51,160 nucleotides of DNA from Gammaproteobacteria bacterium (GTDB lineage Bacteria; Pseudomonadota; Gammaproteobacteria; Xanthomonadales; Wenzhouxiangellaceae): NCBI GenBank assembly GCA_003567685.1, contig PWYW01000100.1:1-51160 (forward strand), given 5' to 3'. Positions 1 to 51,160 of this stretch are shown piece after piece. Under the pieces are notes generated by a model. It saw only the letters and a list, made by a program, of their open reading frames with translations. It ran no database searches and was not told where the DNA came from. A program made the position numbers and the translations under genes. Within the stretch, counting starts at the first letter, position 1, and every line of letters begins with the position of its first letter.

Positions 1-555
1 CCCGATGCAGACGCCGCCGTCAACTTCGGTGCCATTGGCGGGGTGATTGGTCATGAGATGGGCCACGGCTTCGACGACCAGGGTTCGCGCTCCGATGCCC
101 AGGGCGTTCTGCGCAACTGGTGGACTGACGACTCGCGCGAGGCCTTCGAAGCCCTCACCAGCCGACTGGTCGCGCAATACGATGAATTCGAGCCGCTGCC
201 CGGCATGAACGTCAACGGCCAGCTTTCGCTGGGCGAAAACATCGGTGACCTGGGCGGTCTGTCGATTGCCCACCATGCTTACCAGCTCTACCTGGCCGAC
301 CACCATGATGGCGAGGCGCCTGTGCTGGATGGCTTCACCGGCGACCAGCGCTTCTTCATGGCCTGGGGGCAGGTCTGGCGCAATATCGAAACCGAGGAAT
401 CCCTGCGCGCACGCCTGATCACGGGGCCTCACAGCCCGGCCCAGTACCGCGTGAACGGTGTCGTTCGGAATATCGACGCCTGGTATGACGCCTTCGACAT
501 CCAGCCGGACCACGAGCTGTACATACCGGCCGACGAACGCGTGAGCATCTGGTAA
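1..555 (+). CDS. M13 (neprilysin/PepO-type) zinc metallopeptidase, C-terminal part
   Basis: The reading frame is open from base 1, so this is the 3' end of a gene that starts outside the window. The zinc motif HEMGH is encoded at 52-66, followed by the M13 third-ligand motif GENIGDLGG with its Glu codon at 235-237 and the stabilising Asp at 247-249. The C-terminus ends VSIW, close to the CxxW tail usual in M13 enzymes but without the Cys. M13 peptidases are secreted or membrane-anchored endopeptidases acting on peptides outside the cytoplasm. The N-terminal domain and signal peptide cannot be seen. The stop codon TAA is followed directly by the ATG of the next gene, so the two are probably cotranscribed. 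Confidence 0.93.
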   Translation, partial: PDADAAVNFGAIGGVIGHEMGHGFDDQGSRSDAQGVLRNWWTDDSREAFEALTSRLVAQYDEFEPLPGMNVNGQLSLGENIGDLGGLSIAHHAYQLYLADHHDGEAPVLDGFTGDQRFFMAWGQVWRNIETEESLRARLITGPHSPAQYRVNGVVRNIDAWYDAFDIQPDHELYIPADERVSIW

Positions 556-1569
556 ATGAACCGACCAATCACGGGTCTGGTGGCAGCGGCGATCCTTCTG
601 GGATCGCCGCTGTCATTTGCGCGATCCGATAACGCTGCTCCACCGACGAGCGACAATGGCGAGACCTTGTGGATTGCAGAGTACGAGAACGATCTGTTCG
701 CCGGAGAAGATCGCTACTACACTAGCGGCGTGCGGCTGACCCGCATCGCACTGGCCCGCGAGGCTCCGTCCTGGCTGGAATCGGTCGCCACGCGCTTCCC
801 AGGCTTTAATGAAGCCACCGCCCTGCCCTATACGCTGTCAATCAGCCATAACATTTACACGCCGGCTGACATCGAGAACCCCGAGTTTCCACCGAACGAC
901 CGACCTTACGCCGCCTGGCTGCAACTGGGCTTTTCAACCGGCACGCTGCACCCTCGGGGTGCTGATCGAGTCCGGGTCGGCCTGGGCATTGTTGGCCCGG
1001 CGGCGCTGGGTCGGGAAGTCCAGACCAATGCGCACCGCCTGATTGGCTCGCCGAAACCCCAGGGCTGGGGCACGCAGCTGAAGAACGAGCCGACCTTGTC
1101 GGTTGGCTATGACCGCTTTCGCCGCGTTCTCGATCGTTCCGAACCAGACCAGTTCGGCTTCGACGTGTCGGTCCTCGCCGGTGGCACCGCCGGCAACGCT
1201 TTGACGCACCTGACCGGCGGGAGCTTCATCCGGGTAGGCCAGAACCTGCCGGACGACTTCGGCCCGCCGCGCATCAGCCCGGCCGTCTCGGGCTCGGGCT
1301 TTTTTCGCCCGGGTACCGAGCGCAGTTTCTATGCCTTCTGGGGCGTCGAAGCACGAGTGGTCGGCCGTGACCTGTTCATCGAGGGCAACACGATTGGCGG
1401 GCGCGATGGCGTGGGTGCTCGCCGAGTGGTCGGTGAAACCTTCGCGGGAGTGGTTTACACCCGCGACCGTCTTCGACTGGCCTACACCCATGTATGGCGC
1501 AACCGCGAATTCCAGGGCCAGCTGGATGGACAGGACTACGGCGCCCTGTCCTTCTCGCTCTGGTGGTAG
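556..1569 (+). CDS. LpxR-like lipid A 3'-O-deacylase (DUF2219 family outer-membrane protein)
   Basis: 337 aa with a cleavable signal peptide at residues 1-22 (hydrophobic core VAAAILLGSPLSF). The family signature is clear: EYENDLF (Asn45, Asp46), RYYTSGVRLT with Ser57, NDRPYAAWL near residue 114, and AHRLIGSPKPQGWG with His160. These match the Asn-Asp, Ser and His active-site positions known for LpxR. The protein ends in aromatic residues (SLWW), as outer-membrane beta-barrels do. LpxR enzymes remove the 3'-acyloxyacyl chain from lipid A on the outer leaflet. The ATG follows the upstream TAA with no gap, suggesting translational coupling to the M13 peptidase. Many DUF2219 members are untested, so the exact activity is inferred. 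Confidence 0.85.
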   Translation: MNRPITGLVAAAILLGSPLSFARSDNAAPPTSDNGETLWIAEYENDLFAGEDRYYTSGVRLTRIALAREAPSWLESVATRFPGFNEATALPYTLSISHNIYTPADIENPEFPPNDRPYAAWLQLGFSTGTLHPRGADRVRVGLGIVGPAALGREVQTNAHRLIGSPKPQGWGTQLKNEPTLSVGYDRFRRVLDRSEPDQFGFDVSVLAGGTAGNALTHLTGGSFIRVGQNLPDDFGPPRISPAVSGSGFFRPGTERSFYAFWGVEARVVGRDLFIEGNTIGGRDGVGARRVVGETFAGVVYTRDRLRLAYTHVWRNREFQGQLDGQDYGALSFSLWW

Positions 1570-1605
1570 TTACCCCGTCACTAGTCCGCAAGGCCCACTA
1601 GCGTC

Positions 1606-2421
1606 TCAGGGCTTCTTGCGGCGCGCTTTGGCTTCCATCTTGGCAACGCCTCGCATCAGCATCCGAAAATAGGTTTCCGGCAGCCAGCGCTTGATGCGCC
1701 ACATCCAGCGGGTATTGCCGTGAGTCAACAACAGGAATCGCGGCCGCTCGACCGCCCTGGCCACCACATTGGCAACGTCGTCGGCCGACACGCCGGAATT
1801 GGCCATCCAGCGCTGGACGCGCTCGCCATAGCTGGGATCGGGCGCGCGCATGCTTTCGGTAAGACGGGTCTTGACGAAGGCCGGGCACAAGGCTGACACC
1901 TCGACACCCGCACTCTTCAGTTCAGCCCGCAGCATTTCCGACATGGCAATCACCGCTGCCTTGGCCGTACCGTAGGCGTTGATGCCCGGCGCGGCGGCAA
2001 ATCCGGCATAGGAGGCCACGTTGATGATGTGACCACGGCCGCGCTTTCGCATCATCGGAGCGAACGCCTTGCAGCCCATCACCACGCCCATCAGGTCGAT
2101 ATCCATGACCCAGCGCCAGTCTTCCAGGGAAGTTTCCTCAAGCGTGCCGCCAACCGCCACGCCGGCGTTGTTGATCAGCACGTCAAGATGGCCGAAGCGG
2201 TCTTCGACGTGCTGGCGCACCCGGGCCCAGTCGGCCTCTTCGACCACGTTCATCGCCAGCGCATGAGCCGCGTTGCCCAGATCAGCGGCGACGGCTTCTG
2301 CCCGGGCAAGATCAAGATCCGCCACGATGACCTGCCAGCCGTCAGCGGCAAAGCGTCGGGCCATGGCCTCGCCCAGGCCGGCCCCGGCGCCGGTAATCAG
2401 AACTACTTTCTTGTCATTCAT
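1606..2421 (-). CDS. SDR-family NAD(P)-dependent short-chain dehydrogenase
   Basis: 271 aa Rossmann-fold oxidoreductase. Visible: the glycine-rich cofactor motif TGAGAGLG at residues 10-17, NNAG at 84-87, Ser137, and the catalytic pair Tyr150-x3-Lys154 (AYGTAK). An Asp-rich stretch (VADLDLAR) after beta-2 hints at NAD preference. A basic tail ends ARRKKP. The gene lies 11 bp downstream of the YfcC-type transporter on the same strand and is probably cotranscribed with it. The substrate cannot be told from sequence; length and C-terminal extension resemble cytoplasmic or membrane-associated SDRs acting on alcohols or acyl groups. Confidence 0.9.
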   Translation of the reverse strand: MNDKKVVLITGAGAGLGEAMARRFAADGWQVIVADLDLARAEAVAADLGNAAHALAMNVVEEADWARVRQHVEDRFGHLDVLINNAGVAVGGTLEETSLEDWRWVMDIDLMGVVMGCKAFAPMMRKRGRGHIINVASYAGFAAAPGINAYGTAKAAVIAMSEMLRAELKSAGVEVSALCPAFVKTRLTESMRAPDPSYGERVQRWMANSGVSADDVANVVARAVERPRFLLLTHGNTRWMWRIKRWLPETYFRMLMRGVAKMEAKARRKKP

Positions 2422-2432
2422 GCGGTCTTTGC

Positions 2433-3809
2433 CTACTCAAAACCAAACCATACCGCACCGACCAGCACGAGCGCGGCAGCGGCGAACAATTTCAACATCA
2501 GGGGCCAGGCAAACTTCAGCCACTTGGCGTAGGAAATGCCGGCCATGCCCAGAATGCCCATCAGGATGGCGTTGGTCGGGATGATCATGTTGGTAAAGCC
2601 ATCGCCCAACTGATAAGCCAGAACCGACACCTGCGGCGTTACGCCAACCAGGTCGCCCAGCGGCACCATCAGCGGCATGGTCACGAAAGCCTGGCCGGAA
2701 CCGGACGGGATGAACAGATTCAGTATCGATTGAATGATCAACATCCCCACCGCCGAAAGCTCGGCACCAACCAGGTTCAGCGGCAGCGACAGATAGTGCA
2801 CGATGGTGTGCAGGATCTGGCCGTCTTCCATGATCAAGGCAATGCCGCGAGCGATGCCGACCAGCAGCGCGGTTTCAGTCAGTTCGCGAGCACCAATGAT
2901 GAATTTCTCGGCTGTCAGGCTGGGGCCCAGCCGGCCAATGGCCGCGGCCACGATACCCAGCACCAGGAACGCCGCCCCCAGCTCGTTCAGGTACCAGCCG
3001 CGTGTAGCAATGCCCCAGACGGCAACGCCCAGGGCGGCAAAAAAGCCGAGGATGATCATCACGTGGCCGGCGTTCATGGCCGGATAGTCCTTGGGTGGCT
3101 CGGCGCTTTCGATCAGCGCGTCGTCGTTGACCAGGCTGGCCGCCGGGTCGCGCCGCACCCGGTCGGCATAGCGCCAGACGTGGTGAACCGCAATCAGGCC
3201 GAACGGCACCAGCAGGGCCAGGCGAACCGGCCAGCCGGAATAGGTGTCCAGGCCGGCCACGCCCTGGGCGACCACCACGGTGTAGGGGTTGAAAGCCGCC
3301 ACCCCGTAGCCCACGCCATAGCCGCTTATGATCATGGCCACCGCCGTCATCGGGTCCATGCGAAGCGCCCGGCACAGCCCCACCAGGATGATTACGAAGG
3401 GAATGTATTCCCCCGATGACCCAACCGCACTGGAGGCGAAGGCAAAGGAAAAGATGACCGCCGCCACGAGCAGGGCCGGCCGGCTGGAAAAGCTTTCCAG
3501 CAAGCGGCCGAGAAGCGCATCGATGGTGCCGGTCGCGCGGATGATTGCCAGCACGCCGCCAATGATGAACAGGAAGAAAATGATGTCCGAGGCGGCGGCA
3601 AAGGCCCGGGGAACTGCGGTGAACAATTCCAGCGGCGTCATCAGGTTGCGCTCTTCGACCATGGTGTAGGAGCCCGGAATGACCACGGCCCGCCCCGCCT
3701 CATTCAGCTCGGTATCGAAGAACCCTTGCGGAATCAGCCAGGTGGCCACCAGGGCCAGCACCATCAGGAAGAACAGCAGGGTCAGGGTGTTGGGTACACG
3801 GAAGGTCAT
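2433..3809 (-). CDS. YfcC/DcuC-superfamily membrane transporter
   Basis: 458 aa polytopic inner-membrane protein with about 11-12 hydrophobic segments. The N-terminus (NTLTLLFFLMVLALVATWL then IPQGFF) and the following GSYTMVEE region are typical of the YfcC family (Pfam DcuC-type, related to ArcD antiporters and short-chain fatty acid carriers). Conserved internal pieces include SSAVGSSGEYIPF, SGYGVGYGVAAFNPYT and NLFIPSGSGQAFVTMPLM, the paired re-entrant-loop regions of this superfamily. It starts at ATG 3809 and is followed 11 bp later by the SDR gene. The substrate is not known: amino acid, dicarboxylate or peptide transport are all possible. It is divergent from the MFS gene that begins at 3956. 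Confidence 0.88.
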   Translation of the reverse strand: MTFRVPNTLTLLFFLMVLALVATWLIPQGFFDTELNEAGRAVVIPGSYTMVEERNLMTPLELFTAVPRAFAAASDIIFFLFIIGGVLAIIRATGTIDALLGRLLESFSSRPALLVAAVIFSFAFASSAVGSSGEYIPFVIILVGLCRALRMDPMTAVAMIISGYGVGYGVAAFNPYTVVVAQGVAGLDTYSGWPVRLALLVPFGLIAVHHVWRYADRVRRDPAASLVNDDALIESAEPPKDYPAMNAGHVMIILGFFAALGVAVWGIATRGWYLNELGAAFLVLGIVAAAIGRLGPSLTAEKFIIGARELTETALLVGIARGIALIMEDGQILHTIVHYLSLPLNLVGAELSAVGMLIIQSILNLFIPSGSGQAFVTMPLMVPLGDLVGVTPQVSVLAYQLGDGFTNMIIPTNAILMGILGMAGISYAKWLKFAWPLMLKLFAAAALVLVGAVWFGFE

Positions 3810-3955
3810 TCGGCAATCCCGGGGGCGAGAACAGCCGTCGATTGTATCGGCAAGGGCCGGTCATCACCACCGCGAATGGCCAGCAGCGATAGCAACCACG
3901 TCCCGCAGCAGCATTGTTACTATCCAAGGCTGAATTGCCTGGAATCTCCGCACCG

Positions 3956-5290
3956 ATGGTCAGCAGAAAACGCGCACCCGCGAAAGAGATCGTCGGTTGG
4001 GCCATGTTCGATTTCGCCAACCAGGCCTACACCCTGCTGATCATCACCGTGGTGTTCGGTGATCTTTTCACCCGGGTGATTGTCGGCGATAGCCCCGACT
4101 ATCGGCTGGGCAACCTGCTGTGGAGCGTGGCGCTCGCCGTCAGTTACCTGATGGTGGTGATCGCCAACCCCTTGTGCGGCGCCATCATGGATTATTCGCG
4201 CCTGCGCAAGCGCTTCCTGTTTATCAGCTACCTGATGACGATTTGCGCGACCGCCATGCTGTGGCTGGTCGAGCCCGGCTGGATCGTCCTGGCCATGGCG
4301 CTGATCATTGTCTCGAATTTTGCCTATGCGATTGGCGAGGCCTTCATTGCCAGCTTCCTGCCCGGCCTCGGCCCGCGCCGGGATCTGGGCTGGATTTCCG
4401 GCCTTGGCTGGGGCATGGGCTACATCGGCGGGCTGGTCTCGACGCTGTTTGCCCTGTCGTTTCTCGGTGAAGTCAGCGCCGACAATTACGACCGTATCCG
4501 CTGGGTTGGGCCGTTTGCTGCCGTGTTCTTTCTGCTGGCGGCGATCCCGACTTTTCTGTTCGTCAAGGAACGCGGACGCCGGCGCGAACGTCCTGCCGGC
4601 CAGGGCCTGTTCGCCATCGGAATTCAGCGTCTTCGCGACACCGCCGGCCAGCTCAATCATTTTCGTGATCTCCGCCAGCTGCTGATCTCGATATTTTTCA
4701 TGATGGCCGGGATCTACATCATCATCAGCTTTGCCTTCATCTACGGCGCCCAGGTAATCGGCTGGGACGAGGACGTCCGAATCATCATGTTCGTCACGGT
4801 CCAGATCACGGCGGCCATCGGCGCGCTGGGTTTCGGTTTCCTGCAGGGCCGGCTGGGCGCCAAGCGCACCTACCTGATGACGCTCGGCTTGTGGCTGGCG
4901 GCCATCCTGGCCATCTGGCAAACTCCGCTGCTGGCCAGCGTCGCCAACACGCTGTTCGGCGTGGACTGGGAGGCCCAGTACGTGTTCCTGTTCGCCGGCA
5001 CGCTGTCGGGGCTCAGCCTGGGTTCGAGCCAGTCGGCCGGTCGCACCCTGGTCGGACAATTGACGCCGAACGGCAAGGCCGCCGAATTTTTCGGTTTCTG
5101 GGGTACCGCGTCCAAGCTGGCGGCCGTGTTCGGCATTCTCGGGCTGGGTCTGCTGCAGGCCCTGTTCGGGCTGGCGACGGCCATCGTGTTCTGCCTGGCG
5201 CTGTTTGCCGTGGCCATTGTCTTCGTCCTGCCCCTGAACGAAAGCCGTGGCGCCCAGGTGGCCGACCAGTGGAGAGACGCTCGCCAATGA
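3956..5290 (+). CDS. UMF1/Atg22-type MFS transporter
   Basis: About 444 aa from ATG 3956; a TTG at 3914 would add 14 residues, but the start at 3956 puts a short basic head before the family motif. The N-terminal signature WAMFDFANQAY is diagnostic of the UMF1 group (Atg22-like, MFS). About 12 membrane segments follow, including the loop GAIMDYSRLRKRF typical of MFS loop 2-3. Bacterial members are inner-membrane effluxers of unknown substrate; the yeast relative exports amino acids from the vacuole. The stop overlaps the next gene's start (ATGA at 5287-5290), which ties this transporter to the cobalamin-binding-like protein. Confidence 0.88.
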   Translation: MVSRKRAPAKEIVGWAMFDFANQAYTLLIITVVFGDLFTRVIVGDSPDYRLGNLLWSVALAVSYLMVVIANPLCGAIMDYSRLRKRFLFISYLMTICATAMLWLVEPGWIVLAMALIIVSNFAYAIGEAFIASFLPGLGPRRDLGWISGLGWGMGYIGGLVSTLFALSFLGEVSADNYDRIRWVGPFAAVFFLLAAIPTFLFVKERGRRRERPAGQGLFAIGIQRLRDTAGQLNHFRDLRQLLISIFFMMAGIYIIISFAFIYGAQVIGWDEDVRIIMFVTVQITAAIGALGFGFLQGRLGAKRTYLMTLGLWLAAILAIWQTPLLASVANTLFGVDWEAQYVFLFAGTLSGLSLGSSQSAGRTLVGQLTPNGKAAEFFGFWGTASKLAAVFGILGLGLLQALFGLATAIVFCLALFAVAIVFVLPLNESRGAQVADQWRDARQ

Positions 5291-6054
5291 GATTGATCAC
5301 CCATACCTGCTCGAATACCGAAATCGTCGCCGCCTTGGGGCGGGCCAACTGGATTGTCGGCACCGATGACCACTCGGACTACCCACCGGCGGTGGTTGAG
5401 CGCGCCGAGCGGATCGGCCCGGACCTCGATATCGATATTGATCGGGTGATTGCCCTCAAACCGGACCTGGTGATCACCTCACTGACCGTGCCTGGCCACG
5501 AACGCTGCCTGGAAAAACTGCAGGCGGCCGGCCTGCCCTGCCTGGTCACTCGCCCTCAAAGCCTTGGCGAGGTGGCCGACGACATCCGCCGAATCGGCCA
5601 GGCCATTGATGCCGGCAAGGCCGCGGAAAGCTTGGCTGGGCGTTTCGATCGGGTCTTGAGCCAACAACCCGCCAGTCCGCCGCCCGTTCCCATATTGATT
5701 GAATGGTGGCCCAAGCCGGTGATCGTGCCCGGTGGCCAATCCTGGGTCAACGAAATGCTCAGGCTGGCCGGCGGGGTCAATCCGTTCGCCGATGCCGACG
5801 CTGAAAGCCTTGAAATCAGTGCGCAACAAGCGCGCCAGGCGGCACCGGAGGCCGTGGTGATGAGCTGGTGTGGCGTCGAGGAGGCCAAGTATCGGCCGCA
5901 TATCGTGGCCCGCCGAGAAGGCTGGGAAACCGTTCCGGCGCTGGTCAACCAACGAATCATACCCATCAGCGAAGCCTGGCTGGGCCGTCCCGGCCCGCGC
6001 CTGCTGGATGGCATCGAGAAGCTGCGGGAGGTTGTCCGGCTCTGTCAACGCTGA
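5287..6054 (+). CDS. Cobalamin/Fe-chelate-binding-like protein (BtuF/YvrC type) without signal peptide
   Basis: 255 aa. The fold is that of periplasmic-binding proteins for B12 and siderophores (PF01497): an ALGRANWIVGTDDHSDYP start, RVIALKPDLVITS, a central helix, then GQSWVNEMLRLAGGVNPF and a C-terminal lobe. BtuF-type proteins normally carry a signal peptide; here the protein begins MRLITHTCSNTEI, directly at the first strand, so it should stay in the cytoplasm unless the gene is misread. The ATG overlaps the MFS stop (ATGA), which fixes this start. No ABC permease or ATPase gene is nearby. Signal-less members exist in other proteobacteria and are often labelled cobalamin-binding protein; ligand and role are unknown. 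Confidence 0.8.
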   Translation: MRLITHTCSNTEIVAALGRANWIVGTDDHSDYPPAVVERAERIGPDLDIDIDRVIALKPDLVITSLTVPGHERCLEKLQAAGLPCLVTRPQSLGEVADDIRRIGQAIDAGKAAESLAGRFDRVLSQQPASPPPVPILIEWWPKPVIVPGGQSWVNEMLRLAGGVNPFADADAESLEISAQQARQAAPEAVVMSWCGVEEAKYRPHIVARREGWETVPALVNQRIIPISEAWLGRPGPRLLDGIEKLREVVRLCQR

Positions 6055-6090
6055 TCATTGCTGACAGCGCGGTCAGGGTAAAATGCGCGT

Positions 6091-7419
6091 ATGACTGAAC
6101 TCCGCGAAAAAGCCCCCACCGTCGGCCTGGTCTCGCTGGGCTGCCCGAAGGCCCTGGTCGATTCCGAGCAGATCGTCTCGAAGCTGCGCGCCGAAGGCTA
6201 CCAGCTGGTGCCCAGCTACGAGGATGCCGACCTGGTGGTTGTCAACACCTGCGGCTTCATCGACTCGGCCAAGGCCGAGTCGCTGGAAACCATCGGCGAG
6301 GCGCTGGCCGAAAACGGCAAGGTACTGGTGACCGGCTGCATGGGTGCCAAGCCCGAAGAAATCTCTGCCATCCATCCCAAGGTGCTGGGCATTACCGGCC
6401 CGCACCAGTCGGATGCGGTGCTGGCCTCGGTCCACCAACACCTGCCGCGCCCGCACGATCCGCGCATTGACCTGGTACCGCCCGGCGGCCTGAAGCTGAC
6501 GCCTGAGCACTACGCTTATCTAAAGATTTCAGAAGGCTGCAATCACAAGTGCAGCTTCTGCATCATCCCCGACATGCGCGGCAAACTGCGCTCTCGCCCA
6601 CTGGGCATGGTTATGCGAGAGGCCGAGCAACTGGTCGAACGCGGCGTCTCGGAATTGCTCGTCATTTCCCAGGACACCAGCGCCTACGGTGTCGACCTGA
6701 AGTACCAGAAGGATTTCTGGGCCGGACGGGAATGGGAAACTCGCATCCATGACCTGGCCCGCGCGCTGGGCCAGCTCGACGCCTGGGTGCGGCTGCACTA
6801 CGTCTATCCCTATCCGCACGTCGACAGCCTGATTCCCTTGATGAACGAAGGCCTGATCCTGCCCTACCTTGACATCCCCTTCCAGCACGGCAGCCAGAAG
6901 GTGTTGAAGGCCATGCGCCGCCCGGCTGCCGCGGAAAACACCCTCGACCGCGTCCAGGCCTGGCGCAAGGAATGCCCGCAGCTGGTCATTCGCTCGACCT
7001 TTATCGTCGGCTTCCCGGGCGAAACCGAGGACGACTTCGAAGAACTGCTGGACTGGCTGCGCGAAGCCCGGCTGGACCGGGTCGGCTGTTTCCAGTATTC
7101 CCCGGTTGAAGGCGCCCGCGCCAATGCCCTGCCCGACCCGGTACCCGAAGCCATCAAGGAAGAGCGCTGGCATCGCTTCATGCAGGTGCAGGCCGAAATC
7201 AGCGCCGAGCGGCTTAAAGGTCGCATTGGCGGCCAGGAGCCGGTGGTGGTCGACCGCCTGGAAGGCACGACGGCCATTGCCCGGTCTTATGGCGATGCCC
7301 CGGAAATCGACGGAAACGTGATTGTCGAGAACGCCGGTGATGCCGAAGTGGGTGAATTCCTCGACGTCGAAATCACCGGCACCGACGAATACGACCTCTT
7401 CGCCCGCCGCCTGGGGTAG
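6091..7419 (+). CDS. rimO: Ribosomal protein uS12 methylthiotransferase RimO
   Basis: 442 aa, normal length for RimO. It transfers a methylthio group to the beta-carbon of an Asp of ribosomal protein S12, using two iron-sulfur clusters. The N-terminal MTTase domain shows the three cluster cysteines Cys18 ([12 protein letters not shown]), Cys54 (NTCGFI) and Cys83 (TGCMGAK). The radical-SAM cluster motif is C150-x3-C154-x2-C157 (GCNHKCSFC), followed by [12 protein letters not shown], which is RimO-specific as opposed to MiaB. The C-terminus carries a TRAM RNA-binding domain from about residue 375. The ATG lies 36 bp after the binding-protein gene. Two palindromic repeats, not a clear terminator, follow the stop. 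Confidence 0.97.
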
Positions 7420-7441
7420 TAGCGACTACCTTTAAAGAGCA

Positions 7442-7511
7442 CTAACCGCAAAGACGCAAAGAACGCGAAGTCAGAAACCAAGATTTCATTCTTTGCGTCC
7501 TTCGCGGTTAG
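7442..7511. repeat. Palindromic intergenic repeat, unit 1
   Basis: The left arm begins CTAACCGCAAAGACGCAAAG and the right arm ends CTTCGCGGTTAG, so the two ends are long imperfect inverted complements separated by about 20 nt of A/T-richer spacer. The unit could fold as a long hairpin in RNA. A second unit with the same outer arms lies at 7594-7671. It sits between rimO (plus) and the minus-strand amidohydrolase gene. The arm type resembles short dispersed repeats seen between genes in many proteobacteria; the repeat family cannot be named from this window. Confidence 0.75.
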
Positions 7512-7593
7512 ACGTCTTTTAGCGCATGCACGGACCGGTCCTAGATTTACGCAACCGTCTTGAACGTCTGACCGTGACTGCCGGGAAATTCGA

Positions 7594-7671
7594 CTAACCG
7601 CAAAGACGCAAAGAACACAAAGGTTAATACCGTGATTCCTTTCTTCGCGCCCTTCGCGCCTTCGCGGTTAG
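7594..7671. repeat. Palindromic intergenic repeat, unit 2
   Basis: Same architecture as the unit at 7442: the left arm CTAACCGCAAAGACGCAAAG is identical, and the right arm ends GCCTTCGCGGTTAG. The centre differs from unit 1, showing that arms are conserved while the middle drifts. The right arm carries an extra internal repeat (TTCGCGCCC then TTCGCGCC). The unit ends 9 bp before the end of the convergent amidohydrolase gene, so it lies in both 3' regions. Confidence 0.75.
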
Positions 7672-7679
7672 TACATCAT

Positions 7680-10600
7680 TCAGTGCCGGCAGTGCCAGCC
7701 GTGGATGTGGCCCATTTCGTGGAAGTACTGCATAGTCGCCGGCTGCCAGGCATCGCCGCCTTCCTGCTCGAAGAAGAACGGTGCCCGCTCAACCTGCTCC
7801 GGCGCCAGCTGGTTCATGTTCGAGGCATCAAAGAGACGGCCATTGAGCATGGTGTGGCTGACGTTTTCACTCAGGCGGATATTCTCCAGCACATCGCCAT
7901 CGACCACGAACAGGTCGGCCAGCTTGCCGACTTCAATCGAGCCGATATCGGCGTCCATGCCGAAATAGCGCGCACCATCAATGGTCGCCCCGCGCAGCGC
8001 TTCCCAGGGCGTGAAGCCGCCCTGCTCCATCATCCACATTTCCCAGTGGGCAGCCAGCCCGGCCAGCTGGCCGTGGGCGCCGATGACCACCGGCACGCCC
8101 AGTTCGTTCATCTGGCGAGTCATCTCGGCCACGGCGATGTGGTTGTAAAGCGCGTCGGGTGCCGTTGGGCGACGAATCGAGCGCGGATACACCACTGAGC
8201 GCGGCACGAAGTTGAGCAGGCGCTCGTTCTTCCACACCTCGGTACGGTCGTACCAGTATTCCTCGCCCATCATGCCGCCGTAAGCGACACCGAAGGTCGG
8301 TGACCAGACCACATCGGTCTGGCTCCAGAGCTGCTTTAGATCGTCGTAGGCGGTGTGAATCGACAGGCTGTGCTCGATGCCGGTGTGACCGTCGACGATC
8401 TGGCTCATGTTCTGCTCGAAGCGCATGCCGCCCTCAGGCACGACCATGATGTCGAGCTCGCGGCCAGCCTCAAGCACCTGCTGGCGCTGGTCGCGACGCA
8501 GGTAGTTGTAACTCTTGACCGAAATGGCACCCAACTCGGCCTGGCGTCTTACGTGGAATTCGGCATCGTCATAGCTGTCGATGCGAGCCGTCACGCCGGG
8601 GAATATGGCACCGTAAAGAATGCGCCCGGTCGAGAAAATCCGCGGGGCCAGAACATCTCCCGCTCGCTGCAATTCAGCCATGGAGAAAATGCCGGCATTG
8701 TCGTTGGAGGGATCATGAATGGGGGTCACGCCAAAAGCCAGGTTGGCGATCTGCGCCCAGTTCTGTTTCGGCTGGAGCTGCTGATTGCTCATCGGGCCAT
8801 GAGCGTGAGCGTCAACCAGACCAGGCAAAACGGTTTGACCGTCCAGGTCAAAGCGCTCGAAATTGCTCGGGATCTCAATCTCGTCTCGAGGCCCGACCGC
8901 AGTAATCCGATGACCTTCGACCAGGATTACGCCGTCCTCGATGACTTCCTGCTCCTCATGGGCGTTGCGCATGGTGACGATGCGCCCGCCCACCAGAGCG
9001 ATACGGCCGTTGTGACGATCGCTTTCCACGTCGATCGACAGGTCAATGCCTTCGGTTACCGGCTCCGGCAGCTCTTCCGGGGCGCCCTCGAGGAAGGCGA
9101 AGGCATCGGTCAGGGCGCGGCTGTAAAGCTTGGCGCCGTGCGACCAGGCAAGCCGTGAACTGTCGGCCGAGAAGTGCAGGTTGTCGCCAGCGCGCGCCGA
9201 CACCTGGCGGACCGGGAAGGCGCGGCTGTTGGCACCCAGGCTGACCGGCTTGCCGGCGGCAAAAAACGGCGCCAGGTAGGCGTTGTAGTGCTCGGTGAAG
9301 GCGACCCAGCGGCCATCCGGCGAGACCTTGTACTCGGTAATCCAGTCGCCGCTCAAGTGCTCACGCTGGTCGTGACCAGCCAGGTTGACGCTGTTCAATT
9401 TCAGGGTATTGCCGTCGCGCTGGCTGAACAAAATGCGCTGACCATCGCTGGAAAACTGCGGGTTGCTGCCGTTTTCAAGAATTCGCTCAGGAGTGCCGCC
9501 GCCGGTCGGCACCCGATACAGACCCGTGCGATCCGACCAGGCCGGTGAGCTCAGGAAGCCCCCGCTGGTGCGGCGGAAAACCACCTGACTGCCATCCGGC
9601 GAAAACGCCGGCTCCAGGTAATAACCCGGTTCGGTGGTCAGGGTTCGTCCGCGACCCCGGCCAATCGGCTGAACGCGAACGCTGCCCAGCTCGTCGTCGT
9701 CAAAGGTGGTGTAGACCACCGAGCGGCTGTCCGGCGAAAACACCGGATAAAACTCCCAGTGATCGGTCTGGCTGGTCAGGCGGCGGTGACTGCCGGCCCG
9801 CAGGTCATGCAGCCAGAGATAACCCAGCGCCTGGTAAATGGCATAGCGGCCATCAGGGCTTTGCTGGGTCCAGCGCGCCATGCGGACCGGGAAGGTATCC
9901 GGCGAGACCTCGACGGTACGCTGCAGTGCCGGGTGCACCTGGCGTTCGGTTTTCAGGTGCATGGGAATTTCCTGGTGCGAGCCGTCCAGGCCAATACGAT
10001 GGAAACCGCCGCCGGACCAGATCACGATCGATTCGCCGTTCGGGTGCCAGGCAAAACCGGGGTAGTTGCCGGTGTCACCCGAGGTTTCCTGCTTGTCGCG
10101 ATCCAGGCCGTCGTACAGGGTGCGCTCAATGCCGGAATTGAGGTCACGAACCATCAGCCTGGATGACAATTCACGCGGGTTCCGGCGAACAAATGCCAAC
10201 TGGCTGCCGTCAGGTGACAGGACCGGGCGAATCGCCCCACCCGGTCCGCCGGTGACCGTTTCCGTCTGGCCGGTTTCCAGATTCAGCCGACGAATGGCAA
10301 AAATGCCGGTATTGGCATCACGGTTGTACTGCCAGACCGCGCCGGGCGTAATGTCCTGGCTGAAGTAGACATGGCGACCGTCCGGCGAGAAGAACGGTTC
10401 GGCAATGTTCTTCTGGGACTGTACCCCGTGTAGACGCTCGACCAGTTCGACCCCCGCGCCACCGCCGCGATGGTACATCCAGATCGAACCGGCCGGGATG
10501 GAACGACGCGAGACATAGCCTTTGCGCGCGGCAATGTAGTCGCCATCGGGCGACCAGGCCGGGTTATGCAGCAGGTGCTCTCGTTCGTCACTGACCTGGA

Positions 10601-11009
10601 CCAGGTTGTTGCCGTCGGCGTCCATGATCCAGATGTTCTCGGCACCGCCGCGGTCCGAGATGAAGGCGATCGAACGACCATCCGGGCTGAAGCGAGGCTG
10701 GAAATTCCAGGCGATGTCACGGGTCAGTGGCTCGGCCTCGCCGCCGTCGACCGGCAGGCGATAGATGTCGCCAAGGGCATGGAAAACCAGGGTTTGTCCA
10801 TCGGGACTGACATCGACATCCGACCAGGTCACGCTGCGGGTATCAATTTGAATGGTCTGCCACTCGCCGGGCGGCTCGTTGATCGTCCACTCGGTGGTGG
10901 ACACTTCGGAAACCTCGTCTCCGTTTCCGTTGGCCTCTTCGGCCAGAACGGGACCGGCCATGGCCAGTGAGAGGATGATCAGGATGGTACGGCTATCGAT
11001 AATATTCAT
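7680..11009 (-). CDS. Secreted amidohydrolase with N-terminal TolB/WD40-like beta-propeller
   Basis: About 1109 aa from ATG 11009. That start has a good ribosome site (AAGGA, 4 nt spacing), puts the signal peptide at the N-terminus (MNIIDSRTILIILSLAMAG, cleavage after VLA), and overlaps the upstream nucleotidase gene by 17 bp. Residues about 50-640 contain repeated PD40 blades (SPDGQTLVFHA, SPDGRSIAFIS, SPDGSQLAFVR and others). The C-terminal third is a metal-dependent amidohydrolase: LPGLVDAHAHG, a candidate carbamylated Lys in ISVKSYNY, His residues in GHTGIEHS, and the closing GKLADLFVVDGD. Such fusions act in the periplasm, probably on peptides or N-acyl compounds; the substrate is unknown. 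It is the last gene of a four-gene operon. Confidence 0.88.
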   Translation of the reverse strand: MNIIDSRTILIILSLAMAGPVLAEEANGNGDEVSEVSTTEWTINEPPGEWQTIQIDTRSVTWSDVDVSPDGQTLVFHALGDIYRLPVDGGEAEPLTRDIAWNFQPRFSPDGRSIAFISDRGGAENIWIMDADGNNLVQVSDEREHLLHNPAWSPDGDYIAARKGYVSRRSIPAGSIWMYHRGGGAGVELVERLHGVQSQKNIAEPFFSPDGRHVYFSQDITPGAVWQYNRDANTGIFAIRRLNLETGQTETVTGGPGGAIRPVLSPDGSQLAFVRRNPRELSSRLMVRDLNSGIERTLYDGLDRDKQETSGDTGNYPGFAWHPNGESIVIWSGGGFHRIGLDGSHQEIPMHLKTERQVHPALQRTVEVSPDTFPVRMARWTQQSPDGRYAIYQALGYLWLHDLRAGSHRRLTSQTDHWEFYPVFSPDSRSVVYTTFDDDELGSVRVQPIGRGRGRTLTTEPGYYLEPAFSPDGSQVVFRRTSGGFLSSPAWSDRTGLYRVPTGGGTPERILENGSNPQFSSDGQRILFSQRDGNTLKLNSVNLAGHDQREHLSGDWITEYKVSPDGRWVAFTEHYNAYLAPFFAAGKPVSLGANSRAFPVRQVSARAGDNLHFSADSSRLAWSHGAKLYSRALTDAFAFLEGAPEELPEPVTEGIDLSIDVESDRHNGRIALVGGRIVTMRNAHEEQEVIEDGVILVEGHRITAVGPRDEIEIPSNFERFDLDGQTVLPGLVDAHAHGPMSNQQLQPKQNWAQIANLAFGVTPIHDPSNDNAGIFSMAELQRAGDVLAPRIFSTGRILYGAIFPGVTARIDSYDDAEFHVRRQAELGAISVKSYNYLRRDQRQQVLEAGRELDIMVVPEGGMRFEQNMSQIVDGHTGIEHSLSIHTAYDDLKQLWSQTDVVWSPTFGVAYGGMMGEEYWYDRTEVWKNERLLNFVPRSVVYPRSIRRPTAPDALYNHIAVAEMTRQMNELGVPVVIGAHGQLAGLAAHWEMWMMEQGGFTPWEALRGATIDGARYFGMDADIGSIEVGKLADLFVVDGDVLENIRLSENVSHTMLNGRLFDASNMNQLAPEQVERAPFFFEQEGGDAWQPATMQYFHEMGHIHGWHCRH

Positions 11010-12000
11010 GCGATCCTTCATTTTTATCGTCATTACTGCCCTGGTCTGCCGATTGCTCGGCTTCGGCGCAGGCCTGATCGGCCTGGGCGGGCGGTAACTC
11101 ATTGGCTACCCCATGCGGTACATGCCCGGTGGCCACTTCCTGGCTGGCCGTCGAGCAGTGCATTTGCTGGTCGTCGAAAAAGATATCGGCGCCAAAGGCG
11201 CGCAGAAACGGCGCCTTGGTGCGGCCACCGAGAAACAACGCTTCGTCTACCCGGATACCCCAGGCACGCAAAGTGAGAATAACGCGCTTGTGAGCCGGGG
11301 CGGAGCGTGCGGTAATCAGCGCCGTGCGAATCGGGTTTTCCTCCATCGGATAAGCCGACTGAATGCGCTGAATGCCCTCCAGAACCCGCTTGAACGGGCC
11401 CGCGGCCAGGGGGCGGGACGCCGACCGGCGCTCGCTGTCGGAAAACGCGGCCAGCCCCTGTTCCTTGTAAATTCGCTCAGCCTCATCGGAAAAAATGACG
11501 GCGTCACCATCGAAGGCCAGGCGCAGCTGGCTGGAGCGATTTTCCCGGGTGGCCGAGGGCAAGATGGTGGCTGCCGCGTAGCCGGCCATCAACACGCGAC
11601 GAACATCATCGTCGTTGGCAGAAAGAAACAGCTGCGCCCCACTGGGCTCAATATACAGTGACGGGCTGGCGCCATTGGTAAACACCGCCCGCTGAATATC
11701 GAGGCCATAGTGCTCGATCGAGTTGAAGATACGAAGCCCGGTGTCAGCACTGTTGCGCGACATCAGGATGACCTCGACCCCTGGATGGTCCATGCCGTCT
11801 TCGTTCAAGCCAAGCAGTTTCTCGACAAGATTGAAGGCCACGCCCGGCGGCAGAATTTCGTCCTCGCGCTGGCGCTGATACTCCATGTAGGCTTCCAGCC
11901 CACCTTCCTCATACACCTTGTGGCTGGCGTCAAGGTCAAACAGCGCCCGGGAGGATATCCCGATCATCAACGGGCCCGGCCCAGTCTCTTGGTTGTTCAT
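10993..12000 (-). CDS. Cytosolic 5'-nucleotidase (PF06189 family)
   Basis: About 335 aa from ATG 12000; a TTG four codons upstream (12012) would overlap nadK and is less likely. Family hallmarks are GISSRALFDLDASHKVYEE at the start, EVILMSRNSADTGLRIFNS, FTNGASPSLYI, LFLSANDDDVRRVL, ITARSAPAHKRVILTLRAW and AFGADIFFDDQQMH. These proteins are HAD-like nucleotidases that dephosphorylate nucleoside monophosphates. The gene sits directly after NAD kinase and before the propeller-amidohydrolase, whose start lies inside its last 17 bp. The tail is hydrophilic and low in complexity (EAEQSADQGSNDDKNEG). Confidence 0.87.
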   Translation of the reverse strand: MNNQETGPGPLMIGISSRALFDLDASHKVYEEGGLEAYMEYQRQREDEILPPGVAFNLVEKLLGLNEDGMDHPGVEVILMSRNSADTGLRIFNSIEHYGLDIQRAVFTNGASPSLYIEPSGAQLFLSANDDDVRRVLMAGYAAATILPSATRENRSSQLRLAFDGDAVIFSDEAERIYKEQGLAAFSDSERRSASRPLAAGPFKRVLEGIQRIQSAYPMEENPIRTALITARSAPAHKRVILTLRAWGIRVDEALFLGGRTKAPFLRAFGADIFFDDQQMHCSTASQEVATGHVPHGVANELPPAQADQACAEAEQSADQGSNDDKNEGSHEYYR

Positions 12001-12004
12001 GACG

Positions 12005-12775
12005 TCAGACAAGGAACTGCTCGTTCAGGATACGCTCTTCGAGCGAATGCTCAGGGTCAAATAACAATCGATGTGCAACCTTCTGATTTTGCTGCACACG
12101 AACCGAGACAATATCACGGAATTCGTCATAGTCAGCGGTCACGCTGACCGGCCGGCGTTCGGGCTGCAGTACCTCGAATTCAACTTCTACCGACGCCGGC
12201 AAAATTGCGCCCTGCCATCGACGCGGCCGGAAGGGGCTGATCGGCGTCAGCACCACGGCATCGGTGCCCAGCGGCAGGATCGGCCCATGGGCCGACAGGT
12301 TGTAGGCAGTCGAGCCTGCCGCCGTTGCCACCAACGCGCCGTCAGCCACCAGGCGCTCGACCCTGACCTGCTGGTTGACTCGAATCTGCAGATGGGCAGC
12401 CTGGTTGGTCTGGCGCAACAGCGAGACCTCGTTGATCGCAACCGCCTCGTGGCGGGTACCGGCCCGGTCCACCACCTGCATGGTGAGCGGATGGAGGGCG
12501 ACTTCGCGAGCCCTGGCCAGCCGGCTATCCAATTCATCGGCGGCATAACGATTCATCAGGAAACCCACGTCACCAAAGCGCATGCCGAAAACGGGGACGC
12601 CGAGGTTGGAGTGCTCGTGCAGGATATGGAGCATGAAACCGTCGCCACCCAGCGCCACCAGCACGTCGGCCTGGTCGGGATCGTGGCGGCCATAACGAGC
12701 CTCCAGCGCCGAGACAGCCTCTCTCGAGCCAGGGTGGTCGCTGGCGAGAAATGCCAGTCGCGGCGTCTGGCTCAC
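12005..12775 (-). CDS. nadK: NAD kinase
   Basis: 256 aa, slightly short for the family. It phosphorylates NAD to NADP using ATP in the cytoplasm. The signature GGDG is present (VALGGDGFMLHIL), followed by GMRFGDVGFLMN in place of the usual GNLGFL strand, the NEVSL motif (AINEVSLLRQ), and TAAGSTAYNLSAHGPILP with the conserved Gly-Ser-Thr-Ala-Tyr. The start is GTG at 12775, overlapping the stop of the glutamate dehydrogenase gene by 4 bp (GTGA), so translation is probably coupled. The pairing with an NAD-dependent dehydrogenase and a nucleotidase suggests a pyridine-nucleotide-linked operon. Confidence 0.95.
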   Translation of the reverse strand: MSQTPRLAFLASDHPGSREAVSALEARYGRHDPDQADVLVALGGDGFMLHILHEHSNLGVPVFGMRFGDVGFLMNRYAADELDSRLARAREVALHPLTMQVVDRAGTRHEAVAINEVSLLRQTNQAAHLQIRVNQQVRVERLVADGALVATAAGSTAYNLSAHGPILPLGTDAVVLTPISPFRPRRWQGAILPASVEVEFEVLQPERRPVSVTADYDEFRDIVSVRVQQNQKVAHRLLFDPEHSLEERILNEQFLV

Positions 12776-15700
12776 GGCTTGGTCGCGTGCAGCAGCTGGG
12801 CCAAACCCTTGACCGCTACCTGCATGGACGGGTAGTCGTCAGCGCCGGTATTGCGCATTTCCTCCAGCATCACCGCTACTCGGCGGCTTTCGGCGGTATA
12901 GCGTTTGAACCAGCTGGCCACCGGCTGTTCTTCCCCACTGGCATCTTCAAGCACTCGACGGGTCAGCAAACGATGGGTGTTGAACAGTTCGTCGCGCAGG
13001 TTACCGCGCGCATGCGCGTGCCACTGACGTTCCACCGGGAGCGTCTCAACCTGGGTCCGGAGCCACTTCAGGCACAGCCGGTCCAGCAGATCGAAGTACA
13101 CCGCTGCCACTTCCCCAACCGGCAAGGACTGGTGACGCGCCTCATCGACAATGTCGAGTGCCGAACTCATGAAGCGCAGGCTGGCAATGCGCCTGGCCAG
13201 TTCACTGGAGAACCCGGCACTGATCAGCTCTTGCTGGCGTTCGTGCAAACGCTGACCCAACTCTTCCCCGATAAAGCTGGGCAATTCGGCCAGGTACTCC
13301 TTCAAGCCTGGCGCAAAGCGCTCGACCTGGCTGGAAATATCGATATTGTGACCACCCGGCAGGGCAATCAGGCGGCGGGTCATCTGTCGGAGCAGGTTCC
13401 ACATTTCCAGCACCGCCTCGTTCTGGCGGCTGGCGGCCACCTGGTTGTCAAGAGCCTCAATCTCGCGCCAGAAAGCTCTCGCTTCGAAGATCTCGCGAGC
13501 GACGGTGTAGGCCTTGGCAATGGTCGCCGAATTGGCCCCAGTATCTTCGCCAATGCGCATGGCGAAACCAGCGCCCATTCGATTGACGATCGAGTTGGTT
13601 ACCTTGGTGGCGATGATCTCCCGCCACAGTCGGTGTTCCGGCATCAGTGACTTGAACCGCTCGCGTAACGGCGCCGGGAAATAGTCTTCCAGCTCACGCG
13701 ACAAATACGGGTCTTCTGGCACGTCGGAGGCCAGCAACTCCTGATACAGGGTGATTTTCCCGTAGGACAGCAACAACGACAGCTCGGGCCGGGTCAGTCC
13801 CTGCCCACGGGCTACCCGATCCCTCAGGGCATCATCATCGGGAAGCTGTTCAAGGTCGCGGTCAATCACGCCCTGGCGCTCAAGCATGGCAATGAAATGG
13901 GCTTCGGAGCCCAGTCGGTCGCCGGTCATGCTTTCCATCATGGTCAGCGCCTGGGTCTGGAGGTAGTTGGAGCGCAGGACCAGGCCGGCAACTTCATCGG
14001 TCATGTCGCGCAAGAGCTGATTGCGTTCCTCGCCATCGAGCAATCCGCGCTCGACCGCGAGGTTGAGCAGGATCTTGATGTTGACTTCATGATCCGAACA
14101 GTCGACGCCGGCCGAGTTGTCGATGAAGTCGGTATTGATCCGACCACCGGCCAGGGCGAACTCGATTCTGCCCATTTGCGTCAGGCCGAGATTGCCACCT
14201 TCGCCAACAACCCGGCAGCCCAATTCGCTACCGTTGACGCGAACCAGATTGTTGGCCAGATCACCGACGTCGCTGTGTGCTTCGTTGCGTCCCTTTACAT
14301 AGGTACCAATACCGCCGTTCCAAAGCAGATCAATCGGCGCCTTGAGCAAGGCCTTGATCAACTCATGCGGCGCCAGGGCGGTTTCTTCAATCCCAAGCCA
14401 CTCCTGGACTTGAGGCGACAGTTCGATGGTCTTGGACTGGCGTGAGAAAACGCCGCCGCCGGCAGAAATGCGCTTTTCGTCATAGTCGGCCCAGGTAGAA
14501 CGGGGCAGCTTGAAAAGGCGCTCGCGTTCGGCATAGCTGTCTTCCGGATCCGGATCGGGATCGAGGAAAATGTGCATATGGTTAAAGGCTGCCTTCAGGC
14601 GGATCTTGCGCGACAACAACATGCCGTTGCCAAAGACGTCCCCAGCCATGTCACCAATTCCTATGACGGTGAACGGCTCGTTCTGGGTATCCAGGCCCAA
14701 CTCGCGGAAGTGGCGCTTGACCGACTCCCAGGCACCTCTGGCCGTAATACCCATGCCCTTGTGGTCATAGCCTACGGAGCCACCCGAGGCAAAGGCATCA
14801 CCCAGCCAGAAACCATGGTTGGCCGATATCGAATTGGCGATGTCAGAGAACGTGGCCGTGCCCTTGTCGGCAGCCACGACCAGGTAGGGATCGTCTTCGT
14901 CATCACGACGCACCACCGAGTCCGGCGGGATGACGTGATCGCCATCGAGATTGTCGGTAATGTCCAGCAAGCCGTTGATGAAGGCTCGATAGCAGGACAC
15001 AACCTCGGCCATCAAGGCCTCGCGATCATCGCCCTCCGGCAGTTGCTTGGCAACAAAGCCGCCCTTGGCGCCGACCGGGACGATCATGGTGTTTTTGACA
15101 TTCTGCGCCCGCAAAAGGCCCAGGACCTCGGTGCGGAAATCTTCGCGACGGTCAGACCAGCGCAAACCCCCTCGTGCCACCTTGCCGCCGCGTAGATGAA
15201 TGCCTTCCACGCGCGGCGAGTAAACCCAGATTTCGCGGAATGGGCGAGGACGGGGCAAATCCGGCACAACTGCCGAATCGAGCTTGAAGCTCATGTAGTC
15301 GCGCCAGTGACCCTTGGAATCGCGCTGGAAAGCATTGGTGCGCAGCATGGCGCGAATCAGGTCGTAGAAGGCCCGGAGGATGCGATCCTGATCGGCCGAA
15401 CTGACGCTGTCCACCGCTCGCAACAATGCTTTTCGCACCGGCATGGCATCGCTGGCCGGTTCAGCCGAGGCACGGTCGGCGACCACTTCTCCGAGGTATT
15501 CCACCAGTACGTCGTCAGTGTAGGCCGACAGCAGGTCTTCACAGTGACGCTTCAGCAAGCTGGCCGCGGCTTCACGGGCCGGGGCACTCTCGCCATCGCG
15601 GGACGGGTCGAAACGCGCCTCGAAGTATTCAACCAGCAGGCGAGCAACCAAAGGCCAGGCCGACAGGGTCTGCTCCATGTAAGCCTGGGAGTATGGCGTT

Positions 15701-17721
15701 CCGGTTTGCAAAAGGTATTTGCAACAGGCGCGCAGCAGACTGGTTTGACGAACATTCAGATGACCCAGCAATACCAGTCGATTGAAACCATCATTCTCGC
15801 TGAACCCGCGCCAGGTTTGCTCAAAGGCCTGCTGAATGTCCTCTCGAACCAGCTCCAGGTCAACATCCAGACCAGAGGGTGCGCGCATGTCAAAGTCCTG
15901 CACCCAAACGCTCTGACTGCCACTCAGCCGCAACTCGTAAGGGCGTTCCGAGAGAATACGCATGCCGAGATTCTCCAGCATTGGCATGACTTCACTCAGC
16001 GGGATGGGCCGGCCATACTTGAACAACTTGAAGCGAAGATGGTCCTGTTCGCCCTGGCGGGGGCGGTAAAGACTGATTTTCAGATCATCGGCGTCTTTCA
16101 GCGAGGCCAGATTGACAACGTCATAGCTGGCCACGCTGGGCGTGACGTCCTCAATGTAAGACGCCGGAAAGGCACGCCCGAAGCGCCGGGCCAGTTGCAG
16201 GCCATGCTCTTCCCCGTGATCGCGCACCAGAATGTCGGTCAGGCCGTCTATCCAGGCGCGAATGGCCCGCTTGATTCTGGCCTCGATGTCGCCGATATCG
16301 ACCTCGACGGAATCGCCTGGCTGGGTTCGGACGATGACATGCACACGCGCCAGCTTGGACTCACCGACCTGGATGGCAAAATCAAGGCGTTCGCCTTTGA
16401 GTGCCCGCTTCAGGATGCTTTGGATTTTCTCGCGATTTTCCGTATTGAACCGGTCTCGCGGAATGAAAACCAGGCAGGAATAAAACCGCCCGAATCGTTC
16501 CCGGCGAATGAAAAGGCGCGTCTGGCTGCGTTCCTGGAGGTCGAGAATCCCCATGGCCAACTGGAGCAGCTCATCGGTGGTCGCCTGGAACAGTTCATCA
16601 CGCGGCAAAGTTTCGAGAATGTGCATCAAGGCCTTGGACGCATGACTGCCGGGCCTCAAGCCTGAATCCTGCATCACCTGCTCGACCTTGCGGCGCACCA
16701 GTGGCGTGTCGGTGCAGCGGCGGATGTAGGCATTTGACGTCATCAAGCCAATCAGGCGCTTCTCCGAGCGCACTCGCCCCTCGTCATCGAAATACAGGAC
16801 CGAGATGTAGTCCATGTACCCACCACGGTGAACGACCGAGGAGGCATTGGTCTTGGTGATGATGATGGGCTCCAGCGGATTCGGCCGGTGACCACCGCGA
16901 TTCAGATCGCTGATCTGGCGAACCGGAGCATCTCGATGGTTGATATGCATGATGCCCAGGCCACTGTCCTTGACCGGCGTAAGCACTCGGCCATCGTCAC
17001 CTTCCTCGATCACGTACTCGCGATAGCCCAGGAAAGTGAAGTGGTTGTCCGCCAGCCAATGGAAGAAATCCCGCGCCTCGGCCGTTGCCTCGTCTTCCAT
17101 CTGGTGGTGCGTCTTGGGAAATCCATCGGCAATCTGACGTACGCGATCCGACATTGCCTGCCAGTCCTCCACCGCGTAGCGAACCGCGGTCAACGCGGTA
17201 ATGATCCGCCGTTCGATCTGCTCGAGACTGTCGGGGTAGGTTTGTCGATCAATGTGCAGGTGCATGATCGACTCGGGGCGCGTTGATTCGTCTTCGGAAT
17301 CGCCCAGGCCCAACCAATGCCCGCCCTGATCCCGACGAACGGCCATCACCGGGTGAATGATGAGATGGGCCGTCAGGTCCAGTTCGGACAGCGCCAGCAC
17401 GACCGAATCCACCAGGAAGGGGCGGTCGTCATTGATGATCTCGATCACGGTGTGGCTGGACGACCAGCCCTCTCGCGACTCTTCCGGATTGAAGATACGG
17501 AGCTTGACCTCGCCCGAGCGTCGCTGGCTGGCAAAGTCGAAAAGCCCGCGCACCAGCGCGGCCAACGGCTCCTCTTCCGCCGACTCGAACTCACCGAAGG
17601 GCAAACGCTGATAAAACCGTTGCGCGAACGCCGCCTTTTCCTTGCCACCCTTTTCGCTCGCCACCCGTTCAACAATGGCGTCGAGAAGCTGTTGTTTACC
17701 GTCGTTACTATTCTTATTCAT
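12772..17721 (-). CDS. gdhB: Large NAD-specific glutamate dehydrogenase (GDH-180 class)
   Basis: 1649 aa, the usual size of the large bacterial NAD-GDH (about 1600 aa, PF05088). It oxidises glutamate to 2-oxoglutarate and ammonia with NAD, a catabolic direction. The N-terminal half holds ACT-like regulatory regions (HTVIEIINDDRPFLVDSV at residues about 75-92). The catalytic core is in the middle: GGKVARGGLRWSDRREDFRTE, then MIVPVGAKGGFV with the substrate Lys, SVGYDHKGMGITARGAWE, and the cofactor-binding GIGDMAGDVFGNGML. An LTRPELSLLLSYGK segment marks the C-terminal region. ATG 17721 is the first gene of the operon. The gdhB name follows Pseudomonas usage. Confidence 0.95.
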   Translation of the reverse strand: MNKNSNDGKQQLLDAIVERVASEKGGKEKAAFAQRFYQRLPFGEFESAEEEPLAALVRGLFDFASQRRSGEVKLRIFNPEESREGWSSSHTVIEIINDDRPFLVDSVVLALSELDLTAHLIIHPVMAVRRDQGGHWLGLGDSEDESTRPESIMHLHIDRQTYPDSLEQIERRIITALTAVRYAVEDWQAMSDRVRQIADGFPKTHHQMEDEATAEARDFFHWLADNHFTFLGYREYVIEEGDDGRVLTPVKDSGLGIMHINHRDAPVRQISDLNRGGHRPNPLEPIIITKTNASSVVHRGGYMDYISVLYFDDEGRVRSEKRLIGLMTSNAYIRRCTDTPLVRRKVEQVMQDSGLRPGSHASKALMHILETLPRDELFQATTDELLQLAMGILDLQERSQTRLFIRRERFGRFYSCLVFIPRDRFNTENREKIQSILKRALKGERLDFAIQVGESKLARVHVIVRTQPGDSVEVDIGDIEARIKRAIRAWIDGLTDILVRDHGEEHGLQLARRFGRAFPASYIEDVTPSVASYDVVNLASLKDADDLKISLYRPRQGEQDHLRFKLFKYGRPIPLSEVMPMLENLGMRILSERPYELRLSGSQSVWVQDFDMRAPSGLDVDLELVREDIQQAFEQTWRGFSENDGFNRLVLLGHLNVRQTSLLRACCKYLLQTGTPYSQAYMEQTLSAWPLVARLLVEYFEARFDPSRDGESAPAREAAASLLKRHCEDLLSAYTDDVLVEYLGEVVADRASAEPASDAMPVRKALLRAVDSVSSADQDRILRAFYDLIRAMLRTNAFQRDSKGHWRDYMSFKLDSAVVPDLPRPRPFREIWVYSPRVEGIHLRGGKVARGGLRWSDRREDFRTEVLGLLRAQNVKNTMIVPVGAKGGFVAKQLPEGDDREALMAEVVSCYRAFINGLLDITDNLDGDHVIPPDSVVRRDDEDDPYLVVAADKGTATFSDIANSISANHGFWLGDAFASGGSVGYDHKGMGITARGAWESVKRHFRELGLDTQNEPFTVIGIGDMAGDVFGNGMLLSRKIRLKAAFNHMHIFLDPDPDPEDSYAERERLFKLPRSTWADYDEKRISAGGGVFSRQSKTIELSPQVQEWLGIEETALAPHELIKALLKAPIDLLWNGGIGTYVKGRNEAHSDVGDLANNLVRVNGSELGCRVVGEGGNLGLTQMGRIEFALAGGRINTDFIDNSAGVDCSDHEVNIKILLNLAVERGLLDGEERNQLLRDMTDEVAGLVLRSNYLQTQALTMMESMTGDRLGSEAHFIAMLERQGVIDRDLEQLPDDDALRDRVARGQGLTRPELSLLLSYGKITLYQELLASDVPEDPYLSRELEDYFPAPLRERFKSLMPEHRLWREIIATKVTNSIVNRMGAGFAMRIGEDTGANSATIAKAYTVAREIFEARAFWREIEALDNQVAASRQNEAVLEMWNLLRQMTRRLIALPGGHNIDISSQVERFAPGLKEYLAELPSFIGEELGQRLHERQQELISAGFSSELARRIASLRFMSSALDIVDEARHQSLPVGEVAAVYFDLLDRLCLKWLRTQVETLPVERQWHAHARGNLRDELFNTHRLLTRRVLEDASGEEQPVASWFKRYTAESRRVAVMLEEMRNTGADDYPSMQVAVKGLAQLLHATKP

Positions 17722-17960
17722 GACAGGCCCTGACTCCTGAAAACCGCTACCCCGCGGTCATGTATGCCCTGATGGCGCCCTTCTCGACTCTCACCAGGGA
17801 CGAAATCTGTTCGTTTCGCTTTCCGCTACTCGATTCGACCCCGGCCGATTTCGAGCTGTTCCCTTGGTCAACGACCCCGGCAGTGCGGGGTCGTCAGTGG
17901 CCTTTCCAGACCAATCTTGCTGTGGATGCCGCGCCTGCCGGCGCAATCATCCGGCAGGGA
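17722..17960. other. Intergenic region upstream of gdhB, with two stem-loops
   Basis: Holds the promoter side of the GDH operon and the 3' side of the acyl-CoA dehydrogenase gene. Two perfect hairpins are visible: 17871-17879 with 17886-17894 (9 bp, 6-nt loop) and 17934-17941 with 17951-17958 (8 bp, 9-nt loop, directly after the dehydrogenase stop). Neither is followed by a T-run on either strand, so they are at best Rho-type or stabilising 3' structures. No convincing -35/-10 pair was found, and the short open frames here do not look coding. Confidence 0.4.
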
Positions 17961-19124
17961 TCAACGCAATCCCGTTTCCATGCGGGCAATGACCATCCGC
18001 TGAATTTCGCTGGTGCCCTCGTAAATTTCAGTGATCTTGGCATCTCGGAAGTAACGCTCTACCGGCATTTCCTTACTGTAGCCCATGCCACCGTGAAGCT
18101 GAACGGCCTGGTGGGTTATCCACATGGCCGCTTCCGAAGCGACCAGTTTGGCCATTGAACCGTCGACGGTAAAGCGCGCGCCGGTTTCGGCAGACTGCAT
18201 TTTCGCCCAGGCCGCCCGCAGGGTCAGCAAGCGAGCCGCCTCCAGCTTGCATTTCATGTCCGCGATCTTCGCCTGAATCATCTGGAACGTGCCGATTTCC
18301 TTACCGAATGCCTTGCGCTCGCGGGCATAGTCCAGGCTGGCCTCATAGGCCGCCTGGGCGATACCCACCGCTTGGGCCGCAATCCCGATGCGGCCGGCAT
18401 CCAGGACGCTCATGGCGATCTTGAAGCCTTCACCTTCGCCACCCAGGCGATCCTCCACGGAACAGACGTAATCATTCAGTTCGATTTCGCAGGTCGCCGA
18501 AGCCCGAATCCCCAGCTTGGGCTCGGTCTTGCCTCGGGAGAACCCTGCTTTTTCCGTGTCGATCAGAAAGGCAGTGATGCCCTTGGCACCCGCTTCCGGA
18601 TTGGTCGAGGCAAACAAGACAAGGTAGCGAGCCACCGGGCCCGAGGTAATCCAGGACTTGCGAGCGTTGATCACGTAGTGACTGCCGTCTTCGCTGAGCA
18701 CAGCACGCGATTTCATCGTCGACGCATCCGAACCCGACTGAGGCTCCGACAGCGCGTAGGCCCCGATTTCCTCACCGGAGGCAATGGCTCGCACATACTT
18801 TTGCTTCTGCTCCTCGGTGCCGTATTTCATGATTCCGTTGCAGAACAGGGAATTGTTGACCGACACGATCGTGCCATGAGCGGCATCAGCGGCACTGATC
18901 TCGATCATGGCCAGCACGTAGCCAACGGTGTCCAGCCCCGAGCCACCGTAGCCTTCCGGCACTTCGATGCCCATCAGGCCCAACTCACCCATCTTGCGAA
19001 TATTGTCCAGCGGGAACTCGCCGGAAGCATCGAACTCGGCCGCCACCGGGGCGATTTCGTTGCGGGCGAAATCTCGCGCAGCGGCCTGAATCATTTCTTG
19101 TTCTTCGGTCAGTCGAAAGTCCAT
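17961..19124 (-). CDS. Acyl-CoA dehydrogenase (short/branched-chain type)
   Basis: 387 aa from ATG 19124, which gives the standard N-terminus MDFRLTEEQEMIQ and has GGAGG upstream (spacing about 12). It oxidises acyl-CoA to 2-enoyl-CoA with FAD in beta-oxidation or branched-chain amino-acid breakdown. Visible: the FAD/substrate motif YALSEPQSGSDAS, WITSGP, the second signature QAVQLHGGMGYSKEMPVERYFRDA, and the catalytic Glu in EIYEGTSEIQ near the C-terminus. The sequence resembles butyryl-CoA dehydrogenases most; chain-length preference cannot be fixed. It stands alone, divergent from the small RNA gene at 19321. Confidence 0.94.
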   Translation of the reverse strand: MDFRLTEEQEMIQAAARDFARNEIAPVAAEFDASGEFPLDNIRKMGELGLMGIEVPEGYGGSGLDTVGYVLAMIEISAADAAHGTIVSVNNSLFCNGIMKYGTEEQKQKYVRAIASGEEIGAYALSEPQSGSDASTMKSRAVLSEDGSHYVINARKSWITSGPVARYLVLFASTNPEAGAKGITAFLIDTEKAGFSRGKTEPKLGIRASATCEIELNDYVCSVEDRLGGEGEGFKIAMSVLDAGRIGIAAQAVGIAQAAYEASLDYARERKAFGKEIGTFQMIQAKIADMKCKLEAARLLTLRAAWAKMQSAETGARFTVDGSMAKLVASEAAMWITHQAVQLHGGMGYSKEMPVERYFRDAKITEIYEGTSEIQRMVIARMETGLR

Positions 19125-19190
19125 GTCGGGAACTGTCCTCCAGTGATCATTGGGACTGGTTTGCAAGCCCTTTCAGGCTTGTACGTATAA

Positions 19191-19212
19191 GCCGGGAATT
19201 ATACCGCCCGGC
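19191..19212 (-). promoter_or_regulatory. Candidate -10 box within an inverted repeat upstream of the acyl-CoA dehydrogenase
   Basis: On the minus strand the sequence contains a perfect TATAAT (19203-19198) about 75 bp before the dehydrogenase start. It lies inside the inverted repeat GCCGGG-N10-CCCGGC (19191-19196 with 19207-19212). A repressor bound there would cover the -10. The -35 region (around CGCTTT, 17 nt upstream) is poor, which fits an activated or repressed promoter. The regulator is unknown; it does not match the FadR or PsrA operator patterns I know. Confidence 0.35.
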
Positions 19213-19286
19213 AGTAATCGAAAGCGTCAGGACCGCCCTGATTCGCAAATTAGTGTTAACTCCGTCACATCAGGCGTCATTGATTC

Positions 19287-19314
19287 TTGACTCAACCTGA
19301 CAAAGCATTACACT
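19287..19314 (+). promoter_or_regulatory. Sigma70-type promoter of the C-rich-loop small RNA
   Basis: -35 TTGACT (19287-19292) and -10 TACACT (19309-19314) with a 16-nt spacer. Transcription would begin about 19320-19322, exactly where the structured RNA begins. No open frame with a ribosome site follows before the terminator at 19398-19436. Confidence 0.65.
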
Positions 19315-19320
19315 TAGGCC

Positions 19321-19436
19321 TCCGGTACGGGGTTCCCCCCTTCCCCAGCCGGATCGCGACCGAGGTTCCCCCCTTGCCTCGGTCGCACCTTTCCATGAAA
19401 ATCGGTCGGCTCCCAGGATCCGGCCGATTTTTTTTT
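19321..19436 (+). ncRNA. Putative trans-acting small RNA with three C-rich-loop hairpins (sX13-like)
   Basis: About 116 nt between a sigma70-like promoter and a strong intrinsic terminator. Hairpin 1: 19321-19325 with 19349-19353 plus inner 19329-19332 with 19343-19346, loop TTCCCCCCTT. Hairpin 2: 10 perfect bp, 19356-19365 with 19377-19386, loop TTCCCCCCTTG. Hairpin 3 is the terminator, loop CTCCCAGGAT. Both upper loops show the same six-C run, and the third holds CUCCC. This layout matches the Xanthomonas sX13 class, whose C-rich loops pair with G-rich mRNA sites such as ribosome-binding regions. Homology by primary sequence was not tested; the assignment rests on architecture. The short open frame across it has no ribosome site and is not taken as coding. 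Confidence 0.65.
19398..19436 (+). terminator. Rho-independent terminator of the small RNA
   Basis: 12-bp stem with one G-U pair (19398-19409 with 19420-19431), 10-nt loop, then a run of nine T at 19428-19436. It is one of the strongest intrinsic terminators in the window. It ends 80 bp before the tRNA-Leu gene, so the tRNA must have its own promoter. Confidence 0.9.
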
Positions 19437-19516
19437 GCAAAGATTGCTGACAAATCCAAGAAGGCTGCTTATAATGCGCGGCTTGTCAGCATTGACATGA
19501 TCACCGCAAGACACCT

Positions 19517-19603
19517 GCCCAGGTGGCGGAATTGGTAGACGCGCTAGCTTCAGGTGCTAGTATTCGAAAGGATGTGGGAGTTCGAGTCTCCCCCTGGGCA
19601 CCA
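19517..19603 (+). tRNA. tRNA-Leu (anticodon CAG)
   Basis: Acceptor stem GCCCAGG pairs with CCTGGGC; discriminator A; CCA encoded (19601-19603). The anticodon loop is TTCAGGT within the stem CTAGC/GCTAG, giving CAG (reads CUG). The long variable arm is typical of class II tRNA-Leu, and the T-arm has TTCGAGT. It decodes the commonest Leu codon of this GC-rich genome. Confidence 0.97.
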
Positions 19604-19647
19604 TCACCCACTCGTTGTGACACCCATCAGCATTTGCTGTGCGAGGC

Positions 19648-20382
19648 TCAGCCTTCAGCTGACAGGTGAGTCTCCTCGTCGATCAGATCCTCACCCTGGT
19701 AGGTTGGGTTATTGACCCTGGTTGATACCTTGTGGGCCCGCATGCTGCCGGCCGACGGCGGTTTGATCAATGATTCGGCTTCCTCGGCCGACCCGGTCAA
19801 CCAGCATTCCCAGTCCGGCGCATCAAGCACGACCGGGGTACGGTGATGGCCAATGTCGGTCATGAGAGCATTGGGACCGGCGGTAACCAGCGTGAACGAA
19901 CACATCGCCTGACCATCTGCAAGGCGTGAAGTCTCCCACAAACCGGCCATAACCAGAAAGGGTGACCGTGCCGGCAACACCCGCCAGGGCTGCTTGGGCC
20001 TGGAGTGTTGATCCCACTCGAAAAACCACGAAAACGGCACCAGGCAGCGCTGACCTTTCTGCCAGGCCCTGCGGAATGCCGGTTTTGAGGCCACCACTTC
20101 GGAAAACGGTCGGCCGGCTTCAGAGCGGCAATTGGCAGTGGAAAACGTCGGCAACTCGCCCTTAAGCCAGGCAGGGATCAGCGGCCAGATCATGCCAACG
20201 GGCTTGCGCCCACTCTCCCCTTTGCAAACCACGGGCACCCGGTTCCAGTGGACGCCTTCCTTGCCACGCCAGGATGGTGAAAGATTGAGAACGCGGATGC
20301 CACCTTCAGGTGCCTCACCCGACAGGGAAAAGGTTTCCCAAAGCTGGGCCCAGCTGTAATCAAGACCGGCTCGAGCACACAT
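19648..20382 (-). CDS. yedK: SOS response-associated peptidase, SRAP/HMCES family (YedK)
   Basis: 244 aa. The family forms a covalent thiazolidine link between its N-terminal Cys2 and abasic sites in single-stranded DNA, protecting them at forks. The sequence starts MCARAG, so Cys2 becomes N-terminal after Met removal. The other active-site positions are present: Asn84 (TANCRSE), Glu122 (PFSWFFEW) and the conserved His in IGHHRTPVVL (179-180). The gene lies between two tRNA-Leu genes and on the opposite strand. No SOS box of the CTGT-N8-ACAG type is visible before its start. Confidence 0.93.
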   Translation of the reverse strand: MCARAGLDYSWAQLWETFSLSGEAPEGGIRVLNLSPSWRGKEGVHWNRVPVVCKGESGRKPVGMIWPLIPAWLKGELPTFSTANCRSEAGRPFSEVVASKPAFRRAWQKGQRCLVPFSWFFEWDQHSRPKQPWRVLPARSPFLVMAGLWETSRLADGQAMCSFTLVTAGPNALMTDIGHHRTPVVLDAPDWECWLTGSAEEAESLIKPPSAGSMRAHKVSTRVNNPTYQGEDLIDEETHLSAEG

Positions 20383-20418
20383 GGCCCAATGTTAGCTGAT
20401 AAAATCGCTAAGCCCCGT

Positions 20419-20504
20419 GCCGAGGTGGCGGAATTGGTAGACGCGCCAGGTTTAGGTCCTGGTGTCTTTATGGCGTGGAGGTTCGAGTCCTCTCCTCGGC
20501 ACCA
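20419..20504 (+). tRNA. tRNA-Leu (anticodon TAG)
   Basis: Acceptor stem GCCGAGG/CCTCGGC, discriminator A, encoded CCA at 20502-20504. The anticodon loop TTTAGGT in the stem CCAGG/CCTGG gives TAG (reads CUA). Class II with a long variable arm. The D-arm stretch GGCGGAATTGGTAGACGC is identical to the tRNA-Leu at 19517, so the two are paralogues. Confidence 0.97.
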
Positions 20505-20524
20505 CAAATTCGGTAAAACGTAAA

Positions 20525-20574
20525 AGGTCAAAAGTAAAAGGCAAAAGCCACTTTTGACCTTTTACTTTTGACCT
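20525..20574. repeat. Long palindrome (AGGTCAAAAGTAAAAGG type) after tRNA-Leu
   Basis: The left arm 20525-20547 and right arm 20551-20574 are reverse complements over 23 of 24 positions (one missing T), with a 3-nt CCA centre. It could fold as a very stable hairpin and act as a bidirectional end of transcription for the tRNA and the convergent ICMT-like gene. Built from A/T-rich direct sub-repeats (AAAAGGTCAAAAGT), it is unlike the GC-rich surroundings and looks like a dispersed repeat. Confidence 0.7.
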
Positions 20575-20589
20575 CTCACCTTTAGCGCG

Positions 20590-21324
20590 TCAAAAGACGC
20601 GCGGAAGCAGCCACCCACTGCGTTTTTTATACGCCGCCCATTGCGGGTAACGACTGAGGCTGGCTTCCTTGTGGATCATGTTGACGGCGAACACGCCGAT
20701 CCATACCCAGGCCAACACCAGCCAGGGCAGCCAGTGCCAGACCATAAGCGCGAAGCTCGCATAGATCATGATTTCGCCGAGGTAATTCGGGTGGCGAATG
20801 TAGCGATGAACGCCGTCGGTGACCAGGCCTTTTTGCAGCCTTAGCGTGTAGTACTTCTGCGCATCCGCCGCAATCATCAGCACCGAGCCGACCAGGCACA
20901 GCACGGTACACAGCGCGAACCAGATCGCTTCCGGCAGCGGATACGTCGGGTCGCTGGTGCCGGAAATCAGCAGCCAGCCGAAAACCCAGTACCAACCGAG
21001 CACGCCAAGGAAGGCGTTGATTCCGCCCATGATGGTGATGCGCTTCTGCCAGCCCGGGTCGGGAAAACTCCAATCCTTGATCAGCCACACCAGGCCGTAA
21101 CCGCCGTGCAGCGCCAGGTACAACCAGGCCGCCGTTGAGGTGTTGTCGTAGTACAGGATCAGGGCGAACAGAAACACAATCGTTCCGCCCTTCTGGAAGT
21201 TGATGACCCAGGCAAATTTCCAGGGCCGGGGCCCGCCCAGGCAATCTTCGACCAGCCAGGTCGTCAGCCGACGCAAAAACGCCGCCCAGGCGGGCGGCGT
21301 TTGTTGTGATGTCACGGTGTCCAA
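20590..21324 (-). CDS. ICMT/PEMT-like membrane protein (DUF1295 or steroid-reductase-C-like)
   Basis: Up to 244 aa from TTG 21324; a GTG at 21315 is an alternative. About six membrane segments. The C-terminal signature GVHRYIRHPNYLGEIMIY followed by IHKEASLSRYPQWAAYKKR is that of membrane methyltransferases and reductases such as isoprenylcysteine carboxyl methyltransferase and DUF1295; the RHPxY(L)xE part binds the S-adenosylmethionine or reductant. Conserved-looking sequence begins around FAWVINFQKGG (residue about 38), so the first 30 residues may not be real: they are encoded by a terminator-like hairpin (21278-21301). Product unknown. Confidence 0.8.
   Translation of the reverse strand: MDTVTSQQTPPAWAAFLRRLTTWLVEDCLGGPRPWKFAWVINFQKGGTIVFLFALILYYDNTSTAAWLYLALHGGYGLVWLIKDWSFPDPGWQKRITIMGGINAFLGVLGWYWVFGWLLISGTSDPTYPLPEAIWFALCTVLCLVGSVLMIAADAQKYYTLRLQKGLVTDGVHRYIRHPNYLGEIMIYASFALMVWHWLPWLVLAWVWIGVFAVNMIHKEASLSRYPQWAAYKKRSGWLLPRVF
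21274..21301 (-). terminator. Intrinsic-terminator-like hairpin after the M3 peptidase gene
   Basis: Stem AACGCCGCCC (21278-21287) pairs perfectly with GGGCGGCGTT (21292-21301), loop 4 nt. On the minus strand it is followed by a T-run (21279-21275). It lies 50 bp after the peptidase stop (21352) but inside the first codons of the next same-strand gene, so it may end transcription or attenuate it. Confidence 0.5.
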
Positions 21325-21351
21325 GCGACAGAATCAGTCAGACAAGGCCGG

Positions 21352-23553
21352 TCAGTCTTCGACCACCAGGCCGCGTCGCTCCAACAATGGCTCGAAGCCG
21401 GGCTGACGGCCCGCGAAGTCTTCATAGAGCTCCATGGCCGGACGGCTGCCGCCCTGCGACAGGATCGTGTCGCGGAAGTGCTGGCCGGTCTCGCGATCCA
21501 GTCCGCCGTTCTCACGAATCCACAGCACCGCGTCGGCATCCAGCACCTCACTCCAGAAATAGGAGTAGTAACCGGCGGAATAGCCGCCCATGCTGTGCGA
21601 GAAATACGGAATGCGATAACGAGGCGGTACGGGCGCAAAGTCCATGCCAGACTCAGCCAGCACACGGGCTTCGAATTCCATGATTTCATCCGCCGCCGGC
21701 ACCTCGTCAGGCCCCAGACGGTGCAGCTCCATATCGATGACGGAAGCCGCCAGGTATTCGGTCGTGCGGAAACCTTCGTTGAACTGGGCCGCTTCCATCA
21801 CCCGCTCCAGCAGTTCCTCAGGGATAGACTCGCCGGTTTCATAGTGACGCGCATAGTTCTGGAGAACTTCCGGCCAGGACGCCCACATCTCGTAAACCTG
21901 TGACGGGAACTCGACAAAGTCGCGCGGTACAGCGGTTGCGGCAAAGCTTGGGTAATGCACGTCTGAAAACAGACCGTGGATCACATGGCCGAACTCGTGG
22001 AACAGGGTGGTCACCTCATCCCAGGTCATCAGTGTCGGCTCGCCTTCGGGCGGCTTGGTGATATTCAGGTGGTTGCCAGTGACAGGGTGCCCGCCAAGCA
22101 AACCGGAGTGGATCCGGTAAGAGTTCATCCAGGCGCCACCACGCTTGTTCGAGCGCGCGTAAAGGTCGGTCAACATCAGGCCGAGCGGGGTGCCATCTTC
22201 CTCGAAAGCTTCCCAAACGCGAACGTCCGGGTGATAGACCGGCAGTTCCGGGCGCTCGACGAAGGTCACGCCGAACAGTTTTTCGGCCGAGTAGAAAACG
22301 CCGTTCTTCAGCACGCTCTCCAGCTCGAAGTAGGCGCGCACTTCCGCGTCATCCACATCAAACAGCTGCTCACGCAGCTTCTCGGTGTAAAACGCCCAAT
22401 CCCAGGAAGCCAGCTCGAAAGGCTCGGCTTCCAGCTCGTTGATCAATTCCTGAAGGGCCGCACCCTCCTGACGCGCATTGGCCACCGCAATGGGGCCTAC
22501 CTGGTTATGCAGGTCAACGATCGTCTGGACAGTGCCAGCCGTTTGGCGCTCGAGAATGTAGTCTGCATGGGTGTCATAACCCAGCAGCTGGGCACGGCGC
22601 GCCCGCAGCTCGACAATTCTCGACCCCGTTTCAGTGGTGTCGAACTCACCGCCACGACTGCCGCGATTCAGCGAGGCCATGTGAACGCGCTCGCGGGCGT
22701 CGCGATTTTCCATCGATGACAGGGGCGGCTGACCGCTGGTATTGAGCAAGGTAATGACAAACTGGCCCTCGTCGAGGTCGCGATCAGCTGCCGCCTGGGC
22801 AGCCGCCTGGATTCGACCGTCACTCAGCCCGGCAAGGTCATCGCGGCTATCGAACACGACCGCAGAGTCATTGACTTCGGCCAACACCTTCTGGCTGAAC
22901 TCGGTACCCAGTTGCGCCAACTCGGTGTTGATTTCCCTGAGAACATCCTTGTCCTCGTCGCTCAACTGGGCTCCGGCACGAACGAACTGGGTATGATAGT
23001 CCTCGAGCAAGCGCAGCGATTCGGCGTCAAGATCCAGCTCTTCACGCTGAAGGTAGAGCGATTCGATCCGGGCAAACAGCGCTGCGTTCAAGTTAATGGC
23101 ATCACTGTGGGCAGAGAGGCGTGGCGCCATTTCGCGCTGCACTGCCTGCAGGTTGTCGTTGGTGTTGGCACCGGCCAGGTTGCTGAACACCCGAAGCACG
23201 TTACCCAGCGTCTGGCCGGCCTGCTCCATCGCCACAATCGTGTTCTCGAAGGTCGCGACCTCAGGATTCATGGCGATCGCTTCGATTTCGGCAGAATGCT
23301 CTTCCATGCCCTGCTCTATGGCCGGCGCGAAATGTTCATCCTCTATACGGTCGAAGGCGGGCATGCCATACGGCAGGCCGCTATCAACCAGCAACGGGTT
23401 GACGTCATCGGCTTCTTCAACCGCCGGCGCGGCATCCATATCAACATCGGAGGGGCGCTGGGCGGCGGGCTCGGCCGGCGTTTCCGGCTCTGAACAGGCC
23501 GACAGGCCAAGCGCCAGGGCGATGGCAGCGGAAATCAGCAAGGTGTGTTTCAC
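21352..23553 (-). CDS. M3-family peptidyl-dipeptidase/oligopeptidase lipoprotein (Dcp-like)
   Basis: 733 aa from GTG 23553, which has AAGGA 9 nt upstream and opens a lipoprotein signal (KHTLLISAAIALALGLSAC; lipobox LSAC). The in-frame start further upstream would bury that signal. The zinc site HEFGH (His519) lies in TLFHEFGHVIHGLF, as in Dcp and oligopeptidase A. Upstream is the usual helical half, and the region GGHPVTGNHLNITKP is typical of Dcp. After lipidation it should face the periplasm and trim short peptides. Linker residues 20-50 are Ala/Pro/Glu-rich. tadA lies 64 bp upstream on the same strand. Confidence 0.93.
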   Translation of the reverse strand: MKHTLLISAAIALALGLSACSEPETPAEPAAQRPSDVDMDAAPAVEEADDVNPLLVDSGLPYGMPAFDRIEDEHFAPAIEQGMEEHSAEIEAIAMNPEVATFENTIVAMEQAGQTLGNVLRVFSNLAGANTNDNLQAVQREMAPRLSAHSDAINLNAALFARIESLYLQREELDLDAESLRLLEDYHTQFVRAGAQLSDEDKDVLREINTELAQLGTEFSQKVLAEVNDSAVVFDSRDDLAGLSDGRIQAAAQAAADRDLDEGQFVITLLNTSGQPPLSSMENRDARERVHMASLNRGSRGGEFDTTETGSRIVELRARRAQLLGYDTHADYILERQTAGTVQTIVDLHNQVGPIAVANARQEGAALQELINELEAEPFELASWDWAFYTEKLREQLFDVDDAEVRAYFELESVLKNGVFYSAEKLFGVTFVERPELPVYHPDVRVWEAFEEDGTPLGLMLTDLYARSNKRGGAWMNSYRIHSGLLGGHPVTGNHLNITKPPEGEPTLMTWDEVTTLFHEFGHVIHGLFSDVHYPSFAATAVPRDFVEFPSQVYEMWASWPEVLQNYARHYETGESIPEELLERVMEAAQFNEGFRTTEYLAASVIDMELHRLGPDEVPAADEIMEFEARVLAESGMDFAPVPPRYRIPYFSHSMGGYSAGYYSYFWSEVLDADAVLWIRENGGLDRETGQHFRDTILSQGGSRPAMELYEDFAGRQPGFEPLLERRGLVVED

Positions 23554-23617
23554 GGCTCTTGATCCTTTGATAAAAGCAACTGAGCCGCCGATCTTACCAC
23601 CAAATTTCGTCACCGCT

Positions 23618-24121
23618 TTAACAGCGGCGGGCGCTGCGCCGAGCACGGAAAAAACCGCGCAACATCTCGGCGGCCTGCTCGGTCTGAACGCCCGTGGTCA
23701 CTCGGCAGCGGTGGTTCAGATCCGGATTGTCGAGGATCTGAAACACTGACCCGGCAGCTCCGGTACGGGGGTCCGGTGTGGCATACACCACGCGCTCCAG
23801 CCGGGCGCTGATAATGGCACCCGCACACATGCTGCAAGGCTCCAGCGTCACGTAAAGGGTTGCGCCGGGCAAGCGATAATTGCCGAGCTGGCGGCCGGCA
23901 GCCCGTAAGGCGATAATTTCAGCGTGTGCCGTCGGATCGTTGTCGCAGATCAGGCGGTTGAAGCCTGCGCCAATGATGGCTCCATCCCTCACGACCACGG
24001 CACCCACCGGCACCTCGCCCAGTGCCTCGGCCCGCTTCGCGAGCAGCATCGCCTGGGACATCCACCGTTCATCCGCTGGCTGTATCGGGTAATTTTCCAT
24101 CATCCGCATGATTCTACTCAT
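23618..24121 (-). CDS. tadA: tRNA-specific adenosine deaminase TadA
   Basis: About 167 aa from ATG 24121; in-frame ATGs at 24109, 24103 and 24100 are also possible, while the longer frame from 24211 has a poor extension. The enzyme deaminates A34 to inosine in tRNA-Arg(ACG). Zinc and proton-shuttle motifs: HAE (DPTAHAEIIALR) and PCSMC (LEPCSMCAGAI). Also seen are the substrate-binding Asn (GAGFNRLI) and the ending typical of TadA (FFRARR). It is divergent from the CotH gene. Confidence 0.95.
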   Translation of the reverse strand: MSRIMRMMENYPIQPADERWMSQAMLLAKRAEALGEVPVGAVVVRDGAIIGAGFNRLICDNDPTAHAEIIALRAAGRQLGNYRLPGATLYVTLEPCSMCAGAIISARLERVVYATPDPRTGAAGSVFQILDNPDLNHRCRVTTGVQTEQAAEMLRGFFRARRSARRC

Positions 24122-24228
24122 CTCCGGCTGACTTGACCTCCCTGCCATCGGGCGTGAAGATAGAAAGGCGTTCGAGGTCCGTGGGGGCGGCTTTCGTTGC
24201 GTTTCTGTCAAACATTGAATGGCGAATC

Positions 24229-27200
24229 ATGATGATCAAGAATCTGGCCTGGACGTTCTCGTCCATCCTTGTGCTGACGCTGGCACTTCAGCCATCAGCC
24301 ACTGCAAGCGTTTCCGTTCAAAACGCCGATTTTCAGGCCGAAAGCGGTCAGTGGAGCGATGACAATGGCCCCAGTGGCTGGACCCTGAGCCTCGACGATG
24401 ACGATCAAGTCGGCATCGTCGAAGCCGCACCGGGAAACGACCCTGACCGCCTTGCCTTCCGCTTCAATCGAGTTCAGCGCGGATTCGGCGGCAGTCGCCT
24501 TGACCAATGCGTACAAATAGGCCAGACACCGGGGATTCAACTTTCCGCCGATGCCTGGACCGACGAGCCGGATCCTGAGCTCAGCGTTCGCTTGCGCGTC
24601 GATTTCTATGCCGATGACAACTGCGACGAGGACTCGGCCAACGCCGATGCAGAACAAATCCAGACCGATATTGGCCTGAGCAGCGCCCGTATCCCGCAAG
24701 GCCAGTGGACTCGCCTCGAGAGCGAAACCCGCCTGGCCGGCGAACTGGGCAGCGACGTTCGCTCAGCCAGGATCAGCCTGCGACAGCGCGACCGTTCCGA
24801 CAACGGAGACCCACGCGACCCACCCAGACTGGTCTGGTTCGACCAGATCAGCCTTGATACCAATCTGGTACTGATACCCGAAGCACAACGTGATGCGCTG
24901 CGGGCCCTGTACGAAGCGACCGACGGCCCGAACTGGCAACGTCAACTCAACTGGATGGGCGCCGTCGGCACCGAATGCGACTGGGAAGGCGTGTTCTGCA
25001 GCGAAGACCGCAGCACCGTTGAGCGCCTCGCCCTTCCCGCCCGCGGCCTGATCGGTGAGTTGCCAACCGATTTGCTGGCCCTCGAGGACCTGCTGCCGGG
25101 CGAAGGACTGGACCTGTGCTGGAACGAGGTGCTCGAGCCCGCCGAAATCGCGCCGTTCGTGCAGGACAAGCACCTTGGCGGAAGCGTCGCGCTTTGTCAG
25201 GGCATTGATCGACTGCCGGGCGGCCTGGAGCGATCAGGCCAATGGTTCCAGCCGGCCAACCGCAACGGCGAAGGCTTCATGCTGCACATGCTCAGCGCCG
25301 GATCAGCCGTATTCAAGTGGGCCGGCTACCGGGACGATGGTGAACCCATCTGGCTGATCGGCACTGGCCGCATGCAGGATCGTGTACTGCAGATTCCAGA
25401 TCTCTATCACACCCGCCTTGAAAACGACCAGGTGGAACTGGAGCGAGTGGGTCGAGCGGCCCTGGCCTTTAGCGAAGACGATGTGTCTGGCGGTGACTGT
25501 CCTCTGGCCATCCTGCGTTTCCACGTGGAAGGTTCCGGGTTCGGCGCCGGCAGCGGTCGCGAGCTACGTTACCTGGAAGGCTCTCCGGAATGCCTGGGGC
25601 TTCCGCCCCATCCACCCGAGCTAGCGGCCCTGGAAGGCAGCTGGTATGACCCGGCCCAACCGGGGCAAGGCATCAGCCTGGTGCCACACGTTGGCGAGCG
25701 GGTCATCCTCAATTGGTATGGACACAACGACGAGGGCGACCAGATCTGGCAGTTCGGGGTCGGTTTACCCAATGCCGAATTCGACCGTATCGAGTTCAAT
25801 CCGCTGTACAGCACGGTCGGTGGAAACTTCAACGAGCTCATTGACCAGGACGCACTCGAGTTGATTCCGCAGGGCACTGCGACGCTTGAAAAAGAAGGCG
25901 GCGCCTGGCGCTTCGAGGCGCTTCAGGGCAGCCAGCCAGTTTCCCTGCTGATGGAGGTCACACGGGCGGGCCCCGATTTGCTCGCCTCAACTGGCCAGAG
26001 AATTGATCTGACCATGGATCCGGCAGATCTCGCAGAGCTCTACTCACGCCCAATCTTCAGTGATGATCGCCTTCCCGGTGAAGTCACCTTTAACCAGGAC
26101 GGACAGGTTCAGGCGCTAACCGGGCTGCGCTTCCGGGGCAGCTCATCGCGCTTCCTGCCGAAAAAGTCCTTCAACATCCGCTTCGAAGACGCCCAGCCAC
26201 TGCTGTTCGGCAGTGACCGGATGAATCTGAATGGCATGTGGACTGATCCCAGCATGATGCGTGAATCGCTGAGCTTTGAAATGTTCCATGCCCTTGGACA
26301 ACCGGCCCCGCGCACGCGCTACTTCGATCTCTGGATCAACGGCCTGTTCGAAGGAACCTACCTGCACATCCAGCGGGTTGACGAGTTCCTCCTGTCCATG
26401 AACGGCCTGAACCCCGAGGGCACGCTGGTTCGCGATGGCACCCGCGACGATGATGCCGTAAACGGGCGTTCTTTCTTCGCTGCTGATTTGTCCGAGCTGG
26501 ATGCGGACCAACGCCTAGCCCTGGTCGAAGAAACGTTCGACTCGCGAGGCGATCCCGACTGGCAATCCTTGCTCGACCTCGTCGAATGGGTCCAGAACAC
26601 GCCGTCGGGTTCAAGCTTTGCTACCGGATTCGCGGAACGCGTGGACGTCGACAATTTCATCGATTGGCTCGTCCTGCACTGGATGATCGGCGACATCGAT
26701 TCCTTCGGTGACGACTACTGGCTTTACCTGGATCATCACGATGCCAACGCTCGCTGGAAGTTCATTCCCTGGGACAAGGACCTGTCCTTCGGCTCGCACT
26801 TTAGAGACGGGTTCTCCACCCATAACGATTTTTTCAGTTACGAATATCCCTTGCGTGGTGGCTGGGAAAACCGCCTGATCGAGAAGGTTTTGGCAACCAG
26901 CAGCCTGCGCGAGCAGATCGACAACCGACTGCTGGAGCTGATCGACGAGGTATTCACGCCGGCCTGGTTCGACCAGCGTTTTGCCAGCCTGAAGGAAAAA
27001 CTCGAGGACAGCATCAACATCCAGCCCGGCCCCGTTGCCTTCAATGTGCACGAGAGCAACCATTTTTCCGTGCCGGAGCAGTTCAATAACCAGATCGAGT
27101 CGCTCAGCCACTTCGTCCGACTGCGCAAGGCGCTGATTGAACGCCAACTCAGAAATCCCGGCGGTGAAACCGACCAGGCCAGCGCAGTTCTGCCTGCGGG

Positions 27201-27648
27201 CCAGGTTGACCAGGTTTTCCTGACCGATCAGGACGGAGCGGTCCTGGCTTCGGTTCGTCCCCTTGCGGCACCCGGCAACGACATCACACTCGCCGTTTCC
27301 CTGGAAACGGCCAGCCCATCGGCTGCCATCGATCGAGCCTGGCGCTGGGTCATCGAAGCCGATGAGGCCGTGCCGGTCGAAGTGACCTTGCACTACAGCA
27401 ACGAAATCTCCTCGTCTTTCGGGCGCGGGAACTGGTGGGTGCCCGGGCCGGAACCGATCGGTCGCCAGGCCGACCTGGAAATACTGGTCAGCAACGAGGA
27501 GGCGGGCTTCGACGTGCTGGGGACTACCGTCAACCCCATCTCGAATTGGGTCCAGGCCGAATGGCTGCTGGAGAGCGGCAATACCAGCATCGAACTTCGC
27601 CTGCCGGAAACCATTCCACCCACCATGCCGGAAATCCCCAACCCCTGA
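24229..27648 (+). CDS. Large secreted CotH-kinase family protein with leucine-rich-repeat-like segment
   Basis: About 1139 aa from ATG 24229 (ATG 24232 is equally possible); the signal peptide ends LQPSATAS. In order: a beta-sandwich, carbohydrate-binding-like region (residues about 25-210); an LRR N-cap-like segment (ALYEATDGPNWQ, CDWEGVFC, about 215-310); two related tandem modules with W-(F/Y)-x-P-x(4)-G-(E/Q)-G openings (SGQWFQPANRNGEGF and EGSWYDPAQPGQGI, about 330-590); and a CotH domain (about 597-975) with LRFRGSSSRFLPKKSFNIRF, LHIQRVDEFLL and the metal-binding IPWDKD. CotH proteins are protein kinase-like enzymes that can phosphorylate partner proteins. Here the protein is exported; its target is unknown, and no CotB-like substrate is seen nearby. 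Confidence 0.82.
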   Translation: MMIKNLAWTFSSILVLTLALQPSATASVSVQNADFQAESGQWSDDNGPSGWTLSLDDDDQVGIVEAAPGNDPDRLAFRFNRVQRGFGGSRLDQCVQIGQTPGIQLSADAWTDEPDPELSVRLRVDFYADDNCDEDSANADAEQIQTDIGLSSARIPQGQWTRLESETRLAGELGSDVRSARISLRQRDRSDNGDPRDPPRLVWFDQISLDTNLVLIPEAQRDALRALYEATDGPNWQRQLNWMGAVGTECDWEGVFCSEDRSTVERLALPARGLIGELPTDLLALEDLLPGEGLDLCWNEVLEPAEIAPFVQDKHLGGSVALCQGIDRLPGGLERSGQWFQPANRNGEGFMLHMLSAGSAVFKWAGYRDDGEPIWLIGTGRMQDRVLQIPDLYHTRLENDQVELERVGRAALAFSEDDVSGGDCPLAILRFHVEGSGFGAGSGRELRYLEGSPECLGLPPHPPELAALEGSWYDPAQPGQGISLVPHVGERVILNWYGHNDEGDQIWQFGVGLPNAEFDRIEFNPLYSTVGGNFNELIDQDALELIPQGTATLEKEGGAWRFEALQGSQPVSLLMEVTRAGPDLLASTGQRIDLTMDPADLAELYSRPIFSDDRLPGEVTFNQDGQVQALTGLRFRGSSSRFLPKKSFNIRFEDAQPLLFGSDRMNLNGMWTDPSMMRESLSFEMFHALGQPAPRTRYFDLWINGLFEGTYLHIQRVDEFLLSMNGLNPEGTLVRDGTRDDDAVNGRSFFAADLSELDADQRLALVEETFDSRGDPDWQSLLDLVEWVQNTPSGSSFATGFAERVDVDNFIDWLVLHWMIGDIDSFGDDYWLYLDHHDANARWKFIPWDKDLSFGSHFRDGFSTHNDFFSYEYPLRGGWENRLIEKVLATSSLREQIDNRLLELIDEVFTPAWFDQRFASLKEKLEDSINIQPGPVAFNVHESNHFSVPEQFNNQIESLSHFVRLRKALIERQLRNPGGETDQASAVLPAGQVDQVFLTDQDGAVLASVRPLAAPGNDITLAVSLETASPSAAIDRAWRWVIEADEAVPVEVTLHYSNEISSSFGRGNWWVPGPEPIGRQADLEILVSNEEAGFDVLGTTVNPISNWVQAEWLLESGNTSIELRLPETIPPTMPEIPNP

Positions 27649-27672
27649 CGCGACAACCATGAAGACGACAAT

Positions 27673-27703
27673 CGGCCTGGCAATCCCGACGATTGCCAGG
27701 CCG
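27673..27703. terminator. Perfect hairpin between convergent genes
   Basis: A 13-bp perfect stem (27673-27685 with 27691-27703, 5-nt loop) 25 bp after the CotH stop. No T-run follows on either strand, so it is either a weak terminator or an RNA 3'-end protector for the convergent CotH and glycosidase-like genes. Confidence 0.45.
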
Positions 27704-27746
27704 CCTGTCGGGTCCGGTCAAACGTCGACCTCTGCCGGGCTCCGGA

Positions 27747-29840
27747 TTACTGCCTGGCCGATTCCGCACCCTCCCCTGTGTGCATATCCCTGATGGACCA
27801 GTCGATTCGGCACCCAAGGTCACGTTGGTCAGGCAACGGCCTATGGGTCTGCGAGGACTCAAGCAGAATGGCGATGGCCTCTCGACCCTGTCCATTGATG
27901 GCAAATTCATGATGTCCATCGGGCAAGCAGGCAATCGAACCCAAGGATTGGCCATCAACGGCCACCGCAAGCTCAACCTCAACGGGCCAATCGGACGGCT
28001 GTGCCGTCTTCAATTCCAGGACCGGTCGCTCAAGCCCTTCAATGGATACCTGCTGCAACCAGAAACGACCCATCCAGCCGTCCTCGAACAAGGGCCGGCC
28101 AAGATCAGGCTGGAACTTGAGTCCGGCGTTCAGGGATCGGTAGTCCTGCGCGACGGCTTTCAACGAAAAGTCGGTCTCACGCATACCACTTTTCTGAACA
28201 AACCCGATGCTGTTCACGCGCTCCACCCTGATTGCTGATTCCGCCACCAGCCAGAACGTCAGCGCCTCGGCATCATGCTCAATGCATTGCTCACCGTCTC
28301 CATCAGCAGAAAATACCAACTGCTCCAGGAGGTGACGTTGTGAGTCCGGTGAAACGCCCTGGTAGATGCGCAAAACGGCCTCATCGGCGTTATCGATCGG
28401 GCGACCACGGACGCACAGCCTGGCCGACTCAGGCCCGCCCGGCGCGTGATACATCCAGCGGTGGCCACTGAAAGACAGCCAGCCATCGGGGCTCAAAAGC
28501 ACCTCGGCACCGTCCAGCTGCACGCCGGATTGACTTCGTTCCCATCCGTCCAGGCCAACGAAAAACTCGGGATTGCCGATCAGGTCATGACCGTAGTCGG
28601 TCCAGGTCCAAAGTCCGTAGCCGCCAGTGCCCGCCGCCAATATTGGCTGGGCCAACTCGAGAAACTCGCCGACGCGCTCGCGCGCCAGGCGCCCGTTCAG
28701 TTCGTACCCCGGTGTGAAATCTTCCGCGAGGAACTGGCCAATGAAGATTTGACGCGGACCGGCATGACGGGCGACCTGTTCCAACCAACCCTCCAGCCGA
28801 CGAGCTGCCTCCTCTGCCTCCAGGGTTTCACCCTGGTTGACTCCGCCCATCGCCGGTGACCAGTAAAGCGTGACCCACTCGCCCCCTGGCAGATTCCAGG
28901 CGTCGTAATGGTGAAACCAGCCAATCAACTCATCACCGTCGAAAATCGGGTCGGAATCAATACGGATTTCCATGGACAGCTGCGGAAACCGCTCCTGCGC
29001 GGGCAAGAAGAAACGGTTGACCCACGCCTGGCTGATGAACTGCATGTACAGCTCAAAAGCAGGCTCTCGACGTTGCGGCAGGACAACGTCACCAGCGTTG
29101 TCGAAGGAGCGCCCGAACAGGGCCTCCCGGCGAGCCGGATCGATATCGGCCAATAACCAGTCGGCGAAGCCGGTGGTTTGAGCAGCACTTGCGCGTGTCG
29201 CTTCATCCGCTTCGACCAGGCTGGTCGCTGCCCAAAGATCTTCCCACGAGAAGAACCCGAACTGGAAACCGGGCAACTCGTGCACGGCAACCCACAGCGC
29301 CTCCAAGTGGTCCAACCAGCCCCGGTAGAAAGACTCGTCCTGCCAGAGTGACAAAAGGCGCTGGCCCGAGACATCGTCCATGCCGTCCCAGGCGTACGAC
29401 ACCCGCAGTATCGTTTTCAATCCCAGGTCATCGGCCAGGGTCATCAGGCCAACGAGCCGCTCAACCCGGTCGTTGTCCAGGGTGCCCGCGTGCGGGTCCG
29501 GCGCAAAACCCGGCCATGGCACCAGAAAAACAACGGTATTGAAGCCATCATCAATGATCTTCTGGAAGTCTTGCCGAGCACGAGACTCGATATCGGTGTT
29601 CCAGAAGTTGACCGGCCAGGCATCCCCGAACCAATGCACCGCGCGCAAGTACGGCGCATTGCTTTCAATGAGTTCGGCAGGTTCCGCATAGCCCGCTTCA
29701 ACGGGCGTTGAACCCGGCGGGGGATTAGATAAGGGGGCCGGCGCCGAACCCATCCTGACCAGCAGCAGGCCAACCAGCGTGACCAGGGCCAACAGCGCAA
29801 TGAGCGCGGCCGACAGGCGGCCGATGGATGGCCGCGACAC
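27747..29840 (-). CDS. Membrane-anchored TIM-barrel glycoside-hydrolase-like protein
   Basis: 697 aa from GTG 29840, chosen because GGGAG lies 6 nt upstream; a GTG at 29852 would overlap guaA. One N-terminal membrane segment (residues about 9-26, LIALLALVTLVGLLLV) anchors it with the bulk outside. Residues about 60-430 read as a barrel of the cellulase/GH5-like superfamily: DDGFNTVVFLVPW, LADDLGLKTILRVSYAWD, FGFFSWEDLW (candidate acid Glu), MEIRIDSDPIF and GYGLWTWTDYG. The C-terminal third looks like beta-sandwich accessory domains. Catalytic residues are not certain and no family could be fixed. Its ribosome site lies within the last codons of guaA, so it may be translated from the guaBA message. 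Confidence 0.7.
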   Translation of the reverse strand: MSRPSIGRLSAALIALLALVTLVGLLLVRMGSAPAPLSNPPPGSTPVEAGYAEPAELIESNAPYLRAVHWFGDAWPVNFWNTDIESRARQDFQKIIDDGFNTVVFLVPWPGFAPDPHAGTLDNDRVERLVGLMTLADDLGLKTILRVSYAWDGMDDVSGQRLLSLWQDESFYRGWLDHLEALWVAVHELPGFQFGFFSWEDLWAATSLVEADEATRASAAQTTGFADWLLADIDPARREALFGRSFDNAGDVVLPQRREPAFELYMQFISQAWVNRFFLPAQERFPQLSMEIRIDSDPIFDGDELIGWFHHYDAWNLPGGEWVTLYWSPAMGGVNQGETLEAEEAARRLEGWLEQVARHAGPRQIFIGQFLAEDFTPGYELNGRLARERVGEFLELAQPILAAGTGGYGLWTWTDYGHDLIGNPEFFVGLDGWERSQSGVQLDGAEVLLSPDGWLSFSGHRWMYHAPGGPESARLCVRGRPIDNADEAVLRIYQGVSPDSQRHLLEQLVFSADGDGEQCIEHDAEALTFWLVAESAIRVERVNSIGFVQKSGMRETDFSLKAVAQDYRSLNAGLKFQPDLGRPLFEDGWMGRFWLQQVSIEGLERPVLELKTAQPSDWPVEVELAVAVDGQSLGSIACLPDGHHEFAINGQGREAIAILLESSQTHRPLPDQRDLGCRIDWSIRDMHTGEGAESARQ

Positions 29841-29842
29841 GG

Positions 29843-31417
29843 TTACTCCCACTCAATCGTGGCTGGCGGCTTGCCCGAGATGTCGTAGACCACCCTTGAG
29901 ACGCCATCGCATTCGTTGATGATGCGGCGCGAGACATGGTCAAGGAACTCATGATCGAGATAGGCCCAGCGAGCGGTCATGAAATCGATGGTTTCGACGG
30001 CACGCAGGGCAATCACGTACTCATAGCGCCGCGCATCGCCGACCACGCCGACGGATTTCACCGGCAAGAAAACGGCGAAGGCCTGGCTGACCTGGTCGTA
30101 AAGATCCGCCTTGCGCAATTCGCTGATGAAAATGTGGTCGGCTTTCTGCAGCGGCCCGACAAATTCCGGCTTGACCTCGCCAAGAATCCGAACCCCCAGT
30201 CCCGGACCAGGAAACGGGTGGCGCATGACCAGTTCGGCCGGCAAACCCAGCTCGATACCAATCTTGCGCACTTCGTCCTTGAACAACTCTCTGAGCGGCT
30301 CGACCAGCTTCAGATTCATGTCGGCCGGCAGACCGCCCACGTTGTGGTGCGACTTGATCACCTTCGCCTTGCCGGTCGAGGCGCCCGCCGATTCAATCAC
30401 GTCCGGGTAAATCGTGCCCTGGGCCAGCCAGGAAGCCTCCTGATGACTCTTGGCGGCCTGCTCGAACACCCGGATGAACTCTCGTCCGATGATCTTGCGC
30501 TTTTCTTCCGGGTCGGACACGCCGGCCAGCGCGTTCATAAACTGGTCGCGCGCGTTGATGCGCTCTACCCTTACGCCCAGGTGCTCGGCAAAGGTCGCCA
30601 TCACCTGGTCGCCTTCCTGGTAGCGCAGCAGGCCGGTGTCGACAAAAATGCACAGCAATTGGTCGCCAATGGCCTCATGCAAAAGCGCCGCGACCACGGA
30701 AGAATCCACGCCACCAGACAGGCCCAGCAACACCGTATCGCTGCCGACTTGCTCGCGCACCCGGGCAATCTGGTCATCGATGATGGCACCCGTAGTCCAG
30801 CTCGCCGAGCAGCCACAAATCTCGAGCACGAAACGCTCCAGAATGCGCCGGCCCTGACGGGTATGGGTGACTTCCGGGTGGAACTGGAGACCGTAAAAAC
30901 GGCGCTGATCGTCGCCCATGCCAGCAATCGGTGCTGACGGCGTCGTGCAGATCGTGCTGAAGCCTTCGGGTAGCGTCGTGACCTTGTCGCCGTGGCTCAT
31001 CCACACTTCGAGCTGGCCCTTGCCGTCAGCGTTGACCCGGTCTTCGATACCGTGCAAAAGATCGGAACCGGAATCGATACTGACCTCCGCATAGCCGAAT
31101 TCCTTCTCGTCGGAAGGACTGACCTGGCCGCCAAAATGCGTAGCCATGGCCTGCATGCCATAGCAGATGCCCAACAGGGGCAAACCCAACTCGAACACCA
31201 TTGCGGGAATACGCGGGCTGTCATGAACAGCCACCGATTCAGGCCCGCCAGAGAGAATGATACCGGTCGGGTTGAATGCGCGGATGGCCTCGTCACCGAC
31301 GTCATACGGCAGGATTTCGGAGTAAACCCCGATTTCGCGCACGCGGCGGGCAATCAGCTGGGTGTACTGCGAGCCGAAGTCGAGAATCAGGATTCGGTGG
31401 GCATGAATGTCGGTCAT
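29843..31417 (-). CDS. guaA: GMP synthase (glutamine-hydrolysing)
   Basis: 524 aa, standard length. It converts XMP to GMP with ATP and glutamine. N-terminal class I amidotransferase domain with nucleophile Cys85 (GICYGMQA) and the His/Glu pair in QFHPEVTHT; the ATP pyrophosphatase domain follows with the P-loop LSGGVDSSV. The C-terminal dimer domain has [15 protein letters not shown] and ends PPATIEWE. It follows guaB by 6 bp on the same strand, the classical guaBA arrangement. Confidence 0.98.
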
Positions 31418-31423
31418 GGTCTG

Positions 31424-33386
<1,963 letters not shown>

Positions 33387-34073
33387 ATGAACAAGCTTGT
33401 TGTTTCCAGCCTGGCGCTGGCCCTTGCCATGCCCGTTACAGCGTTTGCCGCGGGCGGTCACTACCCTGTCGACGATGTCGATGTGGGCGAGCCGGGTGAT
33501 TTCATCATCGAGTCGTTCTTCACCCGTTTCGACGGCGACAACAGCGAACTCGGCTTCCAGCCCACCTGGCGTCCCGGCCAGGCCCCGCTGGAGTTGGTCG
33601 CTGGTCTGATTCGCGTCGAGGAAGACGGCGAATCCATCAACCGTTTCGAGCCGCAGCTCAAGTACCAGCTGGCCCCCATGGAAGCCGGTCGCTGGGGCTC
33701 GGCGGTGTACCTGCACGCCGGCATTGAAGATTCCGACTTCAACGACCTGCTGCTGAACTTCCCCTTCAGCTACGAGTTTCGCGATGCACCGGTGGCCATC
33801 CACGCCAATATCGGCCGGATCCACGGTCGCGGTGGCGACGAGGAGGTCGATCGGGTTTTCCTCGGCGGAGCGTTCGAGTGGGGCTTTGCCGACTCTGTCG
33901 ACCTGATCGGTCAGGTCTACCGCGAAGGTGCCGATGAAGCAGTCGAATCCCAGCTCGGTCTGCGCTTCCACTTCGATTCACCGGTGGAGTACATCGACCT
34001 GGCCGTTAGCCGCGTGCTCAGCGGTGACGACAAGGACTGGTTCGCCACCGTCGGCTTAGGCCTGGCGTTCTGA
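33387..34073 (+). CDS. Small outer-membrane beta-barrel-like protein
   Basis: 228 aa with a clear signal peptide (MNKLVVSSLALALAMPVTAFA). The mature part alternates polar and hydrophobic residues in strand-like runs (SAVYLHAGIED, LIGQVYREG, SQLGLRFHFDS, WFATVGLGLAF) and ends in Phe, the usual C-terminal signal for barrel assembly. The ribosome site GAGG is 6 nt from the ATG. It is strongly acidic (many Asp/Glu), which may suit cation passage. No named family was recognised with confidence; YfaZ-like or general porin-like are possibilities. As first gene of the cation locus it may be the outer-membrane port for the same ions, by inference from position. Confidence 0.65.
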   Translation: MNKLVVSSLALALAMPVTAFAAGGHYPVDDVDVGEPGDFIIESFFTRFDGDNSELGFQPTWRPGQAPLELVAGLIRVEEDGESINRFEPQLKYQLAPMEAGRWGSAVYLHAGIEDSDFNDLLLNFPFSYEFRDAPVAIHANIGRIHGRGGDEEVDRVFLGGAFEWGFADSVDLIGQVYREGADEAVESQLGLRFHFDSPVEYIDLAVSRVLSGDDKDWFATVGLGLAF

Positions 34074-34087
34074 TCAGGAGCAATCCC

Positions 34088-34372
34088 ATGAACCGCAATG
34101 ACGTAATTCAAATCCTCGCCCTGGTTCGCCTGGGTCGCTTCGAGCGCCTTGACGCCGTGCTGGCCGACTGCAGCCAGCACGACCTTACCGAGGCACTCGC
34201 CCGACTCGACGGCAATGACCAGATTGCGTTGCTCGACCGACTGGAAGAGCCGGCCCGCTCCGCCGCCCTGATGGCGCTGGACTACGCCGATTGGCTTCGC
34301 CTGGTCGACAACGCCGGCCCCGTGCGGGCCCAGAGCCTGATTGCGCCGGCCGTTGCCGCGCCGTCTGCCTGA
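34088..34372 (+). CDS. Free-standing MgtE N-domain-like mini-protein 1
   Basis: 94 aa, entirely helical in appearance, no signal peptide. It aligns by eye, without gaps, with the first 75 residues of the full-length MgtE encoded at 38733: shared pattern I-x-(L/I)-LAL-x-(L/R)-LGR near residue 8, then an acidic helix, (D/H)-(I/L)-x-EA-(I/L)-x-x-LD, and a Leu-rich third helix. That region of MgtE is the cytoplasmic superhelical N-domain that senses Mg2+ and gates the channel. The gene ends 25 bp before an MgtE that lacks this domain, so the mini-protein may supply it in trans. The tail AAPSA is short and disordered. Confidence 0.75.
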   Translation: MNRNDVIQILALVRLGRFERLDAVLADCSQHDLTEALARLDGNDQIALLDRLEEPARSAALMALDYADWLRLVDNAGPVRAQSLIAPAVAAPSA

Positions 34373-34397
34373 ATCAACGAATAAAAGGACTTATCCA

Positions 34398-35468
34398 ATG
34401 ACTAACCAATTCTCAATCAACATGATCAACAGCGCTGCCGGCATGGTGGTCTCCGGGGACTTAAGCGACTCCATTGGCGGCCTGCGCCGCACTGACTTCG
34501 CCTTCGTCACTGTCGACGCCAAGGTCTCCGATGCCCTGAACAAGATTCGCGATTCGCAGGCGCCGGATGAGGTCAGCAACAAGGTGTTCGTCGTCGATGC
34601 CGCGGGCAAGTACCAGGGTTTTGTTCGCCTGGCGCGTTTGCTGCGCAGCCCAGCCGAGCAGTCGATTTCCGAGCTGGTGGAAGGCAAGGATATCGCCATG
34701 CCCGAATCCACCCATCGCGAAACGGCGGCCCGCCAGCTTCAGCGTCTGGACATCTCTTCGCTGCCCATCACCGACGCCAACGGTCGCCTGACCGGCATCC
34801 TGCGTTTTGATGACGCCATGGACGTGCTTGAAGAAGAAGCCTCGGAAGACATGTACAAGAAGGCTGGCCTGAGCGGCATTCACGCGAAAGATTCGATTCG
34901 CTCTGAACTGCTGACCAGCGGCCCGCTGCACTACCCGATTGGCGTACGCCTGATGTTCCTGATGGTGACCCTTGCCGGTGGCCTGATGGTCGGTGGCCTG
35001 GTGGATTTCTTCGAAGACACCCTGGCCGCTGTTATCGCGCTGGCCGTCTTCGTACCGCTGGTCATGGATATGGGCGGCAACGTCGGCACCCAGTCGACCA
35101 CCATCTTCGCCCGCGGCCTGGCCCTGGGCCATATCAACCTCGACCGCTTCTGGCGCAAGCACATGCTTCGCGAAACCGTCGTCGGGGTCGCCATGGCCGC
35201 GATCATTGCCGTGGTTGCCGGCACCATCGCCTACTTCTGGCAGGGTGCACCGAACGATCTGCCGCTGCTGGGCGTTGTGGTTGGCGGCGCCTTGTTCTTT
35301 TCGGTCCTGACCGCAGCACTGCTGGGCTTCCTGCTGCCCTTCATCATGCTGAAGATTGGCGTTGACCACGCGCCGGGGGCCGACCCCTTCATCACCACCA
35401 TCAAGGATTTCACCGGCCTGGCCGTGTACTTCCTGCTGGCTGGCGCCCTGCTGGGTATCTCGACCTGA
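34398..35468 (+). CDS. MgtE-type Mg2+ channel lacking the N-domain (CBS and membrane domains only)
   Basis: 356 aa from ATG 34398 (AAGGA 8 nt upstream); family members are usually about 450 aa. The first 30 residues are a short linker; two CBS domains follow (about 32-98 and 98-155, VFVVDAAGKYQGFVRL and LPITDANGRLTGILRFDDAMD), then the plug-helix region and five membrane segments (about 195-356). The pore motif near the end, ITTIKDFTGLAVYF, keeps the Asp (337) corresponding to the selectivity-site Asp of Thermus MgtE, and PLVMDMGGNVGTQ is the conserved TM2-3 loop. The N-domain is absent from this polypeptide, and the similar mini-proteins encoded just before and just after may replace it. Confidence 0.88.
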   Translation: MTNQFSINMINSAAGMVVSGDLSDSIGGLRRTDFAFVTVDAKVSDALNKIRDSQAPDEVSNKVFVVDAAGKYQGFVRLARLLRSPAEQSISELVEGKDIAMPESTHRETAARQLQRLDISSLPITDANGRLTGILRFDDAMDVLEEEASEDMYKKAGLSGIHAKDSIRSELLTSGPLHYPIGVRLMFLMVTLAGGLMVGGLVDFFEDTLAAVIALAVFVPLVMDMGGNVGTQSTTIFARGLALGHINLDRFWRKHMLRETVVGVAMAAIIAVVAGTIAYFWQGAPNDLPLLGVVVGGALFFSVLTAALLGFLLPFIMLKIGVDHAPGADPFITTIKDFTGLAVYFLLAGALLGIST

Positions 35469-35485
35469 TCTGATCGGGCAAAACC

Positions 35486-35514
35486 GGGCGCCGGGCAAAG
35501 GCCCGGCGCCCTTT
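35486..35514 (+). terminator. GC-rich hairpin terminator or attenuator after the split MgtE
   Basis: A perfect 11-bp stem (35486-35496 with 35501-35511, loop AAAG) followed by TTTACTT, 17 bp after the MgtE stop. The interrupted T-run suggests partial termination, so genes downstream may be expressed at a lower level or from a further promoter. Confidence 0.6.
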
Positions 35515-35543
35515 ACTTGGCATTAACGATAGCAAGGAGCATC

Positions 35544-35768
35544 ATGATGACGCACATTCAACCTCGACTGACTCGCCGTGAACTGCAGTCACTGATCCGT
35601 CGCCACGCCTGGACTCGTCTGGCCCGTCGGCTGAAAACGGCTGACCCCAGTGACATCGCCGCGCAGATGCCCGGACTCCACCCCAACCAGCGCGCGCTGG
35701 TCGCCCGTCTGCTGGATTCGCGGGAACCTTCGGCCAAGGCCACAGGGGCCGCCACAGGTCCGATGTAA
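35544..35768 (+). CDS. Free-standing MgtE N-domain-like mini-protein 2
   Basis: 74 aa from ATG 35544, or 73 from ATG 35547; AAGGAG lies 4-7 nt upstream, a strong ribosome site. Very basic (many Arg) first half. The pattern LTRRELQSLIRRHAWTRL, then ADPSDIAAQMPGLHP and RALVARLLD, follows the helix-DIA-helix rhythm of the MgtE N-domain (compare QDIAEAISQLDDE in the full-length MgtE). It is shorter and more divergent than mini-protein 1 and ends in a Gly/Ala-rich tail. The homology is inferred by eye. The charge contrast with mini-protein 1 (acidic versus basic) could allow the two to pair. Confidence 0.6.
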   Translation: MMTHIQPRLTRRELQSLIRRHAWTRLARRLKTADPSDIAAQMPGLHPNQRALVARLLDSREPSAKATGAATGPM

Positions 35769-35833
35769 ACTAGTACGTCGATCCAGGCGCCTGAGCCATC
35801 GCTCGAACGCCTGGAATACTCTGGAGACCGAAT

Positions 35834-37045
35834 GTGAATTCGACCGACTCAAAAAAAGCCCGCGAGAGCACTACCGCTGCGCTGCAACAGGCAGCTGCGC
35901 GATCGCGCGCCGCTGATACGGCTGACGCCAAGCGCGCCACCTGGATTGCCGCTGCGCTCGACGGTTTTCTGGGTGCCGTCAAGGTAGTCACCGGTTTGGT
36001 TGTGGGCTCGGCGGCGCTGATCGCCGATGGCATCCACTCGGTTTCCGACCTCATCACCGACGGCTTCGTTCTGGCCGCCACCCACTATGGCCGGCAAGGG
36101 CCGGATCACGATCACCAGTACGGTCACGGCCGCATCGAAACGCTGGCGACCTTGCTGCTCGGCAGCGTGCTGATTTTCGTCGCCGGCGCGATTGTCTGGG
36201 CCAGCATGTACCGACTGGCCACTGGCGTCCAGATTTCGCCTCCCGGGCTGATCGCCATGCTGATCGCCCTGCTGGCAATGATCAGCAAGGAAGCCCTCTT
36301 TCATTACACCATGCGGGTAGCGAAGCGCACCAAGTCCAAGCTGCTGGAAGGCAATGCCTGGCATTCACGCACGGATGTTCTCTCGACGGGTGCGGTATTG
36401 GTCGCTCTGGTCGGAGCCCAGTTCGGTGCCGGCTGGATGGATGCGGTTGCCGCTGCCCTGGTGGGCATCCTGGTCGGCAAAGTTGGCTGGGACCTGGTCT
36501 GGGAATCCGCCCGTGAGCTGGTGGATACCGCCGTGCCCCCGGAAACGCATCAACGGCTGGAAGAAACCGCCATAGCGGTCGCCGGCGTGGAGGGGGTTCA
36601 TGACCTTCGAACCCGACAGTCCGCAGGTCGGATCATGGTGGATTTGCACATCGTGGTGGCCCCGAAGATCAGCGTGTCGGAAGCCCATGAAATCGGCAAC
36701 GAAGTCAGCCGCCAGATGCGCGCAGCCTGCAAGGACATTGCCGATGTCACTTTCCACATCGACCCGGAAGACGACGAAGGACAGGGTGACCCCAGTCAAC
36801 TGCCCGGCCTGCCATTGCGCCCGGCCGTGGAAGCCATGCTGGAGGAACGCTGGTCACCATTGCCGGCCTGGACCGCGATTCACGAGGTCCGTTTGCATTA
36901 CCTGGATGACAAGGTCAGCCTCGAAGTCTGGCTGGATCCGAACGGTCAACCCGTGGTCGACCAAACACTCGCTGCTCAGCTCACCAAGACCCTGGACGAC
37001 CTGCCCTGGTTAGATGAGGTTCAAATCGTCGGCCGCCTGACCTAG
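35834..37045 (+). CDS. CDF-family divalent metal exporter
   Basis: 403 aa from GTG 35834 (GGAG about 8 nt upstream; an out-of-frame ATG overlaps it). Cation diffusion facilitators export Zn, Mn, Fe or Co in exchange for protons. Six membrane segments with the paired metal motifs ADGIHSVSD in TM2 and NAWHSRTD in TM5 (each a His-x3-Asp). A His-rich loop, GPDHDHQYGHGR, follows TM2. The cytoplasmic C-terminal domain (from about residue 245) starts with the expected ferredoxin-like fold and is followed by an extra region of about 90 residues (EERWSPLPAWTAIHEVRLHY and on) that repeats that style. Ion specificity is open; context suggests Mg-related or Mn export. Confidence 0.9.
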   Translation: MNSTDSKKARESTTAALQQAAARSRAADTADAKRATWIAAALDGFLGAVKVVTGLVVGSAALIADGIHSVSDLITDGFVLAATHYGRQGPDHDHQYGHGRIETLATLLLGSVLIFVAGAIVWASMYRLATGVQISPPGLIAMLIALLAMISKEALFHYTMRVAKRTKSKLLEGNAWHSRTDVLSTGAVLVALVGAQFGAGWMDAVAAALVGILVGKVGWDLVWESARELVDTAVPPETHQRLEETAIAVAGVEGVHDLRTRQSAGRIMVDLHIVVAPKISVSEAHEIGNEVSRQMRAACKDIADVTFHIDPEDDEGQGDPSQLPGLPLRPAVEAMLEERWSPLPAWTAIHEVRLHYLDDKVSLEVWLDPNGQPVVDQTLAAQLTKTLDDLPWLDEVQIVGRLT

Positions 37046-37059
37046 TCGGGGAGCACCTG

Positions 37060-38652
37060 ATGCATTTCATCAACCTAGTCGGCGGCATATTGCTGATCCT
37101 GCTCGGGCTTCGAACCCTGCGCAAGGGGTTTGCCCGGGTAACCGGCGGTGACCTGCTTGACTGGCTGCAAGACTTCACCCGCACCCGGCTGCGTGCCCTG
37201 ATTGGCGGCATCGCTGCTGGCGTTGTCATGCCCTCATCCACGGCCATGGCCATGCTGTCGGTCGACATGACCCGTGACGAACGGGCCAACTGGCGCAACG
37301 TACTGGCCGTTTTGCTGGGGGCGCAACTGGGCATCACCGTGCTGGTTCAGGTGCTGGCCTTCAACCTGCAGGACTATGTCGGCATTCTGCTCGCCGTGGG
37401 CGGCGTATTGTTCCTGTTTATCGAACGCTCCCGCCCCAAAGGAATTGGGCAGGCTCTGCTGGCGTTGGCCTTTATCTTGATTGGCATGGGCTTCATTTCT
37501 TCGTCAGCCGCGCAGATTGGCGGCGACCCGGCGGTCGAAAACCTGTTTGCCGCTCTGGCCGCCCTGCCCTGGCTGTTCCTGATTGGCGCCCTGCTGCTGA
37601 CCCTGGCCGTGCAGTCCTCCACCGCCTCGATCGCCCTGGCCCTCGGTCTGGTTGCCAGTGGTCAGGTCAGCCTGGAAATGCTGCTGTTATGGGTAATCGG
37701 CGCCAATATCGGCTTGTGCCTGACTGCACTGATTGCCGGCTGGGCCAGGCTGGACGCGCGGCGGCTCGGTCTGGCCGTACTGCTGATCAAACTACCGCTG
37801 GCGCTGGTTTGCGTGGCACTGGTTCAGGGGCTGGGCACAGCCACGCTGGAAACCTTGCCTGGCACTACCCATCAGCAGGCTGCCTGGGCACACACGCTGT
37901 TCAATCTGGTCGCTTGCCTGGCCATCGCTGCGGCCTCGCCACTGGAGAACCTGACCCGCAGCCTGATCCCGCCACCACCAGAGCAAGGCGAAGACAGCGA
38001 CCCGTCGCGACTCGACCCGCTGCTGCTGCAAAACCCGGCGCTGGCCATCAACGCCGCGTTGCGCGAAACCCTGCGGATCTTTGACACTTTGCACGTCATG
38101 CGGGAAGAAATTGTCGGGCAGATACGCGAGGGTGCCATCCGTGACGGCTTGGCCATTGGCATCGCGCGGCGCAGCCGCCGCATCCTCAAGAATCGCGAGG
38201 ACATGATGCGTTTCCTTGATGCCGTACCCGACGACGCGCTGGGCGCCGACGATGCCAGCCTGAAAGAGACCATGGACGATTTCCTGCGCGAACTGCCGCT
38301 GATCGTCCGGACGCTGGGCCGCGAACTGCTTGATGAAACCCAGACACTGCTCGAAAAGCACATTGATGAACTGCCGGGCTACCGGGACCTGTTGCTGGAA
38401 GCCTCCGACCGGTTGGGACGGCAAATGGAGAGCGTATCCAGAATGCTGCTGCAAGAGCGCCCGGAACTGGGTCGGGAAATCCTCAAGAACAAGCGCGACA
38501 ACAGCAGCTGGCTGATCCGCCACAAGCGCTCTAGAAGCGACCTGCCGATGTCGGCCTGGGAAATCCTCGACGACTTCCAGCAACTCAACCGCCGCCTGAG
38601 CGGCGTGGCCTACGTGTACTGCCGGGATGAGCCGGGAGTGGATGGTCTTTAA
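37060..38652 (+). CDS. Na+/phosphate cotransporter family protein with PhoU-like tail
   Basis: 530 aa, ATG 14 bp after the CDF stop with GGGGAG 6 nt upstream. Two inverted Na/Pi-cotransporter repeats (PF02690) carry the hallmark Ser-Ser-Thr motifs MPSSTAMAM (residues about 57-65) and VQSSTASIALALG (about 186-198). After a Pro-rich linker near residue 310, a helical PhoU-like domain runs from about 330 to 525. Bacterial relatives (NptA/YjbB type) move phosphate, some as exporters. Cotranscription with a metal exporter and MgtE genes suggests balancing of Mg2+ and phosphate. Confidence 0.88.
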   Translation: MHFINLVGGILLILLGLRTLRKGFARVTGGDLLDWLQDFTRTRLRALIGGIAAGVVMPSSTAMAMLSVDMTRDERANWRNVLAVLLGAQLGITVLVQVLAFNLQDYVGILLAVGGVLFLFIERSRPKGIGQALLALAFILIGMGFISSSAAQIGGDPAVENLFAALAALPWLFLIGALLLTLAVQSSTASIALALGLVASGQVSLEMLLLWVIGANIGLCLTALIAGWARLDARRLGLAVLLIKLPLALVCVALVQGLGTATLETLPGTTHQQAAWAHTLFNLVACLAIAAASPLENLTRSLIPPPPEQGEDSDPSRLDPLLLQNPALAINAALRETLRIFDTLHVMREEIVGQIREGAIRDGLAIGIARRSRRILKNREDMMRFLDAVPDDALGADDASLKETMDDFLRELPLIVRTLGRELLDETQTLLEKHIDELPGYRDLLLEASDRLGRQMESVSRMLLQERPELGREILKNKRDNSSWLIRHKRSRSDLPMSAWEILDDFQQLNRRLSGVAYVYCRDEPGVDGL

Positions 38653-38732
38653 CCAAAAACTACCGCGCTCGACCATGAACCGTGACATACGTGTAATCAT
38701 TAACGGGCAAATACTGGATCAAAGGCAAAAGA

Positions 38733-40106
38733 ATGTCGGAAAAAGGTGCAATTATCGAGTTACTGGCCCTGCTGAAGCTGGGCCGAGACACCGAGCTGAA
38801 CGAACAGCTGGAAGAAATGGCCGTGCAGGATATTGCCGAGGCCATTTCCCAGCTCGACGACGAAAGCGAACGCCTTAAACTTCTGATGTCTCTGCAGCAA
38901 GAACGCAGAACCGACACCTTTTCCTACTTGCCCCACAGCCTGCAGCGAGAGATGCTGGTCTCACTGGACGACCGCGACTCACGAAAGATCCTGCACGAGT
39001 TGGTCCCTGATGATCGGACGGCCTTTCTCGAAAATCTTGATGCCGAGGAACTCGAGGGCTTCCTCAAGCTGCTGGCACCGGAAGACCTGAAACAGTCGCT
39101 GAAGCTGCTGGGCTATCCGGAAGAGTCGATCGGGCGCCTTATGACCCCCCGATTTGTCTCGGTTCGCCCCCAGTGGACCGTCGCCCGTGCCTTGGATCAT
39201 ATCCGGCACGAGGCCAACCGGGGCGAGACCGTCAACTTCGTGTTCGTCACGGACAATCGCGGACGCCTTCTGGATGCCGTCAAGCTTAAAGATTTCATCC
39301 TGGCTCGCCAGGACGCGAAAGTTGAAACCCTGATGGACGAGGAGTACTACTCAGTCCAGGCCTCCGCGGACCGGGAAGAGGCCGTTCAGGTTATCCAGCA
39401 CTATGACATCAACACGCTGGCGGTGACTGACAAGAACGGCATGATGTTGGGCATCGTGACCGTGGATGACATCATGGACGTCGCCGAGCAGGAAACCACC
39501 GAGGACTTCCACAAACTTGGCGCAACCGGTAACGTCAACATCTCGATCCGTGAAGCAAGCCCGGCATTTCTCTATCGCAAACGAATTGGCTGGCTGATGA
39601 TCCTGGTCCTGGTCAATCTGGTATCAGGCCTTTCGATTGCCATGTTCGAAGACGCCATTGAAGCCGTCATCGCGCTGGTGTTCTTCTTGCCCCTGATCAT
39701 TGCCAGTTCGGGCAATGCTGGCTCTCAATCCGCCACCCTGATGGTTCGAGCGCTGGCCATTGGTGACGTCGACACCAAGGATTGGTTGCGCCTCTGGGGC
39801 AAGGAGTTTTCTGTAGCACTTGCCCTAGGACTGACCATGGGACTGGCCGTGTCCGTGATCGGCGCCTGGCGTGGTGGGCCGGATCTGGCCGTTCAATTGG
39901 CCATGGTGGTTGGATTTGCCATGCTTGCGGTCGTGATCATGGGGGCAATGATCGGGATGCTGCTTCCGTTCCTTCTGCAACGCTTCAACATGGACCCGGC
40001 AACGGCCAGTACACCCTTGATTACGTCTGTCGCCGACGTAGTCGGCATCCTGATTTACTTCTCGATCGCCAGTGCCATCCTGAGCCTGCCAAGCCCGCTA
40101 AGCTAG
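38733..40106 (+). CDS. mgtE: Full-length MgtE magnesium transporter
   Basis: 457 aa, the standard size. Residues 1-130 form the N-domain superhelix (IIELLALLKLGR, DIAEAISQLDDES), 130-255 two CBS domains (GRLMTPRFVSVRP, then LAVTDKNGMMLGIVTVDDIMD), a connecting plug helix, and five membrane segments (about 285-455). FFLPLIIASSGNAGSQS is the conserved TM2-3 region, and the pore Asp435 lies in TSVADVVGILIYF. Mg2+ binding between the cytoplasmic domains closes the channel when the cell is replete. It lies 80 bp after the phosphate transporter with only a weak ribosome site (AAAGG). It is the in-window reference for recognising the split version at 34088-35768. Confidence 0.96.
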   Translation: MSEKGAIIELLALLKLGRDTELNEQLEEMAVQDIAEAISQLDDESERLKLLMSLQQERRTDTFSYLPHSLQREMLVSLDDRDSRKILHELVPDDRTAFLENLDAEELEGFLKLLAPEDLKQSLKLLGYPEESIGRLMTPRFVSVRPQWTVARALDHIRHEANRGETVNFVFVTDNRGRLLDAVKLKDFILARQDAKVETLMDEEYYSVQASADREEAVQVIQHYDINTLAVTDKNGMMLGIVTVDDIMDVAEQETTEDFHKLGATGNVNISIREASPAFLYRKRIGWLMILVLVNLVSGLSIAMFEDAIEAVIALVFFLPLIIASSGNAGSQSATLMVRALAIGDVDTKDWLRLWGKEFSVALALGLTMGLAVSVIGAWRGGPDLAVQLAMVVGFAMLAVVIMGAMIGMLLPFLLQRFNMDPATASTPLITSVADVVGILIYFSIASAILSLPSPLS

Positions 40107-40128
40107 CGGGCCAATCACTCACAATCAG

Positions 40129-40719
40129 CTACTGCTTGACCCAGCGATAAAACCGCATTGGCGGAATGTTCAACCATTCCATTTGCACATCAGGCGTGCC
40201 CATTTCCGGGGCCCCCAGCCGACCGACGTGGCCGCGAAACTGATAGGCCAGGAAAATGCCACCGGGCGCAAGGCAATCCCGTACAGCGCGGATGATGGAC
40301 TGGCCAATCTCCTGCGGCATGGTCGAAAACGGAATGCCGGAGATGACCGCATCCGGTGCCGGAAGCGAATGCTCTTGCAGGATGTCGGCGATATCGGTGG
40401 CGCTGCCGGTGTGCGGTATAAGGCGCGGGTCACCGAGTGCTTCCAGAAGCTCTGAAAAACGCGGATCCAGCTCGATGGTCAGCAGACGACTCTGCGACGG
40501 CATGGCCTCGAGCAGGGCCTTGGTGGTGCCACCGGTGCCTGGCCCAAGCTCGACCACGCAGCGGGCGTTGGCAAGATCAGCCGTCCTGACCAGCCGCTCT
40601 TCGAGGAAGCGGGAGCTGGGTATTACCGATCCGACCTGGCCAGGACTTCTCAGAAAGCCGCGAAAGAAATCGAACCCTCGAACCGAACGCCGAGAGCCGC
40701 TTGCCGATGAATTTGCCAA
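40129..40719 (-). CDS. Phospholipid N-methyltransferase-like SAM methyltransferase
   Basis: 196 aa; the only usable upstream start is TTG 40719. Class I SAM fold: FFRGFLRSPGQVGSVIPSSRFL (PmtA-type N-terminal motif), then VVELGPGTGGTTKALL as the SAM-binding motif I, TIELDPRFSE, and the NPPF-equivalent loop reads VISGIPFSTMP. This group methylates phosphatidylethanolamine towards phosphatidylcholine in some bacteria and is otherwise misannotated as rRNA adenine dimethylase. Substrate not proven. It is convergent with mgtE. Confidence 0.8.
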   Translation of the reverse strand: MANSSASGSRRSVRGFDFFRGFLRSPGQVGSVIPSSRFLEERLVRTADLANARCVVELGPGTGGTTKALLEAMPSQSRLLTIELDPRFSELLEALGDPRLIPHTGSATDIADILQEHSLPAPDAVISGIPFSTMPQEIGQSIIRAVRDCLAPGGIFLAYQFRGHVGRLGAPEMGTPDVQMEWLNIPPMRFYRWVKQ

Positions 40720-40984
40720 GAGACTGGAACCCTGTTTTGAACCCGCCTGATTCTATCAGCCAACTCCGTTGCCGCCTACACCCGCCAACAGGATTTCTGC
40801 GCATCGGGAAAGAGTCGGCAACAGGGGTTTACCTGCCAAGCGTTTGGCGGTATCCTTTCGCGCCTCGAATGACTTGATCAACGGCCCCTGACATGAGGCC
40901 TTTGGTCGAATAAGCGGTTCGCAAGAATCGCCTGCCTGGAACGGCCGCCAAGCATCGGCGAAAAGGTGCAACAATACAGTTTAC

Positions 40985-41137
40985 GGAGAGGTGGCCGAGT
41001 GGCTGAAGGCGCTCCCCTGCTAAGGGAGTATAGGGTTAAAAGCCCTATCGAGGGTTCGACCCGAGCGCAGCGAGGACGATGCGCGCCAGCGCACCCGAAG
41101 GGCAAGCCCTGAAAGGGCGCAGTCAATCCCTCCCTCG
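40985..41137 (+). pseudogene. Interrupted tRNA-Ser(GCU) copy
   Basis: The first 75 bases (40985-41059) are identical to the intact tRNA-Ser at 41210: acceptor 5' strand, D-arm, anticodon loop CTGCTAA and variable arm. After TTCGA in the T-loop the sequence switches to a 66-nt GC-rich insert (41060-41125) and then resumes ATCCCTCCCTC. The acceptor 3' strand is damaged: CCTCGTG instead of CCTCTCC, with no CCA. Only 4-5 acceptor pairs remain, so it is unlikely to be a working tRNA unless the insert is removed. Confidence 0.85.
41060..41125 (+). other. 66-nt GC-rich insert in a tRNA-Ser T-loop
   Basis: It begins CCCGAGCGCAGCGAGG and ends GGGCGCAGTCA. Internal short stems: TGCGC/GCGCA and CCC/GGG pairs. 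It interrupts the conserved T-loop between TTCGA and ATCCCT. A different but related insert, also starting CCGAGC(C)GCAG(G)CGAG, occupies the same T-loop position in the tRNA-Ser fragment at 42797-42864. It is not a group I intron (too short) and has no reading frame. Confidence 0.75.
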
Positions 41138-41209
41138 TGCGATTCGCAAGAATCGCCTGCCGGAAACGGCCGCCAAGCATCGGCGAAAAGGTGCAACAAT
41201 ACAGTTTAC

Positions 41210-41302
41210 GGAGAGGTGGCCGAGTGGCTGAAGGCGCTCCCCTGCTAAGGGAGTATAGGGTTAAAAGCCCTATCGAGGGTTCGAATCCCTCCCTCTCCGC
41301 CA
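41210..41302 (+). tRNA. tRNA-Ser (anticodon GCT)
   Basis: 93 nt including encoded CCA. Acceptor GGAGAGG pairs with CCTCTCC; discriminator G; anticodon loop CTGCTAA in stem CTCCC/GGGAG gives GCT (reads AGC/AGU). Long variable arm, TAGGGTTAAAAGCCCTA; T-arm GAGGG-TTCGAAT-CCCTC. This is the intact one of the tandem pair. Confidence 0.97.
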
Positions 41303-41311
41303 TCATTAAAG

Positions 41312-41335
41312 AACCCCGCCTTGGCGGGGTTTTTT
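41312..41335 (+). terminator. Rho-independent terminator of tRNA-Ser(GCU)
   Basis: 8-bp stem AACCCCGC/GCGGGGTT (41312-41319 with 41324-41331), 4-nt loop, T-run 41330-41335. Flanking ATTAAA/TTTAAT extends it symmetrically. The same terminator type recurs at both ends of the tRNA-Ser fragment on the other side of the two-gene cassette. Confidence 0.9.
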
Positions 41336-41371
41336 AATGATCCAAACATCAAACTCCTCTAATATAGAGGG

Positions 41372-42325
41372 ATGAACTCCCAACCCACCCCCTTTTGCGC
41401 CCACATCCCGCTGCCGCTGTTTGCCTCCGTGATGGGCCTGTGTGGCCTGGCCATGGTCTGGCACAGCGCTGCAATACACTGGCAGTTTTCATCCCTGCCA
41501 GCCGACCTGATCACGCTTCTGGCGGCGATCGTTTTCGGCCTGTTACTGATGCTTTACGGCTACAAAGTTGTAGCCTGCGGCGACCGGGTGATGGCAGAGC
41601 TGCGCCATCCCGTCCGGATAAATTTTCTGCCAACCCTTTCTATCAACCTGATCCTGCTTGGAATTCTTTCCCGTGAATGGTTGCCGTCGGCATCGCTCTG
41701 GCTATGGATGACCGGGGCGGCATTTCAACTGCTGTTCACCCTGATCATCGTCACCATCTGGATTGAAAGCGAGCGGCCCAGCGCCAGCATCAACCCGGCC
41801 TGGTTCATCCCCGCCGTCGGCAACGTCCTGGTACCCATCGCCGCAGTCCCGGCTGGATATCCCATGGTCGGGTGGTTCTTCATGGCCATCGGCCTGTTTT
41901 TCTGGCTGACCATGAACACCATCGTGTTCTATCGCCTGATCACCAAGCCGGCACTGGAAGACCCGATGCGGCCGACGCTGATGATCCTGCTGGCACCACC
42001 GGCAGTAGGCTTCATGGCTTGGGTCAATCTGGCTGGCCAGGTTGATGCCTTCGCCACCCTGCTCTACCTCATGTCCGTATTCATTGCCGCACTGCTCGTT
42101 CTTCAGGTACCGCGCTTCATCAAACTCCCATTTTTTCCATCCTGGTGGGCTTACACGTTCCCAATGGCCGCCTTTACCAGTGCGTCATTTCGTTTCCTGC
42201 CACTACAGCAGACAAGCATCGACCCGATCCTGGCTTTCCTCGCCGGACTGTCGACACTGGTCATTCTGACCGTGGCAGCCCGAACGCTGCTTGCTGTCGT
42301 TCGAGGGGAACTGGCGGGCCATTGA
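41372..42325 (+). CDS. TehA/SLAC1-type (TDT family) anion channel or dicarboxylate transporter
   Basis: 317 aa with ten predicted membrane segments. The N-terminus (PLPLFASVMGLCGLAMVW) is the TDT family hallmark, and AWFIPAVGNVLVPIAA matches the TM5 region of TehA. FWLTMNTIVFYRLI and PSWWAYTFPMAAFTSAS are further family segments; the latter holds the region of the pore-gating Phe of TehA. Members pass small anions or dicarboxylates or export tellurite and sulfite; the cargo is not known here. It sits between two inverted tRNA-Ser loci together with a cupin gene. Confidence 0.88.
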   Translation: MNSQPTPFCAHIPLPLFASVMGLCGLAMVWHSAAIHWQFSSLPADLITLLAAIVFGLLLMLYGYKVVACGDRVMAELRHPVRINFLPTLSINLILLGILSREWLPSASLWLWMTGAAFQLLFTLIIVTIWIESERPSASINPAWFIPAVGNVLVPIAAVPAGYPMVGWFFMAIGLFFWLTMNTIVFYRLITKPALEDPMRPTLMILLAPPAVGFMAWVNLAGQVDAFATLLYLMSVFIAALLVLQVPRFIKLPFFPSWWAYTFPMAAFTSASFRFLPLQQTSIDPILAFLAGLSTLVILTVAARTLLAVVRGELAGH

Positions 42326-42372
42326 AATCAATTTTGATAGGCTGAAACGATAATTTTTGCGGGAGAAACCGT

Positions 42373-42750
42373 ATGTCCGACATCGACAAGGCAATCGTGC
42401 CAATTTTGAAACGCACCATGAATAACGACGCTTTCCGGGATGAAGTCATTACCGGAAAGGAATGCCAGGTTGTCCTGATGGCCCTTCAACCCGGCGAGGA
42501 AATTGGCGCTGAGGTTCACGATGACCATGACCAGATCCTGATCATCGTTGAGGGTAACGGCCAGGCGGTCTTGAGTGGACAGGCGCGCGAAATCGGCGCC
42601 AATGACCTGGTCTTTGTCCACGCCGGGGTGGAGCACAATTTCATCAATACCGGCAAGCGTACGCTCAAGCTCTACACGGTGTACGCGCCGCCAGAGCATG
42701 CAGCCGGAACGCACCACGACACCAAGAAAGAGGCAGACGAAGCCGGGTAA
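42373..42750 (+). CDS. Small cupin-domain protein
   Basis: 125 aa single cupin barrel: GEEIGAEVHDDHDQILIIVEG (cupin motif 1 with His/His/Gln-Glu-type ligands) and DLVFVHAGVEHNFINTG (motif 2 with His). GGGAGAA lies 5-7 nt before the ATG. This subgroup is often annotated as mannose-6-phosphate isomerase-like but has no proven activity. It follows the TDT channel by 47 bp and is probably cotranscribed. Confidence 0.88.
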   Translation: MSDIDKAIVPILKRTMNNDAFRDEVITGKECQVVLMALQPGEEIGAEVHDDHDQILIIVEGNGQAVLSGQAREIGANDLVFVHAGVEHNFINTGKRTLKLYTVYAPPEHAAGTHHDTKKEADEAG

Positions 42751-42768
42751 TCAGGCGAATGCTTGGAG

Positions 42769-42791
42769 ACCCCGCCAGGGCGGGGTTCTTT
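42769..42791 (+). terminator. Terminator after the cupin gene
   Basis: Stem ACCCCGC/GCGGGGT (42769-42775 with 42780-42786), then TTCTTTAAT. Its minus-strand reading is almost identical to the terminator behind tRNA-Ser(GCU), pointing to copying between the two loci. Confidence 0.75.
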
Positions 42792-42796
42792 AATGA

Positions 42797-42864
42797 TGGC
42801 GGAGAGGGAGGGATTGCTTCCGCTTCGCTACAGCGAGCTCGCCTGCGGCTCGGTTCGAACCCGG
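42797..42864 (-). pseudogene. 3' fragment of a tRNA-Ser with T-loop insert
   Basis: Minus strand. CCA (42799-42797), discriminator G, acceptor CCTCTCC and T-stem CCCTC are intact and identical to both real tRNA-Ser genes. Beyond AT of the T-loop comes a 40-nt insert (42815-42854) that reads CCGAGCCGCAGGCGAG on the minus strand before the other half of the T-loop (TTCGA, 42855-42859). No acceptor 5' strand, D-arm or anticodon follows. It mirrors the broken copy at 40985, which keeps the 5' half. Confidence 0.75.
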
Positions 42865-42896
42865 GTTCTCATCCGGACTCCCCCTATCCACGATCA

Positions 42897-42926
42897 TTAA
42901 AAAACCCCGCCGAGGCGGGGCTTTTT
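42897..42926 (-). terminator. Rho-independent terminator of tRNA-Ser(CGA)
   Basis: Stem CCCCGC/GCGGGG (42905-42910 with 42915-42920); T-run on the minus strand at 42904-42899. It lies 12 bp after the tRNA CCA. It works on the plus strand as well (CTTTTT). Confidence 0.85.
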
Positions 42927-42931
42927 AATGA

Positions 42932-43023
42932 TGGCGGAGAGGGAGGGATTCGAACCCTCGAACGGGCGTTCACCCGTTAACGGTTTTCGAGACCGCCGCA
43001 TTCGACCACTCTGCCACCTCTCC
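42932..43023 (-). tRNA. tRNA-Ser (anticodon CGA)
   Basis: 92 nt including encoded CCA (42934-42932). Acceptor GGAGAGG/CCTCTCC, discriminator G; anticodon loop CTCGAAA gives CGA (reads UCG). Long variable arm AACGGGTGAACGCCCGTT; T-arm GAGGG-TTCGAAT-CCCTC. The last 27 bases are identical to tRNA-Ser(GCU). It lies between alaS and the cupin gene. Confidence 0.97.
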
Positions 43024-43089
43024 GAATCGGTGTGGACGGGCCGGCGCGCATTATAACGGACTTGTCCGGGTCTGAAGAGGCTGAATCAC

Positions 43090-45726
43090 TTACCCCAATT
43101 TTTCTTCCAGCCAGGGCGCTACCGACTTCAATGCCGCCGGCAAAGCCTTCGGATCAGAACCGCCGGCCTGGGCGAAATCCGGACGTCCGCCGCCCTTGCC
43201 GCCAACCTGGCTGGCCACGTGGTTGACCAGATCTCCGGCCTTGACCTGCTTGGTCAGATCACCCGTGACTCCGGCCACCAGACGCACCCCGTCACCCACG
43301 GCCGTGCCCAGCACGATGATGCCGGACCCCAGCTTGTTCTTTAGCTGGTCGACCGTATCGCGAAGCCCGTTCGGATCAACGCCTTCAAGGTGTGCCGAAA
43401 TGAGTTTGATACCGGCCACCTCGGTGGCCTGGGACGCCAGGTCAGAGCCGGCTGCCGAGGCCAGTTTGCCCTTCAGGCGCTCCAGTTCCTTTTCCAGCTG
43501 ACGCGAACGATCCAGCAGTTGCTCCACCCGTTCACCCAATTGCTCCGGGCTGGTCTTGAGCCGGCCAGACACGTCGCGGAGCGAGCGATCAACCGACTGA
43601 AGCCAATCCACGGCCACCTGGCCGGCAACCGCCTCAATGCGTCGAACACCCGCTGACACGCCGGTTTCAGAGAGAATCTTGAACAGCCCGATGTCGCCGA
43701 CCCGGCCGACATGAGTGCCGCCACAAAGCTCGATGGAGAACTCGCCGAATTTGAGAACCCGCACTTCATCACCGTACTTGTCGCCGAAAAATGCCAGCGC
43801 GCCCGCGGCCATCGCGTCTTCGAACGACATTTCACGGGCCTCGGCCTCGGCGTTGGCCTGGATTTGTTCGTTGACCATCCGTTCGATCACCGCCAGCTCG
43901 TCGTCGCTGACCGGCTCGTGGTGCGAGAAGTCAAAACGCAAGCGGTCTGGCGCCACCAGCGAACCCTTCTGCTGAACGTGCTCACCCAGCACCGTGCGCA
44001 ACGCGGCATGCAGCAGATGGGTGGCGGAATGGTGGCGTACCACGTCGGCTCGACGGGCGCGGTCGATTCTGGCCGAAAGGGTCTGGCCGACCGCCAATGT
44101 GCCGGATTCAAGCTGCCCGACGTGGCCATGGAAGGCGCCCGCCAGCTTGCGGGTATCCGCCACCATGAACACACTGCCCTCGCCTTCCAGCAGACCGGTG
44201 TCTCCCACCTGCCCGCCGGACTCGGCGTAGAACGGCGTACGATCCAGGATGATCACGGCCTCTTCGCCGGCATTCAATGACGTTAGCGACTCACCTTCCC
44301 GCACGATGCCAACAATACTGGCCTGCTCGGTCTCGTGCTGGCTGTAACCCAGAAACTCCGTACGCGGCAGATCGGCAATCAGGTCAGCCGAAATACCATC
44401 CCTTGCACTGAAGCTGCCCGCGGCCCGCGCCCGCTCGCGCTGATTCTCCATCGCTGCCTCGAACCCGGCCTCATCAATGGTCAGGGCGCGCTCGCGGGCA
44501 ATGTCGCGAGTCAGGTCAATCGGAAAGCCGTAAGTGTCGTACAGTTTGAAAGCCACCTGGCCCGGAATGACCGGCTCGGAAAGGTCGGCGATGGCAGATT
44601 CAAGCAGCTTCATGCCCTGGTCCAGGGTTTCTCCGAAGCGCTTTTCTTCCCGCGCCAGCACGTCGGTCACCTGTTGCTGCTTGTCGCGCAGTTCCGGATA
44701 GGCATCGCCCATCACCTCGGCCAGCGGCGCAACCATCCGGCTGAAAAAGACGTCCTCGCAGCCCAGCTTGTAACCATGGCGGATGGCCCGGCGAATGATT
44801 CGACGCAGTACGTAGCCGCGGCCCTCGTTCGACGGCAGCACGCCGTCCACCACCAGGAAGGCACAGGCCCGGATATGGTCGGCAATGACCTTGAGTGACG
44901 GCGATTGACGATCTTCTGCGCCGGTCAGCCGCGCCGCAGCCGCAATCAGGTGCTGGAAAAGATCGATGTCATAGTTGGAATGGCCGCCCTGGAGGATCGC
45001 CGCCAGGCGCTCCAGCCCCATGCCGGTATCCACGCAGGGCGCAGGCAGTGGACTCATGCGACCGTCGGCGGCCCGGTCGAACTGCATGAACACCAGGTTC
45101 CAGATCTCGATGTAGCGATCTCCGTCCTCGTCCGGCGAGCCCGGCGGACCTCCAGGAACGTCGGGGCCATGGTCGTAGAAGATCTCGGTGCAGGGGCCGC
45201 AGGGGCCGGTGTCGCCCATGGCCCAGAAGTTATCGCTCTCGTAGCGCTTGCCCGGCTTGTCACCAATGCGCGAAAAGCGCTCAGGATCGACGCCGATCTG
45301 TTCCAGCCAGATGCGGGCCGCTTCCTCATCTTCCTCGTACACCGTCACCCACAGCTTTTCAGCCGGCAAACCGCAGGTTTTGGTCAAGAACTCCCAAGCA
45401 AATTCAATGGCTTCCCGCTTGAAGTAATCACCAAAGCTGAAGTTGCCCAGCATCTCGAAAAAGGTGTGGTGGCGGGCTGTGTAACCGACGTTTTCCAGGT
45501 CGTTGTGCTTGCCGCCGGCACGAACGCAGCGCTGCGACGAGGTGGCACGCGTGTAGTTGCGCTTCTCCGAACCCAGGAACACGTCTTTGAACTGGACCAT
45601 GCCCGCGTTGGTAAACAGCAGGGTCGGGTCATTGCCTGGCACCAACGAGCTGGAGGCGACCACGCGGTGCTCGCGCTGGGCGAAGTAGTCGAGAAAGGCC
45701 TGGCGAATGTCGGCGGTGGTTTTCAT
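43090..45726 (-). CDS. alaS: Alanyl-tRNA synthetase
   Basis: 878 aa from ATG 45726 (a TTG one codon earlier is unlikely). It charges tRNA-Ala and edits Ser-tRNA-Ala and Gly-tRNA-Ala. N-terminal class II catalytic core ([19 protein letters not shown], motif 2 [19 protein letters not shown]), the tRNA-recognition region, then the editing domain with zinc ligands HHSATHLLH and CGGTHV, and the Gly-rich C-Ala domain ([14 protein letters not shown]). Neighbours recX and recA lie upstream on the same strand, a common gammaproteobacterial order. Confidence 0.98.
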
Positions 45727-45805
45727 CAAGCGATCCGATTGGGCGTCAGTGGGTCAATTCACCATTTTAGACCATCGCGAAAACCAAACCGAAAACCAAA
45801 CCCAA

Positions 45806-46390
45806 TTATTCGAAGCCCCAGGGCGCGGGGGGCGCTTCAACCGGCTCAGACAGGTCAAACGAGAGGCGCACCGAGTGGCCGTATTTCGGCCAGTGAACGC
45901 CGTACTCGAAGGTGCTTTCGTCGACAAAATCCATGAACCAGAAATTGTCGGCCCTGGCCGGCAAAATGTCGGCGGTATGCGCATCGGCGGGGAAAATCTG
46001 GCGTTGCGGCAAGCCGGGCACGGGCGCATCACCGCCATACTGGCTGATGGCTTCTTCCGTGCCGTCGGCATGGCGATGGTCATGTTTCAGGCGAATCGTC
46101 CCGTCAACGATGGTCAAGATCCAGTTGCGCGAACGGTTGCCATCAACATGCAGGGCGATATGGAGTCGCTCGGCCTCGCAGGCGACACCGTGGGCAATCA
46201 GCTCCCGCCCCACCAGTGCTTCACGGTAGAACTCGGTCACATCCGCCACCTGGCCGGCAAACGCCTGGCCGCACAGTGTTTGCAGGCGCTCCCAGAAAGC
46301 CTGCTGTTCTTCCGGCAGGGTGGCATGAGCGTCGGCCAAGGCCGGCGCGCTGAAAACAAGAAAAACGGAAGCCGTAAAAACCCGCAACAT
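45806..46390 (-). CDS. Secreted protein of unknown function
   Basis: About 194 aa from ATG 46390 (GTG 46399 is an alternative). Signal peptide MLRVFTASVFLVFSAPALA. The mature part begins LPEEQQAFWERLQTLCGQAF and has two Cys residues (in LCGQ and VACEAE) that could form a disulfide in the periplasm. Later segments DGTIRLKHDHRHADGT, PAPWGFE and the aromatic-rich WFMDFVDEST look like a beta-rich domain. I recognise a widespread uncharacterised family by feel but no named function. It lies between alaS and recX, on the same strand, with gaps of 79 and 68 bp. Confidence 0.75.
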   Translation of the reverse strand: MLRVFTASVFLVFSAPALADAHATLPEEQQAFWERLQTLCGQAFAGQVADVTEFYREALVGRELIAHGVACEAERLHIALHVDGNRSRNWILTIVDGTIRLKHDHRHADGTEEAISQYGGDAPVPGLPQRQIFPADAHTADILPARADNFWFMDFVDESTFEYGVHWPKYGHSVRLSFDLSEPVEAPPAPWGFE

Positions 46391-46458
46391 CGTGTTCACC
46401 AGATATCAAAAACCCGGTAGCCAGCATAACGCGGCTCAGGCGGTAGCGAGAACAACCG

Positions 46459-46911
46459 TCAAACCAGTTCGCGAATAATGCCGTGGTCGAAACCGCGCCG
46501 CGCCAGGGCCTGCTGGCGGCGGGATTTTTCCTTGAGATTATCCACGGGCCCATCGCCATAGCGACGTTCATACCAGCGGGCGGCAATGGCAAACCAGTCG
46601 GCGTCGCTTTCCCGCAGCGCCTTGTCGACCTGGCTGCGATCGATACCGCGCTCGTTCAGTTCGGCCCGGATGCGGATGGGGCCATAGGCTTTGACCGAGC
46701 GCGAGCGAACGAAACTCTCGGCGAAGCGGTCATCGGATTGCAGCCCTTCGTCGGCCAACTGGCTAACCACCTCATCGACCATCTCGCCGGGCCAGCCTCG
46801 CTGGCCCAGCTTGCGTTGGAGTTCGCGGAAGGAATGCTCGCGCCGTGCCAGCAGGCGCAGCGCGGCATCACGAACGTCGGCGGGTTTTACCGCCGGCGAT
46901 CGCTCGGTCAT
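46459..46911 (-). CDS. recX: RecA regulatory protein RecX
   Basis: 150 aa, all helical, three tandem three-helix repeats: ALRLLARREHSFRELQRKL, VVSQLADEGLQSDDRFAESF, RIRAELNERGIDRSQVDKAL. RecX binds along the RecA filament groove and limits its growth. Its ATG shares one base with the recA stop (TGATG), so synthesis is probably coupled to recA read-through. Confidence 0.95.
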   Translation of the reverse strand: MTERSPAVKPADVRDAALRLLARREHSFRELQRKLGQRGWPGEMVDEVVSQLADEGLQSDDRFAESFVRSRSVKAYGPIRIRAELNERGIDRSQVDKALRESDADWFAIAARWYERRYGDGPVDNLKEKSRRQQALARRGFDHGIIRELV

Positions 46912-47960
46912 CAGTCCGCTTCCGCTTCCTCGGCGGCCGCAGCTTCAAGCGCCGCACCGGATTTCGGCAACAACTTCTCGCGCAGCTTGCGCTCGATATC
47001 GTTGGCCATCTCCGGATTGTCACGCAAGAATTGACGCACATTGTCCTTGCCCTGGCCGATGCGATCATCGCCATAGCTGTACCAGGCACCGGATTTCTTG
47101 ACCAGGCCGTGTTCCACGCCCAACTCGATCAGCTCGCCTTCGCGCGAAATACCTTCGCCGTAGAGAATTTCAAACACCGCCTGGCGGAACGGCGGCGCCA
47201 TTTTGTTCTTGACGACTTTTACCCGGGTTTCGTTGCCGATGACCTCGTCGCCGCGCTTGAGCGCGCCAATCCGGCGAATATCCAGGCGTACCGAGGAGTA
47301 GAACTTCAGCGCGTTACCGCCGGTGGTGGTCTCCGGGCTGCCGAACATCACGCCAATTTTCATGCGGATCTGGTTGATGAAGATCACCATGCAGTTGGTA
47401 CGCTTGATGTTGCCGGTGAGCTTGCGCAGGGCCTGGCTCATCAATCGCGCCTGCAGACCCACGTGCGAGTCACCCATTTCACCCTCGATTTCGGCCTTGG
47501 GCGTCAGCGCGGCAACGGAGTCGACGATGACAATGTCAACGGCACCGGAACGCACCAGCATGTCGGTGATTTCCAGCGCCTGTTCGCCGGTATCCGGCTG
47601 CGAGACCAGAAGATCGTCGACATTGACGCCCAGTTTCTCGGCGTAGCTGGGGTCAAGCGCGTGTTCGGCGTCAACGAAAGCGGCGGTTCCACCAGCTTTC
47701 TGGGCCTCGGCAACGGCGTGCAGAGTCAGGGTGGTTTTACCCGAGGATTCCGGGCCGTAGATCTCGATCACGCGACCGCGCGGAAGACCGCCAATACCCA
47801 GCGCCAGGTCCAGCGACAGGGCGCCAGTAGACACCACCGGCACGTCCTTGCGGGCGGAGTCGTCGCCCATGCGCATGATCGCGCCCTTGCCGTACTGCTT
47901 CTCGATTTGCCCCAGCGCGGCGGCCAGAGCTCGTTTGCGATTGTCGTCCACTTGAGTCAT
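46911..47960 (-). CDS. recA: Recombinase RecA
   Basis: 349 aa. ATP-dependent strand exchange and SOS co-protease. Walker A GPESSGKT at residues 69-76, Walker [11 protein letters not shown]2 loop region [16 protein letters not shown], and an acidic C-tail ending [11 protein letters not shown]. The annotated ATG at 47960 has its ribosome site (GAGG) only about 1 nt away; the in-frame GTG three codons on (47951) would have a normal 9-nt spacing and give a start very like Escherichia RecA. The true start is therefore open. Confidence 0.98.
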
Positions 47961-47999
47961 TCCTCTTGATTCGATTTCTTTGCAAAGCGCGATGATGAA

Positions 48000-48018
48000 A
48001 TTATCTCACAGGGCCTGT
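48000..48018 (-). promoter_or_regulatory. Candidate recA promoter and operator
   Basis: Minus strand: a -10-like GATAAT (48005-48000) with the palindrome TGACAG-GCC-CTGTGA just upstream (core 48008-48018), placing a symmetrical site between the -10 and a weak -35 position. The site is 40 bp before the recA start. It does not match the classical LexA box CTGT-N8-ACAG, since the half-sites are inverted and close together, but a lineage-specific LexA operator is possible. Confidence 0.4.
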
Positions 48019-48116
48019 CAGCTCCAGAGCCGATCACCACGGCAAGCCATTTTCCTAGTGCCAGCCGCGCGAAAGTCTGATCGGCCTGCCCTTTTCACCG
48101 CCACTTTACCGATGCG

Positions 48117-48135
48117 GTTCTCAAAACCTGAGAAC
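48117..48135. other. Inverted repeat GTTCTCA-N5-TGAGAAC between recA and pncC
   Basis: Perfect 7-bp half-sites, 5-nt AT-rich spacer, 35 bp after the pncC stop and about 155 bp before recA. It is short for a terminator and has no T-run. It could be a protein-binding site for the recA promoter region or a weak 3' structure of pncC. The rest of 47961-48170 shows no gene. Confidence 0.35.
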
Positions 48136-48170
48136 TGGCGGACAGACCTTGCGATGTTTTTCGATACCCG

Positions 48171-48674
48171 TCAGCGCTGCAAGCGCGCCAGCACGCCCGC
48201 CAGGGCCACGGCCACGGTTGCCCGGCGAATGGCCTCGCGGTCGCCGGCAAACAGACAGGTTTCAGTTTCCAGCAGGTCACCAGGCATTGCCCAGCCGAAA
48301 CACACCGTGCCCACCGGCTTGTCGGGGCTGCCGCCATCGGGCCCGGCAATGCCGGAGACCGCCACGGCGCAGTCGGCCCGGCTGCGTTCGACCGCACCAA
48401 GGGCCATCTCGGCGGCCACCGATTCGCTGACGGCACCGTATTGATACAAGGTCGATGCCTTGACCCCCAGCAGCTCCTGCTTGGCCTCATTGCTGTAGCT
48501 GACCAGGCCGCGCTCGAACCAGGCCGAACTGCCCGCCAGATCCGTGCAGACCTTGGCAATCCAGCCGCCCGTGCAGGATTCGGCCGTCGCCAGCATGCGT
48601 CCGTAAACCTTCATCTCGGCCGCCAACGCGGCAGCCAGATGCGCCAGTGCTTGATCGTCGTGTTGTTCTGTCAT
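48171..48674 (-). CDS. pncC: Nicotinamide-nucleotide amidase PncC (CinA C-terminal domain)
   Basis: 167 aa from ATG 48674; the longer frame overlaps the mutS promoter and is rejected. It deamidates NMN to NaMN in the pyridine nucleotide salvage cycle. Motifs: [12 protein letters not shown] (active Ser), [49 protein letters not shown]. The free-standing form without the CinA N-domain is usual in gammaproteobacteria. It sits upstream of recA on the same strand and divergent from mutS. Confidence 0.95.
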
Positions 48675-48771
48675 GGCCTCTATAATGCCTTGTTCAAACG
48701 TGCCAGACGATACATCAAGCGGGCTGAACGGCCACGCTTGCGGAAATTCACCCAAACGCCTCTGCCCACTG

Positions 48772-51160
48772 ATGCCAGCCGACAGCGCCCCGCAGCACAC
48801 GCCCCTGATGCAGCAGTACCTCAGGATCAAGTCCGAGTATCCGGACATCCTGCTGTTTTTCCGCATGGGCGATTTTTACGAGCTGTTTTACGACGATGCC
48901 AAACGCGCCGCCCGGCTGCTGGACATCACCCTGACCACGCGCGGCCAGTCGGCCGGCCAGCCCATCCCGATGGCCGGCGTGCCTTACCACGCGGTCGATG
49001 GCTACCTGGCGCGGCTGATCAAGAAGGGCGAGTCGATCGCCATTTGCGAGCAGGTGGGCGATCCGACCGAGGCCAAGGGGCCAGTCGAGCGCAAGGTGGT
49101 GCGCATCGTCACCCCCGGCACGGTAACCGAGGAAGCCCTGCTCGACGACCGCCAGGACCGGCTGCTGGCGGCCATTGCCCCGGCCAAAAAGGGCTTTGGG
49201 CTGGCCTGGCTCGACCTGGCCGGTGGCCGCCTGCGCTTTGCCGAGCCCGACAGCCGGCAGGAGCTCTCGGCCGAGCTGGAACGACTGCGCCCGGCCGAAA
49301 TCCTGTTTCCCGAGGACTATCCCCTGCCCGTTTCCGGCCTGGTCGCTGCACTCAGGCCCTGCGCGCCGTGGCATTTTGATAGCGAAAGTGGCGAGCGTGA
49401 GTTGTGCCTGCAGCTCAAGGTCCAGGATCTGTCCGGCTTCGGCGTCGAGCAGCGCGGGCCCGGCCTGGGCGCTGCGGGTGCCCTGCTCCACTATGCCCGC
49501 GACCGCCTGGCCGGCGAGCTGACCCATCTGACCGGCGTGCGCGCGGTCAAAACCGCCGAACACCTGGTACTGGATGCTGCCACCCGACGTCACCTGGAAA
49601 TCGACACCCACCCGGACGGGCGAACCGAGCACACCCTGGTAGGCCTGATGGACACGGCAGTCACGCCGATGGGCAGCCGCAAGCTCAAGCGCTGGATCAC
49701 CCACCCGCTGCGCGGCTCGAGCGTGCTGGAACAACGCTACCAGGCTATCCAGACGCTGCTGGACCAGCATATTCATCCGGCGCTGCAGGACACCCTTCGC
49801 GGCATTGGTGACATGGAGCGAATCCTCACTCGAATCGCCCTGAAAACCGCTCGTCCGCGCGACCTGGCCACCCTGCGCGAGGGCCTGGCCCGACTGCCCT
49901 CGCTGAACGAGACCCTGAGCCAGTTCGCCGACCCGCTGCTGCTGCAACTGGCCGAAACGCTGACCCCCTGCCCTGATCTGCAGGGCCTGCTCGAAAGCGC
50001 CATCATCGAGCAACCGCCGATGGTGATTCGCGACGGCGGCGTCATCGCCGAAGGCTTCGACGGCGAGCTTGACGAGCTGCGCGCGCTCAGCCAGAACGCC
50101 GGCGACTTCCTTGTCCGATACGAAACCCAGGAACGCGAGCGCACCGGCATTGCCAATCTCAAGGTTGGCTACAACCGGGTCCACGGCTACTACATCGAAA
50201 TCTCCAAGGCCCAGGGCGACAAGGTGCCCACCGAGTACAGCCGCCGCCAGACGCTGAAAAACGTCGAGCGCTACATCACCGAGGAACTGAAAGGCTTTGA
50301 AGACAAGGTACTGTCGGCCCGCGAACGGGCGCTGGCGCGCGAGAAGGCCTTGTATGAGCAACTGGTCGAAGACCTGGCCGTGGAGCACTTGCGCCTGGCC
50401 ACCATTGCCTCGGCGCTGGCCAGCCTCGATGTGCTCACCGCTTTTGCCGAGCGTGCCGAAACGCTGGACTTCAACCGGCCCGTGCTGGACGACAACCCCG
50501 GCCTGGAAATCCGGGGCGGTCGCCACCCGGTCGTCGAACAGGTTCAGGACGATGCCTTCGTGCCCAACGACCTCACCCTCGACCCAAGCCGCAGGATGCT
50601 GGTGATCACCGGCCCCAACATGGGCGGTAAATCCACCTACATGCGCCAGGCCGCATTGATTGCCATCCTGGCGCATGCCGGCAGCTTCGTGCCGGCCTCA
50701 AGCGCGCGCTTAGGCGCCATCGACCGCATTTTCTCGCGCATTGGCGCTGGTGATGACCTGACCCGCGGGCGCTCGACCTTCATGGTCGAAATGGTTGAAA
50801 CCGCCAACATCCTGCACAATGCCAGCGAGCACTCGCTGGTATTGATGGATGAAATCGGCCGTGGCACGTCCACCTTCGACGGCCTGGCCCTGGCCTGGGC
50901 GGTGGCCACCGAACTGGCGCTGAATATTCGCGCGCTGACCTTGTTTGCCACCCACTACTTCGAGCTGACCCGCCTGGCCGACGACCACGACGGCATTGCC
51001 AACGTCCACCTGGCCGCGCGCGAACACGGCGACCGCATCGTGTTTCTGCACTCAGTCCGAGAAGGCCCGGCCAGTCAGTCTTACGGCATCCAGGTGGCCA
51101 GGCTGGCGGGCGTGCCCAAGCCGGTGATCGCGCAGGCCAGGAAACATTTGAACCGCCTCG
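48772..51160 (+). CDS. mutS: DNA mismatch repair ATPase MutS (3' end outside the window)
   Basis: 796 codons are present; the family is usually 850-860 aa, so about 55-65 residues are missing past the edge. ATG 48772 gives the normal head before the conserved [11 protein letters not shown]. Mismatch-recognition motif GDFYELF (Phe-x-Glu) near residue 38; connector [15 protein letters not shown]; ATPase Walker [10 protein letters not shown] at about 614, Walker B/D-loop [12 protein letters not shown], and [11 protein letters not shown]. The reading frame is open throughout. The 97-bp gap to pncC should hold both divergent promoters. Confidence 0.97.

What the first reader, a model, noticed from the sequence alone, without database searches (positions are those of the whole stretch)
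34088..35768. Split MgtE: a channel without its N-domain flanked by two free-standing N-domain-like mini-proteins
Seen: a 356-aa MgtE (34398-35468) starts at a short linker before its CBS domains and lacks the roughly 130-residue N-domain. Directly upstream is a 94-aa protein that aligns by eye and without gaps with the N-domain start of the full-length MgtE encoded at 38733. Directly downstream is a 73-74-aa basic protein with the same helix-DIA-helix pattern. Known: in Thermus MgtE the N-domain senses Mg2+ and helps gate the pore, and D337 keeps the selectivity-site Asp. Inferred: the gating domain is supplied in trans by one or two subunits, which would permit hetero-oligomeric control. I know of no described MgtE built this way.
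Basis: partly seen in the sequence, partly recalled or inferred. Interest (0 to 1): 0.85.

Follow-up and report, generated by a model that had tools for sequence, protein, structure and literature searches.

The report
Magnesium channel with detached clamp-like proteins
In some bacteria, largely from soda lakes, a magnesium channel of the MgtE type lacks its built-in N-terminal clamp domain, and small separate proteins related to that domain are often encoded right beside it, which gives a natural system for asking what the clamp does.

Summary
The anatomy is real. The 356-aa MgtE has CBS and pore domains but no N domain. Both neighbouring mini-proteins are distant MgtE_N relatives: mini-1 clearly (profile E=2.7e-6; AlphaFold model best matched by MgtE N domains), mini-2 by profile only (E=7.4e-6; no Pfam hit). 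A frameshift is excluded: the split recurs in a second genome, and the missing half-domain is in no forward frame.

The channel belongs to a rare MgtE clade. A small MgtE_N-like gene (4 of 24 broken) lies near 24 of 37 N-less copies, but also near 6 of 13 full-length proteobacterial copies, so the minis are not simply replacements. Mini-1 and mini-2 each cover about half of the domain and lack the Thermus Mg2+ ligands E59, D91 and D95.

Best reading: free-standing, fast-evolving accessory subunits that dock on the CBS/plug part and modulate the channel, probably not as Mg2+ sensors. Binding is untested; remnants or a role on the full-length paralogue remain possible. Mini-2 lies behind a terminator-like hairpin.

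Unexpected: the operon starts with a covarying leader RNA (33088-33225) absent from Rfam, which precedes mgtE in relatives: a riboswitch candidate.

The parts
33048..33075 (+). sigma-70-like promoter candidate (TTGACA, 16 nt, TATTGT) ahead of the leader
   Evidence: consensus scan, 10 of 12 matches; not proof of function
33088..33225 (+). conserved structured leader RNA, candidate riboswitch, upstream of the operon
   Evidence: 14-sequence alignment, 31 pairs, 17 with a change on both sides, 0 of 500 shuffles as high; no Rfam match above chance; one match in the genome
33387..34073 (+). 228-aa protein with a signal-peptide-like start (read by eye); outer-membrane role inferred only
   Evidence: no Pfam family; own profile finds relatives in 11 loci of this MgtE clade including the window and next to classical MgtE in 8 of 27 control loci
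34088..34372 (+). mini-1: free-standing MgtE_N-like protein, 94 aa
34398..35468 (+). N-domain-less MgtE channel, 356 aa (two CBS, plug, TM)
35486..35511 (+). terminator-like hairpin between channel and mini-2
   Evidence: 11 GC pairs plus T-rich tail; three such sites found in the stretch against 2.6 expected by shuffling
35544..35768 (+). mini-2: free-standing MgtE_N-like protein, 73-74 aa, basic
   Evidence: no Pfam or NCBIfam hit
35834..37045 (+). cation diffusion facilitator (CDF) transporter
   Evidence: PF01545 and PF16916
37060..38652 (+). Na/Pi-cotransporter-like protein
   Evidence: PF02690
38733..40106 (+). classical full-length MgtE paralogue
   Evidence: PF03448, CBS, PF01769; TIGR00400 359.7 bits

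Best explanation
The locus encodes an N-domain-less MgtE-type channel of a distinct clade plus free-standing relatives of the MgtE N domain that act as accessory subunits. SHOWN by sequence: the channel keeps CBS, plug helix and pore but lacks the N domain; mini-1 and mini-2 are half-length MgtE_N homologues under purifying selection; mini-1 (25 bp upstream) and the channel lie with a signal-peptide-bearing protein behind one structured leader RNA; comparable small MgtE_N-like genes recur beside this MgtE clade in other bacteria. INFERRED: the minis dock on the CBS/plug dimer where the N domain sits in Thermus MgtE and shift the open/closed balance as a clamp, in trans. Because mini-1 and mini-2 lack the N-domain Mg2+ ligands while the channel keeps the CBS/plug ones, Mg2+ would still be read by CBS and plug, and the mini would set gain or state through its abundance or a partner. 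Mini-1 is the likelier partner of the channel; mini-2 may serve the full-length MgtE or both.
For: Homology; of ten other minis given to Pfam, MgtE_N is the top family in 10, with E<0.004 in 9 (I chose ten, mini-2 was not among them and has no hit); reversed-sequence controls. Fold: the model of mini-1 made from two mini-1 sequences only (pLDDT 81.7) has MgtE structures as its top three Foldseek hits (weak E 0.36-0.59; prob 0.99, 0.97, 0.69) and as its top six rows by Z (10.4 to 8.7; an insect lipoprotein follows at 8.3); the Rhodobacteraceae mini also ranks an MgtE first (Z 8.3, FliG next at 7.6). Linkage: 24 of 37 N-less loci have a small MgtE_N-like gene on the same strand within about 1.1 kb (23 by profile; L046 by reading) against 1 of 27 classical MgtE loci, itself a mini-2 (shorter flanks). 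In 29 genomes searched whole, the Rhodobacteraceae mini profile finds only channel-side minis and the N domains of two full-length MgtE. Selection. CBS/plug/pore ligands kept. Leader RNA.
Against: No binding or gating evidence exists. Mini-1 and mini-2 each cover about half of the domain. E59/D91/D95 are absent from both, and among ten full-length members of the clade E59 is kept in 1, D91 in 5, D95 in 0. 13 of 37 N-less loci show no mini (L075 ends 228 bp after the channel), and 4 of the 24 minis are broken (L054, L065, L068, L119), so the mini is dispensable or decaying in some lineages; one family genome without the channel holds a broken mini (G126). Minis also accompany 6 of 13 full-length proteobacterial members. 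Mini-1 fits the classical N-domain profile better than the clade's own (24.9 versus 20.6 bits). Mini-2 is separated by a terminator-like hairpin. Of five Rhodobacteraceae pairs, the dN/dS interval reaches 0.97 in one and 1.06 in another. Fold-search E-values are weak and helical repeats give middling Z by chance (notes).
Confidence: 0.43

Rival explanations
1. The minis act on the full-length MgtE paralogue, or the N-less channel itself pairs with the full-length paralogue as a heterodimer that lends one N domain; the mini-channel pairing is then incidental.
For: A full-length MgtE lies within the fetched flank in 13 of the 36 N-less loci scanned, and also downstream in the L046 genome. Mini-1 resembles the classical N domain most. 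In G022 mini-2 sits next to a full-length MgtE, and that genome has no N-less channel match.
Against: 23 of 36 scanned loci show no second full-length MgtE within the flank (flanks are limited, some contigs short). In Rhodobacteraceae the mini follows the N-less channel. The listings show no MgtE heterodimer (listings only; one search was too broad to count).
Confidence: 0.22
2. The minis are remnants: mini-1 is the leftover 5' end of an mgtE gene displaced when the N-less channel was inserted behind the gene at 33387, and other minis are decaying duplicates with little or no function.
For: In 8 other loci the order is leader, 33387-type gene, full-length MgtE (in L015 with mini-2 between), so mini-1 plus channel stand in the place of a full-length gene. 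Minis evolve fast (mini-1 44% versus channel 85% identity). Several Rhodobacteraceae minis are broken or absent.
Against: Intact start, ribosome-binding-like site and stop in both species at dS about 1.2, with dN<dS in 299 of 300 bootstraps. A downstream mini cannot be the leftover N-terminus of its own channel gene. Strong constraint in one pair (mini-2 L042 versus L046, dN/dS 0.06). Twelve Rhodobacteraceae minis share 26 invariant positions, including C-terminal P, G and R outside the MgtE_N-like part.
Confidence: 0.22
3. The minis use the MgtE_N/FliG-like helical fold for something unrelated to channel gating, such as assembly or turnover of the channel, or work with the 33387-type protein or the CDF transporter.
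For: FliG-type domains are the next best fold and profile neighbours of some minis, and such modules are general adaptors (recalled). The 33387-type gene is a recurrent neighbour.
Against: MgtE_N, not FliG, is the best family in 10 of 10 minis tried; no other shared neighbour that I looked at is as constant as MgtE.
Confidence: 0.13

Closest known systems
Thermus thermophilus MgtE (PDB 2YVX, 2ZY9; Pfam PF03448-CBS-PF01769)
   Same: CBS pair, plug helix and pore with the D432 site equivalent (D337); CBS/plug Mg2+ ligands retained
   Different: No N domain in the chain; the window's N-domain-like proteins are separate and lack E59, D91 and D95 equivalents; Asp224 stands at the gate glycine G325
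Laboratory N-domain deletions of MgtE (Thermus delta1-129; B. subtilis delta1-137, PMC3435302)
   Same: Similar boundary: channel without N domain
   Different: Here natural, found in many loci, and often accompanied by free MgtE_N-like proteins. The two deletion studies disagree on whether loss opens or closes the channel (passages of PMC3435302)
MgtE homologues of Archaea and SLC41 of animals without CBS domains (PMC9276622, passages)
   Same: MgtE pore without the full cytosolic part
   Different: They lack CBS too; no companion N-domain proteins are mentioned in the passages seen
FliG middle/C-terminal domains
   Same: Same helical-repeat fold neighbourhood as MgtE_N and the minis
   Different: Flagellar rotor proteins; weaker matches than MgtE_N
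mgtE motif riboswitch candidate of Thioalkalivibrio (PMC11109978, passages)
   Same: Structured RNA upstream of an mgtE gene in haloalkaliphiles
   Different: Reported only from Thioalkalivibrio; whether it is the same RNA as the leader found here could not be checked; our model finds none in the Thioalkalivibrio loci searched

Membership tests
MgtE channel (channel 34398-35468) | MgtE transmembrane domain PF01769 | tested here: met
   114 bits, cut-off 27.6
MgtE channel (channel 34398-35468) | CBS pair | tested here: met
   PF00571, 45.3 bits, two stretches
MgtE channel (channel 34398-35468) | MgtE_N domain in the same chain; NCBI mgtE equivalog | tested here: not met
   no PF03448 match; TIGR00400 217.8 bits, under its cut-off 232.75. 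Filed as a PF01769 channel, not as a canonical mgtE equivalog
MgtE channel (channel 34398-35468) | pore Asp (Thermus D432) and CBS/plug Mg2+ ligands | tested here: met
   D337; E108, D118, D139, D142, E147, E150, D151 align with E216, D226, D247, D250, E255, E258, D259
MgtE channel (channel 34398-35468) | Mg2+ transport | not testable with these tools
   needs complementation or flux assay
MgtE_N domain (mini-1) | Pfam PF03448 above curated cut-off | tested here: not met
   20.4 bits against 25.9, E=7.5e-4
MgtE_N domain (mini-1) | statistical homology to MgtE N domains | tested here: met
   E=2.7e-6 among 11,236 ORFs; profile-profile 1.7e-8, reversed 2.4e-3
MgtE_N domain (mini-1) | MgtE_N helical fold | tested here: met
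   top six rows are MgtE, Z 10.4-8.7, below the Z of about 13 that helical repeats can reach by chance, so moderate weight; predicted model
MgtE_N domain (mini-1) | full domain with Mg2+ ligands E59, D91, D95 | tested here: not met
   Ala at 59, region of 91/95 absent
MgtE_N domain (mini-2) | Pfam PF03448 match | tested here: not met
   no Pfam family at E up to 10
MgtE_N domain (mini-2) | statistical homology to MgtE N domains | tested here: met
   E=7.4e-6; profile-profile 3.8e-7, reversed 0.07; first half of the domain only
Trans-acting N-domain subunit | physical complex of mini and channel | not testable with these tools
   no complex prediction on offer; needs co-purification

The most novel reading that the evidence does not exclude
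A Mg2+ channel clade has turned its N-terminal clamp into separate, exchangeable accessory proteins, with free-standing versions that differ between lineages in position and in the part of the domain kept. Most of these proteins have dropped the Mg2+ ligands, so that gating is set by subunit supply under a new leader RNA, not by the clamp's own Mg2+ binding.
Probability: 0.27. Interest if true: 0.82.

Novelty: new variant of a known kind. Interest (0 to 1): 0.6.

Why it matters
The role of the MgtE N domain is disputed: deletion of it was reported to favour the open channel by one group and to blunt activity by another (PMC3435302, passages). A natural N-less clade with detached relatives of the domain lets the clamp be added or left out without protein engineering. 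It also links Mg2+ uptake to a habitat (soda lakes; recalled to be poor in free Mg2+) and brings a candidate RNA switch with it.

Tried and rejected
Frameshift or assembly error: rejected. All three forward frames from 34088 to 34460 were scanned; only mini-1 itself matches the N domain (profile positions 7-83), and the second half of the domain is absent. The second genome (L041, same contig as L045) shows the same two separate genes. L059 shows what a real frameshift in this family looks like: its N domain is in another frame just upstream.

Known riboswitch upstream: Rfam gathering scan of 30000-42000 gives only a tRNA; permissive scans of the window leader (best E 1.3) and of seven loci (best E 0.047 and 0.22, both animal microRNA families under their cut-offs) give nothing credible.

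N loss as several independent events: not decided. The 43-row tree needs 2 changes, and holding the 25 N-less rows together is not rejected (p-AU 0.454). L124 (Nodosilinea) was not in that tree; it looks like a further N-less copy with a mini 36 bp downstream, but its first CBS domain is also shortened, so it is not among the 37 N-less loci.

Rows dropped: L064, L094 and L119 (broken or aberrant frames) from the tree and the ligand table, which also leaves L046 and L059 out of its groups; L094 from the N-less list; L046 (contig starts inside the channel) from the ORF scan. E-values of about 0.05 and above were treated as noise unless the Rhodobacteraceae profile supported them, because reversed ORFs reach 0.055; minus-strand hits in L049 and L113 were discarded.

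The structure of mini-2 was not predicted (only two jobs; too short to be diagnostic).

I lowered the best explanation by 0.02 and the novel case by 0.01, and raised the remnant rival by 0.02, after finding the broken mini in a genome without the channel.
Full report
WHAT IS THERE. On the + strand the order is: structured leader 33088-33225, 228-aa protein with a signal-peptide-like start 33387-34073, mini-1 34088-34372, N-less MgtE 34398-35468, terminator-like hairpin 35486-35511, mini-2 35544-35768, CDF transporter, Na/Pi-like protein, full-length MgtE 38733-40106. Mini-1 starts 14 bp after the 228-aa protein and ends 25 bp before the channel; ribosome-binding-like sites precede mini-1, channel and mini-2 (read by eye).

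ARE THE MINIS MgtE_N RELATIVES. Pfam gives mini-1 a sub-threshold match (E=7.5e-4) and mini-2 none. I built a profile from MgtE N domains (full-length members of the clade and classical ones) and searched 11,236 six-frame ORFs of the fetched loci and the window: mini-1 E=2.7e-6 (positions 7-83 of about 128), mini-2 E=7.4e-6 (positions 8-57). The best reversed-sequence value was 0.055. Profile-profile comparison agrees and the reversed controls are far weaker. Mini-2 is also picked up in the control loci, in G022 (L015, E=6.2e-4). AlphaFold gave mini-1 six helices with pLDDT 81.7 from two mini-1 sequences only; its top three Foldseek matches are MgtE cytosolic domains, though with weak E-values (0.36-0.59), and its six best rows by VIA-align are MgtE (Z 10.4 to 8.7; an insect lipoprotein follows at 8.3). 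Mini-1 is thus well supported, and mini-2 by sequence profiles only.

NOT A FRAMESHIFT. The second half of the N domain is found in no forward frame between 34088 and 34460, and the 25-bp gap could not hold it. A second genome (G016; L041 and L045 are the same contig; channel 85% identical) has mini-1 and channel as two genes as well. Mini-1 is 44% identical between the two, yet intact, with dN/dS 0.47 (bootstrap 0.23-0.77) against 0.13 for the channel.

A CLADE, AND A RECURRING THEME. A scan of the collection of 84,980 species genomes with the three channel orthologues confirmed 125 relatives; the best 80 were returned. The 76 rows aligned share Asp at the position of Thermus G325 ('VMDMGGN'; the scan used that peptide as a pattern, so this is partly selection). 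Record titles name Thioalkalivibrio, Ectothiorhodospira, Natronohydrobacter, Billgrantia and Alkalilimnicola, many metagenome genomes whose isolate codes I recall as soda-lake samples, and also Cyanobacteria, Chloroflexi, Actinobacteria and Verrucomicrobia. The clade is rare: besides the query genomes themselves, 2 of 368 sampled genomes of the window's class and 0 of 294 of the Natronohydrobacter family match at E<=1e-70.

I count 37 N-less proteobacterial loci including the window. A small MgtE_N-like gene lies on the same strand near the channel in 24 of 37: 3 of 3 Wenzhouxiangella, 18 of 25 alphaproteobacteria, 3 of 9 other gammaproteobacteria (L046 by reading). Four of these 24 are broken (L054, L065, L068, L119). 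13 of 37 show none (L075 ends 228 bp after the channel). In the control set of 27 classical MgtE loci, with flanks of about 1.5 kb or less, one has such a gene at E<0.1 with the same profile, and it is a mini-2. Full-length members also have free minis: 6 of 13 proteobacterial ones (L048, L055, L081 just upstream; L071, L077, L080 about 4.7 kb downstream) and a cyanobacterium, L107. Ten minis scanned against Pfam all have MgtE_N as top family, 9 with E<0.004, 3 above the curated cut-off. The Rhodobacteraceae mini profile (A4) finds, in 29 genomes, only minis next to the channel and the N domains of two full-length MgtE. In 295 family genomes its strong matches are all in the genome that also has the channel; of three weaker ones (E 2.2e-5 to 9.5e-4) one is a full-length MgtE N domain, one (G126) is a mini broken over two frames in a genome without the channel, and one was not followed up.

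WHAT THE RESIDUES SAY. In Thermus MgtE mutants of the N-domain ligands D91 (with D247) and D95 fail to close, and E59 affects the N domain and plug (PMC5882242, passages). Mini-1 has Ala at 59 and lacks the 91/95 region; mini-2 lacks all three; 10 of 12 Rhodobacteraceae minis have Ala at 59 (the other two were aligned out of register). Two minis do carry acids there: L060 (D at 91, E at 95) and L083 (E at 91, D at 95). Of ten full-length clade members aligned, E59 is kept in 1, D91 in 5 and D95 in 0. The N-less channels keep the CBS and plug ligands: E216 and D226 in 33 of 34 (one gap each), D247 in 31, D250, E255, D259 and D432 in 34; E258 is Asp in 25 and Glu in 9. By contrast, the 13 full-length proteobacterial members have Val at 216. 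So Mg2+ reading by CBS and plug can persist, while the window's detached N-like proteins are unlikely to read Mg2+ as in Thermus.

ORIGIN. On a 43-row tree N-less and full-length states need two changes; one N-less clade is not rejected (p-AU 0.454). In 8 of 27 control loci, all from the window's genus, a full-length relative of the 33387 gene lies directly ahead of a full-length MgtE, and the leader lies ahead of both (L015 has mini-2 in between). Thus mini-1 plus N-less channel stand where a full-length MgtE stands in relatives. Mini-1 fits the classical N-domain profile better than the clade's own (24.9 versus 20.6 bits in the window, 31.4 versus 19.4 in L045; that profile contains many same-genus sequences). 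Mini-1 may therefore descend from a classical MgtE N-terminus that was kept in service, or be its remnant.

LEADER RNA. A DNA search with the leader finds it in 14 of 61 genomes (the window's own included), all in the same genus. In 12 of 14 the MgtE match begins about 0.5 to 1.5 kb downstream on the same strand; in G005 about 2.8 kb; in G015 the stretch ends just after the leader (compared by coordinates). A motif search of held loci added one sequence from another genus (L011) and one from another gammaproteobacterium (L086). The 14-row alignment gives 31 pairs, 17 with a change on both sides; 87.5% of cells pair against 32-43% for slid structures, and 0 of 500 shuffles reach any of five measures. 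The structure was derived from the same alignment and the rows are related, so these controls flatter it somewhat. The model finds, apart from training rows and other fetches of their genomes (L020, L023, L045), L099 (76.8 bits), upstream of a 33387-type gene (there broken in two frames) and an N-less channel as in L086. Rfam has no credible match. A published 'mgtE motif' is restricted to Thioalkalivibrio (PMC11109978, passages); our model finds none in the Thioalkalivibrio loci. The ligand is unknown; Mg2+ is a guess.

JUDGEMENT. The inference of a trans-acting gating subunit is plausible but must be weakened: half-domains, ligands gone from the window's minis, presence beside full-length channels, and losses in several lineages. 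I did not see a description of free-standing MgtE_N companions of MgtE in the listings (open-licence papers only; two searches were broad and returned unrelated papers). I saw passages of PMC5882242, PMC8104411, PMC3435302, PMC9276622 and PMC11109978, and otherwise listings with starts of abstracts.

Noticed in passing
window 33088-33225: Conserved covarying leader RNA with no credible Rfam match, upstream of the operon; in most other genomes of the genus that have it, it lies upstream of mgtE, and in L086/L099 upstream of a 33387-type gene and N-less mgtE. Candidate riboswitch.
   Followed up: yes
window 33387-34073: 228-aa protein with a signal-peptide-like start and no Pfam family; profile relatives sit near MgtE in Wenzhouxiangella, Thioalkalivibrio, Billgrantia, Alkalilimnicola and others. 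Possible outer-membrane partner for Mg2+ uptake.
   Followed up: partly
window 34398-35468, residue D224: Asp replaces the gate-kink glycine G325 of Thermus MgtE in 76 of 76 aligned rows of this clade (the scan pattern included this peptide). May mean altered gating or ion choice.
   Followed up: partly
L060:9954-10612 (minus): Two successive MgtE_N-like mini-genes directly upstream of a full-length MgtE on the minus strand, besides a third mini downstream of the N-less channel on the plus strand.
   Followed up: partly
L041:2520-3170 and L044:3476-4138 (minus): GDT1-family divalent cation/proton antiporter (PF01169) just ahead of the leader RNA in two relatives.
   Followed up: partly
L068 and L078: Natronohydrobacter thiooxidans AH01 has two copies of the full-length MgtE, N-less MgtE, mini cluster; in one copy (L068) the mini is split over two frames.
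   Followed up: no
L059:5292-6119: Halorhodospira abdelmalekii MgtE appears frameshifted between N domain and CBS: an example of what an artefactual 'split' looks like.
   Followed up: no
L124:6994-7428: Nodosilinea: a short MgtE without N domain followed after 36 bp by an MgtE_N-like gene (Pfam E=6.6e-10); its CBS1 is also shortened, so it may be a degraded paralogue.
   Followed up: partly
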